Below, piece after piece: positions 1 through 64,000 of a stretch of DNA of 64,000 nt. The DNA is from Leyella stercorea DSM 18206 (GTDB lineage: Bacteria; Bacteroidota; Bacteroidia; Bacteroidales; Bacteroidaceae): the NCBI RefSeq assembly GCF_000235885.1, contig NZ_JH379436.1:1-64000 (forward strand), read 5' to 3'. Position 1 is the first letter of the stretch; each line of letters opens with the position of its first letter. The position numbers and the translations under genes were made by a program. The notes under the pieces were generated by a model, which saw only the letters and a list, made by a program, of their open reading frames with translations, ran no database searches and was not told the origin of the DNA.

Positions 1-57
1 TTCAGGCGGTTTTTTAATTCCGCCAACAGGTTCTTTAACCAAGATGTTCAAGGCAAA

Positions 58-570
58 ATGAAAGATACAGAAAAGAATAAACTGTTTACTGAATTGGTTG
101 CCCAATATAGCGAAAAACTATATTGGACGATACGTCGTATTGTGCTCAATCACGACGATGCCAACGATGTAATGCAGAATGTCTTTGTAAAAGCATGGAA
201 CAACCTTGATCAATTTGAAGAGCGTTCGAAACCATCCACCTGGCTGTATCGTATAGCCATCAACGAGTCGCTCGACTTTCTACGCCGTAAGCGCGACTTC
301 GTAGCTTACGACTCCAATCTTACCGATGGAGTTGGCTCGCGCCTTGTTGCCGACGAATATTTTGACGGCGATGCCACGCAAGCAGCTTTGCAAGAAGCTA
401 TTGCAAAGCTGCCCGATGTGCAGCGCGTTGTCTTCAATCTTCGCTATTACGAAGAAATGAAGTATTCGGAAATGAGTAGCCTGCTCAACACCTCAGAAGG
501 CTCCTTAAAAGCAAGCTACCACATTGCCGTGAAGAAAATCTACAACCATCTTCTTTCAAAAAACACTTAA
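58..570 (+). CDS. ECF-type RNA polymerase sigma factor
   Basis: A 170-residue sigma-70 family protein of the extracytoplasmic-function class. Region 2 spans about residues 20-80, with the DDANDVMQNVFVKAWNN helix and a WLYRIAINESLDFLRRKR stretch. Region 4 spans about 110-165 (LPDVQRVVFNLRYYEEMKYSEM, then a helix-turn-helix). There is no region 1 or 3, as expected for ECF factors. It would direct RNA polymerase to a small regulon. ECF genes are often followed by an anti-sigma gene, but here the next gene is a convergent HsdR fragment, so the partner is unknown. The ATG at 58 lies close to the window edge, and no upstream promoter can be judged. Confidence 0.93.
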   Translation: MKDTEKNKLFTELVAQYSEKLYWTIRRIVLNHDDANDVMQNVFVKAWNNLDQFEERSKPSTWLYRIAINESLDFLRRKRDFVAYDSNLTDGVGSRLVADEYFDGDATQAALQEAIAKLPDVQRVVFNLRYYEEMKYSEMSSLLNTSEGSLKASYHIAVKKIYNHLLSKNT

Positions 571-582
571 CTTGTTTTCTGT

Positions 583-1218
583 TTATGCAGAGATGACCCC
601 ATGAATCTGCTTGATGAAATCCTTTAGATTTACAAAATGGTCGCCGAAGATAGTACGCCAGTTGTATTGTTTTAGCGGATACTCCATAAAGTTTTTTGTT
701 TCAATATCGCCATTCATACTTACGTAGTCGAGGATATTCTTCAGATACTGCTCCTGCTCCGATGTGAGATCATAGCCATCTACAAACTGCTGATATATCT
801 GTAACGCTTTCTTGTGGTCGATGCCGTTGATGACACGTATGAAGGCAGCCACATTATTCTTGTACGGATGTCCCTCGGTGAGTGCGTTGTACTCGTCCTT
901 GGTGCCCAACTCCTCGAAGAAGATGCGCTCCAACTCCTGTATATCGGCAGCGGTGAGCTGCTCAAAGTTCTGTATCTTTCGCAGTGTTTCGTTGTTGCTG
1001 TTCTCTGCCAAGTAATCGATTACTCGCTGCTTGTACGTAGTCTGTATAACCACGTTGACGGGGGCTTTGGAGGTGGTGTATTCGTCCTCTATGTCGATGA
1101 CGAACTTCTTGTTTTGGCGTTGCTCCTTCAGCAAGTGCACTGTTTCGCGCAGCTCTTTGCGCACACCCTCCAATGCGTCAAGCGACTCGTTCTCCCAAAA
1201 CTGTGGTGTCTGCACCAT
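583..1218 (-). CDS. free-standing C-terminal domain of type I restriction subunit HsdR
   Basis: The 211-residue product resembles the extreme C-terminus of HsdR (EcoEI R C-terminal domain). It runs from a VQTPQFWENESLDALEGVRKE start, through an LTAADIQELERIFFEELG helix and an FIRVINGIDHKKALQIYQQF segment, to a final FGDHFVNLKDFIKQI stretch. No PD-(D/E)XK nuclease, DEAD helicase, HsdS or HsdM is nearby, so it cannot restrict DNA alone. I chose the ATG at 1218. Upstream extension to 1353 reads AT-rich non-coding sequence and crosses a minus-strand -7 box at 1251-1258. It may be a recombination relic or a small gene still transcribed. Family assignment is from remembered motif layout, not a search. 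Confidence 0.7.
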   Translation of the reverse strand: MVQTPQFWENESLDALEGVRKELRETVHLLKEQRQNKKFVIDIEDEYTTSKAPVNVVIQTTYKQRVIDYLAENSNNETLRKIQNFEQLTAADIQELERIFFEELGTKDEYNALTEGHPYKNNVAAFIRVINGIDHKKALQIYQQFVDGYDLTSEQEQYLKNILDYVSMNGDIETKNFMEYPLKQYNWRTIFGDHFVNLKDFIKQIHGVISA

Positions 1219-1250
1219 TCGTATGGTGTTGTATTTTTGTGATTTTGTTA

Positions 1251-1258
1251 CAAAGTTA
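1251..1258 (-). promoter_or_regulatory. -7 box upstream of the HsdR C-terminal fragment
   Basis: The plus strand reads CAAAGTTA, which is TAACTTTG on the minus strand and matches the Bacteroidetes -7 consensus. It lies about 33 bp before the ATG at 1218. No convincing -33 TTG sits at the usual spacing, so this is a partial match. Confidence 0.4.
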
Positions 1259-1279
1259 ATAATTCTTTTTGTTATTTTG

Positions 1280-1311
1280 TTGGCTGCAATAAAAAATAAT
1301 ATGTACCTTTG
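1280..1311 (+). promoter_or_regulatory. Bacteroidetes-type promoter for the nagA pair
   Basis: TTG at 1280-1282 and TACCTTTG at 1304-1311 are separated by 21 bp, slightly longer than the usual 19-20. It lies about 100 bp before the nagA start and is divergent from the -7 box of the HsdR fragment. Confidence 0.55.
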
Positions 1312-1409
1312 CTTGTGAAAAAACCTACTAATGGACGACGGAACTTTGCACACACAATCTGCACAAACAGGATGTGCTGCTCAATAGTCCCCAAACTAAT
1401 CATTCAGTT

Positions 1410-2567
1410 ATGTTAAAACAAATAATTAATGGTCGCGTTCTTACTCCACAAGGATGGCTTGAAGGCGGCTCTGTAATCATTGACGGTAATAAGATTTTAG
1501 CCGTATCGAACAGTGATTTGCACATCGTTAACGCTCAGATTATCGACGCCAAAGGCTGCTATGTAGTACCAGGCGGAGTAGATTTGCACGTGCATGGAGG
1601 AGGCGGACGCGACTTCATGGAGGGCACAGAGGAGGCGTTCCGTGTAGCCATAAAAGCACACATGAAGCACGGCACAACCTCTATATTCCCAACCCTCTCG
1701 TCTTCTACCGTGCCAATGATTGAGGCAGCTTGCGAGACCTGTCAGAAACTCATGGAAGAAGAGAATAGCCCCGTACTCGGACTCCATCTCGAAGGTCCAT
1801 ACTTCAACCCGAAGCAGGCAGGCGCACAGATACCCGAATGGATAAAGCCACCGGTGGCAGAGGAGTACGAGCCATTGCTCGACAAGTATCCATGCATTAA
1901 GCGTTGGGACGAAGCTCCGGAACTGCCAGGTTCTGTGGAGTTCATACAGTCGTGTCGTAAGCACGGCGTAGTGGCATCTATCGGTCACACACGCGCCACA
2001 TACGCAGATGTTGTAGCCGGACACAAGGCTGGCATGATGCACGCTACACACTTCTACAACGCAATGCCAGTGGTATATAAGGAACACGAGTTCAAGGTGC
2101 CGGGCACCGTGGAGAGCGTGTACGCCCTTCCAGATATGACCGTAGAGGTGATTGCCGACGGCATACATGTGCCCCCAGTGATGCTCCGCGTGGTTTATCA
2201 GATAAAGGGCGTAGAGAAGACTGCCCTCATCACCGACTCGTTAGCATGTGCTGCAAGCGACGAGGGCGTAGCGTTCGACCCACGCGTGATACTTGAAGAC
2301 GGCGTGTGCAAGCTTGCCGACCACTCAGCCCTCGCTGGTTCTATCGCCACAATGGACCGCCTCATCCGCACGTGTGTGCAGATGGCAAACATACCGATGG
2401 AGGACGCATGTCGTATGGCGAGCGAGACTCCTGCAAAGATTATGGGCGTGTTCGATCGTAAGGGCTCGCTCGAGGACGGTAAGGACGCAGATATCATGAT
2501 GTTCGACAAAGACCTTAAACTCACCTACGTAATGCAGATGGGTAACGAGGTGACGAACGAACTCTAA
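1410..2567 (+). CDS. nagA: N-acetylglucosamine-6-phosphate deacetylase
   Basis: This 385-residue amidohydrolase removes acetate from GlcNAc-6-phosphate to give glucosamine-6-phosphate in amino-sugar catabolism. Active-site landmarks are intact: an HxH pair in GGVDLHVHGGGGRDF (near residue 68), the metal-ligand Glu in LGLHLEGPYFNP, the His of SIGHTRATY, the His of ATHFYNAMP, and the catalytic Asp in ALITDSLACAA. The HxH resembles the two-metal Bacillus-type enzyme more than the E. coli one. An upstream in-frame start at 1374 was rejected because the paralogue at 2579 aligns from MLKQ at 1410. A second, divergent copy follows after 11 bp, so both are probably in one transcript. No nagB is present in the window. 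Confidence 0.93.
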   Translation: MLKQIINGRVLTPQGWLEGGSVIIDGNKILAVSNSDLHIVNAQIIDAKGCYVVPGGVDLHVHGGGGRDFMEGTEEAFRVAIKAHMKHGTTSIFPTLSSSTVPMIEAACETCQKLMEEENSPVLGLHLEGPYFNPKQAGAQIPEWIKPPVAEEYEPLLDKYPCIKRWDEAPELPGSVEFIQSCRKHGVVASIGHTRATYADVVAGHKAGMMHATHFYNAMPVVYKEHEFKVPGTVESVYALPDMTVEVIADGIHVPPVMLRVVYQIKGVEKTALITDSLACAASDEGVAFDPRVILEDGVCKLADHSALAGSIATMDRLIRTCVQMANIPMEDACRMASETPAKIMGVFDRKGSLEDGKDADIMMFDKDLKLTYVMQMGNEVTNEL

Positions 2568-2578
2568 AAAGAAATAAT

Positions 2579-3736
2579 ATGTTGAAACAATTTGTCAATG
2601 GTCGCATCCTAACACCTAAAGGATGGCTTGATGGCGGCTCCATAGTGACGGACGGCAACAAAATCAGAGCCGTCTCGAACATCGACTTGCATGTTGTGGG
2701 AGCTGAAATCATCGATGCCCAAGGAGGCTATATCGTACCAGGCGGTATTGATATGCACGCTCATGGCGGAGGCGGTCGAGACTTCATTGAAGCCACGCGG
2801 GATGCTTTTCGTGCAGGTGTCAATGCTCATCTGAAGCATGGCACCACCGCAATATACCCAACATTATCGTCGTCGACAATACCTACCATTGAGGCTGCCT
2901 GCAACGTGTGTCAGAAACTCATGGCGGAGAAAGACAGTCCTGTGCTTGGATTGCACATCGAAGGTTCGTATATCAATAGAAAGCAAGCTGGTGCACAAAA
3001 CCCAGTGTTGATAAAGGCACCTATTATATATGAATATGAGACGCTGCTCAAAAAGTATAAGTGCATCAAGCGTTGGGATGAGGCACCGGAGCTGCCCGGT
3101 TCGGTGAGATTTATCAAAGAGCTACGCAAGCATGGCGTGCTTTCTGCTCTCACCTGCACACGCGCTACCTATGAGGATGTGGTGAAGGCGCATGATGCCG
3201 GAATGACACATGCCTCGCACTTCTACAACGCAATGCCCGTAGTGTACAAGGAGCACGAGTTCAAGGTGCCAGGTACCGTGGAGAGTGTTTATGCGCTGCA
3301 GGATATGACGGTAGAGGTGATTGCCGATGGTATACATGTGCCACCAGTGATGCTTAAGATTGTATATAAGATAAAAGGCGTAGAAAGAACAGCCCTCATC
3401 ACCGACTCTTTGGCTTATGCAGCAAGCGAAGGTGATGTGTCTCCGGAGGCTCGTGTGATTATGGAAGACGGTGTGTGTAAACTCGCCGACCGCTCGGTGC
3501 TTGCCGGCTCCATTGCCACTATGGATGTGCTCATCCGCACATGCATACAAAAGGCTGAAATACCGATGATAGATGTGTTCCGCATGGCAAGCGAGACACC
3601 TGCAAAGATCATGGGCGTGTTCGACCGCAAAGGCTCAATAGAGGAGGGTAAGGATGCCGATGTCGTTGTCTACGACAAGGATATAAACCTTACCTACGTA
3701 ATGCAAATGGGCAAGGAAATTGTCAATAAATTATAG
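2579..3736 (+). CDS. NagA paralogue lacking a metal-ligand histidine
   Basis: This 385-residue tandem paralogue of the preceding nagA is collinear without gaps from MLKQ to the C-terminus. HxH (GGIDMHAHGGGGRDF), ASHFYNAMP and ALITDSLAYAA are kept. However, SIGHTRATY of copy 1 is SALTCTRATY here (GGTCAC became ACCTGC at codon level), which removes the metal-binding His of the GHT motif. HLEGPY has become HIEGSY. In characterised NagA enzymes that His binds catalytic metal, so this copy is probably impaired, altered in specificity, or regulatory. The frame is fully open with no stops, so it is not an obvious pseudogene. The stop codon falls inside the long palindrome at 3736-3836. Confidence 0.9.
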   Translation: MLKQFVNGRILTPKGWLDGGSIVTDGNKIRAVSNIDLHVVGAEIIDAQGGYIVPGGIDMHAHGGGGRDFIEATRDAFRAGVNAHLKHGTTAIYPTLSSSTIPTIEAACNVCQKLMAEKDSPVLGLHIEGSYINRKQAGAQNPVLIKAPIIYEYETLLKKYKCIKRWDEAPELPGSVRFIKELRKHGVLSALTCTRATYEDVVKAHDAGMTHASHFYNAMPVVYKEHEFKVPGTVESVYALQDMTVEVIADGIHVPPVMLKIVYKIKGVERTALITDSLAYAASEGDVSPEARVIMEDGVCKLADRSVLAGSIATMDVLIRTCIQKAEIPMIDVFRMASETPAKIMGVFDRKGSIEEGKDADVVVYDKDINLTYVMQMGKEIVNKL

Positions 3737-3836
3737 CTGCGAGTTTGCCACGCTACGGCAACATTGTTGTTGTGCTACCGAAACTTTATTGCCGTAGCGC
3801 GACAACAATGTTGCCGTAGCGTGGCAAACTCACAGC
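3736..3836. repeat. 101-nt palindrome between convergent genes
   Basis: Arms 3741-3769 and 3803-3831 are perfect 29-bp inverted copies. They extend outwards by 4 more pairs after one mismatch (3736-3739 with 3833-3836). The arm and loop are built from repeats of a GCCGTAGCG-like nonamer (3751-3759 inverted, 3791-3799, 3813-3821). It sits between a plus-strand nagA paralogue and a minus-strand FHA gene, so it could terminate both. There is no T-tract, and its regular structure looks more like a dispersed REP-like element. Confidence 0.85.
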
Positions 3837-3860
3837 GTAATTTTGTGGATGTAATGTTGT

Positions 3861-4403
3861 CTATTCTTGCGTTGTGTCGTTGATGTTGTCTGTGTGCAGA
3901 ATGACACTCGTAGCACCAATTGTGAACAATGTGCCGTCCTCGATAACGCGTTGCTCGCGGTCGCCAAGAATAACGTTGTCGACGAAGGTACCAGTGTAGC
4001 TCGGTCCGTCCTTAAGCACATACTTCAAGTTGCCCTTTTTGTCGCGGCTTACTGTGATAGAACAATGGTTGATGTCGATGCTCGGGTCGTTTGTCTCGAT
4101 AGCGCAGTTTACACCGCTATTCTTCATGTAGCGTCCGACGACGTTCACACCCATGTGTAGCGGAATGACCTGCTTGTAATGGAATACGTTTTCGATAACG
4201 GTGATGTAGCCACACTCGCTTCCTTCTGCATTTTCTTCAGGAATATCCTCTTTCTGCGTGTTGCGCAGTTTTGAAACACCAATGCGTATGCCGAATTGCT
4301 TGCCACAGTCGGGGCATTGGAATACTAACGACTGTCCTTCGGTGTATTTCTTCTCGTCGAATGTGATGAAGTTATCACATTTTGGGCATCTTACTCTTTT
4401 CAT
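3861..4403 (-). CDS. zinc-ribbon plus FHA domain protein
   Basis: The 180-residue protein begins with a CxxC...CxxC zinc ribbon (CPKC near residues 6-9, CPDC near 30-33). This is followed by a forkhead-associated domain at about 85-170, with VVGRYMKNSG (the conserved Gly-Arg), INHCSITV (the Ser/His position) and a GTFVDNVIL strand. FHA domains bind phosphothreonine peptides, so a role in phospho-signalling is likely, but no kinase is encoded here. Its ATG directly abuts the stop codon of the upstream HU/SPOR gene (0 bp), which implies co-transcription and possibly translational coupling. Confidence 0.85.
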   Translation of the reverse strand: MKRVRCPKCDNFITFDEKKYTEGQSLVFQCPDCGKQFGIRIGVSKLRNTQKEDIPEENAEGSECGYITVIENVFHYKQVIPLHMGVNVVGRYMKNSGVNCAIETNDPSIDINHCSITVSRDKKGNLKYVLKDGPSYTGTFVDNVILGDREQRVIEDGTLFTIGATSVILHTDNINDTTQE

Positions 4404-5459
4404 TTATTTTATTTCTGTTATCCAAGATCCTTCAAATTCGATGTTGTCTGTCAGCATGTTCTTTGCTTTGTTTGCCTCTTCGCGAGTGCTGAACTTGCGA
4501 TATATCACCTTTACGTGGCCATTGGCACCGATATAGATACGAGCTTCTTTCATGCCTTTACGATGAAGTTTGCTTACGTACTCCTCTGCGTTCTTTTTTG
4601 CTACACGGCTTGCAAGCACAATGCTGAAGTATCGCTCTGATGTTTGCTCGTTGGTGTTGTTGATTATTGTTGCAACTTCTTTGTTCTCAGCGTTATTTGC
4701 TGTGTTCGCTTCAGTGTTTGTTGCGCCTTCTTCTGCCGCTTCGGTTGCTGTCATGTCGTTCAGTTTATCGGGCGTGCCACTGGTTATGTCTTTTGGCATA
4801 ATCTCGTAGAACCAGTTTGCGTTTATAGCACTTTGGTTGATGTTGGGCTTGCTCGAATCGCCCAACTTGGCAGGCATTGTGAGCATGAAGATGATGGCAA
4901 TGCAAGCTGCAGCCACATGTTTGATGTAGCGCAACGGAATGTGTACAGATAGTGTTTCGTCTGCCACGTCCTCTTCCGTTTCGGTCTGCTCGATAGTTTC
5001 GCTTACTTTTGCTGTAGCTATGGCTTTTTCCTCAACAGTATTTGCCACAGGGCGTATGTTGATAGCGTCAAGTCCGTAGAGCGCAGGAGTGATAACGCCA
5101 GTCTCTTCGGGGATGAACTCTAATGTGGAGCCGTTGATGACAAATTTACCGATTCTTAATAGCTCGTATATGCGCTCTTCTTCGATGTGACGTTTGAGAC
5201 TTTCAACATCTGTTGCTATCTGTTTAAGTGCTTCAGGGAAACTGATGTCGTATGTGTTGACATATTCCTGGGCTAAGAGCGAGTCGTTCATAGTCAGCTG
5301 CGGATTGAAGCCAACAATGCGCATCGGAGGAATAAAAATGCAGTTCTCTTCGTCGTATTTGGCAGGAATATTGTGAGCCATAAATCCACCAAAGCCCGGA
5401 ACAATGACACAATCATTGTTCAACAGTAACCTTGCTATATGTTTCTCCAAATATCTCAT
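4404..5459 (-). CDS. HU-CCDC81 / SPOR domain membrane protein
   Basis: A 351-residue Bacteroidetes protein. The N-terminal about 150 residues match the tandem HU-like fold shared with CCDC81 (CVIVPGFGGFMAHNIPAKY; then RIGKFVINGSTLEFIPEE). One membrane helix follows at about 176-195 (HVAAACIAIIFMLTMPA), then a low-complexity Glu/Asn/Thr linker, and a C-terminal SPOR domain at about 275-351 (YFSIVLASRVAKKNAEEYVSKL). SPOR domains bind denuded peptidoglycan at division sites. The topology puts the HU-like part in the cytoplasm and SPOR in the periplasm. It is the first gene of a pair with the FHA protein. Confidence 0.85.
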   Translation of the reverse strand: MRYLEKHIARLLLNNDCVIVPGFGGFMAHNIPAKYDEENCIFIPPMRIVGFNPQLTMNDSLLAQEYVNTYDISFPEALKQIATDVESLKRHIEEERIYELLRIGKFVINGSTLEFIPEETGVITPALYGLDAINIRPVANTVEEKAIATAKVSETIEQTETEEDVADETLSVHIPLRYIKHVAAACIAIIFMLTMPAKLGDSSKPNINQSAINANWFYEIMPKDITSGTPDKLNDMTATEAAEEGATNTEANTANNAENKEVATIINNTNEQTSERYFSIVLASRVAKKNAEEYVSKLHRKGMKEARIYIGANGHVKVIYRKFSTREEANKAKNMLTDNIEFEGSWITEIK

Positions 5460-5543
5460 ATCTGCAAATTTACGAATTTTTAATTATAACTTTGATATAA
5501 ATGAATAAAAAGTGAATGGAAAAGATTAAAATATGCTTATTGT

Positions 5544-5574
5544 TTTGGTTTTCTTGCGAAATATGCTAACTTTG
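5544..5574 (+). promoter_or_regulatory. promoter of the lipoprotein gene
   Basis: TTTG at 5544-5547 and TAACTTTG at 5567-5574 are separated by 19 bp, a near-ideal Bacteroidetes promoter. It lies 47 bp upstream of the ATG at 5621. Confidence 0.75.
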
Positions 5575-5620
5575 CAAGTGTTATGGCTGTGAAATCAGCA
5601 TTGAGTAACGTGTAATAATT

Positions 5621-6424
5621 ATGTATAAAAATATAGCAAAAACTTTATTTGTTCTGCTGCTTGTCCTCAAGGTAAGTGCGTGTGGAAATCGTCAGAATAA
5701 GGCGGTAGAGCCGACGGAAGATTTAACAGCAAAGCATGATTTGCAAGGAATATGGCTTGATGAGGATGGGGAAGATGTGGCTTTTCGTGTGAAGGGCGAT
5801 TCTGTTTATTTCCCCGATTCGACCAGTGTACCTACGTATTTCCGCATCGAGAACCACTCGTTTGTGCTCATAGGAGGCAAGACTACTAAGTATAAGATAA
5901 TGAAGCAGACACCAAATGTGTTCGAGTTTAAGAACCAAAGTGGTGAGATTGTGAAGCTTTACAAGACTAACGACGCGTCGTACATGGATGCTTTCGTGCC
6001 AAAGGCGGTGCAGAATATTAATCAAAAGAAAGTGGTGAAACGTGATAGTGTTGTCTTCTTCAACGATGAGAAGTATCATTGCTACATACAGATTAATCCA
6101 ACAACATATAAGGTGGTGAAGCCATCGGTTAATGATGACGGAGTAGAGGTGGACAATGTGTATTATGACAATATTGTTAACCTAACGGTGTTCAATGGAA
6201 ATAAACGCTTATTCTCTGCCGATATGCGTAAGGAGGCGTTCGTCAATGAGGTGCCAGAACAGTTCCTGAAACAAGCAGTTTATAGCGATTTGTATTTTGA
6301 TCGTATTGATGCGGAAGGTTTACATTTTTTCTCTGTTCTTGCTATGCCAGAGACATCAATAAGCTATATGGTAGAATCTATTGTAGAGTTTAATGGTAAA
6401 CTTATAAAGCGGATTAAAAAGTGA
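5621..6424 (+). CDS. putative lipoprotein, DUF4738-like
   Basis: The 267-residue product has a signal peptide (MYKNIAKTLFVLLLVLK) ending in a lipobox VSAC with the lipid-acceptor Cys at about residue 21. It should therefore be an envelope lipoprotein. The body starts with a GIWLDEDGEDVAFRVKGDS stretch and alternates short beta strands, which suggests a lipocalin-like or beta-sandwich fold. I think it resembles the DUF4738 family of Bacteroidales, from memory only, and no biochemical role is known to me. It is monocistronic with its own strong promoter, and the next gene is convergent. Confidence 0.8.
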   Translation: MYKNIAKTLFVLLLVLKVSACGNRQNKAVEPTEDLTAKHDLQGIWLDEDGEDVAFRVKGDSVYFPDSTSVPTYFRIENHSFVLIGGKTTKYKIMKQTPNVFEFKNQSGEIVKLYKTNDASYMDAFVPKAVQNINQKKVVKRDSVVFFNDEKYHCYIQINPTTYKVVKPSVNDDGVEVDNVYYDNIVNLTVFNGNKRLFSADMRKEAFVNEVPEQFLKQAVYSDLYFDRIDAEGLHFFSVLAMPETSISYMVESIVEFNGKLIKRIKK

Positions 6425-6482
6425 TTTAGTCCGCTTCACTATTTTTCGAGTTGTATTATCAAGAATATTTCATTTGGATATA

Positions 6483-6556
6483 AAACAAAAAACATAGATT
6501 GTCTCACGACAACCTATGCTTTCTTAACCTTAATAATCTAATACCATGAAAAACAC
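6483..6556 (-). ncRNA. candidate small RNA with intrinsic terminator
   Basis: On the minus strand a -33 TTG (6589-6591), a 20-bp spacer and TATCTTTG (6561-6568) predict a start near 6555. About 50 nt downstream is an 11-bp stem (arms 6508-6518 and 6493-6503, one wobble/mismatch) with a 4-nt loop, followed by an uninterrupted run of Us (6487-6492, continuing past 6484). The transcript of about 74 nt has no ORF of note. The arrangement (promoter, short body, strong terminator) fits a small RNA. It may belong to the family of paralogous short sRNAs reported in Bacteroides (FopS), an attribution from memory. Confidence 0.6.
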
Positions 6557-6560
6557 GTTG

Positions 6561-6591
6561 CAAAGATAGTCTGAATTTATAATATAGACAA
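6561..6591 (-). promoter_or_regulatory. promoter of the small RNA candidate
   Basis: Reading the minus strand, TTG (6591-6589), 20 bp and TATCTTTG (6568-6561) match the Bacteroidetes consensus. No protein gene starts within range downstream. The transcript ends at a terminator hairpin 45-75 nt later. Confidence 0.65.
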
Positions 6592-6715
6592 GTGTTGTTC
6601 TAAAATAACACATTGAAAATAATATAATTTAAGTAAACGGACATACTTTGTATGGTGCTTTTAATATCGTTTTACAATATTTGTCTTATATTGGAAGTGT
6701 TATTTCCATTGTTTT

Positions 6716-9238
6716 TTATAGCCCCAACATAGTTCCTATTTGATAGACCACAGCCGATACAATCCATGCTAATGCTGTTGTGTAAACAGCTGCGAATGAT
6801 GCCCACTTCCAAGAACCAGTTTCGCCTTTTATTGCAGCAATGGTTGCGATGCAAGGGAAGTAGAGCAGAACAAACAGCAAGAAGCAATATGATGAGAGCG
6901 GAGTGATGCCGTCGGCTACCATCTGCTTGCGCAGATTAGAATAAGACTCTTCGCTTCCTTCCTCTACCACATCGTCGTTGTGGTAGAGAATTCCCATGGA
7001 AGAGGCTACAATCTCCTTTGCACCGATGCCTGAAATAAGACCTACATCAAGCTTCCAGTCGAAGCCTTGTGGGCGGAAAACGGGTTCTATGGCGCGACCG
7101 ATGTAGCTCTGCTCCTGCTGCTCTACGCGCGAAAGTTCTTCGTTGTGTGGAAAGTAGCCAAGAGCCCACACTATGATGCTTGCAACCAGGATGATACCAC
7201 CCATCTTCTTCAGATATTCTTTGCCTTTCTGCCAAGTGTGTCTGCCGATAGCTTTCGCTGTTGGGAAGCGATAAGGCGGAAGCTCCATTACGAACGGAGT
7301 GTCTTCACCTTTGAACAACGTCTTGCTGAAGAGGCGACTCATGAGTATAGCCATGATTATGCCTACGACGTAGAGAGACATCATCACACTGGAGCGATAT
7401 TGCTGCGCAAACATCGTTCCTATAATCATTATATATATAGGGAAGCGTGCAGAACAACTCATAAGTGGAAGTATCATCATGGTTATGAGTCGTGAGCGGC
7501 GACTTTCAATGGTGCGCGTAGCCATTACGGCTGGCACATTGCAGCCAAAGCCCATGATGAGCGGTATAAACGACTTGCCATGAAGCCCCATTTTGTGCAT
7601 CAGTTTATCCATGATGAAAGCAGCACGAGCCATGTATCCACTGTCTTCCATGAAAGATATGAAGAAGTAGAGTATCAAGATTTGTGGCAAGAAGACAATC
7701 ACCGAGCCAACACCGCCGATGACACCGTCGATAAGCATGTCCTTTAGAGGACCGCTTGGCATGGTGCCGGCTATTGTTGTTCCAATCCACTCAACACCAC
7801 TCTCAATCCACCCCATAGGGTACTGACCCAAGGAGAATGTTGCTTCAAACATTATCCAAATCATGAGGATGAAGATGGGGAAACCAACGTATCTGTTGGT
7901 GATAATTTGATCTATGAGGTGTGTCAGCTGGTAGGTGTCCTTTTTGTTGCCAGTTTGGTAGCCTGCCTCTTGCAACGCACCGTGAATGAAGCCATACTTC
8001 GCGTCCATGATGACCGTTTCGCAGTCTTCATGGGTGTAGTTCTGTACATCAGCAACAGCCTTGTCGCGCACAGAGAATATCTCTTCTGCACGGCTTGTTG
8101 ATGAAACGATGAGATGCTCGGTCTCCTTGTCTTTCTCCAAGAGTTTTATGGCGAGGTAGCGAGTGGAGTAGCGATGTCGCAAATCGTTCTCCTGTTTTAG
8201 TACGGCTTGTATAGCCTCAATACCTTCCTCTACGTATGGACCGTGGTTGATGTGGATATGACGGAACACATTGTGCTTAGGCTTTACACCGCTTGCAAAG
8301 TCCTCCTCGTGCTCTGCATCCTCCTTCTCCGATTTGCGGTATTGCTCGTGCCACTGTCGTATGCCCTCAGCTACTTCAGGGTCGAGATTGCCTTTGTCGT
8401 CGAGGAAGTCGAGGCCCTCGTACATATTAATAATAATGTGGAAAAGCAGCTCGACACCTCTGCCAGTGGTGAACGTTGTGGGAATCATTGGCACACCAAA
8501 GAGTTCGCCGAGCTTCGCATAGTCGACATTGTCGCCACGCTTTTCTGTTTCGTCGAACATATTTAGAGCACAAACCATGCGTAAGTGCATGTCTATGAGT
8601 TGGGTTGTGAGGTAAAGATTGCGCTCAATGTTGCTTGCATCAATCACGTTGATAACAACATCAGGCGTGTGCTCAATAATCTCTTTGCGCACATAAAGCT
8701 CCTCTGGAGAATATGCTGAGAGCGAGTATGTTCCAGGCAAGTCGACTATATTGAAGTCGTAACCCTCAAAAGAGGCGTGTCCCGTCTTTGCGTCAACAGT
8801 AACTCCTGAATAATTGCCAACTCGCTCGTGAGCTCCAGAGGCGAAGTTGAACAACGATGTCTTTCCGCAATTCGGGTTGCCAACCAATGCTACATTAATG
8901 GTGCGACGCTTTTTCATCGCGGCATCGCGTAGCTGTGTGTCGCTCAAGCTATCGCTTCCTTTCTCAAGTGGTTCTGAAATCTTGGGTCTATTCTTTTCTA
9001 TTTCGGCTGCTTCTTCTACCGAAATCACTTCTATCATGTCTGCTTCAGAGCGACGAAGAGAAACTTCGTAGCCCAGAATCTTGTATTTTACGGGGTCTTG
9101 CAGTGGCGCATTTAATAGCACGTCAACTACTTTTCCCTTGATAAATCCCATCTCGACGATACGTTTGCGAAAGCCTCCGTGTCCCATGACCTTCACAATT
9201 ACTCCGCGTTCGCCAGTCTTTAATTCAGATAATTTCAT
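6716..9238 (-). CDS. feoB: FeoA-FeoB fusion ferrous iron transporter
   Basis: An 840-residue fusion. Residues 1-76 form a FeoA SH3-like domain (SELKTGERGVIVKVMGHGG). A linker follows, then the FeoB G domain with G1 GNPNCGKTS at about 120-128, NYSGVTVDAKTG as switch, DLPGTYSL as G3, and a NMFDE-like G4. The C-terminal half is the membrane domain with Gate motifs and SCSARFPIYI / GFGCNVPAVMATR cysteine-containing helices. It imports Fe2+ across the inner membrane. The FeoA-FeoB fusion is common in Bacteroidetes. It is divergent from the small membrane protein gene at 9467 and has a minus-strand -7 box at 9316-9323. Confidence 0.96.
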   Translation of the reverse strand: MKLSELKTGERGVIVKVMGHGGFRKRIVEMGFIKGKVVDVLLNAPLQDPVKYKILGYEVSLRRSEADMIEVISVEEAAEIEKNRPKISEPLEKGSDSLSDTQLRDAAMKKRRTINVALVGNPNCGKTSLFNFASGAHERVGNYSGVTVDAKTGHASFEGYDFNIVDLPGTYSLSAYSPEELYVRKEIIEHTPDVVINVIDASNIERNLYLTTQLIDMHLRMVCALNMFDETEKRGDNVDYAKLGELFGVPMIPTTFTTGRGVELLFHIIINMYEGLDFLDDKGNLDPEVAEGIRQWHEQYRKSEKEDAEHEEDFASGVKPKHNVFRHIHINHGPYVEEGIEAIQAVLKQENDLRHRYSTRYLAIKLLEKDKETEHLIVSSTSRAEEIFSVRDKAVADVQNYTHEDCETVIMDAKYGFIHGALQEAGYQTGNKKDTYQLTHLIDQIITNRYVGFPIFILMIWIMFEATFSLGQYPMGWIESGVEWIGTTIAGTMPSGPLKDMLIDGVIGGVGSVIVFLPQILILYFFISFMEDSGYMARAAFIMDKLMHKMGLHGKSFIPLIMGFGCNVPAVMATRTIESRRSRLITMMILPLMSCSARFPIYIMIIGTMFAQQYRSSVMMSLYVVGIIMAILMSRLFSKTLFKGEDTPFVMELPPYRFPTAKAIGRHTWQKGKEYLKKMGGIILVASIIVWALGYFPHNEELSRVEQQEQSYIGRAIEPVFRPQGFDWKLDVGLISGIGAKEIVASSMGILYHNDDVVEEGSEESYSNLRKQMVADGITPLSSYCFLLFVLLYFPCIATIAAIKGETGSWKWASFAAVYTTALAWIVSAVVYQIGTMLGL

Positions 9239-9315
9239 ATTGTTTCAATATTTGTTCGATGATATTATCCCTCTTGAAAGTGAATGTTATTAATATACGA
9301 TGTCTTATAAGGGCA

Positions 9316-9323
9316 CAAAAGTA
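9316..9323 (-). promoter_or_regulatory. -7 box of feoAB
   Basis: The plus strand reads CAAAAGTA, which is TACTTTTG on the minus strand, 78 bp before the feoAB ATG. The -33 element is not clear. Confidence 0.4.
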
Positions 9324-9424
9324 CACATAAAAATTGAAAAAGAAATAACTTCATGTCGTACATTTTTTCAAATACCTAAAAATGATTAATGGATGTGTTG
9401 TGTTCAAATACAAATTAAAATTGC

Positions 9425-9432
9425 TAACTTTG
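9425..9432 (+). promoter_or_regulatory. -7 box upstream of the small membrane protein gene
   Basis: TAACTTTG lies 35 bp before the ATG at 9467. The only upstream TTG (9398-9400) is 24 bp away, so the -33 element is weak. Confidence 0.45.
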
Positions 9433-9466
9433 CATTTTGGAACAAATAAAACAAATAAATAAGAAA

Positions 9467-9622
9467 ATGGAAAATCATTTCTTTTATTATCTTTTATGCA
9501 TATTGGCTGCAGTGGTCGGCTTTCTGGTAGTTAAGAAAATTACAAGTTGTATGATAAAAGTTGTAATAGCACTTGTAGTGTTAGCTGCTATAGCATTCAT
9601 GTATTTCAAGTTTATTGCTTAA
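9467..9622 (+). CDS. small two-helix membrane protein
   Basis: A 51-residue ORF (MENHFFYYLLCILAAVVGF...) with two hydrophobic segments, about residues 6-22 and 30-50, separated by a short basic turn (VKKITSCMIK). A longer version starting with TTG at 9437 was rejected because that position is too close to the -7 box at 9425-9432. The GlcNAc-kinase-like gene begins 22 bp downstream, so they probably share a transcript. The function is unknown to me. Confidence 0.65.
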   Translation: MENHFFYYLLCILAAVVGFLVVKKITSCMIKVVIALVVLAAIAFMYFKFIA

Positions 9623-9644
9623 CCCCAAAACATTTAGCTCTAAG

Positions 9645-10502
9645 ATGAAGTTGATTGTAGACAGCGGAAGTACCAAGACAGACTGGTGCTTTGCGCAATC
9701 TTCCGATACATATGTATTAGTGCAGACAGACGGAATAAATCCCATTGTGCAATCATTCGATGAGATCGTGTCTGTTGTGCAAGATCAAATGCTTACTCGC
9801 GCTAAGCAGCAATTTATAGATGTGGCATCTTTGGAGAATGTGTTCTTTTACGGAGCAGGTTGTACACCTGAGCATAGCCATATTGTGGAAGAGGCGTTGC
9901 ACTCGGCTCTTGGTGAAAGTGTTTCGGTTTATGTTGAGAGCGATTTGTTGGCAGCAGCACGTGCGCTTTGTGGTACGCATCCTGGTATAGCATGTATATT
10001 AGGAACCGGCTCTAATTCGTGCTACTTTGATGGTGATAAAATCAAAGAACATACACCTGCGTTAGGATATATCTTGGGTGATGAGGGTAGTGGTGCAGTT
10101 CTGGGACGCACTTTTATTAATGGTATATTGAAAGGCACTCTGCCACAAGAGTTGCGTGACGAGTTCTTTGAAGGGTATCATACAAGCCAAGCTGATATAA
10201 TAAACAATGTGTATCATTCTGCTTTACCTAACCGTTTTCTTGCATCGCTTTCTAAGTTTATATTGCCACGCATTAGTAATGAAAAGTTGGAAGCACTTGT
10301 CGTTCGGAACTTTGAAAGTTTTATAATTAATAATGTTAAAAACTATGCGTATGCAGAACCAGTGATAAATGCTGTGGGTAGCGTGGCTTACCTATATCAC
10401 AAACAATTGGAACAGGCTGCAAACAGACAGGGTTATCGATTGGGAAAAATATTAAAAAGTCCGCTTGAAGGCTTGCTTAAATATCATTTTGTAAATAATT
10501 AA
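9645..10502 (+). CDS. BadF/BadG-type ATPase, N-acetylglucosamine kinase-like
   Basis: A 285-residue ASKHA-fold kinase. The phosphate-1 loop MKLIVDSGSTKTDWCF is at the N-terminus, GTGSNSCYFDGDKI at about 120-133, and GDEGSGAVLGRTFINGIL at about 145-162. These match the BadF/BadG/BcrA/BcrD ATPase family, which includes GlcNAc kinases. A likely role is phosphorylating GlcNAc or a related amino sugar, feeding the NagA step encoded at 1410. The substrate is inferred. The ATG at 9645 was chosen because the conserved fold begins there. The non-ATG start at 9615 overlaps the previous gene. Confidence 0.85.
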   Translation: MKLIVDSGSTKTDWCFAQSSDTYVLVQTDGINPIVQSFDEIVSVVQDQMLTRAKQQFIDVASLENVFFYGAGCTPEHSHIVEEALHSALGESVSVYVESDLLAAARALCGTHPGIACILGTGSNSCYFDGDKIKEHTPALGYILGDEGSGAVLGRTFINGILKGTLPQELRDEFFEGYHTSQADIINNVYHSALPNRFLASLSKFILPRISNEKLEALVVRNFESFIINNVKNYAYAEPVINAVGSVAYLYHKQLEQAANRQGYRLGKILKSPLEGLLKYHFVNN

Positions 10503-10618
10503 ATATAGACAATGGGCTACAACGGCTATTTGCGTGCATAAAAAAGCAAATTGCTACTGATGTGTTTGCGTGAACAATATGAAATGCAACATAGACTTAG
10601 CAAATTTAGTTGAAAAAC

Positions 10619-10650
10619 TTTGGCGTTTTGCGAAATACAGATTATCTTTG
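10619..10650 (+). promoter_or_regulatory. promoter of ppdK
   Basis: TTTG at 10619-10622 and TATCTTTG at 10643-10650 are spaced by 20 bp. The predicted start near 10656 leaves a 5' UTR of about 118 nt. The match lies inside a 64-codon ORF (10570-10764), which argues that this ORF is not a gene. Confidence 0.7.
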
Positions 10651-10773
10651 CAGTTAGATAATGCAAACGTTCTCAATCGTATTGAAAACGATATGCAAAC
10701 GCTTGCTTTGACAGAAAGATATGATGTAATATCAAGAAAAAATATTAACGTTTTAGACATATAATTACTATTT

Positions 10774-13494
10774 ATGAGCGAAAAAAGAGTTTATACTTTC
10801 GGTAATGGACAAGCCGAAGGTGATGCTTCAATGCGTGAGGTACTCGGTGGTAAGGGTGCAAACCTTGCCGAGATGAACCACATCGGTGTTCCTGTGCCTC
10901 CTGGTTTTACAATCACAACAGATACCTGTAACGAATATTATGAGGTAGGTCAGGATAAGATTGTTGAGCTGCTTACTGCTGAGGTTGACGCAGCTGTGGC
11001 TCACACTGAAGAACTGATGAATTGCAAGTTCGGTGACCCGAAGAATCCTCTGTTGGTTTCTGTACGTTCAGGTGCTCGTGCTTCTATGCCGGGTATGATG
11101 GATACCATCCTCAACCTTGGTTTGAACGACGAGGTTGCTGAGGGTATGGTTGAGAAGACTGGCAACCCACACTTCGTATATGATAGCTACCGCCGTTTTG
11201 TTCAGATGTATGGTGATGTTGTTCTTGGCATGAAGCCAGAGAATAAAGAGGATATTGATCCGTTCGAGGCTATTATTGAAAAGGTGAAGGAGGAGCAGGG
11301 CGTTGTTCTTGACAAGGACCTCTCTGTAGAGTCGCTGAAGAAGCTCGTTGAGCTCTTCAAAAAGGCTATCAAGGAGCAGACTGGTAGCGACTTCCCAACT
11401 GATCCGAAGGAGCAGCTTTGGGGTGCTATCTGCGCTGTGTTCCGCAGCTGGATGAACGAGCGTGCTATTCTCTATCGTAAGATGGAAGGAATTCCTGACG
11501 AGTGGGGTACAGCAGTTTCTGTTATGGCTATGGTGTTCGGCAATATGGGCGAGACATCTGCAACAGGTGTATGCTTCAGCCGCGACGCAGGTAACGGCGA
11601 GAACCTCTTCAATGGTGAGTACCTGATTAATGCTCAGGGCGAGGACGTTGTTGCAGGTATTCGTACTCCGCAGCAGATTACAAAGATTGGCTCACAGCGT
11701 TGGGCTGAGCGTGCTGGTATCTCAGAGGAAGAGCGCGTAGCAAATTATCCTTCAATGGAGGAAGCAATGCCAGAGCTCTACAAGGAACTCGATTCACTCC
11801 AGGATAAGCTCGAAAAGCACTATCGCGATATGCAGGACATGGAATTCACCGTTCAGGAGGGTAAGCTTTGGTTCCTCCAGACACGTAATGGTAAGCGTAC
11901 TGGTACTGCTATGGTTAAGATTGCGATGGATCTTCTCCACGAAGGTATGATTGACGAGAAGACAGCCCTCTTGCGTTGTGAGCCGCAGAAGCTCGACGAG
12001 CTCTTGCATCCAGTATTCGATAAGTTGGCACTCTCAAGAGCTAAGGTTATTACACAGGGTCTTCCAGCTTCTCCAGGTGCAGCTTGCGGTCAGATCGTAT
12101 TCCACGCTGACGATGCTGAGGTATGGCATGAGGACGGCAAGAAGGTCATCATGGTTCGTATAGAGACATCTCCTGAGGACCTCGCAGGTATGTCTGCAGC
12201 AGAGGGTATCCTTACAGCTCGTGGCGGTATGACTTCTCACGCTGCCGTTGTTGCTCGTGGTATGGGCAAATGCTGCGTTTCAGGTGCTGGCTCTATCAAT
12301 GTTGATTACAAGACTAAGACCGTAGAGATTGAAGGAGTTGTGTACAAGGAGGGTGATTACATCTCTTTGAACGGTACAACAGGTCAGGTTTATGCAGGTC
12401 AGATTGAGACCAAGGCAGCTGAACTTTCAGGCGACTTCAAGGAACTCATGGACCTCTGCGATAAGTACACAAAGATGGAAATCCGTACCAACGCAGATAC
12501 TCCACACGATGCAAAGGTAGCTCGCACATTCGGTGCTAAGGGTATCGGCTTAACACGTACAGAGCACATGTTCTTCGATGATCAGAAGATTGTTGCTATG
12601 CGTGAGATGATTTTGGCAGACTCTGTAGAGGGTCGCGAGAAGGCTCTTGCTAAACTTCTCCCATATCAGAAGGCTGACTTCTACGGCATTTTGAAGGCTA
12701 TGGATGGCTGCCACGTAAATATTCGTCTGCTTGATCCACCTCTCCATGAGTTCGTACCGCACGATAAGGCTGGTCAGGAAACAATGGCTAAGGAAATGGG
12801 CGTAAGCGTAGAGGAAATCAAGAAGCGCGTAAACTCTTTGGCTGAGAACAACCCAATGCTCGGTCACCGTGGTTGCCGTCTTGGTATCACATTCCCTGAG
12901 ATTACAGCAATGCAGACTCGGGCTATCCTCGGTGCAGCTTGCCAGTTGAAGAAGGAAGGCTTCAACCCACGTCCTGAGATTATGGTGCCACTCATCGGTA
13001 CAGTTCAGGAGCTCAAGCAGCAGAAGTCTATCATCCTTGCTACTGCTAAGGAGGTATTCGTTGAGTATGGTGTAGAGGTAGAGTTTGAGATTGGTACAAT
13101 GATTGAGATTCCACGTGCAGCCCTTACTGCAGGTAAGATTGCAGAAGAGGCTCAGTACTTCTCATTCGGTACAAACGACTTGACACAGATGACCTTCGGT
13201 TATTCTCGTGACGATATTGCTTCATTCCTCCCTGCATACATGGAGAAGAAGATTCTGAAGGTTGACCCGTTCCAGGTTCTTGATCAGGAAGGTGTTGGTC
13301 AGCTTATCAAGATGGCTGTTGAGAATGGTCGCGCTACTCGTCCGAACCTCCGTACTGGTATTTGCGGTGAGCACGGTGGTGAGCCTTCATCAGTTAAGTT
13401 CTGCGCAAAGGTTGGTATGAACTACGCTTCATGCTCTCCATTCCGTGTGCCTATCGCACGTCTCGCAGCGGCGCAGGCTGCTGTAGAGGAATAA
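10774..13494 (+). CDS. ppdK: pyruvate, phosphate dikinase
   Basis: A 906-residue PpdK that interconverts pyruvate, ATP and Pi with PEP, AMP and PPi, and is a glycolytic/gluconeogenic valve in anaerobes. It shows the N-terminal ATP-grasp region (GGKGANLAEMNHIGVPVPPG; SVRSGARASMPGMMDTILNLG). The central phosphohistidine domain has the catalytic His in GGMTSHAAVVARGMGK. The C-terminal PEP/pyruvate barrel has GRATRPNLRTGICGEHGG with the catalytic Cys. Length is full for the family. It has its own promoter with a long leader and a strong terminator at 13521, so it is monocistronic. Confidence 0.98.
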   Translation: MSEKRVYTFGNGQAEGDASMREVLGGKGANLAEMNHIGVPVPPGFTITTDTCNEYYEVGQDKIVELLTAEVDAAVAHTEELMNCKFGDPKNPLLVSVRSGARASMPGMMDTILNLGLNDEVAEGMVEKTGNPHFVYDSYRRFVQMYGDVVLGMKPENKEDIDPFEAIIEKVKEEQGVVLDKDLSVESLKKLVELFKKAIKEQTGSDFPTDPKEQLWGAICAVFRSWMNERAILYRKMEGIPDEWGTAVSVMAMVFGNMGETSATGVCFSRDAGNGENLFNGEYLINAQGEDVVAGIRTPQQITKIGSQRWAERAGISEEERVANYPSMEEAMPELYKELDSLQDKLEKHYRDMQDMEFTVQEGKLWFLQTRNGKRTGTAMVKIAMDLLHEGMIDEKTALLRCEPQKLDELLHPVFDKLALSRAKVITQGLPASPGAACGQIVFHADDAEVWHEDGKKVIMVRIETSPEDLAGMSAAEGILTARGGMTSHAAVVARGMGKCCVSGAGSINVDYKTKTVEIEGVVYKEGDYISLNGTTGQVYAGQIETKAAELSGDFKELMDLCDKYTKMEIRTNADTPHDAKVARTFGAKGIGLTRTEHMFFDDQKIVAMREMILADSVEGREKALAKLLPYQKADFYGILKAMDGCHVNIRLLDPPLHEFVPHDKAGQETMAKEMGVSVEEIKKRVNSLAENNPMLGHRGCRLGITFPEITAMQTRAILGAACQLKKEGFNPRPEIMVPLIGTVQELKQQKSIILATAKEVFVEYGVEVEFEIGTMIEIPRAALTAGKIAEEAQYFSFGTNDLTQMTFGYSRDDIASFLPAYMEKKILKVDPFQVLDQEGVGQLIKMAVENGRATRPNLRTGICGEHGGEPSSVKFCAKVGMNYASCSPFRVPIARLAAAQAAVEE

Positions 13495-13520
13495 TAAGAT
13501 AAGCCCTCGTAACTAACGAG

Positions 13521-13571
13521 TTAGGCGGTAAGTTTCTGATAATAAAGAGACTTGCCGCCTAAATTGTTTTT
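13521..13571 (+). terminator. intrinsic terminator of ppdK
   Basis: 17-bp arms 13521-13537 and 13546-13562 pair with two G-T wobbles and an 8-nt loop. A T-rich tract (TTGTTTTT) follows. Confidence 0.9.
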
Positions 13572-13630
13572 GGTGGGTCTGCACGTTCTGCGCACTAAGA
13601 TAATTCGCTTCGCTCGTGAAATGAATAGAC

Positions 13631-13672
13631 AAGTGCCCCCGAAATAAAGCGGTTGCTTTTTCGAGGGCACTT
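13631..13672. terminator. hairpin between convergent ppdK and rpoD
   Basis: AAGTGCCCCCGAAA at 13631-13644 pairs with TTTCGAGGGCACTT ending at 13672 with one mismatch. TTTT follows on the plus strand. It probably acts as a second, or rpoD-side, terminator. Confidence 0.6.
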
Positions 13673-13735
13673 TTATAAGTGACAATCAGTTCGGAAGCTA
13701 ACTGTTCGCCACTTACTGAACAATTAAAATTTAGC

Positions 13736-14608
13736 CTAACCTAAATACTTCATCAAAATCTTTGCGTTACCGCTATCGCGGAGTTTCGCAATGCTCTTCT
13801 CGCGAATTTGGCGTACACGTTCACGTGTCAGACCGAGCTGGTCGCCAATCTCTTCAAGACCTTTCTCGTGGCAGCCGATGCCGAAGCACTCGCGAATGAT
13901 TGTGATTTCGCGATCCTTGAGCACTTTGTTAAGCACCGAGTTGAGTTCTAATGCCATTGACTCGTGGTCGACTTGACGGTCTGTTCGGCTGTCTTCGCCA
14001 CTCGGCATGACGTCGAGCATACAGTTGTCTTCGCCATCTTGGAAAGGAGCGTCGATACTTACGTGGTGTCCGTCTGCCATGAGGCTTTGACCGATTTTCT
14101 CTTCGTCTATGTTTGTAGCTTCAGAAAGTTCTGAAACAGATGGGTGTCGCTGGTTTTCTTGTTCAAACTTGTTAATCTCGTGGTTGATTTTATTCAATGA
14201 ACCAACTTGGTTGAGTGGCAGACGTACGATGCGACTCTGTTCTGCAATGGCTTGAAGTATGCTCTGACGAATCCACCATACGGCGTATGAGATGAATTTG
14301 AAACCGCGAGTCTCGTCAAACTTCTGAGCAGCTTTTATCAGACCTATATTGCCTTCGTCGATAAGGTCGGTAAGGGTAAGTCCTTGGTGCTGGTATTGTT
14401 TGGCAACAGATACCACAAATCGCAGATTGGCTGTTACAAGTTTGTCCTTGGCGCGTTCGCCCTCCGGACCTCCTTTTTTGATTTTTTGCGCAAGCTCAAT
14501 CTCTTCATCAATGGTTATCAGCGGAGCACGACCAATTTCGACAAGATATTTGTCAAGTGCTTCACTGGAACGGTTTGTAATACTTTTTTGAATTTTAAGT
14601 TGTCTCAT
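13736..14608 (-). CDS. rpoD: primary RNA polymerase sigma factor (Bacteroidetes RpoD type)
   Basis: The 290-residue sigma-70 has a short region 1.2 (SSEALDKYLVEIGRAPLI), region 2 (LVTANLRFVVSVAKQYQ, DLIDEGNIGLIKAAQKFDETRGFKFISYAVWWIRQSI), region 3 (RHPSVSELSEATNI) and region 4 (LEEIGDQLGLTRERVRQIREKSIAKLR). Region 1.1 is absent, as is usual for the housekeeping sigma factor in Bacteroidetes. This factor should recognise the TTTG / TAnnTTTG promoters seen throughout the window, including its own at 14678-14709. Confidence 0.96.
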   Translation of the reverse strand: MRQLKIQKSITNRSSEALDKYLVEIGRAPLITIDEEIELAQKIKKGGPEGERAKDKLVTANLRFVVSVAKQYQHQGLTLTDLIDEGNIGLIKAAQKFDETRGFKFISYAVWWIRQSILQAIAEQSRIVRLPLNQVGSLNKINHEINKFEQENQRHPSVSELSEATNIDEEKIGQSLMADGHHVSIDAPFQDGEDNCMLDVMPSGEDSRTDRQVDHESMALELNSVLNKVLKDREITIIRECFGIGCHEKGLEEIGDQLGLTRERVRQIREKSIAKLRDSGNAKILMKYLG

Positions 14609-14677
14609 CTTATATACCTAAACTTTCTTACGCGTAATAAACTGATGTCTGTTTTCGCAAAGGTTACGAAAACCCTG

Positions 14678-14709
14678 CAAAGGTACGATTTTTTGCCGAT
14701 ACACACAAA
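14678..14709 (-). promoter_or_regulatory. promoter of rpoD
   Basis: On the minus strand TTTG (14709-14706), 20 bp and TACCTTTG (14685-14678). It lies 70 bp upstream of the rpoD ATG. Confidence 0.75.
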
Positions 14710-14756
14710 TCTAAATATGCAAAACTTATGCGTGGCGTGTATTTTGTTCTTCATTC

Positions 14757-14788
14757 TTGTTGTATTTTTAAAAAAGATTGTACCTTTG
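14757..14788 (+). promoter_or_regulatory. promoter of the transporter-rsmE pair
   Basis: TTGTTG at 14757-14762 precedes TACCTTTG at 14781-14788. Spacing is 18-21 bp depending on which TTG is used. The ATG is at 14853. Confidence 0.65.
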
Positions 14789-14852
14789 CGAAATATACGG
14801 CTACGAATTGGGTCGTTAACCTCATAATCAGAAAACAAATACTATTACAATT

Positions 14853-16157
14853 ATGAATATTAAAGTGCGTTTGGCATTAATGAACTTCTTGGAGTTCGCA
14901 GTTTGGGGTGCTTACCTCACTTCTATGGGTAATTATCTTGGAAAGGCTGGTATGGGTGCCGAGATTTCTTGGTTCTATGCGATACAGGGTATCGTTTCGA
15001 TTTTTATGCCTACCTTAATGGGTATTGTGGCTGACCGCCTTATACAACCTCAGCGTTTGCTTGGTTACTGTCATTTGCTTGCTGGTGTGTTTATGGTTGG
15101 TCTGTTTATGATGGGCATGAATAGCGCGACTCCAGACAAGACACTCTTTATGTCGTTGTACACGTTGAGTGTGGCTTTCTATATGCCTACGCTTGCGTTG
15201 TCTAACACAGCTGCTTTTGCTATTCTTACTAACCATGGTCTTGATACGGTTAAGGATTTTCCGCCGATACGTGTGTTTGGTACTGTTGGTTTCATCGCTA
15301 CGATGTGGTTTGTGAATTGTGCTGTCGTAGATGGTGGCTCGTTTGGTTTGACACTTGCTGATAACGCTAATAAGTTTCAATATACTCATTTGCAGTTTCT
15401 TGTTTCGGGTGTGTTGAGCTTTGTGCTTTTTGTTTATTGTATGACGCTGCCGCAGTGTAAGCTTCAGGCAAAGAAGGCGCAGTCGCTTGCGGAGGCGTTC
15501 GGCTTGAACGCGTTCAAGCTGTTCAAGACTAAGCGTATGGCTTTGTTCTTCATTTTCTCTGGTTTGCTCGGAATGTCGCTGCAGGTGACGAATGGTTATG
15601 CAACACCGTTTATTACAAGTTTTAAGGGCATACCAGAGATGGCAGACTCTTTCGCTGCCAACAATGCTACGCTGCTCGTTTCGATCAGTCAGGTGGCAGA
15701 GGCTTTGTGTATTCTTCTTATTCCATTCTTTCTGCGTCGTTATGGCATAAAGATGGTTATGCTCATCGCGATGTTCGCCTGGGTGCTGCGCTTCGGTTTC
15801 TTCGGTTTGGGTAATCCGATGATGCCGGGTGTGCTGCTTTTCGTGTTGTCGTGTGTGGTTTATGGTGTGGCTTTCGACTTCTTCAATGTGTCGGGCGGAT
15901 TGTTTGTTAACGCGGAGTGTGATGAGAATGTGAAGGCTTCTGCGCAGGGTTTGTTCATGTTGATGACTAATGGTTTGGGCGCAACGGTCGGTACGTTGCT
16001 TGCTGGTCAGGTTATCAATCATTATTGCCATTGGACAGAGGGTGGTTATCTGTTAGGCGATTGGCAGACTTGTTGGTTCATTTTTGCTGGTTATGCGCTT
16101 GTTGTGGCATTGCTGTTCCTTGTGATGTTCAGAACGAAGAAGGAGGTTAAGGCTTAG
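14853..16157 (+). CDS. MFS transporter, nucleoside:H+ symporter (NupG-like) family
   Basis: A 434-residue integral membrane protein with about 12 hydrophobic segments. The N-terminus LALMNFLEFAVWGAYLTSMGNYL and the GIVADRLIQPQRLLG loop after helix 2 resemble the NupG/XapB nucleoside permease family. It probably imports nucleosides by proton symport, though the substrate cannot be read from sequence. The rsmE start codon follows 3 bp after the stop, which indicates co-transcription. Confidence 0.85.
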   Translation: MNIKVRLALMNFLEFAVWGAYLTSMGNYLGKAGMGAEISWFYAIQGIVSIFMPTLMGIVADRLIQPQRLLGYCHLLAGVFMVGLFMMGMNSATPDKTLFMSLYTLSVAFYMPTLALSNTAAFAILTNHGLDTVKDFPPIRVFGTVGFIATMWFVNCAVVDGGSFGLTLADNANKFQYTHLQFLVSGVLSFVLFVYCMTLPQCKLQAKKAQSLAEAFGLNAFKLFKTKRMALFFIFSGLLGMSLQVTNGYATPFITSFKGIPEMADSFAANNATLLVSISQVAEALCILLIPFFLRRYGIKMVMLIAMFAWVLRFGFFGLGNPMMPGVLLFVLSCVVYGVAFDFFNVSGGLFVNAECDENVKASAQGLFMLMTNGLGATVGTLLAGQVINHYCHWTEGGYLLGDWQTCWFIFAGYALVVALLFLVMFRTKKEVKA

Positions 16158-16160
16158 GGC

Positions 16161-16886
16161 ATGAAGGAAATCAGATATTTCTATGTTCCCAATGCTGCGA
16201 GCGTTGGTGAACTGCCGGAAGAGGAAGCGAAGCACGCTGTTAGGGTGCTTCGCCTTCAAAGTGGCGACCGTATGGTGCTCGTAGACGGCGAGGGGGGATT
16301 GTTTGACGCTGAGGTTAGTGTGGCATCGGGCAAGCATTGCTTGTACAACATTCTGGAGACTCTGCCGTATGAGCGTGAGTGGCGTGGACGTATAAGTCTT
16401 GCCATTGCGCCTACGAAGATGATGGATCGTATGGAATGGATGGCGGAGAAGGCCACTGAGATTGGCTTCGACGAGATTAGCTTCTTGGATTGTAAGTTCT
16501 CTGAGCGCAAGACGTTGCGTACGGACAGGGTGGAGCGTATCGTTGTCTCGGCAATGAAGCAGAGTCACAAGGCTTGTAAGCCTGTGGTGAACGAGATGTG
16601 TGGCTTCAGGGAGTTTGTTGCGAGGGAACGCGAGGGTCGTAAGTTTATTGCTCATTGTTATGAGGAGGTGGTGCGTCGGGATTTGTTCGACGAGCTTTCT
16701 GCGATGGACGCGGAAACGCCGGTCACGGTGCTTGTCGGTCCGGAGGGTGATTTCTCTATCGATGAGGTGAGGTTGGCTATGGAGCATGGCTACGAGTCGA
16801 TATCGCTTGGCAGAAGTCGTTTGCGTACGGAGACTGCGGGTCTGAGTGCGGTGATGATGGCAAATCTTTCTAAGCGGAGGGGGTGA
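16161..16886 (+). CDS. rsmE: 16S rRNA (uracil-1498-N3)-methyltransferase
   Basis: The 241-residue SPOUT-class enzyme methylates U1498 of 16S rRNA. An N-terminal PUA-like part (HAVRVLRLQSGDRMVLVDGEG) is followed by LAIAPTKMMDRMEWMAEKATEIGFDEI. The C-terminal trefoil knot has VLVGPEGDFSIDEV and SLGRSRLRTETAG, which form the AdoMet pocket. It is the second gene of a two-gene unit with the nucleoside-type transporter. A repeat cluster follows immediately after the stop. Confidence 0.95.
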   Translation: MKEIRYFYVPNAASVGELPEEEAKHAVRVLRLQSGDRMVLVDGEGGLFDAEVSVASGKHCLYNILETLPYEREWRGRISLAIAPTKMMDRMEWMAEKATEIGFDEISFLDCKFSERKTLRTDRVERIVVSAMKQSHKACKPVVNEMCGFREFVAREREGRKFIAHCYEEVVRRDLFDELSAMDAETPVTVLVGPEGDFSIDEVRLAMEHGYESISLGRSRLRTETAGLSAVMMANLSKRRG

Positions 16887-17010
16887 AGGAGTTAAGGAGT
16901 AGTTAAGGAGTAGTTAAGAAGTTAAGAAGTTAAGAAGTTAAGCCATTAGTGTTTTTGCTTGATTTACAGCATTAAAAGCATTTGGCTTAACTCCTTAACT
17001 CCTTAAACTT
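16884..17010. repeat. tandem GTTAAGGA/GTTAAGAA repeats with inverted partner
   Basis: Six near-tandem copies of a GTTAAGRA-type unit (16891-16942) are followed by about 42 bp of loop. An inverted counterpart (GGCTTAACTCCTTAACTCC at 16984-17002, continuing to about 17010) follows. AAGTTAAGCC and GGCTTAACT form the inner stem. Located between convergent rsmE and bcp, it may terminate both, but there is no clear T-tract. Confidence 0.75.
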
Positions 17011-17029
17011 CTCTGAACTTGTGAGGATT

Positions 17030-17494
17030 TTATTCTTTATTGATGTATTGCAGGATCTGTTCGGCGTGAATCTTCGTCTTTATCTCTTTGGGTGTGAAGA
17101 TTTTCTGGATGATGCCATTTTCGTCAACGAGGTATGTTGTGCGCAGGATGCCGATGGTTTTTCTGCCGCAGGCTACTTTTTCGCCCCAGCAACCAAGTTG
17201 CTGCAAGAGTGTGGTCTCGGTGTCGGCGATGAGCGGGAACTGCAGTCCCTGAGTGTCGGCGAATTTCTTCTGTAGGGCCTGCTTGTCCTTGCTGACGCCT
17301 ATTATGTCGTAGCCGGCAGCTGCCAACTCTTCTTTGTGTGCCTGGAGGGAACATGCCTCGGCTGTGCATCCGCTGGTGTTTGCCTTGGGATAGCTGTAAA
17401 GTACGATTTTGCGACCTTGATAGTCGCTTGCCTTGATTTCACGTCCGTCTTGGTCTATGCCAAGAATCTCGGGTATTTTGTCTCCTATGTTCAT
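17030..17494 (-). CDS. bcp: thioredoxin-dependent peroxiredoxin (Bcp/PrxQ type)
   Basis: The 154-residue protein reduces peroxides using thioredoxin. It has the thioredoxin-like fold with the peroxidatic Cys at about residue 43 in PKANTSGCTAEACSLQ, and a second Cys five residues later, the PrxQ resolving position. The usual NTPGCT reads NTSGCT here, a minor change. It has its own promoter at 17533-17564, separate from the upstream CNNM gene. Confidence 0.93.
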   Translation of the reverse strand: MNIGDKIPEILGIDQDGREIKASDYQGRKIVLYSYPKANTSGCTAEACSLQAHKEELAAAGYDIIGVSKDKQALQKKFADTQGLQFPLIADTETTLLQQLGCWGEKVACGRKTIGILRTTYLVDENGIIQKIFTPKEIKTKIHAEQILQYINKE

Positions 17495-17532
17495 AATTGG
17501 GTTGTTTTTGTTTTTTATTTTGTTTTATGTTG

Positions 17533-17564
17533 CAAAGATATGTATTCAATCTGAGATGAGCAAA
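17533..17564 (-). promoter_or_regulatory. promoter of bcp
   Basis: On the minus strand TTTG (17564-17561), 20 bp and TATCTTTG (17540-17533). The ATG is 38 bp downstream. Confidence 0.75.
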
Positions 17565-17612
17565 CTCTTTGCGCTCTTAATGTCGGATGTTTACTTGTTG
17601 CATGTATTCTTG

Positions 17613-18644
17613 CTATTTCCCTTTTTGCAACATCTTACGCGACTTCTCCTTTGCGAAAGCCTGCATGTCAACAGCCACGTCATCCTCGTCCACAATCTCT
17701 ACGCCGGTCATGGTTTCTATGATGTCTTCCATTGAGACCACGCCACGTAGGCAGCCGTATTCGTCGAGGATGATGGAAATGTGTTCGCGCTTCTCCAGCA
17801 TCTTCTCCCATATTTGATATACCGAATCGTCTTCGTTGAAAGAAAGTATCGGGCGCATGAGGTCGGAGAGTTTTGTTTCAAATTTGTCGTCCGACAACTT
17901 CTTCAGCACCATGTCTTTCAGCACGTAGCCGATGATATATTCCTTACTTTTGTCGTAGACGGGTATGCGTGAGAAATTCCATGTCTGCTGCTCGTAGAAC
18001 TCCTTGATGGTAAGGTTCACGTTGGCAGATTCTACCACAATGGATGGTGTCATCACCTCGCGTGCCTTAACGGCAGCCAGACGGATGCAGCTTTTGATAA
18101 TCTTGCTTTCTGACTCGCGGAAGATGCCCTCCGTGGTGCCTACGTCAACCATCGCCGACACTTCTTCGCGGCTCACGGAAGCTTGATGCGCCTTCGGGGT
18201 GAAGACCTTTGTGATTAGCTCTGAGAGCAGAACGAGCGGGTAGGTGATGAAGATGAGCACGCGGATAGTCTTGGTGGAAGGCATGGCGAGCGAACGCCAG
18301 TAGGATGCTCCGATGGTCTTGGGTATGATTTCGGAAAGCACAAGGATCAACAGCGTGAGAATGGCTGATATCAGTCCGAAGTATTCTTCGCCGAAGAGCT
18401 TCATCGACTCTGCGCCGACACCTGCCGAACCGATGGTGTGGGCAATGGTGTTGAGCGAGAGGATTGCGCCTACGGGACGGTCCACGTTGTTCTTGTACTG
18501 TTTCATTAAGGAGGCAGTCTTGCTGCCTTGACTCTCCTTCATCGAGATGAACGACATAGGAGTGGATAGGAGTACTGCCTCGAGGACGGAACATAAAAAG
18601 GATAGTGACAGAGCACTTAAGAAATATAAAATGATTAAGCCCAT
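17613..18644 (-). CDS. CNNM-CBS domain membrane protein (CorC/hemolysin family, short form)
   Basis: The 343-residue protein has an N-terminal CNNM/DUF21 membrane domain with about four hydrophobic segments (1-25, around 60-80, 85-110, 128-150) and the conserved LILVLSEIIPKTIGA motif. Residues about 200-320 form a CBS pair (VMTPSIVVESANVNLTIKEF; DLMRPILSFNEDDSVYQIWEKM; YGCLRGVVSMEDIIETMTG). The C-terminal CorC/HlyC transporter-associated domain is missing, which gives a short form. Family members act in Mg2+ or other cation homeostasis. A minus-strand -7 box (CAAAGATA on the plus strand) sits at 18755-18762. Confidence 0.88.
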   Translation of the reverse strand: MGLIILYFLSALSLSFLCSVLEAVLLSTPMSFISMKESQGSKTASLMKQYKNNVDRPVGAILSLNTIAHTIGSAGVGAESMKLFGEEYFGLISAILTLLILVLSEIIPKTIGASYWRSLAMPSTKTIRVLIFITYPLVLLSELITKVFTPKAHQASVSREEVSAMVDVGTTEGIFRESESKIIKSCIRLAAVKAREVMTPSIVVESANVNLTIKEFYEQQTWNFSRIPVYDKSKEYIIGYVLKDMVLKKLSDDKFETKLSDLMRPILSFNEDDSVYQIWEKMLEKREHISIILDEYGCLRGVVSMEDIIETMTGVEIVDEDDVAVDMQAFAKEKSRKMLQKGK

Positions 18645-20390
<1,746 letters not shown>

Positions 20391-20427
20391 ACGTGGTTAA
20401 TTATTGAATAAATCATAATCGACGTTA

Positions 20428-20480
20428 ATGGGCATGAACAACCGTGACGGTTGACCATGCCCATATTTTATATTTTCAAA
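20428..20480 (+). terminator. intrinsic terminator of eno
   Basis: ATGGGCATG at 20428-20436 pairs with CATGCCCAT ending at 20464. An inner CAACCG/CGGTTG stem and a T-rich tail (ATTTTATATTTTC) follow. Confidence 0.85.
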
Positions 20481-20595
20481 CAGGGCCGGGTGTCACACGG
20501 CTATGTTTGCACTGCCTACAAAAGGGATGCTGCTATAACGAGAGATGTTACATCGTATCTTAACCGGGAACGACATGCGGGACTTATCCTGCCGA

Positions 20596-21042
20596 TCAGT
20601 CGATATCAATGAGTTGGAAGCGGCGGTTGAAGGTGAGGTCAATTCCGTTTGTCAGTTCCACTTCGTATTCCTTCGTGTTCAGCTCTATCTTTCTCACAGT
20701 TTCTCCTCTATAATTCTCCTTCAAGTAGTTCTTGATGGGTTGCGGGATGAGCTGGCTGGGCACGATGCCTTGTTTGCAGTCAATCTCAGTAAGGTTGCCC
20801 TTCTTGTCGAACTCCAGCTTCGTGCCATTCCGCAGAACGACGTCATAGCTTCTGCTGAGAACGCCGGACTCAATTGTGGCGAGCATGACCTTCTGACCCT
20901 TGAAGTGTTTGCTGAGCAGGGTCTGGGCCTTGGCAGGGAGTTCTTTAACGTTGATGGGTTTGTCGTTGTCGGCATTTGCTACGAAACTGAATGACATCAT
21001 GCAACAAACGGCAATCATCAAAATTCTCATAATTCTTTTCAT
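20596..21042 (-). CDS. secreted PepSY-like protein
   Basis: The 148-residue product has a signal peptide (MKRIMRILMIAVCCMMSFSFVANA) that probably ends near residue 24. Two copies of a PepSY-like beta unit follow (about 35-85 and 100-148): YDVVLRNGTKLEFDKKGNLTEID, then YEVELTNGIDLTFNRRFQLID. This matches the Bacteroidetes putative beta-lactamase-inhibitor-like PepSY family (PF11396, from memory). Such proteins are periplasmic with no established function. The start could alternatively be the Met at residue 5. It is convergent with eno. Confidence 0.8.
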   Translation of the reverse strand: MKRIMRILMIAVCCMMSFSFVANADNDKPINVKELPAKAQTLLSKHFKGQKVMLATIESGVLSRSYDVVLRNGTKLEFDKKGNLTEIDCKQGIVPSQLIPQPIKNYLKENYRGETVRKIELNTKEYEVELTNGIDLTFNRRFQLIDID

Positions 21043-21170
21043 AAAGCTACAAATTAAAGATTTATAATATATGATTGATGTTTTGAAGTAAATTCTACTC
21101 GTTCTTGAAGCGGACAGAAATCTTCAAACATCACACATTCAATTAGACGCAAATCGTTCGCGAAAGTTTA

Positions 21171-23171
21171 TTACAAACATCCTTTTTCTTTCTGTTCTTC
21201 CTTTTTGTCCACAATCTGCGTGATGCGCCTGATGCTTCTGTTACGTTGGTTGATGATGAGCGGCACACGTTCTACCACCACCATAGAAGTGTCGAGGCCC
21301 AATGCCTTAGGCTCGTCGATGCCTATCTTGCTGATAAGAGCGTAGAAACTCATCAACAAGTTCTGCTGACGGTTGGCGGAACTCTCTGGATAATATACAC
21401 GATGAATGATGATGAACCGGAAATCGCCAGGTATTCCGTTCTTACGAAGCGAAGGATAGGTGCTTTTTAAATCTACCTTCTTGCTTGCCACAAGGTCTTC
21501 CACCACTTGTCGCAGATAAAGACTCACACGTGGTTCTATGCGGAAACCTATGTGCATCGTCACACTATAGAGAGTGTCTGGCACCAGAGTTTTGCAGCTG
21601 TACTCAAGCGTGTCTGGAGTATCTACAAACTCCATATTTATAAACCAGTAATGATCGGCACGCTTGGGCTGCTTGTTGATGATGGAATAGAGCAGTTTGT
21701 CGTCTACGGCGCCTTCCTTGCTGGTATGGTTTACATAGACAAGGTTGGACGCGTACTTAGGTATGCTCTCGTCGGCTTTGATGTCGGAGATAATCTGATA
21801 ATAGTCATCCAGCGGTTTGGTGCAGACATAATGGCGTCGTATCTTCATGGCCCGAACCCATACATACATCATTAGGAACAGGATTCCGCCAATGAGCATC
21901 GTACACCATCCTCCAGCGAGAAACTTTGACAGGTTGGCTGCCAGAAAGATGGCTTCGATGGTGCAGTATGCGCCCATAAACAGCAGCGTGAAGACTCGTG
22001 CCACGCCCTTGCTGTGCAGGTAGAAACCTAGCAGCAGGGTAGTCATCAGCATGGTGATAGTGATGGCGAGTCCGTACGCAGCCTCCATGTGTGAGGAGTC
22101 GCGAAAGAGAAGGATGATGAGAACCACGCCGATGTACATGGCAAGGTTGATCATCGGGATATAGAGTTGTCCTTTTACATGAGTAGGATGCTTTATACGC
22201 ATACGCGGCCAGAAGTGCAGGTTCATGGCTTCGCTCAATATGGAGAAGGTGCCGCTGATAAGTGCCTGACTTGCCACGATAGCCGCACCCGTGGCCATGA
22301 TGATGGCGAAGATCAACATGCTCTGCGGCATTATGGAAAAGAACGGATTCACGGACAAGGCTGTTGGCACATGGTTCAGCACCCAAGCGCCCTGTCCCAG
22401 ATAGTTGAGAATGAGCATGGTCTTTACAAATGCCCAACTGATGGTGATGTTTTTTCTGCCACAATGTCCCAAGTCGGAGTAGAGAGCCTCGGCACCGGTA
22501 GTGCAGAGAAACACGGCGCCAAGGATTAAGAACCATTCAGGCGATTGTGTTAGCAGAACAACTGCGTAATAGGGATTGAAAGCCTTCAGTATCATGGGGT
22601 AAGACGTGATGCTGAAGGCTCCCACCACGCCCAGCAGCAGAAACCATAGCAGCATGAATACTCCAAACGACTTGCCTATGCTCTCTGTGCCAAACCGCTG
22701 TACGAAGAAGATGATGGTGATGATGGCAAGTGTAATTGGGATGACCGGCAGATCAGGACTGATGCTTTCGAGTCCTTCGATGGCTGTGGTAACCGTGATG
22801 GCAGGGGTGATGATTCCGTCAGCCAACAAGGTGCTGGCGCCTATGATAGCCAATATGTATATCCACTTGCTCTTGAGTCGACGCAACAGGGCGTAGAGGG
22901 CGAGAATGCCTCCTTCGCCATTGTTGTCGGCACGCAGCGCCACACATACGTATTTGATGGTTGTCTGTAGGGTGAGTGTCCAGATGATGCAGGATAATGC
23001 GCCCAGTATGGTGCTCTCGTCGATGGTCTCGCCTGTATGCAGGATGGCCTTCATCACATATAGGGGTGATGTTCCGATGTCGCCAAACACGATGCCTAAA
23101 GTGACGAGCAATCCCAAGAAGCTTATTCGATGATGGTTGCAGACTACCGATTTTTTTGTATCTTCTCTCAT
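21171..23171 (-). CDS. kup: Kup-family potassium uptake protein
   Basis: The 666-residue K+ transporter has about 12 membrane segments over residues 15-430 and a cytoplasmic C-terminal tail. Signatures are LGIVFGDIGTSPLYV near the N-terminus, NNGEGGILALYAL, and TGAEALYSDLGHCG. Potassium enters by proton symport. The ATG at 23171 is preferred over a non-ATG start at 23195, because the sequence before it is a purine-rich leader. Confidence 0.95.
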   Translation of the reverse strand: MREDTKKSVVCNHHRISFLGLLVTLGIVFGDIGTSPLYVMKAILHTGETIDESTILGALSCIIWTLTLQTTIKYVCVALRADNNGEGGILALYALLRRLKSKWIYILAIIGASTLLADGIITPAITVTTAIEGLESISPDLPVIPITLAIITIIFFVQRFGTESIGKSFGVFMLLWFLLLGVVGAFSITSYPMILKAFNPYYAVVLLTQSPEWFLILGAVFLCTTGAEALYSDLGHCGRKNITISWAFVKTMLILNYLGQGAWVLNHVPTALSVNPFFSIMPQSMLIFAIIMATGAAIVASQALISGTFSILSEAMNLHFWPRMRIKHPTHVKGQLYIPMINLAMYIGVVLIILLFRDSSHMEAAYGLAITITMLMTTLLLGFYLHSKGVARVFTLLFMGAYCTIEAIFLAANLSKFLAGGWCTMLIGGILFLMMYVWVRAMKIRRHYVCTKPLDDYYQIISDIKADESIPKYASNLVYVNHTSKEGAVDDKLLYSIINKQPKRADHYWFINMEFVDTPDTLEYSCKTLVPDTLYSVTMHIGFRIEPRVSLYLRQVVEDLVASKKVDLKSTYPSLRKNGIPGDFRFIIIHRVYYPESSANRQQNLLMSFYALISKIGIDEPKALGLDTSMVVVERVPLIINQRNRSIRRITQIVDKKEEQKEKGCL

Positions 23172-23224
23172 GTTTTTCTCTTTTTTATTAAACAATGTTA
23201 TCCTTTAGATTATCAAATTGTCCG

Positions 23225-23232
23225 CAAAGGTA
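23225..23232 (-). promoter_or_regulatory. -7 box of kup
   Basis: The plus strand reads CAAAGGTA, which is TACCTTTG on the minus strand, 54 bp before the ATG at 23171. The -33 element is not evident. Confidence 0.45.
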
Positions 23233-23333
23233 TAAACATGAGAGGTAAGATATGATTTGTTTAACAAGAATTATCTTATTTAACATCTTGTGAAAGATAT
23301 GAAGCTGGTAAAACTTTTCAAACAAAATAAATT

Positions 23334-23366
23334 AAGGCTGATACTTCTCACGAGGTATCAGCCTTT
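23334..23366. terminator. orphan hairpin with CGTGAGA loop
   Basis: AAGGCTGATAC (23334-23344) pairs perfectly with GTATCAGCCTT (23355-23365), with TCTTGTT following on the plus strand. No plus-strand gene lies upstream. Read on the minus strand its loop contains CGTGAGA, the same as the loop of the small RNA candidate at 6483-6556. The sequence next to the stem (AAGGTAACAAGAAAG against AAGGTTAAGAAAG) is also similar. Confidence 0.55.
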
Positions 23367-23422
23367 CTTGTTACCTTTGTTTTTGAAAATATTAATTCAA
23401 GTAACTATGAAAAAGGTGCACA

Positions 23423-23851
23423 TTTTAGCGGACAGCCGATGTGTGGACAGCTAATAAATTTGCTCAGCAAGGAAGAAATTCTCAAATTCAGTCGCGAACA
23501 TAACGGAGAACGCTACGTTAAGCTTTTTGATGCCTACCAGCATCTGGTTATAATGCTTTACGCCGTTATCAAGAGATTTAACTTATTGCGTAAAATTACC
23601 GACTTCATGTTTCCCGAGGCACGTAAGCTCGCTCATCTTGGCATAAAGACCATGCCAAGGAGCTGCACATTGTCGGACGCCAACGCCAGCAGGCCCGCAG
23701 CCATGTATGAGGACACATACCGCAGCCAGTATGTCAGATACAATGACGAACTTTCCTCGGACAGCCGAAACCGGCAGGTCTCCTCATGGCTCACCCGTCT
23801 GCAAATCATCAACTCCACTATAATAACCTTATTATTGCTGTCCGCTAAAAC
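23423..23851 (+). mobile_element. IS deletion derivative with 14-bp terminal inverted repeats
   Basis: TTTTAGCGGACAGC at 23423-23436 recurs exactly inverted at 23838-23851. Between them lies the 5' part of a transposase gene joined directly to the right end, as in an internally deleted, MITE-like copy. Total length is 429 bp. No target-site duplication is visible. A third, imperfect end-like sequence (TTTTAACGGAC) lies outside at 23885-23895. Confidence 0.7.
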
Positions 23852-23963
23852 TCCAAAGAGCATAAATTTCCTACCGAAGTCCAGTTTTAACGGACTTATA
23901 AGCGTAATATCCGAATTTATAACGACTATTCGCACGTTTCAATATAGAATGGTAAATGATTAA
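23439..23963 (+). pseudogene. transposase remnant, IS4-like with DUF4372-type N-terminus
   Basis: The first about 125 residues (GQLINLLSKEEILKFSREHNGERYVK, LRKITDFMFPEARKLAHLGIKTMPRSCTLSDANASR) match the N-terminal region of IS4-family transposases with a DUF4372 domain. The expected catalytic IDSTT segment reads IINSTIITL, so the first catalytic Asp is Asn. The coding sequence then runs into the right inverted repeat at 23838, and the remaining residues are read-through of flanking DNA. The catalytic core is missing, so the product cannot transpose itself, though an active relative could mobilise the ends. Confidence 0.75.
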
Positions 23964-24055
23964 AGCTATAAGTTTATTGCTTATATAGGCAAATCAGGCT
24001 CTATTGAAGAGAATGGCTCAAAGATGTATGAACGGTATAAGGTCCAGTTACAATT

Positions 24056-24769
24056 CTATTCAACATCTTTATATTTCCATATATACCCACCTGCAGATTT
24101 TCTTTGTCCTTTACATACTGCAGATATTTTGCCATTTGCAATCGAATATTTTATTTCTGCTTTCCTTATGCTATTCCACTCTTTAACAAATTTTCCTTCT
24201 TTCGTGTATTGTAATACAGCCTTTGGAGTTGGTTGATGTGTAGGCGTAAATTGATTTATATCAGTATTATCATCTTCGTATCGAAATACGTATCCATGCG
24301 TACTTTTTGAGTCATGTCTTGCTGTAGATAAAATATATTGTCTATCAATTCCTGTCGCTATCGCTGCTTTCTTTGGAGAGTCATATCTAGCAATTTCATT
24401 TAGTTTTAAATCAAATTGGATTATTGTTTTTTTCTTTTCATTAAGGCTGTACTTACATTTAGGACAACATGGATACAATACCATTTTATTCACTCGTTTA
24501 ATCCATTGATGCCCGCATTTTGGACATTTCCAACTTGCCTTATAATCACACATTGATGTTACATCATCAGCAGTTTTTTCTTTATTATTTTCAATATCCC
24601 AAAAGACAGCAATCTCTGGATTCTTTTGTAATAAAGACCCATGTCTTGCTAAAAGAACCTCTCTCATTATTTGTGAATGATTATATTTATAACATTGGGA
24701 ACAACCTTTTCCATTTGCTCTATTATCTGGTGTCGCTGTCCATACATAACCACAGATATGGCATTTCCA
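24056..24769 (-). pseudogene. 3' part of split zinc-ribbon / NUMOD1-like gene
   Basis: This continues the reading frame of the 24770-26248 gene after a single TAG at 24770-24772. The 34 codons directly after the stop are open and finish a zinc ribbon (WKCHICGYVW...CSQC). The next in-frame ATG is at 24667, giving a 203-residue ORF. That part holds one more zinc ribbon (CPKCGHQW...CPKC) and two NUMOD1-like modules: IIQFDLKLNEIARYDSPKKAA with THGYVFRY, and VLQYTKEGKFVKEWNSIRKAE with AGGYIWKY. NUMOD1 modules are DNA-binding units typical of homing endonucleases. Whether it is translated separately is unknown. Confidence 0.7.
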
Positions 24770-26248
24770 CTAAACGACTTCCGAATAGTGAGACGGGATT
24801 TTGTTAGGAAATACATTCAAGGTCTCATTTTTCTCATAAAACCAATCTTTCAATAATTCTGGATATTTTTCAGCAAAAGATCCATTCTTTTTTACATATG
24901 TTTTGCGTTTGGTCACTTTGCGTAGCTCTTCTGCACAATATGGGCATCCTGTTCCTTGAATCCTATCAGCAACAGTTGCCGTCCATTTATGTTCAGGAAA
25001 ATTCTTGCAAATCCAATATACTTTTTGTTTACTATTACCGGCGGATATATTGTTTGGCATTATACCCTGTTTCCCATTCTCTTTGTAATCCCATTCGTCA
25101 AGTAATTGAGGACTTTTTGTTGCAAAGTCATTAAATCCAATCAGTAACTTTACACCGGCACAATATGGACAACCATAGCCTTGTGTTCTGCTTGAAGAAG
25201 GTGCATACCAACTATGTCCATTCTTGCACTTCCAATATAGTTTTAAACTTGAGCCACGGCTAATACATTCTGGGTCTATATTTCCGTTCTTTTCATAGTC
25301 CCATTCAGTAAGCAAATGAGGATAAAGTCTTGCAATGCTATTCTCTTTCTTTCTTGTGAGATAAGATTCCTTTATGGCAACTTTGTTTTTCTCTACATCA
25401 ATTGCAACATATGGAATACCTATCAAATAACAAAGATTTTCTATAGCATAATTTAAATATGCGTAATTTTTGTCATAAATAACATGAACAGCATCTTTTT
25501 TCACACTAAAATATTCAGACTCTATAACTCTATATAACTTTATTCCCATTTTTTGCAGAAGAACTTCTTTTCTTTCGTCTCTTGCCTTCTGTTTAGGTGT
25601 TTTATGCTTTGGCCCATCATATTCAATTCCTATCATTTTTGAGGGAATAAATATATCTATATGAGAATTGTTTTCTAATTTATATCCATTTATGCATTCT
25701 ATATGTTGGTTAAAGTAAAAATATAACACTTGCTCAGGAAATGATGTATGCATCTCCCTCTGACAAATAGGACATTCACCAGACGTTCTATGCAATCTGT
25801 AAGACACACTATTCTTCCAATGATGCCCACGTTTACATACCCAATGAACTTGTGTCTTGGTGTCATGATTAGTAACATCCTCCGAGAATATGCCTTCTTG
25901 TTCGTTTTTCTCATAATCCCATTCCTTTAACAATTCTGGATTTGTTATTGTTATAGGATCTTCTCCATATCGCTGATTAGTTCTACCTTTTATTGCACAT
26001 CTCTTACATGGGAACATTTTCTTAGCATGGCTTTGAATACTTGTCGGAGTTTCACTTTTATAGCCACACACATGACATTTCCAATAAATAAGTTTATTTG
26101 ACCCAGATAGAAAATCAGATGGTTTGTATGGTTGATTCCTTTCATCATCATAGTCCCAATCTAATGCTCTTTCTGGATAGTTATCTTCAAAACTACCCTC
26201 CTTTAGGATTCGTTTCAATATATATGATTTCTTGTAAGGATCATTCAT
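24770..26248 (-). CDS. multi-zinc-ribbon protein with Vsr/DUF559-like nuclease domain (5' part of split gene)
   Basis: The 492-residue product has four zinc ribbons of the DUF4379 type: CHVCGYKS...CKRC near 58, CKRGHHW...CPIC near 138, CKNGHSW...CPYC near 340, and CKNFPEHKW...CPYC near 410. Each is preceded by a conserved LL.EWDYEKN. Inserted at about 168-240 is a PD-(D/E)XK-like nuclease of the Vsr/DUF559 sort: SFPEQVLYFYF, HIDIFIPSKMIGIEYDGPKH and LLQKMGIKLYRVIES. The frame stops at TAG (24770) in the middle of a fifth ribbon, where Trp is expected, and the same frame continues to 24056. Intact length would be 730 residues. Plausible roles are homing-type or defence nuclease; this is inference. 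Confidence 0.75.
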   Translation of the reverse strand: MNDPYKKSYILKRILKEGSFEDNYPERALDWDYDDERNQPYKPSDFLSGSNKLIYWKCHVCGYKSETPTSIQSHAKKMFPCKRCAIKGRTNQRYGEDPITITNPELLKEWDYEKNEQEGIFSEDVTNHDTKTQVHWVCKRGHHWKNSVSYRLHRTSGECPICQREMHTSFPEQVLYFYFNQHIECINGYKLENNSHIDIFIPSKMIGIEYDGPKHKTPKQKARDERKEVLLQKMGIKLYRVIESEYFSVKKDAVHVIYDKNYAYLNYAIENLCYLIGIPYVAIDVEKNKVAIKESYLTRKKENSIARLYPHLLTEWDYEKNGNIDPECISRGSSLKLYWKCKNGHSWYAPSSSRTQGYGCPYCAGVKLLIGFNDFATKSPQLLDEWDYKENGKQGIMPNNISAGNSKQKVYWICKNFPEHKWTATVADRIQGTGCPYCAEELRKVTKRKTYVKKNGSFAEKYPELLKDWFYEKNETLNVFPNKIPSHYSEVV

Positions 26249-26280
26249 TTTATCACACTTCTAAGTTTGTCAATCCAAAG

Positions 26281-26487
26281 CTATTCAAGGAAAAGACCTT
26301 CCATAACACGAAGTCCATTACTGGCATATTCGTTATCAGGAGAAATATAAAAGCCTTTTGACATTAGTTTTGAGGCATATTCGTTGGCTGTGCCATCTAT
26401 AGGGAATCCAAGGAACTTCAAATGTTCCTCAGAAAAAGTTTGTGTGAAGCACAAAAACGAAATGATAAATATTATAAGTCGTTTCAT
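26281..26487 (-). pseudogene. truncated secreted-protein gene
   Basis: 68 codons encode a signal peptide (MKRLIIFIISFLCFTQTFS) followed by EEHLKFLGFPIDGTANEYASKLMSKGF. This is the typical beginning of a Bacteroidetes secreted-protein family that is normally considerably longer. The ORF ends after RVMEGLFLE, where family members continue, so it looks truncated. Family recognition is from memory. It is on the same strand as the zinc-ribbon gene, 32 bp upstream of it. Confidence 0.5.
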
Positions 26488-26565
26488 ATTTTAATGTTTA
26501 AATGTATATTCAATAATTACCCTTATAAGGTGGATTAACCATTATAATATCTATATTATGTAAAA

Positions 26566-27081
26566 CTATGGTGTTTCCTGCAATTCACGAATAGCATTTG
26601 GATTTTCTTTTTCTTTATTATATAATTCACGAGAAACTTTCTCGTACTTAGTTTCAACTGCAAGAAAATCGTCAATATCTTCTTCCAGAAGTTGGTCTAA
26701 TATCAATTGGGTGCGTTCTATATAGTCTTGAAAGCATAACAGCATAAATCCTGGAAGTCTTTTATGTTTATTATGTCCATGAAATTGATATATTGCATCT
26801 TTAATACTATTAGAATCATACATGAACATATCGAATCCTTGAAGCTTTCTTTTAGTATCCGTGTGATAGAAATTATATACAAGAAGACCAATAGTAGGTT
26901 TAAGTTGTAGATAAAGAAAACGGAGTTTTTCAAGCTTATTATTTCTTACGACAGTTTCATATTCTTCCACAAATCCGTATTGTGAAAGTAATAAGTTCGT
27001 TTCAAAACAGTCTTTATTATGTTTGTTAGTAACATCTTTCATGTTTTTTCTGTGTTTATATGATTTTAGGGCTTGAAACAT
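26566..27081 (-). CDS. hypothetical protein
   Basis: I do not recognise this 171-residue protein. It has no signal peptide or membrane helix, and is rich in Lys, Glu, Tyr and Phe. A predicted helical centre (KLEKLRFLYLQLKPTIGLLVYNFYH) is followed by a highly charged helical C-terminus (LLEEDIDDFLAVETKYEKVSRELYNKEKE). A minus-strand -7 box (CAAAGTTA on the plus strand, 27099-27106) precedes it. The start could be 27081 or an internal Met at 27042. Codon use is AT-rich compared with flanking addB, in line with acquired DNA. Confidence 0.65.
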   Translation of the reverse strand: MFQALKSYKHRKNMKDVTNKHNKDCFETNLLLSQYGFVEEYETVVRNNKLEKLRFLYLQLKPTIGLLVYNFYHTDTKRKLQGFDMFMYDSNSIKDAIYQFHGHNKHKRLPGFMLLCFQDYIERTQLILDQLLEEDIDDFLAVETKYEKVSRELYNKEKENPNAIRELQETP

Positions 27082-27299
27082 AGTTCTTCAAACCTATGCA
27101 AAGTTACAAAAAAACTTTAGATAAGCACTAAGATATAAGGCAATAATAATTAAGAATAGCATGAGTATAGTCAACCATCTTGTTCTCGCAATCTTAATCT
27201 CCGCTGTAGAAATAATATATTTAGGATCAAATGCCTTATCATTCAATTCCAAATCGCACAGATTAAGTATTATTATTTCCGTCGAAACGTCACCGTTCG

Positions 27300-27371
27300 C
27301 GTCCGCCGTCCGATCAGATTGCGTTCGCCGTCCAATCGGGTTGCGTTCGGGGTCTGATCGGACGGCGTACG
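27300..27371. repeat. GC-rich 22-bp tandem repeats bounded by a 15-bp inverted repeat
   Basis: Three adjacent degenerate 22-bp units built on CGTTCGCCGTCC start near 27300, 27322 and 27344. The outer parts form an exact inverted repeat, CGCCGTCCGATCAGA at 27304-27318 and its complement at 27353-27367. It stands out from the AT-rich surroundings and sits between addB and the accessory island. Confidence 0.75.
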
Positions 27372-27398
27372 GGTGCCGATGACTTTTGCAAAGAGTTG

Positions 27399-30341
27399 CT
27401 ATAGTCCGCAGAGCATTCGGTAGGGGCAAAGCTCGCACTTCTTTCTGTCGTCAGTAGGTGTGAAGGGGACGTTGGGGGAATACATGTCGGCTACGGTCTC
27501 CTTGAGTTTTGTGAGGAACTCCTCCTCGTAGACCGTCACGTCGCTTATCGGGTGTTTGTCGATGCAGAGCGTCGGGTCGTAGTGGTTGGCGGGGGCTTGC
27601 TTTATGAAGAGCAGGGCTGGGCTGACGGGGTGGTCAGCGGGGTTCCAACGCTTGGAACGGCTGACGATGAGGGAGTAGAGTATCGCCTGGAGGTAGTAGT
27701 TGGAGTGTTTGGTGCGGATGTTGTTGGGGTCGAAGATTTCGTCGATGCTCTTTATTGGGCTGGAGGGTTGGTTGCCGGTCTTGTAGTCGACGACGCGTAT
27801 GCGTGGCTTGCCGGTCTGCTTGTCGGTGAGGATGTCGAGGCGGTCGATGATGCCGCCGATGGTGAGGTGGTGGTGAGATGGTGAGGTGGTGAGGTGGTGA
27901 GATGGTGTGGTGGTGAAGGACAGCTGCGTGTACACCTTCGCTTCTTCCTCCATAGCCAGGATGCTGAACGGGCAGAGCTGCTGGTCGATCTTGAGGAGCT
28001 TGGTGATGTACTGGATTATCACCTCGCGGTTGATAATCTGCAGTCCGTTGTTGGTCTTGCATTCCTCCTCCTCGAAGGCGCGGTCGACGACGTTTGCCAG
28101 GAGGGTGCGGTTGCTGAGGTAGGCCTGTATGTGAGCCTTCTCGATAACCGGACTATGGTCGCTGATGTCCTTATATATAAGGTATGCCGCGCGGTGGAAT
28201 ATGTTGCCGAACATGCGGTTGTCGATAGTCTCGGGGTCGCTGTCAGGTTCCTTTATGTGTGCTATGTACTGGTAGTAGAACGCCAGTTTGCAGCGTATGT
28301 ACGTGTTGATAGCCGAGGGCGAGAGGCGGCTCATCTCCTCGAGCTTGCTGAGGGCAGTCTCGTCTTTCTCTATGGGTTTCGGCATCAGAGGCGTCGGCTG
28401 GTTCTTCGCCGTCAGACTGTAGTAGTCTATCTTCTGTCCGCTCTCCACGAGCAGCTGCAGCATGAAGCGGCTCATCTCGCCGGTGTGTCCGTTGTCGGTG
28501 GAGTTGTTGTAGGCGATGGTGATGTCGCGGGCGCGCTGCAACAGGCGGTGGAAGTAGTAGGAGTAGAGGGCTACCTTGTTGTCGATGGTGGTGAGTCCGT
28601 GCGCCTTGCGTATGGAGTAGGGTATGAACGACGAGTCGTTGATGCCCTTGGGCATGTTGCCTTCGTTGCAGGAGAGGAGGAGGAGGTGGTCGAAGTCGAT
28701 GTTGCGCGTCTCGAGCACGCCCATTATCTGTACGCCCACAACGGGCTCGCCGTGGAAGGGTATGGACGAGGAGCTGACGAGCTGGGAGACGAGTCGGCGC
28801 AGCGTGGTGTTGTCGACGAGGAGGTCGCCGCTGTCGGCTAATGTGGCGAGGCGGTTGAGTATGGTGTACATGCGGAAGACTGACTCCTGCGTGAGTGGGT
28901 CGCCCTCGGGCTTTGTGGCTATGCCCACCTGCTTTATGAGGGTGGCGATGTGGTGAAGGATGGGTGAGGTGGTGAGGTGGTGAGATGGTGAATTTGGTTG
29001 GTGCACTTGAGACAAGTGCACCCCCTGAATGTGGTGTGCGTAGGGGTGCGCCATGAGCTTCTTAAGGTAGTGGGGGTTGAGGGCGGTGCCCTTCTTGCGC
29101 AAGCCGAGCGTGTAGAGGTCGAAGAGCAGCATCACGAGCGAGGCTACGGGCGTCATGGCGAGGGGGAAACCGCTTGTGATGTTGACCTTGTCGGCTTCGG
29201 GCGGCAGGCTGTGCATGATGGGCAGCAGTATGCTCTCGTCGCACATCACTATGGCTGTCTTGCGGCCGGCACGGTAGCGGTGGTTCTCGAGGAGCCAGTT
29301 GCTCGCGAAGCGCGCCTGCGCGTTCTCCGTGGGCGAGGAGATGAAGCGTATGCGTTTGGGTCGGCGCATGTTGGCGTAGATGTCGGGGTCGGTGTTGTCG
29401 AGCTCGTTGGGGAAGTCGGAGATGTTGAGGTGTTGAGATGGTGAGGTGGTGAGATTGGTTGGTGCACTTGAGACAAGTGCACCCCCTGAGAGGTGGTGAG
29501 ATGGTGAGGTGGTGAGGTGGTGAGATGGTGAGGTGTTGAGGTGGTGAGATGGTGAGGTGTTGAGGTGTTGAGATGGTGAGGTGTTGAGGTGGTGAGATGG
29601 TGAGGGCATGTAGTATTCGTCGAAGTCCCAGTAGAACTTCGCCTTGCCCTCCTTCATCAGTCGGCTGAACAGCACGCGCTCCACCTTCTGCAGGAGGTTG
29701 AAGCCTACGAACAGATACTTGTCGTACTTCATCTGCAGCGTCTCCTCGCTCACCACCTTTCTATATATGGCGCCCTCGTAGCCTATGCCCTGCTCGGTGA
29801 GGCGGCGGTTGTAGTCGTGGTAGATGTCGCCGAAGTGAGACCACAGACTGAGGAAACGCTTCTTCAGTTCGGAGTCGATGTCGTCGCTGAAGTTGGCGAA
29901 GAAGCGCGCAAGCATCTCCTTCTGCTCGTTGTCGAGATAAGATATGTCGTCGAGCTCGTGAATGTCCTTAAGGTTGCAGAATATGCTGTCGGCGTCAGCC
30001 ATGTTCTTGTCGATGTCGTCGAAGTCGGCAAGCAGCAGCTGTCCCCAGCCGTAGAAGTGGTCGAGTGTCTCGTCGATGCCCGTACACTTCGTGAACGACT
30101 TGTGTATGTCGCATATCAGCTTTATAGGGTCGGCGGTCTTGAGGTCGGTATGCTGGCGGAAGAGGTCGCTGATGGTGATGTACGCAGGGCTCCATATGGG
30201 CTGACCAGCAATGCGCGCAAGATGCTCGTTGAGGAACAGAGCGGCACGCTTGTTGGGGAACACGACGGCGATGCGCGAGAGGTCGGTGCCGTACTTGCCG
30301 ATTATATCTTCTGCGACATATTCTAAGAATGTCTTGTTCAT
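27399..30341 (-). CDS. addB: AddB-like helicase-nuclease subunit with repeat insertions
   Basis: A 980-residue PD-(D/E)XK nuclease family protein, partner of the AddA helicase in recombinational end processing. The N-terminal inactivated helicase domain starts with IAVVFPNKRAALFLNEHL. The nuclease is C-terminal: GGIIDRLDILTD near 828, VVDYKTGN near 850, and iron-sulfur cysteines at about 687 (CKLAFYYQYI) and 969/972/978 (CELCPYRMLC). It carries in-frame low-complexity inserts made of SPSHHLTT-type octapeptides at about 246-284, 296-307, 447-462 and 809-826, plus two copies of a 35-bp palindromic repeat. The last insert abuts the first nuclease motif. Catalytic motifs are intact, so it is probably functional. 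Confidence 0.88.
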   Translation of the reverse strand: MNKTFLEYVAEDIIGKYGTDLSRIAVVFPNKRAALFLNEHLARIAGQPIWSPAYITISDLFRQHTDLKTADPIKLICDIHKSFTKCTGIDETLDHFYGWGQLLLADFDDIDKNMADADSIFCNLKDIHELDDISYLDNEQKEMLARFFANFSDDIDSELKKRFLSLWSHFGDIYHDYNRRLTEQGIGYEGAIYRKVVSEETLQMKYDKYLFVGFNLLQKVERVLFSRLMKEGKAKFYWDFDEYYMPSPSHHLNTSPSQHLNTSPSHHLNTSPSHHLTTSPSHHLSGGALVSSAPTNLTTSPSQHLNISDFPNELDNTDPDIYANMRRPKRIRFISSPTENAQARFASNWLLENHRYRAGRKTAIVMCDESILLPIMHSLPPEADKVNITSGFPLAMTPVASLVMLLFDLYTLGLRKKGTALNPHYLKKLMAHPYAHHIQGVHLSQVHQPNSPSHHLTTSPILHHIATLIKQVGIATKPEGDPLTQESVFRMYTILNRLATLADSGDLLVDNTTLRRLVSQLVSSSSIPFHGEPVVGVQIMGVLETRNIDFDHLLLLSCNEGNMPKGINDSSFIPYSIRKAHGLTTIDNKVALYSYYFHRLLQRARDITIAYNNSTDNGHTGEMSRFMLQLLVESGQKIDYYSLTAKNQPTPLMPKPIEKDETALSKLEEMSRLSPSAINTYIRCKLAFYYQYIAHIKEPDSDPETIDNRMFGNIFHRAAYLIYKDISDHSPVIEKAHIQAYLSNRTLLANVVDRAFEEEECKTNNGLQIINREVIIQYITKLLKIDQQLCPFSILAMEEEAKVYTQLSFTTTPSHHLTTSPSHHHLTIGGIIDRLDILTDKQTGKPRIRVVDYKTGNQPSSPIKSIDEIFDPNNIRTKHSNYYLQAILYSLIVSRSKRWNPADHPVSPALLFIKQAPANHYDPTLCIDKHPISDVTVYEEEFLTKLKETVADMYSPNVPFTPTDDRKKCELCPYRMLCGL
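27857..27915. repeat. GGTGAGATGGTGAG-type repeats in addB, nuclease insert
   Basis: A low-complexity tract of GGTGAGGT / GGTGAGAT octamers. On the minus strand it encodes TTTPSHHLTTSPSHHHLT just before the GGIIDRLD nuclease motif. Confidence 0.85.
28950..28990. repeat. GGTGAGATGGTGAG-type repeats in addB, second cluster
   Basis: Two to three copies of the octamer repeat. They encode SPSHHLTTSP on the minus strand directly beside the 35-bp palindromic element at 28994. Confidence 0.8.
28994..29028. repeat. 35-bp palindromic repeat, copy 1
   Basis: Identical to 29455-29489. The core GTGCACTTG-AGA-CAAGTGCAC is a perfect 9-bp hairpin. It is read on the minus strand as GVHLSQVHQPN. Confidence 0.9.
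29421..29607. repeat. largest repeat block in addB
   Basis: About 19 GGTGAG(A/G)T or GGTGTTGAG octamers in two runs (29421-29454 and 29490-29607), interrupted by the 35-bp palindrome copy at 29455-29489. The longer run encodes five consecutive octapeptides of SPSHHLNT type. Confidence 0.9.
29455..29489. repeat. 35-bp palindromic repeat, copy 2
   Basis: Exact copy of 28994-29028, but in a different reading frame of the same gene. Here it encodes SGGALVSSAPTN. Frame offset relative to codon 1 differs (0 here, 2 in copy 1). Confidence 0.9.
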
Positions 30342-30358
30342 GTTGTTTTCCTTTTTTG

Positions 30359-33300
30359 TTAAACTTCAACGATGTTGTCCGAATAGACGTACCAGAGGTA
30401 GCCCTTCACGTCGGTGTAGCCCATGTTGTGCGTGAGCGATATGTAGCGCTGCACCTGGTCGGTGTGCTCGGGCTGCGGCTTGCCGAACTTGAAGTCGACA
30501 ATCTGCACCTCGTCGCCGCGTTTCATCACGCGGTCGGGGCGGTGCTCCGTCAGCTTGTCGGTGTGTGGGTCGTAGCTGAGGATGGAACACTCGTTGAAGA
30601 GCGTCCAGCCGCTACCGAACCACTCCTTCACCTTTGGGTTAGAGAAGCGCTTGTGGAGCATGTTCTTCAGTTTGTTAGGCGTGATGACGCTTTCGTCGAA
30701 CAGACCTTCCATCTCCATGTCGTGCAGACAGCGGTCTACGTCGGCGGCGGTCTCGATGTTAGAGAACAGATAGTGGAGTAGCAGACCCGTCTTGATGTAC
30801 GACTGCTGCTCTGCCTGCTCGTCGTCAGCTTCGTCGTTGATGAAGTCGCGACTCTTGTTGCTCTGCTTGAACTCTACGTTCGAGGCGTAGGTCTTCATCG
30901 GCAGCAGGAGGTTCTCTACGTGCGGCGTGAAGATGTTCGGCTCCTCAGCCTTTTTCTTCTCCTTGGTGGTGTCTATCTCGCCGTAAGTGAGGGTGAGGTG
31001 GTGAGATGGTGAGGTGGTGAGGTCGCCTTCGAGCGAGCAGTCGGGCAGCTGCATGTCGCTTATCGCTTGCTCTATCACGTACGAACGCAGCGACGCGTTG
31101 CCGCGGCGTGCGAATACGATTAGGCTGCGCTCGGCGCGCGTGAACGCCACGTAGAGCAGGTTGAGGTTGTCTACGCAGTTCTGCAGATGCTCCACGATGT
31201 AGTCGCGCTCGTATATTGTGCCCATCATCTGTTTTGCGCTGAAGTCTACCGGCACAAGCGGCAGCTCGTTGAACGGAGCCTCCGTAGGCTCGCACCATAT
31301 AGTGTTGGTCTTCTCCATGCGCCAGTCGCAGAACGGAATGATGACGTGCTTGAACTCCAGACCCTTACTCTTGTGTATGGTGATAAGGCGTATGCCGTCG
31401 ATGGAGCGTGCCTGGATGGTGTTCGACGCGAAGTTCTCGTTCCACTCCTCAACGAAGTCGTCGAGTGTGGCCGTGTTTGAGGTGAGGAAACTGGTGAGGC
31501 AGTCGAAGAAAGCGTATACGTAGGCGTCCTCGCCCACGATGCGCTCAAGACTGAATATCTTGTAAAGACGTTCGGCAAGTTCGTAGATAGGCATCTGGAG
31601 CAGTTCGTCGTTGTGGTCGCGGTAGTTGGCAGGCAACGCTTCCTCTACGCCCTCCTCGGTAGAAACCATGCGGTTGGCAGCTTCGAGGTCTACGCCCTTC
31701 ACCTTCGTGAGGTAAGCCTTTGCGATGTACGCCCGTGTCAGTTTGTCGTCCTGGTGCGTCAGCGAGTGCATCGCCGCTACGAGGATGTTCAGCGCCGTAG
31801 AGTTGTCGAGACGGAAAGCCTCGTCAGACACAATCTTCAGTTCGGGACGCATACAGGCGAAGTGCTCCGCAATCTGCTGTATGGTGTTGTTGGAGCGCAC
31901 GATGATGGCTATGTCCGAAGGGTCGGCTCCGCATTCTATCAGATGGTCTACTGTCTCGACCGTCTTGTTGAGTGTGATGTCGGTGTAGTCGTCCTGCGGA
32001 AGCAGCTCGATATGTACGTATCCGGTGTCCTCGCGCTTGTCGGGCACCTGCTGGCACACGTCGGCATACGCACTCTTCAGCTGTTCGGCAAGCTGCATGT
32101 CGTCCTCGCCGCAGCACTCCTTAAGGTCGTTGAACTCTATCTCGGCGGCACGCTCGAAGAAAGCGTTGTTGAAGTTGATGACACGGCGCGACGAACGGTA
32201 GTTGTGCGTCAGCGTGCGTATGTCGAGCATGTCGCTCACCTGCGGAAACTCGCCCTTGATGTTGTTCAGCATACGCCAGTCGCCCGAACGCCAGCGATAG
32301 ATGCTCTGCTTCACGTCGCCCACAATCAGGTTGCCGTGCTCTTCGCTGTGGCTCATGCACTCCTCGAGCAGCACCTTGAAGTTCTGCCATTGCACGGTGC
32401 TCGTGTCCTGGAACTCGTCGATCATCACGTTCTCCAGATGCGAGCCTATCTTCTCGAAGATGAACGGTGAGTCGGTGTCCTTGATGAGCGAATGGAGTAG
32501 GGTGTGGGTGTCGCTGAGCAGGAAGCGGTTTGCCTCGACGTTCATCTCGCGCACCTTCCGCTCAATGCTGTTGAGCAGGCGCAGCTGGTTGAGATGCTTC
32601 AGTGTGAGTACCGCCGATGCGTACATCTTCCAGTTGCTCCGGCGTGTTGCTTCCGCCTTTTCGAGAAGCGGCACGATGGTCTCCTCGGCGAAGTGACGCA
32701 GCGATGGCGGTGCACTCTTCTTCGTCCAGCAGTCGGCAGAGCCTTCGTCGAGCGCCTTCTGCACTCTGCTGGTGATGATGCTCTCGTCGTATTGTCCGTT
32801 CTGCAGTTTGATGAAGTAGCCGGCAGGTCCCGACTTGCCGTAGCTAAGGTCGGCGATGTCAACACCTTCCGTTTCGAGAGCCTCGAAGAACTCCGCCGCA
32901 ACACTTTTCAGTTCCGCTTCGGCTTCGTCGCGTATGGTTCTGATGCGCTTAGTGTACTGCTCGAAGAAGCCCTTTTCGTGCAGCAATGTGTTAAGCTCCT
33001 TGCTCTTTGTCTTGTAGAACTCGCGGAAGATGTTCTCGCCGAACGACTTTATGTAGCCTATGACGTTCCAGTTCTTGTCGTCGTCGATGTTCTCCTTTAT
33101 ATAACCGAGAATCCACTTCAGCAGTTCGTCCTTTTCGCCCAGTTCGTCGATCATCTCGTCGACGGCGATGCTCTCAATCTGTCGGTCGTTAAGCTCGATG
33201 CGCAGGTTGGCCGTGAGGTCGAGCTCGCGTGCAAGATTGCGCAGCACACTCTGGAAGAACGAGTCGATGGTCTCGATGCGGAAGTAGCTGTAGCTGTGTA

Positions 33301-33607
33301 CAATATTAAAAAGAGCGATCTTGGCGCGATCGGACATAAACTGTTCGGTCACACCAAGTTCGCTCTTTATCTTTTCTATATAATCCTTCGACTTCGGGAG
33401 CTGCTTCCATATACCATAAAGCTGACTGAGGATACGTGTCTTCATCTCCTCAGTGGCTTTGTTCGTAAACGTAACAGCGAGTGTCGAACGGAAACTCATC
33501 GGGTTCTTGATGAGCAACTTTATGTATTCTACGGATAGCGTGAACGTCTTTCCGCTACCCGCACTTGCTTTGTATACGGTAAGTGCTTTCTCTTCTGTCG
33601 GTGTCAT
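30359..33607 (-). CDS. addA: AddA-like UvrD/REP helicase-nuclease
   Basis: A 1082-residue superfamily 1A helicase with Walker A ASAGSGKT at 14-21, AVTFTNKATEEM near 45, VMIDEFQDTSTVQW near 392, GDVKQSIYRWRSGDW near 435, and TIHKSKGLEFKHVI near 745. The C-terminal RecB-type nuclease region has DRVMKRGDEVQIVDFKFGK near 1030-1045. With AddB (17 bp downstream) it would resect double-strand ends and degrade foreign DNA. A short in-frame repeat insert (LTTSPSHHLTL, about residues 862-873) lies between helicase and nuclease regions. It is 9 bp downstream of the cyclophilin gene, so the three form an operon. Confidence 0.9.
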   Translation of the reverse strand: MTPTEEKALTVYKASAGSGKTFTLSVEYIKLLIKNPMSFRSTLAVTFTNKATEEMKTRILSQLYGIWKQLPKSKDYIEKIKSELGVTEQFMSDRAKIALFNIVHSYSYFRIETIDSFFQSVLRNLARELDLTANLRIELNDRQIESIAVDEMIDELGEKDELLKWILGYIKENIDDDKNWNVIGYIKSFGENIFREFYKTKSKELNTLLHEKGFFEQYTKRIRTIRDEAEAELKSVAAEFFEALETEGVDIADLSYGKSGPAGYFIKLQNGQYDESIITSRVQKALDEGSADCWTKKSAPPSLRHFAEETIVPLLEKAEATRRSNWKMYASAVLTLKHLNQLRLLNSIERKVREMNVEANRFLLSDTHTLLHSLIKDTDSPFIFEKIGSHLENVMIDEFQDTSTVQWQNFKVLLEECMSHSEEHGNLIVGDVKQSIYRWRSGDWRMLNNIKGEFPQVSDMLDIRTLTHNYRSSRRVINFNNAFFERAAEIEFNDLKECCGEDDMQLAEQLKSAYADVCQQVPDKREDTGYVHIELLPQDDYTDITLNKTVETVDHLIECGADPSDIAIIVRSNNTIQQIAEHFACMRPELKIVSDEAFRLDNSTALNILVAAMHSLTHQDDKLTRAYIAKAYLTKVKGVDLEAANRMVSTEEGVEEALPANYRDHNDELLQMPIYELAERLYKIFSLERIVGEDAYVYAFFDCLTSFLTSNTATLDDFVEEWNENFASNTIQARSIDGIRLITIHKSKGLEFKHVIIPFCDWRMEKTNTIWCEPTEAPFNELPLVPVDFSAKQMMGTIYERDYIVEHLQNCVDNLNLLYVAFTRAERSLIVFARRGNASLRSYVIEQAISDMQLPDCSLEGDLTTSPSHHLTLTYGEIDTTKEKKKAEEPNIFTPHVENLLLPMKTYASNVEFKQSNKSRDFINDEADDEQAEQQSYIKTGLLLHYLFSNIETAADVDRCLHDMEMEGLFDESVITPNKLKNMLHKRFSNPKVKEWFGSGWTLFNECSILSYDPHTDKLTEHRPDRVMKRGDEVQIVDFKFGKPQPEHTDQVQRYISLTHNMGYTDVKGYLWYVYSDNIVEV
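30988..31022. repeat. GGTGAGATGGTGAG-type repeat in addA
   Basis: The same octamer family as in addB (GGTGAGGTGGTGAGATGGTG). It encodes LTTSPSHHLT on the minus strand in the same frame as the addB copies. Confidence 0.85.
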
Positions 33608-33616
33608 AATGGATTG

Positions 33617-34354
33617 TTAGTCAATACGTGTGATAGTCATGGCGATGTCCTCAGTAGGACGGTCGGCACGGTCGGTGTCGGCGTTCTGTATAGCGTCTAC
33701 AACGTCCAGTCCTTCCTCTACCTCTCCGAACACGGTGTACTCGCCATCGAGGAACGGAGTGCCGCCAATGGTTGTGTAAGCCTCCATCTGCTCAGCACTG
33801 AAGCCCACGGGATTCTGCTTGCATATCTCCTTCGCCTCTTTCATAAGGCGCTCCTGCATTTCCTGCAGTCCGGCACGGTCGCGGTTCTTGCGCATCTCCA
33901 TAATCTCCTTCTTGTAGTAGGTCACAAGGTCGTTGAAGGTGATGGTCTCCTGGTTCTGCTTCATCTGCTTCTCCATCTGCTTGAGCTGTCCCTGGTTGTA
34001 CTTCTCGCCGAGCACGATGTAGAACTGGCTGCCGCTCGACTCCTTGTTGGGGTTCACCTCGTCGCCTAAGCGTGCTGCAGCAAGAGCGCCGCGCTTGTGG
34101 AAGTGTGTAGGTGTGAACTCAGCCTCAATAGTGTAATCGGGGCCGCCTGCACCAAGCTGCTTTCCCTTCGGCGCATTCTTGCTGTCGGGGTCGCCGCCCT
34201 GCACCATGAAGTCCTTGATGACGCGATGGAACAGCGTTCCGTTGTAGAAACCCTCTTCAACGAGCTTCAGCATATTGTCACGATGTTTCGGGGTGTCGTC
34301 GTAGAGGCGCACGATGATGTCGCCCTTCGGTGTCTCGATCTTTATCTTTGCCAT
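33617..34354 (-). CDS. cyclophilin-type peptidyl-prolyl isomerase with helical insert
   Basis: The 245-residue protein has the cyclophilin fold interrupted by an insert. Conserved parts are NMLKLVEEGFYNGTLFHRVIKDFMVQGGDP at about 27-57, GSQFYIVLG near 108, and the final TPFLDGEYTVFGEVEEGLDVVDAI near 200. Residues about 118-185 are a charged, Gln/Lys/Glu-rich helical insert (QLKQMEKQMKQNQ...). It has no signal peptide, so it is probably cytoplasmic. It is first in an operon with addA and addB. The link is probably transcriptional convenience, since no functional connection is known to me. Confidence 0.92.
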   Translation of the reverse strand: MAKIKIETPKGDIIVRLYDDTPKHRDNMLKLVEEGFYNGTLFHRVIKDFMVQGGDPDSKNAPKGKQLGAGGPDYTIEAEFTPTHFHKRGALAAARLGDEVNPNKESSGSQFYIVLGEKYNQGQLKQMEKQMKQNQETITFNDLVTYYKKEIMEMRKNRDRAGLQEMQERLMKEAKEICKQNPVGFSAEQMEAYTTIGGTPFLDGEYTVFGEVEEGLDVVDAIQNADTDRADRPTEDIAMTITRID

Positions 34355-34437
34355 TGTTATTATATATGAGATTAGTATTTATATGCAAAATTAATTATAA
34401 ATTCTGTGAATGACGAATAAACAATTGTGTAAAGCTA

Positions 34438-34466
34438 TTGTTTGTCAGATTTTATTTTTACCTTTG
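34438..34466 (+). promoter_or_regulatory. promoter of the relA-type gene
   Basis: TTG at 34438-34440, 18 bp, and TACCTTTG at 34459-34466. The ATG at 34501 is 35 bp downstream. This excludes the longer reading frame that begins inside the promoter. Confidence 0.65.
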
Positions 34467-34500
34467 TCTTCATATTAAATGTTTTTACAACATAGTAATT

Positions 34501-36720
34501 ATGGAAGAAAAGTTCAAATTTACAGACGAAGAAAGGACAACGCTCCTTGAGATAGCCGAGCAGTTGAAGTCGCTGATGGGTGACGAGTATACGGAAGAAG
34601 ATGCTGTCAAGGTACGTGCCCAAATCGAATCAGAACTCCAAGAGAATAAGATAAATAGAGATGTTTTCGGGCTAAATCCTATACTTATGAGTTTTCGCAC
34701 CGCTTTGCTCGAGCTTGAGGAAATAGGCATGAAGCGCGACTGCGTGCTGTCGATATTGCTCTACAACAGCGTGGCGAACGAGAGTCTCACAATCGAGCAG
34801 GTAGAGAAGGAATACGGTGCGAGCATAGCGCATATCATCCGTGGCCTTGTACGCATTCATGAGCTATACCGCAAGTCGCCGGTGATAGAGAGCGAGAACT
34901 TTCGCAACCTTCTGCTTTCGTTCGCCGAGGACATGCGCGTGGTACTGATTATGATATCGGAGCGCGTGGTGCTTATGCGCCATATCCGCGATACGGAAAA
35001 CAACGAAGCGCAGCAAAAGGTGGCCGAAGAAGCGAGTTATCTGTATGCTCCGCTGGCACACAAGCTGGGCCTCTATAAGCTGAAGAGCGAGTTGGAAGAT
35101 CTCAGCCTGAAGTATCTTGAGCACGACGCCTACTATATGATAAAGGAGAAGCTGAACGAGACGAAGCGCTCTCGCGACGCATATATTGAGAAGTTCATAA
35201 AGCCTATCGCCGAGAAACTCGACGCCATGGGCATAAAGAGTCATATAAAAGGCAGAACGAAGAGCATACACTCGATATGGCAGAAGATGAAGAAGCAGCA
35301 ATGCGGATTTGAGGGCATCTACGACCTCTTCGCCATACGTATCATCATCGACTCGCCGCTGAGCGAAGAGAAGATGCAATGCTGGCAGACCTACTCGCTC
35401 ATCACCGATATGTACCAGCCCAACCCGAAGCGTCTGCGCGACTGGCTCTCGGTGCCGAAGTCGAACGGCTACGAGAGTCTGCACATAACCGTGCTCGGTC
35501 CGGAGCAGAAGTGGGTGGAGGTGCAGATACGCACCGAGCGCATGGACGAGATAGCCGAGAAAGGTCTGGCTGCGCACTGGCGCTATAAGGGCATCAAGGG
35601 CGATTCGGGCATAGACGATTGGCTAAACAACATACGAGCAGCGCTCGAAGCAGGCGACAGCTTGCAGCTTATGGACCAGTTCAAGATGGATCTGTACGAA
35701 GATGAGGTGTTCGTATTCACGCCGAAAGGCGATCTGCTGAAATTTCCGAAAGGATCGACCGTGCTCGACTTCGCCTACCACATACACTCAGGCGTCGGCA
35801 ACAAGTGCGTCGGCGGCAAGATAAACGGCAGAAACGTGTCGTTCAGAGAGGTGCTTCACTCGGGCGACACAATAGAGATTCTGACGCAGAACAACCAGAC
35901 GCCGAAGCAGGAGTGGCTGAACATCGTGCAAAGCTCGCGTGCAAAGTCGAAGATACGCCTTGCGCTGAAGGAGCTGAAGGTGAAGGACGGAGTGTTTGCG
36001 AAAGAGATGCTCGAGCGCAAGTTCAAGAACCGAAAGATAGAACTTGAGGAGAGCGTGCTCTACCATCTCATCTCGAAGATGGGCTTCAAGGAGACTTCCG
36101 ACTTCTACAGACAACTCGTAGACGAGAAGATAGACATCAACGATGTTGTGGACGGATACATAGCCGAGAAAGAACACGGTGCAAACCAGAAGATGGGCGC
36201 TGCGATACGTTCGGCAGAAGAGTTTGTGCTTGACAAAGACAATAATGCAAACAGCTTCCGCACAAAGTCGTCAGACGACGAGCTGGTTATCGACCGCAAC
36301 CTTAAAGGCGTGGACTACTCGCTGGCACAATGCTGCCATCCTATCTACGGCGACCAGATATTCGGCTTCGTGACCGTGAACGGCGGCATCAAGATACATT
36401 GCCAGGACTGTCCGAACGCCCCCGAACTGCGCAAGCGCTTCGGCTATCGAATAGTGAAAGCAAGATGGAGCGGCAAGGGAACATCGCAGTATAACATCAC
36501 GCTGCGCGTTGTAGGAAACGACGACCTCGGCATCGTGAACAACATCACAAGCATCATCTCTAAGGAGCAAAAGATAGTGATGAAGTCGATAAACATCGAC
36601 AGTCACGACGGACTGTTCAGCGGCAATCTCAACGTGCTTATCGACGACACGTCGAAGCTCGACGCATTGTTGAAGAAGCTGCGCACCGTGAAGGGAGTAA
36701 AGTCGGTTACACGTTTGTAA
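34501..36720 (+). CDS. relA: RelA-type (p)ppGpp synthetase with inactive hydrolase domain
   Basis: A 739-residue RelA/SpoT homologue. The N-terminal HD hydrolase domain is degenerate: where active enzymes have LLHDxxEDT this one reads ILLYNSVANES, and the later (A)DRxHNMRT reads SERVVLMRH. It therefore should not hydrolyse ppGpp. The synthetase domain is intact (RTKSIHSIWQKM, YDLFAIRIII, SNGYESLHITVLGP, EVQIRTERMDEIAEKGLAAHW). TGS (VFVFTPKGDLLKFPKGSTVLDFAYHIHSG), a Cys-rich zinc-finger region (CCHPIYGDQI...CQDCPNAPELRKRFGYRI) and a C-terminal ACT domain follow. It should respond to uncharged tRNA on ribosomes. Confidence 0.93.
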   Translation: MEEKFKFTDEERTTLLEIAEQLKSLMGDEYTEEDAVKVRAQIESELQENKINRDVFGLNPILMSFRTALLELEEIGMKRDCVLSILLYNSVANESLTIEQVEKEYGASIAHIIRGLVRIHELYRKSPVIESENFRNLLLSFAEDMRVVLIMISERVVLMRHIRDTENNEAQQKVAEEASYLYAPLAHKLGLYKLKSELEDLSLKYLEHDAYYMIKEKLNETKRSRDAYIEKFIKPIAEKLDAMGIKSHIKGRTKSIHSIWQKMKKQQCGFEGIYDLFAIRIIIDSPLSEEKMQCWQTYSLITDMYQPNPKRLRDWLSVPKSNGYESLHITVLGPEQKWVEVQIRTERMDEIAEKGLAAHWRYKGIKGDSGIDDWLNNIRAALEAGDSLQLMDQFKMDLYEDEVFVFTPKGDLLKFPKGSTVLDFAYHIHSGVGNKCVGGKINGRNVSFREVLHSGDTIEILTQNNQTPKQEWLNIVQSSRAKSKIRLALKELKVKDGVFAKEMLERKFKNRKIELEESVLYHLISKMGFKETSDFYRQLVDEKIDINDVVDGYIAEKEHGANQKMGAAIRSAEEFVLDKDNNANSFRTKSSDDELVIDRNLKGVDYSLAQCCHPIYGDQIFGFVTVNGGIKIHCQDCPNAPELRKRFGYRIVKARWSGKGTSQYNITLRVVGNDDLGIVNNITSIISKEQKIVMKSINIDSHDGLFSGNLNVLIDDTSKLDALLKKLRTVKGVKSVTRL

Positions 36721-36749
36721 AGATAAAGTTGTACTTTTTATATACAAAA

Positions 36750-36815
36750 TAAAGCCTTGGTAAATGTATGTACATTCTTGTGTATGAATGTTTTACTAAG
36801 GCTTTATTAAATTTT
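36750..36815. terminator. bidirectional terminator between relA and tetR-family gene
   Basis: TAAAGCCTTGGTAAA at 36750-36764 pairs with TTTACTAAGGCTTTA ending at 36806 with one mismatch. T-rich sequence lies on both outer sides, as suits two convergent genes. Confidence 0.8.
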
Positions 36816-36825
36816 TATATAATGC

Positions 36826-37452
36826 TTATTCGGCGATTGCAGCGTCAAGTTCCTTTATGCCTTTTGTGGTGCAAATACCGCGCAGATAAAGGAAAATGGT
36901 GTTGTGCATGATTGTAGTTATGCTATATTCTTTATACATTTGGGTTTCCATAGCGTAGTTGGCAGACGCAGAACTTGTTTTAAGAATAATGTCGAAGTTG
37001 ATGTCCGAACGGAAGAACCCCTCTCTTACACCACGTCTGAAGAATAGCAAGGCGTTGTTGTGGCGTTCAGCATTTAACTGTTCGAGATATGCTACAACCT
37101 GCTTGTACTTGCGTAGTTCAACTAAGAATAAAGGAGATACGTCCGCAATAGCAAGTAGTTTCTTCTTGTAAAACTCGATAATGATATCCATCACACTATG
37201 ATTCTTGTTCTGGCTATACTGCACCATGTGGTCGTTGAACTCCTCCTCATGAATACGCACCGCCTCAAGCAGAAGCTCCTCTTTGTTAGAGTAAATCTCA
37301 TACAACGTGCGTTTGGATATAGCAAGAGCATTTGCTATGTCATCCATTTTTACAGACTTCACGCCTTTGTGTAAAAATTCTGTCATAGCAGCCTTTAGTA
37401 TTCTGTTGCGCAATTCCAACTTATAGCATGTTTGAGAACTTTCCTTGTGCAT
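36826..37452 (-). CDS. TetR/AcrR-family transcriptional regulator
   Basis: A 208-residue regulator. The N-terminal DNA-binding domain at about 15-60 reads ILKAAMTEFLHKGVKSVKMDDIANALAISKRTLYEIYSNKEELL, the classic TetR helix-turn-helix. The C-terminal ligand-binding half is helical and has no recognised ligand signature. The ATG at 37452 is chosen. A longer frame to 37518 runs over a minus-strand -7-like box (CAAAAGTA on the plus strand, 37496-37503). It is divergent from maeB, which it might regulate, though no operator palindrome stands out. Confidence 0.85.
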   Translation of the reverse strand: MHKESSQTCYKLELRNRILKAAMTEFLHKGVKSVKMDDIANALAISKRTLYEIYSNKEELLLEAVRIHEEEFNDHMVQYSQNKNHSVMDIIIEFYKKKLLAIADVSPLFLVELRKYKQVVAYLEQLNAERHNNALLFFRRGVREGFFRSDINFDIILKTSSASANYAMETQMYKEYSITTIMHNTIFLYLRGICTTKGIKELDAAIAE

Positions 37453-37600
37453 AAATCTTTGTTTATAATATGATGAATATCGCAATAATTTTTCACAAAA
37501 GTATAAAAAAACTTTCAAAGTGTTGCGAGTTTTTATGTTATTTTAAATAAAACGGGCGAAACAATCTTTTAAGCAATGCTTTTAATCCAAGCTTTTTCAG

Positions 37601-37608
37601 TAACTTTG
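37601..37608 (+). promoter_or_regulatory. -7 box of maeB
   Basis: TAACTTTG lies 36 bp before the maeB ATG. A -33 TTG at the usual distance is not evident. Confidence 0.45.
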
Positions 37609-37643
37609 CGGTGAAATTCTATATCTAATAATTATTTAATACA

Positions 37644-39935
37644 ATGGTTAAAATCACAAAAGAAAGTGCATTGGAGTATCACGAAAGTGGACGTCCTGGC
37701 AAAATTGAGGTGAAGCCGACCAAGCCTTACCACACCCAGACCGACCTTAGTTTGGCGTATTCTCCTGGTGTAGCTTTCCCGTGTCTCGAGATTCAGCAGA
37801 ATCCGGACGATGTGTATAAGTACACAGACAAAGGCAATCTTGTCGCCGTCATTTCAAACGGCACCGCCGTATTAGGTCTTGGCGACATTGGAGCAATGAG
37901 CGGTAAACCAGTTATGGAAGGCAAAGGCCTGCTCTTTAAAATATATGGCGGCATCGACGTATTCGATATCGAGGTTGCTGAAAAGGATCCGGAGAAGTTC
38001 TGCGAGGCAGTAGAGAAGATTGCGCCTACCTTCGGCGGCATCAACCTTGAGGATATTAAGGCACCAGAGTGCTTCTATATTGAAGAGCGTCTGAAGAAGA
38101 CCCTCGACATCCCCGTGATGCACGACGACCAGCACGGCACAGCCATCATTTCGGCAGCCGGTTTGAAGAATGCGCTTGAGGTAGCCGGCAAGAACATCGC
38201 CGACGTAAAGATTGTTGTAAACGGAGCAGGTGCAGCTGCCATAAGCTGCACAAAGTTATACGTAGCGCTTGGCGCAAGAGTGGAGAATATCGTGATGCTC
38301 GACTCGAAGGGTGTTATCACCGCCGACCGTCCGAACCTCACTCCGCAGAAGGCTCTGTTCGCTACAAAGCGTACGGATGTACACACCCTTGAGGAAGCCG
38401 TGAAGGGCGCCGACGTGTTCGTCGGACTCTCTAAGGGCAACGTGCTCTCGCAGGATATGATTCGCTCTATGGCAGACCAGCCAATCGTGTTCGCTCTTGC
38501 CAATCCCGTGCCCGAGATCAGCTACGAGGACGCAATGGCAAGCCGCCCCGACGTGCTCATGTCTACTGGCAGAAGCGACTATCCCAACCAGATTAACAAC
38601 GTAATCGGTTTCCCGTACATCTTCCGTGGAGCACTCGACGTTCACGCCAAGGCTATCAACGAGGAGATGAAGATGGCTGCCGTTCATGCCATTGCCGACC
38701 TCGCGAAGCAGCTAGTGCCAGATATCGTGAATGAGGTATATCACGTTAACGATCTCACGTTCGGTCCGAAATACTTCATCCCGAAACCCGTCGACCCCCG
38801 TCTTATCACAGAGGTGAGTGCGGCTGTTGCCAAGGCTGCAATGGAGAGTGGAGTAGCACGCAAAGCCATCACCGACTGGGACGCCTACAAGAAGAATCTT
38901 ATGGAGCTGCTGGGTCAGGAGACAAAGCTCACACGCAACCTCCACGACACAGCCCGTCTGCATCCGCAGCGCGTAGTGTTCGCCGAGGGCGGTCACCCGT
39001 CTATGATGAAGGCTGCCGTTCAGGCACGCCTTGAGGGCATCTGCCATCCAGTACTTCTCGGCAACCCCGATCGTCTGCAACGACTTGCCCAGCGTCTGAA
39101 GCTAAGTCTTGAGGGCATTGACATCGTAGACATGCGTGCCGATCAGGAGCAGGGACGCCGTGCCACATACGCTAAGCATCTCGCGAAGAAGCGTGCACGT
39201 CAGGGCTACACCTTCGAGGAGGCATACGACAAGATGTATGAGCGCAACTACTTCGGTATGATGATGGTAGAGACGGGCGATGCCGATGCATTCATCACCG
39301 GTCTTTACACTAAGTATTCTAACACTATCAAGGTTGCGAAGGAGGTGATTGGTATTCGTAAGGAGTATAGCACATTTGCAACAATGCATATCCTTAATAC
39401 AAAAAAAGGCGTATTCTTTGTGTCTGACACACTCATCAACCGCCATCCCGACGAGCATATTCTTGCCGATGTGGCACGCCTCTCGGCTAACACCGTACGC
39501 TTCTTCAACGAGGAACCTAACATAGCAATGATTAGCTACTCTAACTTCGGCACCGACGAGGTAGGTAGCCCGGTTAAGGTACATGCGGCAGTCGATGATT
39601 TGCAGCAACGCTACCCTGAATTGTGTATCGATGGCGAGATGCAGGTGAACTTTGCGCTAAATAAGCAGTTGCGCGATGACAAGTATCCATTCACACGTCT
39701 GAAGGGTAAAGATGTCAACACTCTCGTGTTCCCGAATATGAGCAGTGCACAGAGTAGCTACAAAATGTTGCAGGCACTTGACCCGGATGCCGAGATCATA
39801 GGCCCGATTCAGATGGGCTTGAATAAGCCAATCCACTTTACCGACTTTGAGAGTTCGGTACGTGACATAGTGAACATTACGGCTGTGGCTGTGATTGATG
39901 CTTATGTTACAAAGAAGATAAGTGGACATAATTAA
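37644..39935 (+). CDS. maeB: NADP-dependent malic enzyme with phosphotransacetylase-like domain
   Basis: The 763-residue MaeB type oxidatively decarboxylates malate to pyruvate. The malic enzyme part at about 1-430 shows SLAYSPGVAFPC, DIGAMSGKPVMEGK, MHDDQHGTAIISAAGLKNAL, and the nucleotide-binding VNGAGAAAISCTKLY. The C-terminal part (about 445-763), HPQRVVFAEGGHPSMMKAA to PIHFTDFESSVRDIVN, is a phosphotransacetylase-like domain that in characterised relatives is regulatory, not catalytic. A very strong terminator follows. Confidence 0.96.
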   Translation: MVKITKESALEYHESGRPGKIEVKPTKPYHTQTDLSLAYSPGVAFPCLEIQQNPDDVYKYTDKGNLVAVISNGTAVLGLGDIGAMSGKPVMEGKGLLFKIYGGIDVFDIEVAEKDPEKFCEAVEKIAPTFGGINLEDIKAPECFYIEERLKKTLDIPVMHDDQHGTAIISAAGLKNALEVAGKNIADVKIVVNGAGAAAISCTKLYVALGARVENIVMLDSKGVITADRPNLTPQKALFATKRTDVHTLEEAVKGADVFVGLSKGNVLSQDMIRSMADQPIVFALANPVPEISYEDAMASRPDVLMSTGRSDYPNQINNVIGFPYIFRGALDVHAKAINEEMKMAAVHAIADLAKQLVPDIVNEVYHVNDLTFGPKYFIPKPVDPRLITEVSAAVAKAAMESGVARKAITDWDAYKKNLMELLGQETKLTRNLHDTARLHPQRVVFAEGGHPSMMKAAVQARLEGICHPVLLGNPDRLQRLAQRLKLSLEGIDIVDMRADQEQGRRATYAKHLAKKRARQGYTFEEAYDKMYERNYFGMMMVETGDADAFITGLYTKYSNTIKVAKEVIGIRKEYSTFATMHILNTKKGVFFVSDTLINRHPDEHILADVARLSANTVRFFNEEPNIAMISYSNFGTDEVGSPVKVHAAVDDLQQRYPELCIDGEMQVNFALNKQLRDDKYPFTRLKGKDVNTLVFPNMSSAQSSYKMLQALDPDAEIIGPIQMGLNKPIHFTDFESSVRDIVNITAVAVIDAYVTKKISGHN

Positions 39936-39943
39936 TTACAATT

Positions 39944-40021
39944 GAGAACAGACCGTTCGGAGTTTCATGTTATGAAATGCACGATTGTGGCAACTCCGAA
40001 TGGTCTGTTCTCATTTTTTTT
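39944..40021 (+). terminator. intrinsic terminator of maeB
   Basis: GAGAACAGACCGTTCGGAGTT (39944-39964) pairs with AACTCCGAATGGTCTGTTCTC (39992-40012) with one mismatch. An inner TTTCAT/ATGAAA stem is present and eight Ts follow. Confidence 0.92.
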
Positions 40022-40083
40022 CATTTGACAAGCTTTTGTGAAAATCCTATATATTGTCCTTTAGTTCTTTAGATATTGTGATT

Positions 40084-40137
40084 AAGTGGCACTTCTACAA
40101 TGTTTAAGTGCCACATCTGCTATGTTTAAGTGCCACT
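40084..40137. repeat. short direct and inverted repeats around AAGTGCCAC
   Basis: ATGTTTAAGTGCCAC occurs twice, 22 bp apart (40100-40114 and 40122-40136). A related AAGTGGCACTT lies at 40084-40094, close to its inverted form. The surrounding 321-bp gap between maeB and tex otherwise contains only the maeB terminator and tex promoter. Confidence 0.75.
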
Positions 40138-40207
40138 TGCAGATAATAAAACATCAACTTTACTTAGGTAGAAGTTCGAAGTATTGACTAAAAAGCCACA
40201 TTTCTAT

Positions 40208-40238
40208 TTTGTATTCTCTTCTATTTCCACTAACTTTG
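40208..40238 (+). promoter_or_regulatory. promoter of tex
   Basis: TTTG at 40208-40211, exactly 19 bp, and TAACTTTG at 40231-40238. The predicted leader before the ATG at 40257 is only about 13 nt. Confidence 0.8.
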
Positions 40239-40256
40239 TAGTATAAAACAAACAAG

Positions 40257-42383
40257 ATGAATACATTTACACGAATAATATCCGATGCGCTTGGTTTGCC
40301 ACAGCGCGGAGTGGAGAATACGCTACAGTTGCTCGACGAGAATTGCACCATACCGTTCATCAGTCGCTACCGCAAGGAGATGACCGGCAACATGGACGAG
40401 GTGCAGGTGTCAGACATTGCGCTGATGCGCGAGAAACTCACAGACATTGCGAAGCGCAAGGAGACAATACTTTCTACTATCGAGGCTCAGGGCAAGCTGA
40501 CCGACGAGTTGCGCAAGCGTATTGAAGATTGTTGGACGCTGTCCGAACTTGAAGATATATATCTGCCATACAAGCCGAAGCGCCGTACAAAGGCAGACAT
40601 TGCCCGTCAGAACGGACTCGAACCGCTTGCCAACGCCATTCTGCTGCAACTCGACAAGAGCATCAGCCGCACAGCCGAACACTTCGTGAAGGGCGAAGTG
40701 AAGTCGGTAGCCGAAGCACTTGAGGGAGCGAAGTTCATCATAGCCGAAGCCGTCAACGAGAACGAGAGCGTGCGCAAGTCGGTAAGAAGTGTGTACAGGC
40801 GCGAAGCCATCATCACATCGAAGGTGGTGAAGACTAAAGCGGATACGGAGGAGGCGCAGAAATACCGCGACTATTTTGAGTTCTCAGAGTCGCTCCGCCG
40901 TTGTTCGTCGCATCGATTGTTGGCAATGCGTCGTGGTGAGCGTGAGGGATTTTTGAAGGTGAGCATCTCTGCTAATGATGAGGTATGCAAAGATAAGATA
41001 AAGGCGCAATACGTCCGTGGCTACGGCGAGTGCAGTAAACTCGTTGCCGAGGCTGCCGACGATGCTTTCAAGCGACTACTCAAGCCTTCCATCGAGACAG
41101 AGTTCTCCGTGTCGAGCAAACAGACTGCCGATCAAGAGGCTATCAACGTATTCGCTGAAAACTTGCGCCAACTTCTTCTTGCTGCTCCACTCGGACAGAA
41201 GCGTGTCATGGGTGTAGACCCTGGTTTCCGCACCGGTTGCAAGGTGGTTTGTCTCGACGCACAGGGCACACTGCTCCATTTCGAGGCTATCTATCCGCAT
41301 CCGCCCAAGAGCGACACCCGTGGCGCAGCACGCCAGGTGCTCGCCATGGTCGAGCGATACGCCATCGAGGCAATAGCCGTCGGCAATGGCACGGCAAGCA
41401 GAGAGACGTCGGCTTTCCTAAAGGAGATAGGTCTTGACCCAAAGATACATGTCTTCGTGGTGAGCGAGGACGGCGCTTCGGTTTATTCGGCTTCGGAGGC
41501 TGCGCGTGAGGAGTTTCCGGAGGAGGACGTGACGGTGCGTGGAGCAGTTTCTATCGGACGACGCCTTATGGATCCGCTTGCTGAGCTTGTGAAGATTGAC
41601 CCGAAGAGCATCGGTGTAGGCCAGTATCAGCATGATGTGGACCAGTCGGAGCTGAAGAAATCTCTTGATATGGTTGTGGAGTCGTGTGTGAATACCGTCG
41701 GCGTCAATCTCAACACAGCCAGCCGCCACCTGCTCACCTACGTCAGCGGACTGAACACCACGACAGCTAAGAACATTGTAGAGTACAGAGAGAAGAACGG
41801 AGCGTTCAAATCACGTGAGGAACTGAAGAAGGTGCCGCGTCTTGGTCCGGCTACGTTCGTGCAGTGTGCCGGCTTCCTGCGCATTCCGAATGCGAAGAAC
41901 CCGTTGGACAATAGTGCGGTGCATCCAGAAAGCTACGACATCGTCAAGCGCATGGCAAAGGACAAAGGCTGTACCGTGGCACAACTGATTGAGGATAAGA
42001 ACCTGCAGAAGACCATAAAGCTCGATGCCTATGTCACACCGACCGTCGGTATGCTTACGCTCACCGATATCATGGCTGAGTTACAACGACCAGGTCGCGA
42101 CCCACGTGCTGTGGTTGAGGTGTTCGAGTTCGACCCACGTGTGCACGAGATAGGCGATTTGCAGGTGGGTATGCTTCTGCCTGGCATCGTGACGAACATC
42201 ACGAACTTCGGGGCTTTCGTAGATGTAGGTGTGCATCAGGACGGACTGGTACATATCTCGCAGCTTGCTGACCGATATGTGAAGGACCCGAACGATGTTG
42301 TGAAGCTGCATCAGCATGTGGTAGTGCGTGTGACGGAAGTTGATTGCAAGCGCCAGCGTATATCGCTGTCGATGAAGGAGTAG
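40257..42383 (+). CDS. tex: Tex family RNA-binding transcription accessory protein
   Basis: A 708-residue Tex protein. The N-terminal helical domain has the ISRYRKEMTGNMDEVQ signature. A YqgF-type RNase H fold follows (KRVMGVDPGFRTGCKVV near 320), then a helix-hairpin-helix pair (YVSGLNTTTAKNIVEYREKNGAFKSR near 500; KKVPRLGPATFVQCAGFLRI). The C-terminal S1 domain at about 636-708 includes GIVTNITNFGAFVDVGVHQDGLVHISQL. It binds nucleic acids and influences transcription elongation and termination. A hairpin at 42382-42412 follows the stop. Confidence 0.95.
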   Translation: MNTFTRIISDALGLPQRGVENTLQLLDENCTIPFISRYRKEMTGNMDEVQVSDIALMREKLTDIAKRKETILSTIEAQGKLTDELRKRIEDCWTLSELEDIYLPYKPKRRTKADIARQNGLEPLANAILLQLDKSISRTAEHFVKGEVKSVAEALEGAKFIIAEAVNENESVRKSVRSVYRREAIITSKVVKTKADTEEAQKYRDYFEFSESLRRCSSHRLLAMRRGEREGFLKVSISANDEVCKDKIKAQYVRGYGECSKLVAEAADDAFKRLLKPSIETEFSVSSKQTADQEAINVFAENLRQLLLAAPLGQKRVMGVDPGFRTGCKVVCLDAQGTLLHFEAIYPHPPKSDTRGAARQVLAMVERYAIEAIAVGNGTASRETSAFLKEIGLDPKIHVFVVSEDGASVYSASEAAREEFPEEDVTVRGAVSIGRRLMDPLAELVKIDPKSIGVGQYQHDVDQSELKKSLDMVVESCVNTVGVNLNTASRHLLTYVSGLNTTTAKNIVEYREKNGAFKSREELKKVPRLGPATFVQCAGFLRIPNAKNPLDNSAVHPESYDIVKRMAKDKGCTVAQLIEDKNLQKTIKLDAYVTPTVGMLTLTDIMAELQRPGRDPRAVVEVFEFDPRVHEIGDLQVGMLLPGIVTNITNFGAFVDVGVHQDGLVHISQLADRYVKDPNDVVKLHQHVVVRVTEVDCKRQRISLSMKE

Positions 42384-42412
42384 GAAGGTTGGAGGCTTTA
42401 GCCTCCTTCCTT
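42382..42412 (+). terminator. hairpin after tex
   Basis: GGAAGG..GGAGGC pairs with GCCTCC..CCTTCC around a TTTA loop. It overlaps the last bases of the stop codon. The T-tract is poor (TTACATGTATATTC). Confidence 0.6.
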
Positions 42413-42455
42413 ACATGTATATTCAAACAATGGTATATTCTAAAAAAAGTATAAG

Positions 42456-42857
42456 ATGAAATCGATATTGTTAATTGCTGCGTGCATCGTTGCTATGGGA
42501 TTTGCTGTTGCAAGCTGTCGTTTCGCCCCTTCGCCGAAGTTGGGTGATACGGTTGCGTCTTCGGTGTTTGAACCTGCCGACACGGGTTTGATAAACAAGA
42601 AGACGCGAGCAAAGGTGGCAGATACGACAATCGTTGCAGATAGCGTTGGATTGTACTACATCGGTAGCGGCTCTACCAAGCAATTCATACAGCTTGTATC
42701 GTATCCATCGCGCAGAGACACTACTGTGTATGGCAAAACCCTTCACATAAAAGTAAAAGGATCTGCAGAGATAAACAATGTAGTAAGGGTGAAGTACTAC
42801 CTGCTCAACGGAAAAGACTCGCTTGTGAAAGAAGTGGAGCAGGTGAAATTCTCCTAA
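42456..42857 (+). CDS. putative lipoprotein of unknown function
   Basis: A 133-residue protein with a signal peptide and lipobox VASC (Cys at about residue 21, after MKSILLIAACIVAMGFAVAS). It is therefore probably membrane-anchored on the periplasmic side. The body has a beta-rich C-terminal half (YYIGSGSTKQFIQLVSYPSRRDTTVYGKTL; VVRVKYYLLNGKDSLVKEV) without a family I recognise. It lies 72 bp after tex and may be partly co-transcribed. Confidence 0.75.
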   Translation: MKSILLIAACIVAMGFAVASCRFAPSPKLGDTVASSVFEPADTGLINKKTRAKVADTTIVADSVGLYYIGSGSTKQFIQLVSYPSRRDTTVYGKTLHIKVKGSAEINNVVRVKYYLLNGKDSLVKEVEQVKFS

Positions 42858-42884
42858 TCACCCAGCTCTTATGGCTGATGTTCG

Positions 42885-43643
42885 TCATGCTTCTCTTACA
42901 AAATGAGGAACGGTCGTGTCACCTAACTGTGGAGCGAATTCAAAACACTCATAACTGAATCCGCTAAGTTCCTCTGGAGTGACGAGACGATTGTTCAGAA
43001 TAAAGCGTACCATCGCTCCACGACATGATTTTGCCCATACCGCCGGCGTCTTCAAACTGCCGTCTTTTTGTCGTATGTAGAAGTGAGGCTGAACAACCGT
43101 CACTTCCTTGCATACCCTTTTCCAATCGAAAAGATGTTCGTATTCCTCGGTAGAGAGATGCAGGAGAATGCCATCATCAGCTTGCACGCTCGCGATAAGC
43201 ACATCTGTCAGTTTATCTCTCCAAAAATGGTTGATGGGTTTATCGTTTGTGGTTTCGAGGGAGACGTAATGTTCCATACGATAGGGTACGACGGCATCCA
43301 TGGGACGGAGTAATCCGTAGAGAAAGCATGTAATCCAGAGATGTTTCTGAGCGTATTCTAAAGCCTCTTCGCTCAAGGTGGCAGCACGCAGATGCTTATA
43401 TGCCTGACCATTGTAGGCAAGCAGGGCTGGCATCTTTTCGGCAACCACGAAGTTCTGGTAGCGTATCCAGTTTTCCGTGGCAATCTTCTTACTGCAATCA
43501 AGTTGACGAGCCAAATCCTCCATATTCATTTTTGCCATTTCTGCAGCCAGCATGTCGGCTGTGGTCTGGAAGAGTGGTGTTGAGAGTGGCTTTCTGTCTG
43601 TCTTGCCAAACATAATTTTGGCATTTGCTAATAGTATCTGCAT
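42885..43643 (-). CDS. yaaA: YaaA family peroxide-stress protein (DUF328)
   Basis: The 252-residue member of the UPF0246/DUF328 family begins MQILLANAKIMFGK. It shows YNGQAYKHLRAATLSEEALEYAQKHLWITCFLYGLLRPMDAVVPYRMEH, then LLHLSTEEYEHLFDW, and a final basic AKSCRGAMVRFILNNRL. In E. coli YaaA limits free iron and protects DNA during peroxide stress. The 211-bp region upstream holds the prs terminator. It is convergent with the lipoprotein gene. Confidence 0.92.
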   Translation of the reverse strand: MQILLANAKIMFGKTDRKPLSTPLFQTTADMLAAEMAKMNMEDLARQLDCSKKIATENWIRYQNFVVAEKMPALLAYNGQAYKHLRAATLSEEALEYAQKHLWITCFLYGLLRPMDAVVPYRMEHYVSLETTNDKPINHFWRDKLTDVLIASVQADDGILLHLSTEEYEHLFDWKRVCKEVTVVQPHFYIRQKDGSLKTPAVWAKSCRGAMVRFILNNRLVTPEELSGFSYECFEFAPQLGDTTVPHFVREA

Positions 43644-43754
43644 GTTATTATTTAAATCATTAGTTTCTAAAATTAAATTATTAATGTCTTGTTATCTGAA
43701 AATAGGACGAACTGCGACAACAACCTTGTTACTAGCATATAAATTGGCATGTAT

Positions 43755-43802
43755 ACAGGAAAAAGGGCAAAAGTAGAAAATAAGAATCTACTTTTGCCCT
43801 TT
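43755..43802 (-). terminator. intrinsic terminator of prs
   Basis: 16-bp perfect arms 43787-43802 and 43762-43777 with a 9-nt loop. On the minus strand TTTTTCC follows. It lies 53 bp downstream of the prs stop. Confidence 0.9.
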
Positions 43803-43854
43803 ATATTTTGCTCGTATCTCAATATCTAATAGAAATCTTACGATCTACGGCTTA

Positions 43855-44799
43855 TTATACGAGATACTGTGAGCTGATGCTCTCGTTGCTGATAACGCGG
43901 CGGATGGTCTCTGCGAACATGTCCGCAACAGAAAGCTGCTTAACCTTAGCACAACGGTTAGAGTAAGGGATTGAGTCGGTGAAAACAATCTCCTCCAATG
44001 CAGAGTTCTGAACACGCTCAGAAGCAGGACCAGACATTACACAGTGAGAAGCACAAGCACGAACGCTCAGCGCACCAGCCTCCTTCATTACGTCGGCTGC
44101 CTTTGTGATAGTACCTGCTGTGTCTACCATGTCGTCTACGATAATCACGTGCTTGCCCTTAACGTCACCGATAATCTGGATGGTGTCAACAACGTTTGCA
44201 CGAGCGCGGGTCTTGTTGCAGAGCACGAGCGGACAACCGAGGTACTTAGCGTAAGTGTTAGCACGCTTAGAACCGCCAACGTCAGGCGAAGCGATAACAA
44301 ATTCGTCAGCCTTCAGGTTCAGGCTCTGCAGATAAGGCAGAATAACACCAGAAGCGTAAAGGTGGTCTACCGGTACATCAAAGAAGCCCTGGATCTGGTC
44401 AGCATGCAAGTCCATTGTGATAAGACGATCGATACCTGCAGCGCTCAGAAGGTCGGCAACAAGCTTCGCACCGATGCTAACACGTGGCTTGTCCTTACGG
44501 TCCTGACGAGCCCAGCCGAAATAAGGAATAACGGCGATGATGTGGCGTGCAGAAGCGCGCTTCGCTGCGTCAATCATAAGGAGCAATTCCATAAGATTGT
44601 CTGAATTCGGGAATGTGCTCTGAACGAGGAATACGTCGCGACCGCGGATAGACTCCTCGTACGATACTGCGAACTCGCCGTCAGAAAATCTGGTTACTAC
44701 CAAATTGCCTAAAGGACAACCCAAACTTGCGCAGATCTTCTCTGCAAGGTATCTCGTGCTTGTACCTGAGAATACCAAAAAAGAGTTTTGTTCACTCAT
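43855..44799 (-). CDS. prs: ribose-phosphate pyrophosphokinase
   Basis: The 314-residue PRPP synthetase makes PRPP from ribose-5-phosphate and ATP for nucleotide, His and Trp synthesis. Motifs are FSDGEFAVSYEESIRGRDVFLVQ, YFGWARQDRKDKPRVSIGAKLVADLL (ATP and flexible loop), DLHADQIQGFFDVPVDHLY, and the PRPP loop VIIVDDMVDTAGTI near 218-231. It lies 26 bp downstream of the TenI-like gene and probably shares its promoter. Confidence 0.97.
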   Translation of the reverse strand: MSEQNSFLVFSGTSTRYLAEKICASLGCPLGNLVVTRFSDGEFAVSYEESIRGRDVFLVQSTFPNSDNLMELLLMIDAAKRASARHIIAVIPYFGWARQDRKDKPRVSIGAKLVADLLSAAGIDRLITMDLHADQIQGFFDVPVDHLYASGVILPYLQSLNLKADEFVIASPDVGGSKRANTYAKYLGCPLVLCNKTRARANVVDTIQIIGDVKGKHVIIVDDMVDTAGTITKAADVMKEAGALSVRACASHCVMSGPASERVQNSALEEIVFTDSIPYSNRCAKVKQLSVADMFAETIRRVISNESISSQYLV

Positions 44800-44825
44800 C
44801 TTTAATTGTTGTTATTTGTTAGGTT

Positions 44826-45434
44826 TTAATATATAAGCTTTCTTAATTTCTCAAAGTAAGTTATGAGTTCTTTGTAATCCATTTGATTGTGGATGTTGAA
44901 CTTGTTCCAGAGGTCGCCACGGATAACCACTCCGCCGAAACCAAGGTCGCGTGCTATTTGTATGTTATCAACATTCATTCCACCCAATGCGTACACTCGC
45001 TTGTCAATCAATCCTTTGTCGGCAGCATCCTCCAATTCGTTCATCGTGAACGTAGAAGGTTCTAATGGCTCTGACTGGCTATTAAAAACGTTACCAAGAA
45101 AAATGTATGCTGATTGTTTTTTGAGTTCTTTAAGCTGTGTGAGGTCGCGACACGTGCGTCCGACTTTACCTTTATAGCCTTCAGGCACTGGCTCCGCAGC
45201 ATTATCAAGATGTATTCCTGCAAGACGATATTCATCCTTTAGGTAGTAATGTCCGTGTACGAATATCTTCTCGTAGGCTTTATCTGGCAGCAACGACAAT
45301 AGCCGCTCTGAATAAATAGGCGAAGTCTCTGGCTTATAAAGGTGCAAATTGTCTAACCCAACATCGAAGAGGGCTGCAAGTATTTTGTCTTCTTCCACAA
45401 AGAAAGTGGATTTAGTCATTATTGCTAACTTCAT
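44826..45434 (-). CDS. thiamine-phosphate synthase family protein (ThiE/TenI-like)
   Basis: A 203-residue TIM-barrel protein with ThiE/TenI-type strands: DVGLDNLHLYKP, AGIHLDNAAEP, KVGRTCRDLTQLKELKKQSAYIFLGNVFNSQSEP, and RVYALGGMNVDNIQIARDLGFGGVVIRGDLW. The pyrophosphate-binding and pyrimidine-binding motifs of true ThiE are only partly matched, so it may be a TenI-like or otherwise diverged member. The ATG at 45434 is chosen over an upstream frame to 45479, because a promoter occupies 45457-45487. Confidence 0.8.
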   Translation of the reverse strand: MKLAIMTKSTFFVEEDKILAALFDVGLDNLHLYKPETSPIYSERLLSLLPDKAYEKIFVHGHYYLKDEYRLAGIHLDNAAEPVPEGYKGKVGRTCRDLTQLKELKKQSAYIFLGNVFNSQSEPLEPSTFTMNELEDAADKGLIDKRVYALGGMNVDNIQIARDLGFGGVVIRGDLWNKFNIHNQMDYKELITYFEKLRKLIY

Positions 45435-45456
45435 AGTCCGTATTCTTAATTTAGTG

Positions 45457-45487
45457 CAAATGTATGAATTTTCTATCAAACAGGCAA
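45457..45487 (-). promoter_or_regulatory. promoter of the TenI-like gene and prs
   Basis: On the minus strand TTG (45487-45485), 20 bp and TACATTTG (45464-45457). The ATG is 23 bp downstream. Confidence 0.65.
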
Positions 45488-45530
45488 TTTTATAGCCAAC
45501 TATTTGTAACCGAAATGTAATTTGACCGTG

Positions 45531-46259
45531 TTATTCCACGAGTTTTCCGCCTTTCTGCAAGGCGTGCCATACGGAATAGCGTGCTTCGGGGTTCGTTTTC
45601 TCTATTTCTTCAAATATGCGTCTCATCTGTGTACGGTTGGTGTTACGCTCGTGCGGACATGCCTTTTTCTGCTTTACGTATTGGCGGAGTTGAGCATACT
45701 GTGCTATATCTCTTTCGTGTTCCAAACACAATGGACGAATGATAGTCACAGGCATCTTGTCCATTTGCTTCACGGCTGGCATCGTAGAGAACGAGCCTTG
45801 GAAGAAGGTGTTGAGCATCGCAGTGTGAATAATATCGTCTTGATGATGTCCGAATGCAATCTTATTGAAGCCGTTTTCTTGTGCGAAGCGGAACAAAGCC
45901 TTACGTCTGTGCCACGAACAAAGGAAGCAAACAGGTTTGTCAGAAGGAGTGGTATCGTCGAATGCAGTCTGCACGATGTGCAGCTTCACGCCGTGCTCTT
46001 TGGCAAAAGACTCCAAATAAGATGTGTCTGATTCGTAGCTCACGTTCGCCATGCGCACATGTACGGCTTCTACTTCTATCCGTGGCTTATAAATGCGCTG
46101 TCGCTGTGCAAGCATCTCAAGCAGACAGAGCGAATCTTTACCGCCTGAGAGACCGATAAGTATGCGGTCACCGTCAGAGAGCATAGAGAAGTCTGTTAGA
46201 GCTTTCTGAAAACGCTTGTATAGCGTATGGTATAGAATTTGTTCGGGAGTCTTCGGCAT
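45531..46259 (-). CDS. TtcA-like PP-loop tRNA thiolation enzyme
   Basis: A 242-residue adenine-nucleotide alpha-hydrolase. PP-loop ILIGLSGGKDSLCLLEML is near 33-50, a CxxC pair in KPVCFLCSWHRRKALFRFA is near 108-125, and FGHHQDDIIHTAMLNTFFQG is near 137-156. This layout matches TtcA, the 2-thiocytidine-32 tRNA enzyme, which uses an iron-sulfur cluster bound by CxxC plus another Cys. The precise tRNA target in Bacteroidetes is inferred. It is 6 bp downstream of the DMT-family gene on the same strand. Confidence 0.87.
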   Translation of the reverse strand: MPKTPEQILYHTLYKRFQKALTDFSMLSDGDRILIGLSGGKDSLCLLEMLAQRQRIYKPRIEVEAVHVRMANVSYESDTSYLESFAKEHGVKLHIVQTAFDDTTPSDKPVCFLCSWHRRKALFRFAQENGFNKIAFGHHQDDIIHTAMLNTFFQGSFSTMPAVKQMDKMPVTIIRPLCLEHERDIAQYAQLRQYVKQKKACPHERNTNRTQMRRIFEEIEKTNPEARYSVWHALQKGGKLVE

Positions 46260-46265
46260 GGCTTC

Positions 46266-46631
46266 TTATTTGAAAACAAGATAAACTGCCGCTACGAGGA
46301 ACACGAAGGCAAGCAGATGGTTCCATCTGAGCGATTCGCCCTGGAACATTACGTTGGCTATCACGGCAAAGACAATGAGGCTGACGCATTCCTGTACAAC
46401 CTTCAGCTGCACAAGTGAGAACGGTCCGCCGTTGCCTTGAAAGCCGATACGATTGGCTGGTACCTGGCAGCAATATTCAAAGAAGGCTATCATCCACGAG
46501 AATACGATGACGCCTATAAGCGGCCAATGGCTCGACGTGCCAGTCTGCTGTAGCTTGAGATGTCCGTACCAAGCTAAAGTCATGAAGATGTTACTTAATA
46601 TTAGAAGTATTATTGTGTAGAATCCTGACAT
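46266..46631 (-). CDS. DMT family small membrane protein (DUF486)
   Basis: The 121-residue protein has four hydrophobic segments (FYTIILLILSNIFMTLAWYGHL, PLIGVIVFSWMIAFFEYC, LVQLKVVQECVSLIVFAVI, HLLAFVFLVAAVYLVF). The RIGFQGNGGPFSLVQLKVVQE loop is characteristic of the DUF486/DMT family. Function is unknown, and its small size suggests it works as an oligomer. The ATG at 46631 is preferred over a non-ATG start at 46646. It is first in a two-gene unit with the TtcA-like gene. Confidence 0.9.
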   Translation of the reverse strand: MSGFYTIILLILSNIFMTLAWYGHLKLQQTGTSSHWPLIGVIVFSWMIAFFEYCCQVPANRIGFQGNGGPFSLVQLKVVQECVSLIVFAVIANVMFQGESLRWNHLLAFVFLVAAVYLVFK

Positions 46632-46678
46632 TGTGTTTTCTTTCAATTGTTATTATCGTAAGTTGTCATTCTTGTCAG

Positions 46679-46725
46679 AAATAAAGGAGCCGGTTGCTTG
46701 TTTCCGACTCCTTTATTTCGTTCGT
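46679..46725. terminator. hairpin between the Nfn-type fusion and DMT genes
   Basis: AAATAAAGGAG at 46679-46689 pairs with CTCCTTTATTT at 46708-46718, with inner CCGG bases. It lies after the stop of the minus-strand fusion gene at 46762 and before the DMT start. Confidence 0.75.
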
Positions 46726-46761
46726 TATTTTTCGTTATCTGTTTGTTATCCGTTCATTGTC

Positions 46762-49110
46762 TTATCCTCTGAGCTTCTCATCCATAGACGCAGCCGCTCT
46801 TCTGCCGTCGCCCATAGCAAGGATAACGGTAGCTCCGCCACGAACGATGTCGCCACCTGCGAAAATTTCCGGACGCGAACTCTGCATCTGGTCGTTAACG
46901 GCGATAGTGTTTTTTCTGCCAAGCTCAAGACCTTCGATCGACTTTGGAACAAGTGGGTTTGGAGATACGCCAACTGCAACGATTACCTGGTCGACATCGA
47001 GTGTTACGGTCTTGCCCTCAACCGGCACCGGTGAGCGGCGTCCGCTTGCGTCAGGCTCTCCAAGTTCCATAACCTGAAGCACGGCTGCCTTCACGGCGCC
47101 CTTCTCGTCAGCGATATATTCTATCGGGTTGTGCAACGTGAGGAAATTGATACCTTCCTCCTTTGCATGCTTCACCTCCTCAAGACGTGCCGGCATCTCT
47201 GCCTCAGAACGACGATATACAAGAGTAACGTCGCCACCCAAGCGCTTAGCAGTACGGCAAGAGTCCATAGCGGTGTTGCCTCCGCCTACAACGAGCACAT
47301 GCTTACCTATATTAAGAGGTGTGTCGGCGAGTGGATTGGCAGCATCCATGAGGTTTACGCGAGTGAGATACTCGTTAGATGACATGATGTTGAGCGAATT
47401 CTCGCCCTTGATGTTCATGAAGTTAGGCAGACCTGCGCCCGAGCCCACGAAGATACCCTTGAAACCTTCAGATTCGAGCTGGTCGACAGTTATCGTCTTT
47501 CCAACGATGCAGTCGGTCTGGAACTCAACGCCCATCTTCTTGAGGTTCTCTATCTCTACATCAACGATGTGATTAGGCAGACGGAACTCGGGGATGCCAT
47601 ATTTCAATACGCCGCCAATCTCGTGCAATGCCTCGAACACATGCACTTCATAACCCTTCTTAGCCATGTCGCCAGCAAAGCTGAGTCCTGAAGGACCGCT
47701 ACCAACTACAGCCACCTTTATACCGTTTTTTGGAGCAAGGTCGGGCAGAGCGATGTTGCCGCTCTCGCGCTCGAAGTCGGCAGCGAAGCGCTCCAGGTAG
47801 CCGATAGCTACAGCCGGTTCGTTCATCTTAAGATGGATACACTTGCTCTCGCATTGCTTCTCCTGCGGACATACACGACCGCAGACAGCAGGCAGAGCAG
47901 ATGTGCTCTTAAGAACCTTGGCAGCAGCGAGGAACTGTCCGCGTTCGATGTTCTTGATGAATGAAGGAATATTGATGTTAACCGGGCAGCCTTCTACACA
48001 AGCTGGCTTTCCGCAGTCGAGACAACGATGAGCCTCGCGTACAGCCATCTGCTTTGTCAAGCCTTTGTTTACTTCCTCGGTACGTGTGGTCGCACGATAC
48101 ACGGGGTCAAGCTCAGGCATTGCTACACGCTCAATAGCCTTGCGTTCTGCAGGCTTCATTGCAGCTCGAAGCTCCTTACGCCATTCAGAATCGCGATTGG
48201 TGAGTTCTTCGATGGTTTCGGTTGTAGGCTCTACATCCATGCAAGTCTCGCAAGTGTGAAGTTCCTCTTGCTTTGCAAAGCCACGCAAATGCTCTTCGTA
48301 ATGCTCCATCTCTTCGCGTTCTGCATCGCGGAAAGTGCCCATACGTTTGAACATCTCGTCCCAATCGACAAGCGAACCATCGAACTCCGGTCCGTCGATA
48401 CATACGAACTTGGTCTTGCCGCCAATAGAGAGTCGGCAAGCACCACACATGCCCGTGCCGTCAACCATGATAGTATTGAGCGATACCTCAACCGGTACGT
48501 TATACTTCTGTGCCATGAGGCAGCAAAACTTCATCATGATAGGAGGACCAATTGCGAACACCTTGTCCACATGCTCCTCTTGAGTGATGAACTTCTCGAT
48601 ACCTACGGTCACAACACCCTTTTCGCCATACGAACCATCGTCGGTCATTATGATGAGTTCGTCAGAACTCTGGCGAATTTCGTTTTCGAGAATAACAAGT
48701 TCTTTAGAACGACCTGCGATAACCGAAAGCACGCGGTTGCCAGCAGCCTTCAATGCACGGATGATAGGAAGCATTGGAGCTACGCCAACGCCACCACCAG
48801 CACATACTACAGTTCCGAAGTTTTCTATATGGGTAGGGTTGCCGAGCGGTCCTACAACGTCGGTGATGTAGTCGCCCTCGTTAAGATCGCACAGCTTGGT
48901 TGATGACAATCCAACTTTCTGCACCACAATAGTGATAGTGCCACGCTCAATGCTTGCATCAGCAATAGTAAGAGGCACACGCTCGCCATTCTCGCCAACT
49001 CTGACGATAATGAAGTTACCAGCCTTACGGCTCTTGGCAATCAATGGCGCTTCGATTTCAAAAAGGAATACCTTTTCAGAAAGTTGCTTTTTAAGGACAA
49101 TTTTGTTCAT
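46762..49110 (-). CDS. NfnA-NfnB (SudB-SudA) type fused flavoprotein
   Basis: The 782-residue fusion has two parts. Residues 1-280 are a ferredoxin-NADP reductase-like subunit: GNFIIVRVGENGERVPLTIAD (flavin site), CAGGGVGVAPMLPIIRALKAAG, and a 2Fe-2S site in GTGMCGACRLSIGGK...CIDGPEFDG. Residues 300-782 resemble the glutamate synthase small subunit: CLDCGKPACVEGCPVNINIP and CGRVCPQEKQCESKC (4Fe-4S sites), VVGSGPSGLSFAGDMAKKGYEVHVFE (FAD), VVGGGNTAMDSCRTAKRLG (NADPH). Separate-subunit relatives bifurcate electrons between NADH, NADPH and ferredoxin. The fusion probably does a similar transhydrogenation. No large glutamate synthase subunit is adjacent. Confidence 0.88.
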   Translation of the reverse strand: MNKIVLKKQLSEKVFLFEIEAPLIAKSRKAGNFIIVRVGENGERVPLTIADASIERGTITIVVQKVGLSSTKLCDLNEGDYITDVVGPLGNPTHIENFGTVVCAGGGVGVAPMLPIIRALKAAGNRVLSVIAGRSKELVILENEIRQSSDELIIMTDDGSYGEKGVVTVGIEKFITQEEHVDKVFAIGPPIMMKFCCLMAQKYNVPVEVSLNTIMVDGTGMCGACRLSIGGKTKFVCIDGPEFDGSLVDWDEMFKRMGTFRDAEREEMEHYEEHLRGFAKQEELHTCETCMDVEPTTETIEELTNRDSEWRKELRAAMKPAERKAIERVAMPELDPVYRATTRTEEVNKGLTKQMAVREAHRCLDCGKPACVEGCPVNINIPSFIKNIERGQFLAAAKVLKSTSALPAVCGRVCPQEKQCESKCIHLKMNEPAVAIGYLERFAADFERESGNIALPDLAPKNGIKVAVVGSGPSGLSFAGDMAKKGYEVHVFEALHEIGGVLKYGIPEFRLPNHIVDVEIENLKKMGVEFQTDCIVGKTITVDQLESEGFKGIFVGSGAGLPNFMNIKGENSLNIMSSNEYLTRVNLMDAANPLADTPLNIGKHVLVVGGGNTAMDSCRTAKRLGGDVTLVYRRSEAEMPARLEEVKHAKEEGINFLTLHNPIEYIADEKGAVKAAVLQVMELGEPDASGRRSPVPVEGKTVTLDVDQVIVAVGVSPNPLVPKSIEGLELGRKNTIAVNDQMQSSRPEIFAGGDIVRGGATVILAMGDGRRAAASMDEKLRG

Positions 49111-49159
49111 AGGTAGTAACGGATTAGATTTGTTGATGTTTGCTTTGTAGATGAATTAA

Positions 49160-49245
49160 AACAAAAATTTGAGAGCTACGACTGCCTGTTGTTATACGTG
49201 TAAATATCATACGCTTTCGCAACGTGCAAATCTTAACTCTCAAAT
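49160..49245 (-). terminator. terminator of serS
   Basis: On the minus strand ATTTGAGAG (49245-49237) pairs with CTCTCAAAT (49175-49167) around a 61-nt structured loop. TTTTGTTTT follows. Confidence 0.6.
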
Positions 49246-49260
49246 CTCCGTTGTAATTAA

Positions 49261-50550
49261 TTAAAAGTTCTTATCGTCGAGCATCTCGAAACCGCAGTAT
49301 GGTACGAGTACTTTCGGTACACGGATGCCTTCAGGTGTCTGGTTGTTCTCGATGATTGCAGCCACTATACGCGGCAAAGCAAGTGCAGAACCATTGAGAG
49401 TGTGGCAAAGCTCGGTCTTCTTTGTCTCCGAATTGCGATAGCGACAATGCAGACGATTTGCCTGATAGCTCTCGAAGTTAGATACGGAAGAAACCTCAAG
49501 CCAACGCTTCTGTGCGGCGCTCCATACCTCGAAGTCGTAGCAGATGGCAGATGTGAAGCTCATGTCACCACCGCAAAGACGCAGGATGTGGTAGGGGAGT
49601 TCGAGCTTCTTAAGCAGGCCCTCTACATGGTCGAGCATCTCGTTGAGCGACTGGTATGAATGCTCAGGCTTGTCGATGCGTACAATCTCTACCTTGTCGA
49701 ATTGATGCAGACGGTTCAGACCGCGAACGTCCTTGCCGTAAGATCCAGCCTCACGACGGAAGCAAGCTGAGTAAGCGCAACGCTTGATAGGCAGATCTTT
49801 CTCGTCGAGTATCTCGTCGCGGAAGATGTTTGTTACTGGCACCTCGGCTGTAGGGATAAGGTAGAGGTTGTCGAGCTGGCACTGGTACATCTGAGCCTCC
49901 TTATCAGGAAGCTGACCGGTACCGTAACCAGAAGCCTCGTTCACAACGTAAGGAGGCTGTACCTCAAGGTAGCCACTCTTGCGAGCTTCATCAAGGAAGA
50001 ACGCCTCAAGAGCACGCTGCAAGCGAGCCATCTTGCCTACATAGATAGGGAAGCCGGCACCTGTAATCTTAACGCCCAAATCAAAGTCGATAAGATTGAA
50101 CTTTTTGCAAAGATCCCAGTGGCACATAGCGTCCTCCGGGAGATTCGGCATTTCACCACCTTCCTTAACGACAACATTGTCGCTTGCGTCCTTGCCTTCC
50201 GGAACATCATCGTTCGGAATGTTAGGAATAGTGCAAAGCTTAGCCACGAGGTCTTTCTCTGTCTGTGCCTTTGTTTCTTCAAGCTGTTTGTTCACTTCTT
50301 TAAGAGAAGCTACTTTTTTCTTTATTTCTTCAGCCTCTTCTTTGCTGCCCTGTTTCATAAGAGTACCGATTTGGGCTGCCATCTTCTTTGCTTCTGCAAG
50401 GTTCGAGTCAAGTTCCTGCTGTGTCTCGCGACGACGCTTGTCGATTGCGAGCACTTCGTTAATGGCTTCCTCAGCACCCTTGAAGTGCTTCTTGTTCAAA
50501 CCGCGGATAACACGTTCTGTTTCCTCACTGATGAGTTTAAGTGTAAGCAT
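49261..50550 (-). CDS. serS: seryl-tRNA synthetase
   Basis: The 429-residue class II synthetase has an N-terminal tRNA-binding coiled coil at about 28-105 (Lys/Glu-rich). The catalytic core has motif 2 around KRCAYSACFRREAGSYGKDVRGLNRLHQFDKVEI and motif 3 near NGSALALPRIVAAIIENNQ, with SVSNFESYQANRLHCRYR between them. Full length. A minus-strand -7 box (CAAAATTA on the plus strand) is at 50597-50604, 47 bp upstream. Confidence 0.97.
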   Translation of the reverse strand: MLTLKLISEETERVIRGLNKKHFKGAEEAINEVLAIDKRRRETQQELDSNLAEAKKMAAQIGTLMKQGSKEEAEEIKKKVASLKEVNKQLEETKAQTEKDLVAKLCTIPNIPNDDVPEGKDASDNVVVKEGGEMPNLPEDAMCHWDLCKKFNLIDFDLGVKITGAGFPIYVGKMARLQRALEAFFLDEARKSGYLEVQPPYVVNEASGYGTGQLPDKEAQMYQCQLDNLYLIPTAEVPVTNIFRDEILDEKDLPIKRCAYSACFRREAGSYGKDVRGLNRLHQFDKVEIVRIDKPEHSYQSLNEMLDHVEGLLKKLELPYHILRLCGGDMSFTSAICYDFEVWSAAQKRWLEVSSVSNFESYQANRLHCRYRNSETKKTELCHTLNGSALALPRIVAAIIENNQTPEGIRVPKVLVPYCGFEMLDDKNF

Positions 50551-50689
50551 ATCTGAAATATTAATTATAAAATTCTTCGTTATCTTATTCGAGATACAAA
50601 ATTACATAAAAAATATTTCTTACGGCATAAAAACTAATAAAAAACTAAGAATTTATTAGTGTACGGAAGGGTAGTAATGTATAAAAAGC

Positions 50690-50729
50690 ATTAATCCCAA
50701 TCCTCAAGTGTATGAGGATTGGGATTAAT
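50690..50729 (-). terminator. intrinsic terminator of rplU-rpmA
   Basis: Perfect 17-bp arms 50690-50706 and 50713-50729 with a 6-nt loop. On the minus strand GCTTTTTATAC follows, 31 bp after the rpmA stop. Confidence 0.92.
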
Positions 50730-50760
50730 ATGTTTGTTTGGAATAGTTTTTTTATTAAAT

Positions 50761-51024
50761 TTAAGCCTCTGCTTCAGGTATTACAGACACAGTGCTCTTG
50801 TCCTTGCGACCCTTGCGGAAGTTAACGACGCCGTCAACCAATGCATAGAGTGTGTCATCCTTACCAATACCTACGTTCAGGCCCGGGTTGTGCTTTGTAC
50901 CGCGCTGGCGAACGATGATGTTGCCTGCGATGCACTTCTGGCCACCCCAGATTTTAACGCCTAATCTTTGAGAAGCTGATTCACGTCCGTTCTTAGAACT
51001 ACCTACACCTTTCTTATGTGCCAT
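50761..51024 (-). CDS. rpmA: ribosomal protein bL27
   Basis: The 87-residue large-subunit protein has the [25 protein letters not shown]-terminus typical of bL27 that lacks a cleaved extension, then [32 protein letters not shown]. It is 18 bp downstream of rplU in the conserved L21-L27 operon. A tight terminator follows. Confidence 0.98.
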
Positions 51025-51042
51025 TTCTTGTTCCTCCTAAAT

Positions 51043-51360
51043 TTAAGCGATTACTTCTTTGATTGCAACTTCTGTGAACTGTGCGCGGTGACCATTCTTC
51101 TTGCGATAGTCCTTGCGGCGCTTCATCTTGAATACGATGACCTTGTCACCCTTTACAAGAGGATTTACAACTTCACATACAACTTTAGCACCTTCTACGG
51201 CAGGTGCACCTACCTGTACTGAACCTTCTTTGTCAACAAGCAGTACCTTGTTGAATTCAACAGTCTGGCCTTCCTGAGCGTCCTTGATGTGGTGAACGAA
51301 GAGCTTCTTGCCCTGCTCAGCCTTGAACTGCTGACCGTTAATCTCTACGATTGCGTACAT
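51043..51360 (-). CDS. rplU: ribosomal protein bL21
   Basis: The 105-residue protein binds 23S rRNA. Signatures are [22 protein letters not shown] at the N-terminus and [28 protein letters not shown] at the C-terminus. It is first in the rplU-rpmA operon. A -7 box (CAAAGATA on the plus strand) at 51448-51455 implies a leader of about 80 nt. Confidence 0.98.
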
Positions 51361-51685
51361 TTATTTATTTATATAAACGGGTTTTTCCGCAAGGCGTGCA
51401 AGCATCGTGCCGCAACTTCTTTGAGCCTTTACGGACTAAATCGGCTGCAAAGATACAAATTATTTATATTATTAAGTGTGTTAGGTAATGGAAAATTTAA
51501 AAAGTTTAACAGATTGAATGTCTAATTAACGGAGTTTTCTATAAATTGGGTCATTAAATGCAAAACGAGCAGACAGATAAAGGTTTGTATAGCATCATAG
51601 TAACGCTACGAAAACGTTTATTCGTCTACTCGTCTTCTTATTTATTTGTCAACGAGTCTACTCGTCAACTTGAATTATAAATCAA
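51361..51685. other. rplU leader and glgP downstream region
   Basis: The half next to rplU holds the predicted leader (about 51361-51442) with a possible GC-rich stem near 51389-51415, and the minus-strand -7 box at 51448-51455. The half next to glgP holds two 11-bp direct repeats GTCTACTCGTC (51624-51634 and 51656-51666). No gene is seen. Confidence 0.5.
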
Positions 51686-54241
51686 TTAGTCAAGCCACTT
51701 AACATAGCAGAAGTCCTCACGATGAACAAGGTTCTCGTTCTTCGGGTACATACGTACGCAGCTCTTGAATGCACCAGCTACGTCAGGCTCAAATGTAGCC
51801 TCGAATGTGTAGTTGTTGCCATCACGGCCTACCATCTTGAATTCGCGCTTGCTGAAGATGTGGTCCTCTCCGTTCTTGTCTGTCTTGATAGAAACAAGCT
51901 CAAGACCAACAGCATCGTTCAAACCCTGCTCGTCGATAACGTAGCGAAGAGTGTACTTCTTGCCAGTCTCGGCAGCATAGAGCATAGAATCATCCTTGCT
52001 TACTATGCGAATAGAGTCCCAACGCTCTGCAACTGTCTCCTTCCAAGTAGCGAGCTCTTTGGCAAGGCGATTATTGTCGGCAGCGAGCTTTTTGAAGTTT
52101 GCAGCCTCCTTGTTGTAGAACTTTTCATAGTAGTCGTCAAGCTGACGCTTCATTGTATAGTGAGGAGCGATAGTTGCGATAGAGTTCTTGATTGTCTTTA
52201 TCCAACCCTCGCTGAAGCCCTGCTCGTTGCGGTTGTAGTAGAGCGGCAGAATCTCATTCTCAAGCAGTGAGTAGATGGTAGCTGCGTCGAGCTGATCCTG
52301 ATAACCCTGATTCTGGTATGTACGCTCCTGCTTGAGAGCCCAACCTGCACCCTCGCGATAGCCTTCAACCCACCAGCCGTCGAGAACTGAGAGGTTTACA
52401 ACACCGTTCATCTCAGCCTTCTCGCCAGATGTACCAGAAGCCTCGAGCGGACGTGTCGGAGTGTTCATCCAGATATCAACGCCTGATACGAGGCGACGAG
52501 CGAGTTGCATGTCGTAGTCTTCGAGGAAGATGATCTTACCGAGGAACTCAGGACGCTGGCTGATCTCGAAGATCTTCTTAATCAAGCCCTGGCCAGCACC
52601 GTCAGCCGGGTGTGCCTTACCTGAGAAGATGAACTTAACCGGACGCTCCGGGTTGTTCACGATCTTAGAAAGACGTTCCAAATCGGTGAAGAGGAGGTGA
52701 GCACGCTTGTATGTAGCAAAGCGACGGCAGAAGCCGATGTAAAGAGCGTTCGGTGTGATACTGTCAAGAAGGGCAACAACACGTGAAGGATCGCCCTGGT
52801 TCTTCAACCATGTAGCAGCGAACTTCTCGCGGATATAGTTGACGAGCTTCTTCTTGAGTGCCATACGTGTCTCCCAGATTTCTGCGTCAGGCACATTGTA
52901 GATAGCGTGCCACAGGCTTTCGTTGCTCTGGTCGTAAATGTAGTTCTTGTCGAAATACTTAGCGTATACTTTGCGCCACTCTGTAGCTGTCCATGTCGGG
53001 AAGTGAACACCATTTGTTACGTAGCCTACGTGGCTCTCCTCCGGATAGTAACCCTTCCAGATTGGAGCGAACATGCGTTGGCTTACCCAACCGTGAAGTT
53101 TACTTACGCCGTTAACCTCTTGGCAGGTGTTACAAGCGAATACAGACATACAGAAGCGCTCTGAGTGATCCTCAGGATTGTTGCGACCCATGCCGATGAA
53201 CTCGTCCCATGTGATGCCGAGCATCTGAGGATAACCGCCCATATACTTGCCGAAGAGTGATTCGTCGAAGTAGTCGTGACCGGCCGGTACTGGAGTATGA
53301 ACAGTATAGAGTGAAGAAGCACGAACGAGTTCAAGAGCCTCGTTGAACGACAGACCTTCCTTGATGTAGTCAATAAGACGCTGGAGGTTGCAGAGTGCTG
53401 CGTGACCCTCGTTGCAATGATAGATATCTTTCTTAATACCGAGCTTCTTGAGTGTGAGGATACCACCGATGCCGAGGAGAATCTCCTGCTTCAGGCGGTT
53501 TTCGTTATCACCACCATATAGAGCGTGTGTGATAGGGCGGTCGAACTCTGAGTTCAAATCGTTATCTGTATCGAGTAAGTAGAGCTTGATGCGACCTACG
53601 TTCATTACCCATACATATGCATGTACCTGATAGTTCATGTAGGGAACATCAACAACCATAGGCTGACCATCCTCGTCGAGCACACGCTCTACTGGGAGTG
53701 AGTTGAAGTTCTGTGCATCGTACTTTGCAATCTGCTGACCATCCATTGAGAGGGTCTGCTTGAAGTAGCCATAACGATAAAGAAAGCCGACACCACACAT
53801 ATTTACGTTAGAGTCAGAAGCCTCCTTCATATAGTCACCTGCGAGCATACCAAGACCACCAGAGTAAATCTTTACAACCTGATTGATACCATACTCCATA
53901 CAGAAATAAGCCACAGAAGGACGTGTTGCGTCTGGCTTCACATCCATATACTCGCGGAACTTCTTGTATACCTGTTTTACCGATTCCATGATTGCCTTAT
54001 CCTTCACGATAGCCTCCTTGCGCTCATAGCTAAGGCGGTCGAGAAGCATTACAGGGTTGTGTCCAACCTCTTCATAGAGATCGCTGTCAAGGCTTTTCCA
54101 CATGTTGCGAGCCTCGTAGTTCCACGCCCACCACATGTTGTGTGCGAGTTCATCAAGACACTTCAACTCTGAAGGAAGTGTAGACTTGATGGTTACCTCC
54201 TTCCACTGAGGAGTATTAGCATAGTCTGCTTTGATTTTCAT
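51686..54241 (-). CDS. glgP: alpha-glucan (glycogen) phosphorylase, GT35
   Basis: The 851-residue enzyme releases glucose-1-phosphate from glycogen or maltodextrins. It belongs to the short bacterial alpha-glucan phosphorylase branch: [21 protein letters not shown] at the N-terminus, [27 protein letters not shown] near 110, [15 protein letters not shown]-type region near 545, and the pyridoxal-phosphate Lys region [25 protein letters not shown] near 605-630. It lies 46 bp downstream of glycogen synthase on the same strand, forming a storage/use pair. Confidence 0.95.
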
Positions 54242-54287
54242 AAGTTATTAATTATTATTTATTTAGTTGTTTTTCTCTTCTTTTTTG

Positions 54288-55979
54288 TTATTTACTCACT
54301 TTAGAGCATCTTGCCTCTGCGTTGCGAAGCGCGATATCGTAAGCCTCATAATAATAGGTAATGAACTTACTCCACAATGCATGTTCTGCCAGAGCACGTG
54401 CTTTGTTGCGTATGCGTCCCTGCTTTTGCTTTGTTGCATTGGTGAACTTTTCTACTGCAGCTTTAATGCTGTCCGCTACCTCATTGTAGTTGTAATCTGT
54501 GCGGTGGATAACCTCCACACCATCCTCGATGGTACTTTCCTTGCCAACAACAGTGTTAGCCCAAAGTCCAAAACCTGCAAGATCAGTTGTGATACACGGC
54601 ACCTTGAACGCTGTTGCTTCAAGAGGAGTGTATCCCCATGGCTCATAATAAGAAGGATAAACACAGAGGTCGTTGCCCAGGATGGTATCATAATAAGAAA
54701 GGTTCACAATGCCGTCCTCGCCTGTGAGATAGCACGGAATGAACACCAGCTTTACGCGTTCGCCCTTGGCGTTGTGCATGCCGAGCCAGTTCATCATGCC
54801 CAATGCACGGTCATTCTGTTGCTCGTTCAGCCAATGAGTGATGACTGGGGTAGGGAGCGGAGTGTCGAATTTCTCACCTTCCTCCATAGCAGCCAAACGC
54901 TCTGCCAAGTCTTCGCGTGCACAATTCACCCATGCTGGCACTTCGATGAAGGCAACTATGTCCTTCTTAAGGTTCTCTGCATTGGTGCGCAGACGATTCA
55001 TAGCATCGATGAAGACATCAATACCCTTGTTGCGCCATTCGTAGCGTCCGCTTGTAGAGATGATGATTGCGTCGTCTTCAATCTCGTCGCCAGAGAGAGC
55101 ACGTGCTATGTCGAGCAGACGCTTGCGGGCTGTGGCACGCTTCTTGTCGAAAGTCTTGCCCTGTGGCACAAAGTCATCTTCGAAGCCGTTTGGCAGCACT
55201 ACGTCTACTGGTTTGTCCATAAGTTCCTTGCACTCTGTGGCTGTGATATCGCTCACAGTTGTGAAGCAATCTACATGCAATGCAGTCTGTTTCTCTATCG
55301 AGTGTTTGCTCTCCATATTGAGCTCGGCTGCCATTTGATCACCATTATAAGCTTCCAAGTATTCATAGAGAGGCTTGTTGTTGCCTGCAATGCTGCGTCC
55401 GATACTTGTTGCATGTGTTGTAAAAATCGTTGCTATCTGTGGCAGATGGTCGTTGATATAGAGTGCACCGAGACCTGTCATCCATTCATTGGCATGGTAA
55501 ATTACCTTTGCAGACTTTTTATTGCCTCTTATCTCGCTATTATAGAAACTCTCTACAACAAGTGCTGCTGCGTATGAGAACATAGAAGCTTCGTCGTAAT
55601 CGCCGTATGCATGAAGACTATCAACATGGTATTTCTCCCAAAGTTGACCATAAATCATATCCTTTTCTGCGAAATAAGAGTTGAAGTCAACAAGAATAGC
55701 TACTGGAGCGCCTGGTACGTTCCATCTACCAACCTTTACTTTTAAACCTTCTGCTTCAGTTTTCTTTCTCCATGTAGCGAAGAGTTTGTTGTCTTCTGTG
55801 AAGTATGGGTTGTTTTTTTCTCCCCAACAGTCAGGACCTATGAAAATAAGTTTGTCACCAAGCTGCTCTACAAGCGTCTTGGCTCTCGTAGAAAGTACTG
55901 TGTATATACCTCCTACTTTATTGCAAACTTCCCAACTTGATTCAAAAATATAGTCTGGAAATAAAATGTCTCTTTTCAT
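54288..55979 (-). CDS. glycogen synthase, eukaryotic-like GT3 type
   Basis: A 563-residue glycosyltransferase. The N-terminus ESSWEVCNKVGGIYTVLSTRA is the GT3 (fungal/animal-type) signature, distinct from the bacterial GT5 KTGGLADV form. Further landmarks are HANEWMTGLGALYI, IFTTHATSIGRSIAG and the C-terminal YPSYYEPWGYTPLEATAFKVPCITTDLAGFG. It would extend glycogen from UDP-glucose; that donor is known for GT3 enzymes and not shown here. GalE, encoded at 61823, also uses the UDP-sugar pool. It is upstream of glgP in the same unit. Confidence 0.93.
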   Translation of the reverse strand: MKRDILFPDYIFESSWEVCNKVGGIYTVLSTRAKTLVEQLGDKLIFIGPDCWGEKNNPYFTEDNKLFATWRKKTEAEGLKVKVGRWNVPGAPVAILVDFNSYFAEKDMIYGQLWEKYHVDSLHAYGDYDEASMFSYAAALVVESFYNSEIRGNKKSAKVIYHANEWMTGLGALYINDHLPQIATIFTTHATSIGRSIAGNNKPLYEYLEAYNGDQMAAELNMESKHSIEKQTALHVDCFTTVSDITATECKELMDKPVDVVLPNGFEDDFVPQGKTFDKKRATARKRLLDIARALSGDEIEDDAIIISTSGRYEWRNKGIDVFIDAMNRLRTNAENLKKDIVAFIEVPAWVNCAREDLAERLAAMEEGEKFDTPLPTPVITHWLNEQQNDRALGMMNWLGMHNAKGERVKLVFIPCYLTGEDGIVNLSYYDTILGNDLCVYPSYYEPWGYTPLEATAFKVPCITTDLAGFGLWANTVVGKESTIEDGVEVIHRTDYNYNEVADSIKAAVEKFTNATKQKQGRIRNKARALAEHALWSKFITYYYEAYDIALRNAEARCSKVSK

Positions 55980-56158
55980 AAAAAGTTTAATGTTGCGTGC
56001 AAAAATAACATTTAAAAGGTAAATAAACGATTATTGACACATTTTTTTTTCGTAAAATAGCCTTATTCTTGATATAAATTCCCTATTTTTGCATGGACAT
56101 TACAGCATAACAAGTTGTCATACAAAGAACATAATGATATAACCAATACTTAAATAAT

Positions 56159-56581
56159 ATGAAAAAGGTACCCTTTCTTCTCTTCTTCTTTCTTGTATCT
56201 CTAAAAATAATGTCACAAACAGACAAAGTGTTCAATGCTCGTATCTGTAATGACGAATATCAAGTCTACATGCATATAAATCTCTATCAAAATAACATTG
56301 TTGTACCTGGTCAAGAACTTTTTGGTGAGACACCAGGCTACTTTGGTGCTATGCGCGATCCACGCAAATGGTTAATTACTTCTGCAAAGATAGAAGATAA
56401 ACATACTGCTACGCTTGAGATAACAAACGACTATGGTTCTGAAGATTTGACTGCCACACTTATATTTAACCCCAAAGACGGTTCTTATGTACTAAAGCAA
56501 AAGAGTGGTAGTCGCATGAAAATTGTCGTCAATCGTAAATGGTTAAAGTTGCCAGTAGAACTAAAATTTGTTGTTGAATAG
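56159..56581 (+). CDS. secreted hypothetical protein
   Basis: The 140-residue product has a signal peptide (MKKVPFLLFFFLVSLKIMSQ) that probably ends at about residue 20. The mature part has short beta strands (YQVYMHINLYQNNIVVPGQELFG; SGSRMKIVVNRKWLKLPVELKFVV) and no motif I recognise. A -7 box TATTTTTG (56084-56091) lies upstream, and a strong bidirectional terminator follows at 56584. Confidence 0.7.
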   Translation: MKKVPFLLFFFLVSLKIMSQTDKVFNARICNDEYQVYMHINLYQNNIVVPGQELFGETPGYFGAMRDPRKWLITSAKIEDKHTATLEITNDYGSEDLTATLIFNPKDGSYVLKQKSGSRMKIVVNRKWLKLPVELKFVVE

Positions 56582-56583
56582 AA

Positions 56584-56624
56584 ACGTCCGGTTTGTAATT
56601 GGGAGAATATTACAAACCGGACGT
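56584..56624. terminator. bidirectional terminator
   Basis: Perfect 16-bp arms 56584-56599 and 56609-56624 with a 9-nt loop, between a convergent secreted-protein gene and the DUF1846 gene. T-tracts are weak on both sides. Confidence 0.8.
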
Positions 56625-56646
56625 AGTTGTATATAAATCTAAATAT

Positions 56647-58119
56647 CTATTGAACCTGCTTCTTTTGCACAGGTTCACATGTAAGTCCAATGCCCAATTT
56701 CTTGAAAATCTTTCTGTCCACTTCGCTAAGCATAACCGTGCAATGAACCTGACAGCCACGCAGCTTAGGCAATTGTTCCAATGCCTTGCGACAGTTCTCG
56801 TCGTTCTCAGAGAGTACAGAGAGCGCCACGAGCACCTCATCGGTATGCAGACGCGGGTTGTGACCGCCAAGATAATTGGTCTTGGTGTACTGTATCGGTT
56901 CGATCATCGACTGCGGAATGAGCTTTGTTGTGTGGTCGATTCCGGCAAGATGCTTCGTCACGTTAAGCAGAAGAGCGGCGCTACAGCCCAACAGCGGGCT
57001 TGAATTGCCAGTGATGATTGTGCCGTCCTCAAGTTCGATAGCTGACGATGTGTGTCCTGTACGCTTCAGGCACTCGCGTGCTGCAACGGTGGTGCGACGG
57101 AAGTCGGTTGTTATCTTCGCCTGGTTGAACAGCATCTGTATCTTGCTGATTTCTCCTTCGTTGCATGCGCCGAGAGCCAGCTTATTTGTAGCCTCATAGT
57201 AACGGCGAATAATCTCGTTCTTCGATGCCTCGCAGCAAACCTTGTCGTCGCTGATGCAGAAGCCTACCATGTTCACGCCCATGTCTGTCGGCGACTTGTA
57301 TGGATTCTCGCCGTAGATGCCTTCGAAGAGAGCGTTCAATACGGGGAAAATCTCGATGTCGCGGTTATAGTTCACCGCAATCTTGTTGTAAGCCTCAAGA
57401 TGGAATGGGTCAATCATGTTGACGTCGTTAAGGTCTGCCGTTGCTGCCTCGTATGCGATGTTCACCGGATGCTTCAATGGAAGGTTCCAAACCGGGAATG
57501 TCTCAAACTTTGCATAGCCCGCTCTTACGCCGTGCTTGTTCTCGTTATAGAGCTGGCTAAGACATACAGCCATCTTGCCGCTGCCCGGGCCCGGTGCGGT
57601 CACGATAACCAGCGGACGCTCGGTCTTTACGTAGTCGTTCTTTCCGAAGCCGTTGTCTGAAGCGATGAGCTTGACGTCATGCGGGTAGCCCTCAATAAGG
57701 TAGTGGCAGTAGGTCTTGATGTTGCTGCGCTCAAGACGCTGCTTGAAGGCGATTGCGGCGGGCTGTCCGTTGTAATGAGTGATGACAACCGAACCGACCA
57801 TAAAGCCACGGTTCTGGAACTCGCTGCGCAAACGTAGCACATCCTCGTCGTAGGTGATGCCAAGGTCGGCGCGCTTCTTGTTCTTCTCAATGTCGGCAGC
57901 ACTAATGACAATCACTATCTCTATGCTGTCACTTATCTTCTGAAACATGCGCAACTTGCTGTCGGGCTGAAAACCCGGCAGCACGCGGCTTGCATGATGG
58001 TCGTCGAAAAGTTTGCCACCAAGTTCGAGGTACAATTTTCCATCAAACTGCGAAATTCTCTCCTTGATGTGCTCCGACTGAATGTTCTGATACTTCTCGT
58101 TATCAAATCCGATGTTCAT
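56647..58119 (-). CDS. DUF1846 domain protein
   Basis: A 490-residue cytosolic protein of the DUF1846 family, recognised from MNIGFDNEKYQNIQSEHIKERI, FDGKLYLELGGKLFDDHHASRVLPGF, and VTAPGPGSGKMAVCLSQLYNE (a P-loop-like GPGSGKM near 173). It also shows DMGVNMVGFCISDD. No activity is established that I know of. It is the last gene of the dTDP-rhamnose operon, only 6 bp after rfbB, so expression is coupled. Confidence 0.88.
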   Translation of the reverse strand: MNIGFDNEKYQNIQSEHIKERISQFDGKLYLELGGKLFDDHHASRVLPGFQPDSKLRMFQKISDSIEIVIVISAADIEKNKKRADLGITYDEDVLRLRSEFQNRGFMVGSVVITHYNGQPAAIAFKQRLERSNIKTYCHYLIEGYPHDVKLIASDNGFGKNDYVKTERPLVIVTAPGPGSGKMAVCLSQLYNENKHGVRAGYAKFETFPVWNLPLKHPVNIAYEAATADLNDVNMIDPFHLEAYNKIAVNYNRDIEIFPVLNALFEGIYGENPYKSPTDMGVNMVGFCISDDKVCCEASKNEIIRRYYEATNKLALGACNEGEISKIQMLFNQAKITTDFRRTTVAARECLKRTGHTSSAIELEDGTIITGNSSPLLGCSAALLLNVTKHLAGIDHTTKLIPQSMIEPIQYTKTNYLGGHNPRLHTDEVLVALSVLSENDENCRKALEQLPKLRGCQVHCTVMLSEVDRKIFKKLGIGLTCEPVQKKQVQ

Positions 58120-58125
58120 AATTGC

Positions 58126-59256
58126 TTATCTATTCTTATACATTGACTCGTAATAGTTCTGATAATCGCCAGACGTCACGTTGTCCATCCACTCCTGATT
58201 GTCAAGATACCAGCGCACGGTCTTCTCAATGCCTTCCTCAAACTGCAAGCTCGGCTCCCAACCGAGTTCCTTCTGCAATTTGCGAGAGTCGATAGCGTAG
58301 CGCATATCGTGACCCATACGGTCGGTAACATGAGTGATAAGGTTGAGGTCTTCACCTTCCTTACGACCGAGCAGACGGTCGACGGTGTTGATGAGGACGT
58401 GGATGATGTCGATGTTCTTCCACTCGTTGAAACCGCCGATATTATATGTGTCAGCCACCTTGCCCTTATGGAAGATAAGGTCGATAGCGCGAGCGTGGTC
58501 TTCTACGTACAACCAGTCGCGTACGTTCAGACCCTCGCCGTATACCGGCAGCGGCTTGCGATGACGGATGTTGTTGATGAAGAGCGGGATGAGCTTCTCC
58601 GGGAACTGGTACGGGCCATAGTTGTTGGAGCAGTTGGTCACGATAGTCGGCATTCCGTATGTGTCGTGGAAAGCGCGTACAAAGTGGTCGCTGCTTGCCT
58701 TTGCGGCAGAGTAGGGCGAGTGGGGGTTATACTTGGTCGTCTCAAGGAAGAACTCTGTGCCGTAAGCATGGTGGTGAGCAGAAGATGCTTTTGTTGTGAA
58801 CGGCGACTCAATACCTTCCGGGTTTGTAAGTTCGAGCGCACCATAAACCTCATCTGTAGAGATGTGATAGAAGCGCTTGCCTTCGTACTTCTCAGGAAGG
58901 CTCTCCCAATATATCTTCGCAGCCTGAAGCAACGACAATGTGCCCATCACGTTAGTGCGTGCGAAGGTGAACGGATCCTTGATAGAGCGGTCTACGTGGC
59001 TTTCAGCAGCAAGGTGGATAATACCATCTACCTTGTGCTTCTTCATGAGTTCGAGAACCATCTCGAAGTCGCAGATGTCGCCCTTAACGAATGTGTAATT
59101 CTCCTTGTCCTCGATATCCTTCAGGTTGGCAAGATTGCCAGCATATGTAAGTTTGTCAAGGTTTATTATGTTATACTCTGGATACTTGTTGACAAAAAGT
59201 CGAACAACATGTGAACCGATAAACCCGGCACCACCAGTGATAATTATATTCTTCAT
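58126..59256 (-). CDS. rfbB: dTDP-glucose 4,6-dehydratase
   Basis: The 376-residue short-chain dehydrogenase converts dTDP-glucose to dTDP-4-keto-6-deoxyglucose. NAD site GGAGFIGSHVVRLF at the N-terminus, HLAAESHVDRSI near 82, HISTDEVYGAL near 131 (Thr/Asp/Glu catalytic set), and YSAAKASSDHFVRAF (YxxxK) near 183. The segment around 150-175 (TKASSAHHHAYGTEFFLETTKY) makes it slightly longer than usual. It is third in the rfbC-rfbD-rfbB-DUF1846 operon. Confidence 0.96.
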   Translation of the reverse strand: MKNIIITGGAGFIGSHVVRLFVNKYPEYNIINLDKLTYAGNLANLKDIEDKENYTFVKGDICDFEMVLELMKKHKVDGIIHLAAESHVDRSIKDPFTFARTNVMGTLSLLQAAKIYWESLPEKYEGKRFYHISTDEVYGALELTNPEGIESPFTTKASSAHHHAYGTEFFLETTKYNPHSPYSAAKASSDHFVRAFHDTYGMPTIVTNCSNNYGPYQFPEKLIPLFINNIRHRKPLPVYGEGLNVRDWLYVEDHARAIDLIFHKGKVADTYNIGGFNEWKNIDIIHVLINTVDRLLGRKEGEDLNLITHVTDRMGHDMRYAIDSRKLQKELGWEPSLQFEEGIEKTVRWYLDNQEWMDNVTSGDYQNYYESMYKNR

Positions 59257-59284
59257 AATATATAATAATTTATTAGTGTAATAT

Positions 59285-60163
59285 TTAGTTGTTATTAACC
59301 TCTGCGAGTTGCTTGATGCAAACTTTCAGCGAGTCTGTCCAATATGGAACTTTTACGCCAAATGTATTTTTTAGTTTCGACTTGTCGAGCACAGAGAAGT
59401 GCGGACGCTTTACCAGACTCGGGAACTCCTCGCTGTAGCAAGGCTGGATGTCGCAAGTGTTGCCAGAAAGTTCGCATATAACCTTCGCAAAGTCGAACCA
59501 TGAGCATACACCTTCGTTAGAGAAGTGGTAGATGCCTGTCTTGTCAAGTTGTTCTGTTTCGATTATATGTGAGATGATGTCGGCAAGGTCTCCCGCAAAT
59601 GTCGGAGTACCTACCTGGTCGAACACGACCTTAAGAGAGTCCTTTGTAGAAGTGAGCATTTGCATCGTCTTCACGAAGTTCTTGCCCCACTGCGAGTAGA
59701 GCCACGCAGTGCGTATAATGATATGTTTGCATCCGGTTGCTGCAATTGCCTTCTCGCCTGCGAGTTTTGTCTTGCCATAGATGCCGAGCGGGTTTGTCTC
59801 CCAATCCTCACGGCACGGCACGTTGCGGTCGCCCTGAAATACATAGTCGGTGCTCACGTGTATCAGCGTACCGTCTACTTCCTTCATAGCAGTGGCAAGA
59901 TTGCCCGCAGCCGTATTGTTAAGCAGATTGGCAAAGTCGTAGTCGCTTTCGGCTTTGTCTACGTTGGTGTAGGCTGCACAGTTGACAATAATGCTTACGC
60001 TGCGTTCCTTTACCATCGCGCGGATGGCGTCAAGATTGGTGATGTCGAGTTGCTCGTAGCCATCTGCTACATCTGTGAAGACATAGTGATGATTGCTACC
60101 AAGTGCCACACGCTGCATTTCGTGTCCAAGTTGTCCGTTGGCACCAGTTACTAATATGTTCAT
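59285..60163 (-). CDS. rfbD: dTDP-4-dehydrorhamnose reductase
   Basis: The 292-residue enzyme makes dTDP-L-rhamnose with NAD(P)H. N-terminal ILVTGANGQLGHEM, VNCAAYTNVDKAESDYDFANLLN, STDYVFQGDRNVPCREDWETNPLGIYGKTKLAGEKAI (YxxxK), and IIRTAWLYSQWGKNFVKTM are the family signatures. It is the second gene of the operon, 12 bp after rfbC. Confidence 0.96.
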   Translation of the reverse strand: MNILVTGANGQLGHEMQRVALGSNHHYVFTDVADGYEQLDITNLDAIRAMVKERSVSIIVNCAAYTNVDKAESDYDFANLLNNTAAGNLATAMKEVDGTLIHVSTDYVFQGDRNVPCREDWETNPLGIYGKTKLAGEKAIAATGCKHIIIRTAWLYSQWGKNFVKTMQMLTSTKDSLKVVFDQVGTPTFAGDLADIISHIIETEQLDKTGIYHFSNEGVCSWFDFAKVICELSGNTCDIQPCYSEEFPSLVKRPHFSVLDKSKLKNTFGVKVPYWTDSLKVCIKQLAEVNNN

Positions 60164-60175
60164 ACTTTTGGATGT

Positions 60176-60730
60176 TTAAAAAGTAAATGGAGAATCGAAA
60201 TCTTTTAATAGCGCATGCTTTGTGTCCTTCTCGCTTAAGATAGCTTTGTCGGTAGGTATTCGCCAATCGATACCCAACGATTTGTCGAGAATAGATATGC
60301 CACCATCGGTCTCTGGATGGTAGAAATTATCGCATTTGTATTGGAATACAGCAGTCTCACTCAATACTGCGAAGCCGTGCGCAAAACCTTTGGGTATAAA
60401 GAACTGACGATGGTTGTCTTCTGTCAGTTCTACAGCCACATGTTTACCATATGTCGGCGAACCTTTTCTAATGTCTACAGCAACATCAAGAACAGCACCT
60501 TTAACGCATCTTACGAGTTTGCTCTGTGTGTAAGGCGGACGTTGGAAGTGAAGACCACGCATTACGCCATATGACGACATACTTTCGTTGTCCTGACAGA
60601 ACTCTATGTGTCCTATCTTCTCGTCAAATTCTCGCTGTGAAAAACTCTCAAAGAAATATCCTCGAGCATCTTTGAAAATACGTGGCTCAATAATAACCAC
60701 TCCTTCAATATCGGTTTTAATTACTTCCAT
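60176..60730 (-). CDS. rfbC: dTDP-4-dehydrorhamnose 3,5-epimerase
   Basis: The 184-residue cupin-fold epimerase. Signatures are EPRIFKDARGYFFESFSQREFDEKIG, FCQDNESMSSYGVMRGLHFQRPPYTQSKLVRCVKGAVLDVAVDIRKGSPTYG (catalytic His and Lys), and FIPKGFAHGFAVLSE. The ATG at 60730 is chosen. The longer frame to 60760 reads across a -7 box (CAAAGGTA on the plus strand, 60750-60757) that is the likely operon promoter. The thymidylyltransferase rfbA is not in the window. Confidence 0.95.
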   Translation of the reverse strand: MEVIKTDIEGVVIIEPRIFKDARGYFFESFSQREFDEKIGHIEFCQDNESMSSYGVMRGLHFQRPPYTQSKLVRCVKGAVLDVAVDIRKGSPTYGKHVAVELTEDNHRQFFIPKGFAHGFAVLSETAVFQYKCDNFYHPETDGGISILDKSLGIDWRIPTDKAILSEKDTKHALLKDFDSPFTF

Positions 60731-60749
60731 ATCAGTGTTATTGTTTTTG

Positions 60750-60757
60750 CAAAGGTA
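60750..60757 (-). promoter_or_regulatory. -7 box of the dTDP-rhamnose operon
   Basis: TACCTTTG on the minus strand, 20 bp before the rfbC ATG. No clear -33 TTG. Confidence 0.5.
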
Positions 60758-60919
60758 CATATTTTTTTATTTATGGCGTGGCTTATCATCATAAATTGCT
60801 TACTAAAAAAGGTAAAAGCCTATTAATGTGTGGTAAAGATGCTTGGGAAATTTCTCTATTAGAAATATAAATGGTAATTTCGCTTCAATCTATTCAAGTC
60901 CTGAAAACGAATTTTATTT

Positions 60920-61759
60920 ATGAAAAAGATACTTTTTACTCTGTTTTTAGTGTTTTCGACATTGCACATGTCGGCTTATGATTTCCTTCGCCCCGTGAAA
61001 GATTCTATTCCTAATGGCTATAATTTTTGGGTTTACACCCCTGTCGATTATTTCTATACGCAGGAGCAAACTCCAGTAATCATATTCTTACATGGAGCAA
61101 GTCTCTGTGGTCGTAATCTTGACAGGGTACGTCGTTATGGTCCGCTCGATGCAATAGTGAAAGGTCGCGATATCGATGCGCTTACAATTGTGCCACAAAA
61201 CCCTGGTGGTGCATGGAATCCGAAGAAGGTAATGGACGTGTTCGACTGGGTGAAACGCAACTATCCGTGTGACACAACCCGTGTATATGTACTTGGTATG
61301 AGTCTTGGTGGTTATGGCACAATGGATGTTTGTGGCACTTATCCGGATCGCATTGCTGCCGGAATGGCATTATGTGGTGGCACAACATTAAAAGATGTCA
61401 GCGGATTGGGGGAACTGCCTTTTTGGATAATACACGGTACAGCTGACCGTGCCGTACCCGTGAAGCAATCGAAGGTTGTCGTAGAAAAGCTAAAGAATAG
61501 TGGCAACGACACTCGTTTGCTTTACGATTGGTGGCAGGGAGCAAACCATGGAGCACCTGCACGTCTGTTCTATCTGCGAAAGACTTATGAATGGCTATTC
61601 TCGCATAGTCTGCTTGACAGAGAACGCCCGGTAAATAGAGACATAAGCATTCGTTACGAAGACTTACGAAGAGTGTACAATGACATAAAGCGAGGTGCAA
61701 ATAATCTTGAAGTGATTGATGGACCAAGTGTTATAAAGTCTGATGGTTCAGAGTATTAA
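60920..61759 (+). CDS. secreted alpha/beta-hydrolase (esterase/peptidase-like)
   Basis: The 279-residue protein has a signal peptide (MKKILFTLFLVFSTLHMSA). The catalytic triad is readable: Ser in VLGMSLGGYGTMD near 135, Asp in IIHGTADRAVPV near 175, and His in WWQGANHGAPA near 213. VIIFLHGASLCGRNLD near 55 supplies the oxyanion hole. It resembles phospholipase/carboxylesterase or prolyl-oligopeptidase-like secreted hydrolases of Bacteroidales. A likely role is deacylating a glycan or peptide in the periplasm, but the substrate is unknown. It is single, with a strong terminator. Confidence 0.85.
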   Translation: MKKILFTLFLVFSTLHMSAYDFLRPVKDSIPNGYNFWVYTPVDYFYTQEQTPVIIFLHGASLCGRNLDRVRRYGPLDAIVKGRDIDALTIVPQNPGGAWNPKKVMDVFDWVKRNYPCDTTRVYVLGMSLGGYGTMDVCGTYPDRIAAGMALCGGTTLKDVSGLGELPFWIIHGTADRAVPVKQSKVVVEKLKNSGNDTRLLYDWWQGANHGAPARLFYLRKTYEWLFSHSLLDRERPVNRDISIRYEDLRRVYNDIKRGANNLEVIDGPSVIKSDGSEY

Positions 61760-61781
61760 AGTCGATAGTGATATTAAATAT

Positions 61782-61825
61782 AATAGGAGATTATAGCTGA
61801 TACTATAATCTCCTATTCTTTTTTA
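61782..61825. terminator. terminator between esterase gene and galE
   Basis: 15-bp perfect arms 61782-61796 and 61803-61817 with a 6-nt loop, then CTTTTTT on the plus strand. It overlaps the galE stop region and could serve both convergent genes. Confidence 0.85.
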
Positions 61826-62860
61826 CATTATGCCATCTTCGCGAAGCTTTAGCTGCCACTTCCATGCTGAAGCGAGCACTTCGCTGAGGTTTGATTCTGC
61901 CTTCCAGCCCAATACCTTGTTTGCTTTTGAACAGTCGCCCCAAATCTTCTCGATATCACCTTCGCGGCGTGGACCGTACTTCCAGTTCAGCTTCACGCCA
62001 GTAGCCTTCTCAAATGTCTCTACGATTTCGAGTGTTGAGTTGCCATTGCCTGTGCCGATGTTGAAGTATTCAATAGGTTCAGTCTCCTTATCAAGCACAC
62101 GAGCCATAGCTGCAACGTGAGCCTTAGCGAGATCTACTACATAAATATAGTCGCGAATGCAAGTGCCGTCAGGAGTATTATAATCGTTGCCAAATATGGT
62201 AAGTTCCTTACGGATACCGATAGCTGTCTGAGTTACGAAAGGAATCAGGTTGTTTGGAACACCATTTGGCAACTCGCCGATTTCTGTAGATGGGTGAGCA
62301 CCTATCGGGTTGAAGTATCTGAGAACGATGCTCTTGATAGCAGCACCACTATGGATATAGTCAGCAATAATCTGCTCGTTTATTTCTTTTGTATTGCCAT
62401 AAGGCGATGTTGCCTTCTGGTGAGGAGCATCCTCAGTAACGGGGAGGTTCTCAGGCTTCGGCTGACCATATACAGTGCAGCTTGAAGAGAAGATGATGCC
62501 CTTCACGTTGTGTTTTGGCATAAGTTCGAGTAGGTTAACGAGCGATACGATATTGTTGCGATAGTATAGCAAAGGTTTCTGTACGCTTTCACCAACAGCC
62601 TTAGAAGCAGCGAAGTGGATGATACCTTGGATGTCCGGATACTTCTCGAATACAGCTTCTGTAGCCGCCTTGTCGCGAAGGTCTACCTGCTCGAATGCAG
62701 GGCGAACGCCAGTTATCTTCTCAATGCCGTCAAGAACCTCAATCTTTGAATTGGAGAGGTCGTCAACAATTACTACTTTGTAACCTGCTTCAATGAGCTC
62801 TACTGTTGTATGCGAACCGATAAAGCCTGTACCGCCAGTTACCAAAATTGTTTGTTTCAT
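61823..62860 (-). CDS. galE: UDP-glucose 4-epimerase
   Basis: The 345-residue SDR enzyme interconverts UDP-glucose and UDP-galactose. NAD site ILVTGGTGFIGSHTTVELIEAG at the N-terminus, FAASKAVGESVQKPLLYYRNNI near 83, SSSCTVYGQPKPENLPV near 125, and SPYGNTKEINEQII (YxxxK) near 150. C-terminal signature RREGDIEKIWGDCSKANKVLGWKA. It has its own promoter at 62936-62966. Confidence 0.96.
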   Translation of the reverse strand: MKQTILVTGGTGFIGSHTTVELIEAGYKVVIVDDLSNSKIEVLDGIEKITGVRPAFEQVDLRDKAATEAVFEKYPDIQGIIHFAASKAVGESVQKPLLYYRNNIVSLVNLLELMPKHNVKGIIFSSSCTVYGQPKPENLPVTEDAPHQKATSPYGNTKEINEQIIADYIHSGAAIKSIVLRYFNPIGAHPSTEIGELPNGVPNNLIPFVTQTAIGIRKELTIFGNDYNTPDGTCIRDYIYVVDLAKAHVAAMARVLDKETEPIEYFNIGTGNGNSTLEIVETFEKATGVKLNWKYGPRREGDIEKIWGDCSKANKVLGWKAESNLSEVLASAWKWQLKLREDGIM

Positions 62861-62935
62861 AATACTAAGATAAGTTTTATAGTCTATTAATTATAATATT
62901 CGTATAAAAAGCATGTAGAACACTTTATATTACTA

Positions 62936-62966
62936 CAAAATTAATATTATAATTCGTAATGGCAAA
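62936..62966 (-). promoter_or_regulatory. promoter of galE
   Basis: On the minus strand TTTG (62966-62963), exactly 19 bp and TAATTTTG (62943-62936). The leader is about 70 nt. Confidence 0.75.
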
Positions 62967-62994
62967 TAAAACACAGATATTTTTCTGTAATTTG

Positions 62995-63025
62995 TTTGCG
63001 TTGTTAATAAAAAGGTGTATATTTG
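62995..63025 (+). promoter_or_regulatory. promoter of the hypothetical gene and pflA
   Basis: TTTG at 62995-62998, exactly 19 bp and TATATTTG at 63018-63025. Divergent from the galE promoter only 30 bp away. The ATG is at 63088. Confidence 0.75.
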
Positions 63026-63087
63026 CAGATGATTGAATGCACATCGTAAAGTGAAACTAACTTCATTTAATTCCAACTGCATTATCA

Positions 63088-63555
63088 ATGAATAATAATC
63101 TAAACAAAAGCGAAATGGAAAAAGCAACCGAACAAACAACACAGCAAATTGAACGCTTTCTGAAAAAGATTGCACAGAAATTCCCTCCATGTGAAGACTC
63201 TTCAGTCGTGACAGATATTCATGTACGTGTCTCTCAAGGGAGTGGAGAAATGTTGGCGTTTGACGATGATGATAATGAAGTGACACGTTGTGTCGTAGAA
63301 CAATGGATAAACAATAACGACGAGGACTTTTATAATGGCGTAGAGCAGACCCTCATATCTACATTCTCAGCATTGTCTACCATCGCTGATAGTTTGGGCA
63401 TACTTAAGCCCTATAGCTTTGTTCTTGAGAATGACGACAAAGACACTATAGCAGAGTTATACATCGCTGACGATGATACTGTGATTATTGGAAAGGATCT
63501 TATGGAAGGACTCGACTCCGACTTGAATTTATTCTTAGAAAAGCTTTTAGGATAA
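63088..63555 (+). CDS. acidic hypothetical protein upstream of pflA
   Basis: The 155-residue soluble protein has a short helical N-terminus (MEKATEQTTQQIERFLKKIAQKF) and a strongly acidic body (LAFDDDDNEVTRCVVEQW; NNNDEDFYNGVEQTLI; LENDDKDTIAELYIADDDTVIIGKDLMEGLDSDLN). I recognise no family. Its stop codon directly abuts the pflA ATG (0 bp), so the two are coupled. The start could also be the Met at residue 10. Confidence 0.75.
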   Translation: MNNNLNKSEMEKATEQTTQQIERFLKKIAQKFPPCEDSSVVTDIHVRVSQGSGEMLAFDDDDNEVTRCVVEQWINNNDEDFYNGVEQTLISTFSALSTIADSLGILKPYSFVLENDDKDTIAELYIADDDTVIIGKDLMEGLDSDLNLFLEKLLG

Positions 63556-64000
63556 ATGATAGGGCGAATACATTCTTTTGAGTCGTTTGGTACTGTGGAT
63601 GGGCCAGGTGTGCGTTTCGTTTCTTTCATGCAGGGATGCCCTTTAAGATGTTTGTTCTGTCACAACCCCGACACATGGGATATTAAGAGAAAGTGTCAGT
63701 ACGAGATGACACCAGAGCAATTGAGAGACGAAGCTTTGAAGTATCGTTCATTCATAAAGAGTGGCGGTATCACTGTGTCTGGTGGTGAGCCACTTATGCA
63801 AGCTGAGTTTGTGGCAGAATATTTCCGACTATGCCATGAAGAAGGATTACACACCGCGTTAGATACAAGCGGTGCGATAATTACAGATAAGGTTCTGAAC
63901 GTGTTAGACAATACCGATCTCGTATTATTGGATATAAAGACAATGGATGCAGAACTCTATCCACGTCTCACAGGTGTGAACCAGAATAATAACCTTGCCT
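63556..64000 (+). CDS. pflA: pyruvate formate-lyase activating enzyme (partial, runs off window)
   Basis: The first 148 codons of a radical SAM activase. The start MIGRIHSFESFGTVDGPGVRFV is typical of PflA, and the cluster-binding CxxxCxxC is present in QGCPLRCLFCHNPDTW near residue 30-40. A GGEPLMQ motif follows (SAM amino group binding). It installs the glycyl radical on pyruvate formate-lyase. It is incomplete at the window end; a pfl gene may lie nearby but is not seen. It starts immediately after the upstream hypothetical gene. Confidence 0.95.
   Translation, partial: MIGRIHSFESFGTVDGPGVRFVSFMQGCPLRCLFCHNPDTWDIKRKCQYEMTPEQLRDEALKYRSFIKSGGITVSGGEPLMQAEFVAEYFRLCHEEGLHTALDTSGAIITDKVLNVLDNTDLVLLDIKTMDAELYPRLTGVNQNNNLA

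Follow-up and report, generated by a model that had tools for sequence, protein, structure and literature searches.

The window (the whole stretch of 64,000 nucleotides analysed here) comes from contig 106 of a draft assembly that divides a 3.1 Mb genome into 147 contigs. On its minus strand, from 26248 to 24056, 730 codons lie in one frame, closed by a final stop and interrupted by a single internal TAG. The original prediction had placed a gene split by one in-frame TAG at this interval; the split was confirmed, with the gene on the minus strand. The features of the locus are as follows.

24056..26248, minus strand: whole interrupted frame, with DUF4379 array, internal Vsr-type nuclease and NUMOD tail
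24770..26248, minus strand: ORF1, 492 aa, ending at the in-frame TAG (open reading frame list; AlphaFold2 model)
25997..26176, minus strand: DUF4379 repeat 1, approximate limits (Pfam, four stretches in ORF1; sequence and alignment)
25763..25939, minus strand: DUF4379 repeat 2, approximate limits (Pfam; alignment)
25412..25756, minus strand: Vsr/EDxHD-type nuclease domain, residues 165-279 (Pfam, profile, PHROG and structure comparison)
25160..25321, minus strand: DUF4379 repeat 3 (Pfam, best stretch 312-365)
24935..25111, minus strand: DUF4379 repeat 4, approximate limits (Pfam; alignment)
24770..24772, minus strand: in-frame TAG (alignment column Trp in 5/6 relatives, Ser in L021)
24692..24862, minus strand: DUF4379 repeat 5, cut by the TAG, approximate limits (Pfam; alignment)
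24056..24667, minus strand: ORF2, 203 aa, from the first ATG past the TAG (open reading frame list)
24452..24610, minus strand: DUF4379 repeat 6 (Pfam, ORF2 residues 20-72)
24332..24430, minus strand: NUMOD1 module (Pfam, ORF2 residues 80-112, E 1.8e-6)
24077..24184, minus strand: I-HmuI-type NUMOD-like module (Pfam E 4.3e-10; PADLOC HEase 1.5e-13; PHROG 20162 5.5e-19)
23439..23963, plus strand: IS4-type transposase remnant adjoining the nuclease gene, DUF4372 domain (Pfam)

Pfam recognised six DUF4379 domains in the 730-codon frame (six stretches, E 1.9e-78), bearing out the six zinc ribbons of the original prediction; their fold is probably a treble clef. The nuclease sits between the second and third of them, at residues 165-279 of 730, and its Pfam match, to the MTES_1575/Vsr-type nuclease (E 1.1e-7), lies under Pfam's curated score cut-off. 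Ribbon and nuclease match PHROG 559 ('HNH endonuclease', E 7e-25), nuclease and ribbons also match the phage 'homing endonuclease' PHROG 3339, and PHROG 4538 matches the nuclease of one relative, L083 (228-331), and the window tail (410-446 of 447). These are phage families, named as annotated; 4538 has no assigned function. The embedded PD-(D/E)XK-type nuclease foreseen for this protein is thus of the MTES_1575/Vsr type according to Pfam, PHROG 559 and the predicted structure. The two NUMOD modules expected at its end proved to be NUMOD1 and an I-HmuI-type NUMOD, forming a tail like those of phage homing and HNH endonucleases, crAss-like phages included (PADLOC, PHROG). The domain content therefore agrees with the combination that had been proposed, in which a nuclease is joined to homing-endonuclease modules and to an array of DNA-binding type.

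The gene lies between two genes that we take, from their protein sequences, to be kup and addB. GC content is 31-34% across 24-27 kb, 40% just before and 50-57% just after, and the remnant at 23439-23963 (plus strand) matches DUF4372 (E 1.3e-18), in agreement with an AT-rich island next to an IS remnant; its IS4-family match is weak, far below cut-off. A 171-aa ORF (26566-27081, minus strand) also adjoins the nuclease gene. It was ruled out as a companion gene, with matches in 0/59 relatives and no Pfam match. kup stood beside addB in 0/19 AddB regions of relatives (some end at a contig edge), no empty site for the window gene was recovered from these regions, and the window locus is without usable synteny. 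Searches for direct repeats of at least 11 nt around the gene, and for Rfam introns in the window, found none.

Predicted fold and known relatives

ORF1 was modelled with AlphaFold2 from an alignment of 63 rows (mean pLDDT 90.8, pTM 0.61). Model residues 165-279 superimposed on I-Bth0305I (3r3p_A; Z 9.2, rmsd 2.9, 91 aligned), on E. coli Vsr (1cw0_A; Z 8.9, rmsd 2.7, 100 aligned; 1vsr, Z 8.5) and on 3hrl (Z 9.3). Because other PD-(D/E)XK folds are close behind (McrC, Z 7.5), and two mitoribosome chains match the same residues with Z 9.4 and 8.5, the Vsr-like fold by itself is not specific for EDxHD/Vsr homing endonucleases. Foldseek alone ranked 3r3p tenth (E 0.11); a nuclease-only profile (54 rows) searched against the PDB ranked it first (E 6e-5). 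All 54 rows, the window included, agree at nine nuclease columns (S, E, Y, D, E, Y, G, H, K), so that homologues lacking the nuclease residues, which would count against the original prediction, were not seen among them.

The array matches kinetoplastid mitoribosome proteins in sequence (E 1.7e-21) and in fold, and its fold also matches many phage and giant-virus proteins named endonuclease, restriction endonuclease or treble clef. DNA binding by the DUF4379 array is not certain, because the closest solved DUF4379 proteins are those of the kinetoplastid mitoribosome. Among the proteins that share the array fold, mS66 and mt-SAF33 of kinetoplastids are ribosome parts or assembly factors, while the giant-virus DUF4379 proteins carry the names 'restriction endonuclease' and 'treble clef'.

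The nearest description is that of a group of homing endonuclease genes (HEGs) in phage group I and group II introns, which encode three to five ~60-residue CapR/DUF4379-related domains and an EDxHD/Vsr-like nuclease (PMC12350094, NAR 2025). Only this paper and its preprint were relevant among the literature matches listed for the pair of DUF4379 and Vsr. Those HEGs resemble the window protein in joining domains distantly related to CapR/DUF4379 to a Vsr-like nuclease. They differ in having the nuclease at the C-terminus and the gene in an intron, whereas here the nuclease lies inside the array, a NUMOD tail follows, and the gene stands on a bacterial chromosome with no Rfam-detectable intron. 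Compared with them, the internal nuclease, the NUMOD tail and the secA elements described below are variants of the published type. The claim that the system was undescribed is therefore correct only in part, the union of CapR/DUF4379-like domains with a Vsr-like nuclease having been reported for phage intron endonucleases in 2025.

I-Bth0305I (PDB 3r3p) is a phage-derived enzyme, entered in the PDB as a 'mobile intron protein', which has the nuclease fold and the profile match given above in common with the window protein. In this EDxHD enzyme the nuclease is joined to an elongated multi-module DNA-binding part (PMC3943268). The window protein likewise pairs its nuclease with a modular region, made up of six DUF4379 domains and two NUMODs, whose DNA binding is predicted. 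The fold is also common to E. coli Vsr, a small repair enzyme of 134-155 residues in the PDB entries and without an array, in contrast to the 730-codon multi-domain frame of the window. MTES_1575 has been described as a Vsr-family REase (PMC3710099).

Spread of the family and apparent movement between sites

When 150 genomes of the genus were searched at the protein level, seven matched, the own genome included. Long matches over array and nuclease were found, besides the own genome, only in G001 and G088; one genome (G052) matched in the ribbons only, and three showed weak matches around the nuclease. Judged by MAG titles, relatives are largely Firmicutes, Saccharibacteria and Prevotella-type, and the best-matching named homologues (L019-L021) come from Prevotellaceae, Bacteroidaceae and Prevotella MAGs. 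ORF1 further matched 5 phage records and 64 plasmids, and viral contigs contributed 67 loci; in the plasmid records listed, the family is mostly annotated 'zinc-ribbon domain-containing protein'. Uninterrupted relatives are common in gut bacteria, and the family also occurs in phages. The frame was open over 450 codons or more in 79/80 genome loci, these being the best 80 of 155 relatives, a selection in which decayed copies are under-sampled; consistent decay in relatives, which would weaken the original prediction, was not seen among them. Two identical contigs, L073 and L074, carry an in-frame stop with 110 further homologous codons (L073, 9965-11770).

Pfam scans of 65 members detected DUF4379 in all 65, MTES_1575 at E 1e-3 in 26, the I-HmuI-type NUMOD (PF22083) in five and NUMOD1 in two, the window included. 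An absence of NUMOD modules from homologues, a point on which the original prediction was vulnerable, is thus what most of them show. Since the tail is rare it does not define the system: nuclease and array are the family core, and the NUMOD tail is an addition. Proteins of the family contain 4 to 12 repeats (82 proteins). A modular code in these repeats is not claimed. Among 14 overlapping pairs some repeat positions seemed variable between repeats and fixed between orthologues, a signal that faded with independent pairs; 12 pairs without locus reuse gave a weak effect (lowest conserved-position p 0.0035 among 18 positions, uncorrected). Scans of 12 of the 67 viral loci and of seven of the 80 genome loci found no Rfam intron. 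On one viral contig (L134, 9836-13514), 23 consecutive tRNA genes lie just downstream of a family member. In L027 (1134-5297) a serine recombinase and a DUF4379-nuclease are fused in one 1388-aa open frame; in L028-L030 the nuclease part exists as separate genes with 99% identity to it.

Near-identical family members occur in different species, and close members at unrelated sites. Flanks of up to 6 kb, many of them short, were compared for all homologue pairs of at least 60% identity (n=71); 47 pairs showed no flank similarity and 24 showed some. Three copies, L020, L021 and L215, have 85-87% protein identity. Their DNA match starts between ATG-40 and ATG and ends 3-29 nt beyond the last sense codon, and no flank similarity was found among them within the 6 kb searched (just 1.1 kb upstream in L021). 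The simplest reading of these alignments is that little more than the gene relocated between the three sites; rearrangement of whole neighbourhoods is an alternative that keeps some plausibility. L071 (82% to L021) has the same downstream flank as L021, and flanks are common to both members in several further pairs, which indicates that some copies have stayed in place. The original prediction that the gene is mobile is supported by apparent near gene-only transfer between unrelated sites in relatives.

Repeats of at least 16 nt flank 6/63 genes, the window gene among the 63, compared with 0.2% of 1241 shuffled pairs. Those of L075, at the starts of two similar genes, are probably unrelated. 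L088 has an 18-bp direct repeat at 4147, the stop of the upstream gene, and at 6028, right after the nuclease stop. No empty site was recovered for G001/purL or for L088. A recombinase ORF was detected in the flanks of at least 17/75 loci, and within 2 kb in at least seven (five serine, two tyrosine), counts that are lower bounds since only six query sequences were used. In L057 and L095, different members stand behind a 78% identical gene, presumably pyruvate phosphate dikinase as read from its sequence, and a serine recombinase follows that is 65% identical. No partner family was prominent among the 25 Pfam families shown (of 130) for the 137 nearest neighbours, the commonest being family paralogues (5), helix-turn-helix domains (5) and SecA (3).

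In L051, L083 and L084 (Erysipelotrichaceae/Bacilli MAGs per title) the nuclease gene lies behind secA. L083 and L084 are 95% identical in the nuclease and 68% in SecA. Their DNA identity per 100 nt is 46-87% in secA and 98% at about its last 70 nt, 80-91% up to the first 100 nt of the gene and 93-100% to position 1700, after which it drops. Behind the gene, the last 30-40 nt of secA recur in all three loci, as a 40-bp perfect repeat in L051, a 28-bp repeat in L084, and with 5/30 mismatches in L083. The shared right end that precedes this second copy is 87-95% identical over 120 nt. A displaced secA fragment of ~200 nt at the right end was considered and proved wrong; secA accounts for the last 30-40 nt only, and element sequence for the remainder. 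From the secA stop to the second copy, L084 contains one ORF of at least 90 aa, and L051 and L083 contain the nuclease and one ORF without a Pfam match. The nuclease gene looks like the sole gene of a tiny mobile element in L084.

The second secA-end copy was found in 5/19 secA regions, comprising L051, L083, L084 and 16 relatives, several of them contig-ended. L258 and L259 have the second copy with other cargo, and L259 partly shares the nuclease-bearing right end. A tyrosine integrase lies behind secA in 4/16 relatives, 159 to 1741 nt away. From the secA-end copies and these integrases, the secA 3' end looks like an integration hotspot, and the duplicated 3' end with neighbouring tyrosine integrases points to integrase-type insertion at the secA loci, in which case the nuclease would be a passenger there. 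A direct repeat of the host-gene end on both sides was seen in L051, L083 and L084, and not at the window gene. It is conceivable, though we consider it unlikely, that DUF4379-Vsr genes are the sole long gene of minimal, integrase-less elements (~2.9 kb in L084) that insert at and duplicate host 3' ends, the nuclease itself mobilising the element or parasitising integrases of the same site. We know of no single-gene integrative element of such a kind.

Homing and cargo readings

With moderate confidence, we prefer to see in the window a homing-endonuclease-like, horizontally mobile gene, present as a single copy that a nonsense codon interrupts. Without the stop, the protein would recognise a long DNA site through its treble-clef array of DUF4379 domains (here with a phage-type NUMOD tail) and cut it with the internal nuclease of Vsr/EDxHD type; the gene would then spread through repair or recombination that uses the nuclease-bearing copy. 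The analysis itself shows the domains, the predicted fold, the kept nuclease residues, the stop and, in relatives, an apparent near gene-only transfer. We infer that the array binds DNA and not RNA, that cutting is site-specific and that homing is the route of transfer. In its fold, its modules and the way its genes behave, the family resembles free-standing homing endonucleases, with cutting predicted.

The main rival to homing would make the gene cargo, moved by integrases or serine recombinases of host elements and encoding a defence or competition nuclease that uses its array to recognise phage sequences or those of rival elements. We consider this unlikely, although a serious contender. 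Such transport would fit three observations: the repeated secA 3' end that closes the secA segments of L051, L083 and L084, the integrase ORFs behind secA in 4/16 relatives, and the recombinase ORFs situated 2 kb or less from the gene in at least 7/75 loci (five serine and two tyrosine). Some neighbours also match defence models. However, defence-model families numbered 56 in 137 near genes and 39 in 99 far genes (families counted, not genes), which is no excess and leaves the defence setting of the original prediction unsupported. PADLOC analysis of five members returned 'homing endonuclease' models and three weak partial matches (DpdF, DruE and mad1), and the neighbours include housekeeping genes, for example SecA (3/137) and a gene that we take from its sequence to be purL-like.

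The interrupted copy

On the preferred homing reading, the best description of the window gene is a homing-endonuclease-like selfish gene whose copy here is dead or dying. Past the TAG the frame remains open for 237 further codons, up to 24056, as originally noted, an openness seen in 0/20000 random order-1 sequences of that composition. This part is homologous to the family, with two DUF4379 stretches (E 2.7e-18), an I-HmuI_NUMOD-like match (6.5e-10) and NUMOD1 (2.8e-6), and it retains its zinc ligands as read from the alignment. The TAG had been said to fall where a ribbon Trp is expected. That is right, Trp occupying the column in 5/6 aligned homologues and the equivalent repeat position in 78% of 626 repeats from 82 proteins, yet the position is not invariant, the sixth homologue (L021) having Ser. 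A recoded TAG, as in a phage code, was rejected, TAG being a regular stop within the window: it is the stop of enolase, AddB and others, and terminates 9/32 open frames of at least 300 codons, ORF1 included.

Identity of the window frame to Prevotella-type relatives is ~45% across the four pre-stop ribbons, 34-37% across the nuclease and ~30% across the last ribbon, where the lower value may reflect greater variability or decay. A lost N-terminal ribbon remaining upstream of 26248 was also considered and rejected, as no remnant was found there. ORF1 alone still encodes a complete nuclease domain and four zinc domains; one and a half zinc domains and the NUMOD tail are missing from it. The window copy as a whole is most likely non-functional, a loss of function that we infer. 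Since TAG is an ordinary stop here, and the zinc ligands and invariant nuclease residues of the window frame are retained, the frame most probably reflects recent breakage of a gene, or a sequencing error, rather than two proteins. Of the two outcomes first offered, a recent lesion thus holds up, and separately made halves find no support.

An error of sequencing or assembly at the TAG, or variation between strains with the gene intact in the population, strikes us as improbable. A single altered position, the presence of all later domains, a 147-contig draft and the abundance of uninterrupted relatives would all fit an error; the genome is, on the other hand, rated 99.86% complete with 0.29% contamination, and nothing speaks directly against an error. 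Far more doubtful are two working proteins from the two frames, or readthrough of the TAG. The post-TAG frame does have an ATG start (203 aa), and L073/L074 likewise have one in-frame stop, but the TAG lies inside a zinc domain, 34 codons separate it from the second start, the window uses TAG as a regular stop, and a single frame is the rule among relatives. A role as a chromosomal enzyme of mismatch repair (Vsr-like) or other DNA housekeeping, to which the Vsr fold (1cw0_A, Z 8.9) might point, is scarcely credible for a gene so sporadic (7/150 genus genomes, with long matches otherwise only in G001 and G088) whose close homologues occupy different sites, and the mismatch nuclease features originally suggested find no support, the likeness to Vsr being one of fold only.

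The window itself carries a modest message, that of one broken copy. Should uninterrupted members of the family cut long specific sites, they would offer a large number of array-guided nucleases not yet exploited, and gene movement without an integrase could be tested directly on the secA elements.

Two minor features of the window were also recorded. A Bacteroidetes FopS sRNA (RF04319, 67.7 bits) lies at 6485-6556 on the minus strand. An 8/24-bp tandem unit, GAGGTGGTGAGATGGTGAGGTG, recurs within the addB and addA frames, where it yields TSPSHHL-type peptide repeats; it occurs in the window at 27861-27916, 28941-28991, 29419-29455, 29490-29605 and 30992-31023. Genome-wide, the unit gave 32 partly overlapping matches with at most one mismatch on 11 contigs, compared with 0 for the reversed control, and is a dispersed repeat tolerated within coding sequence.
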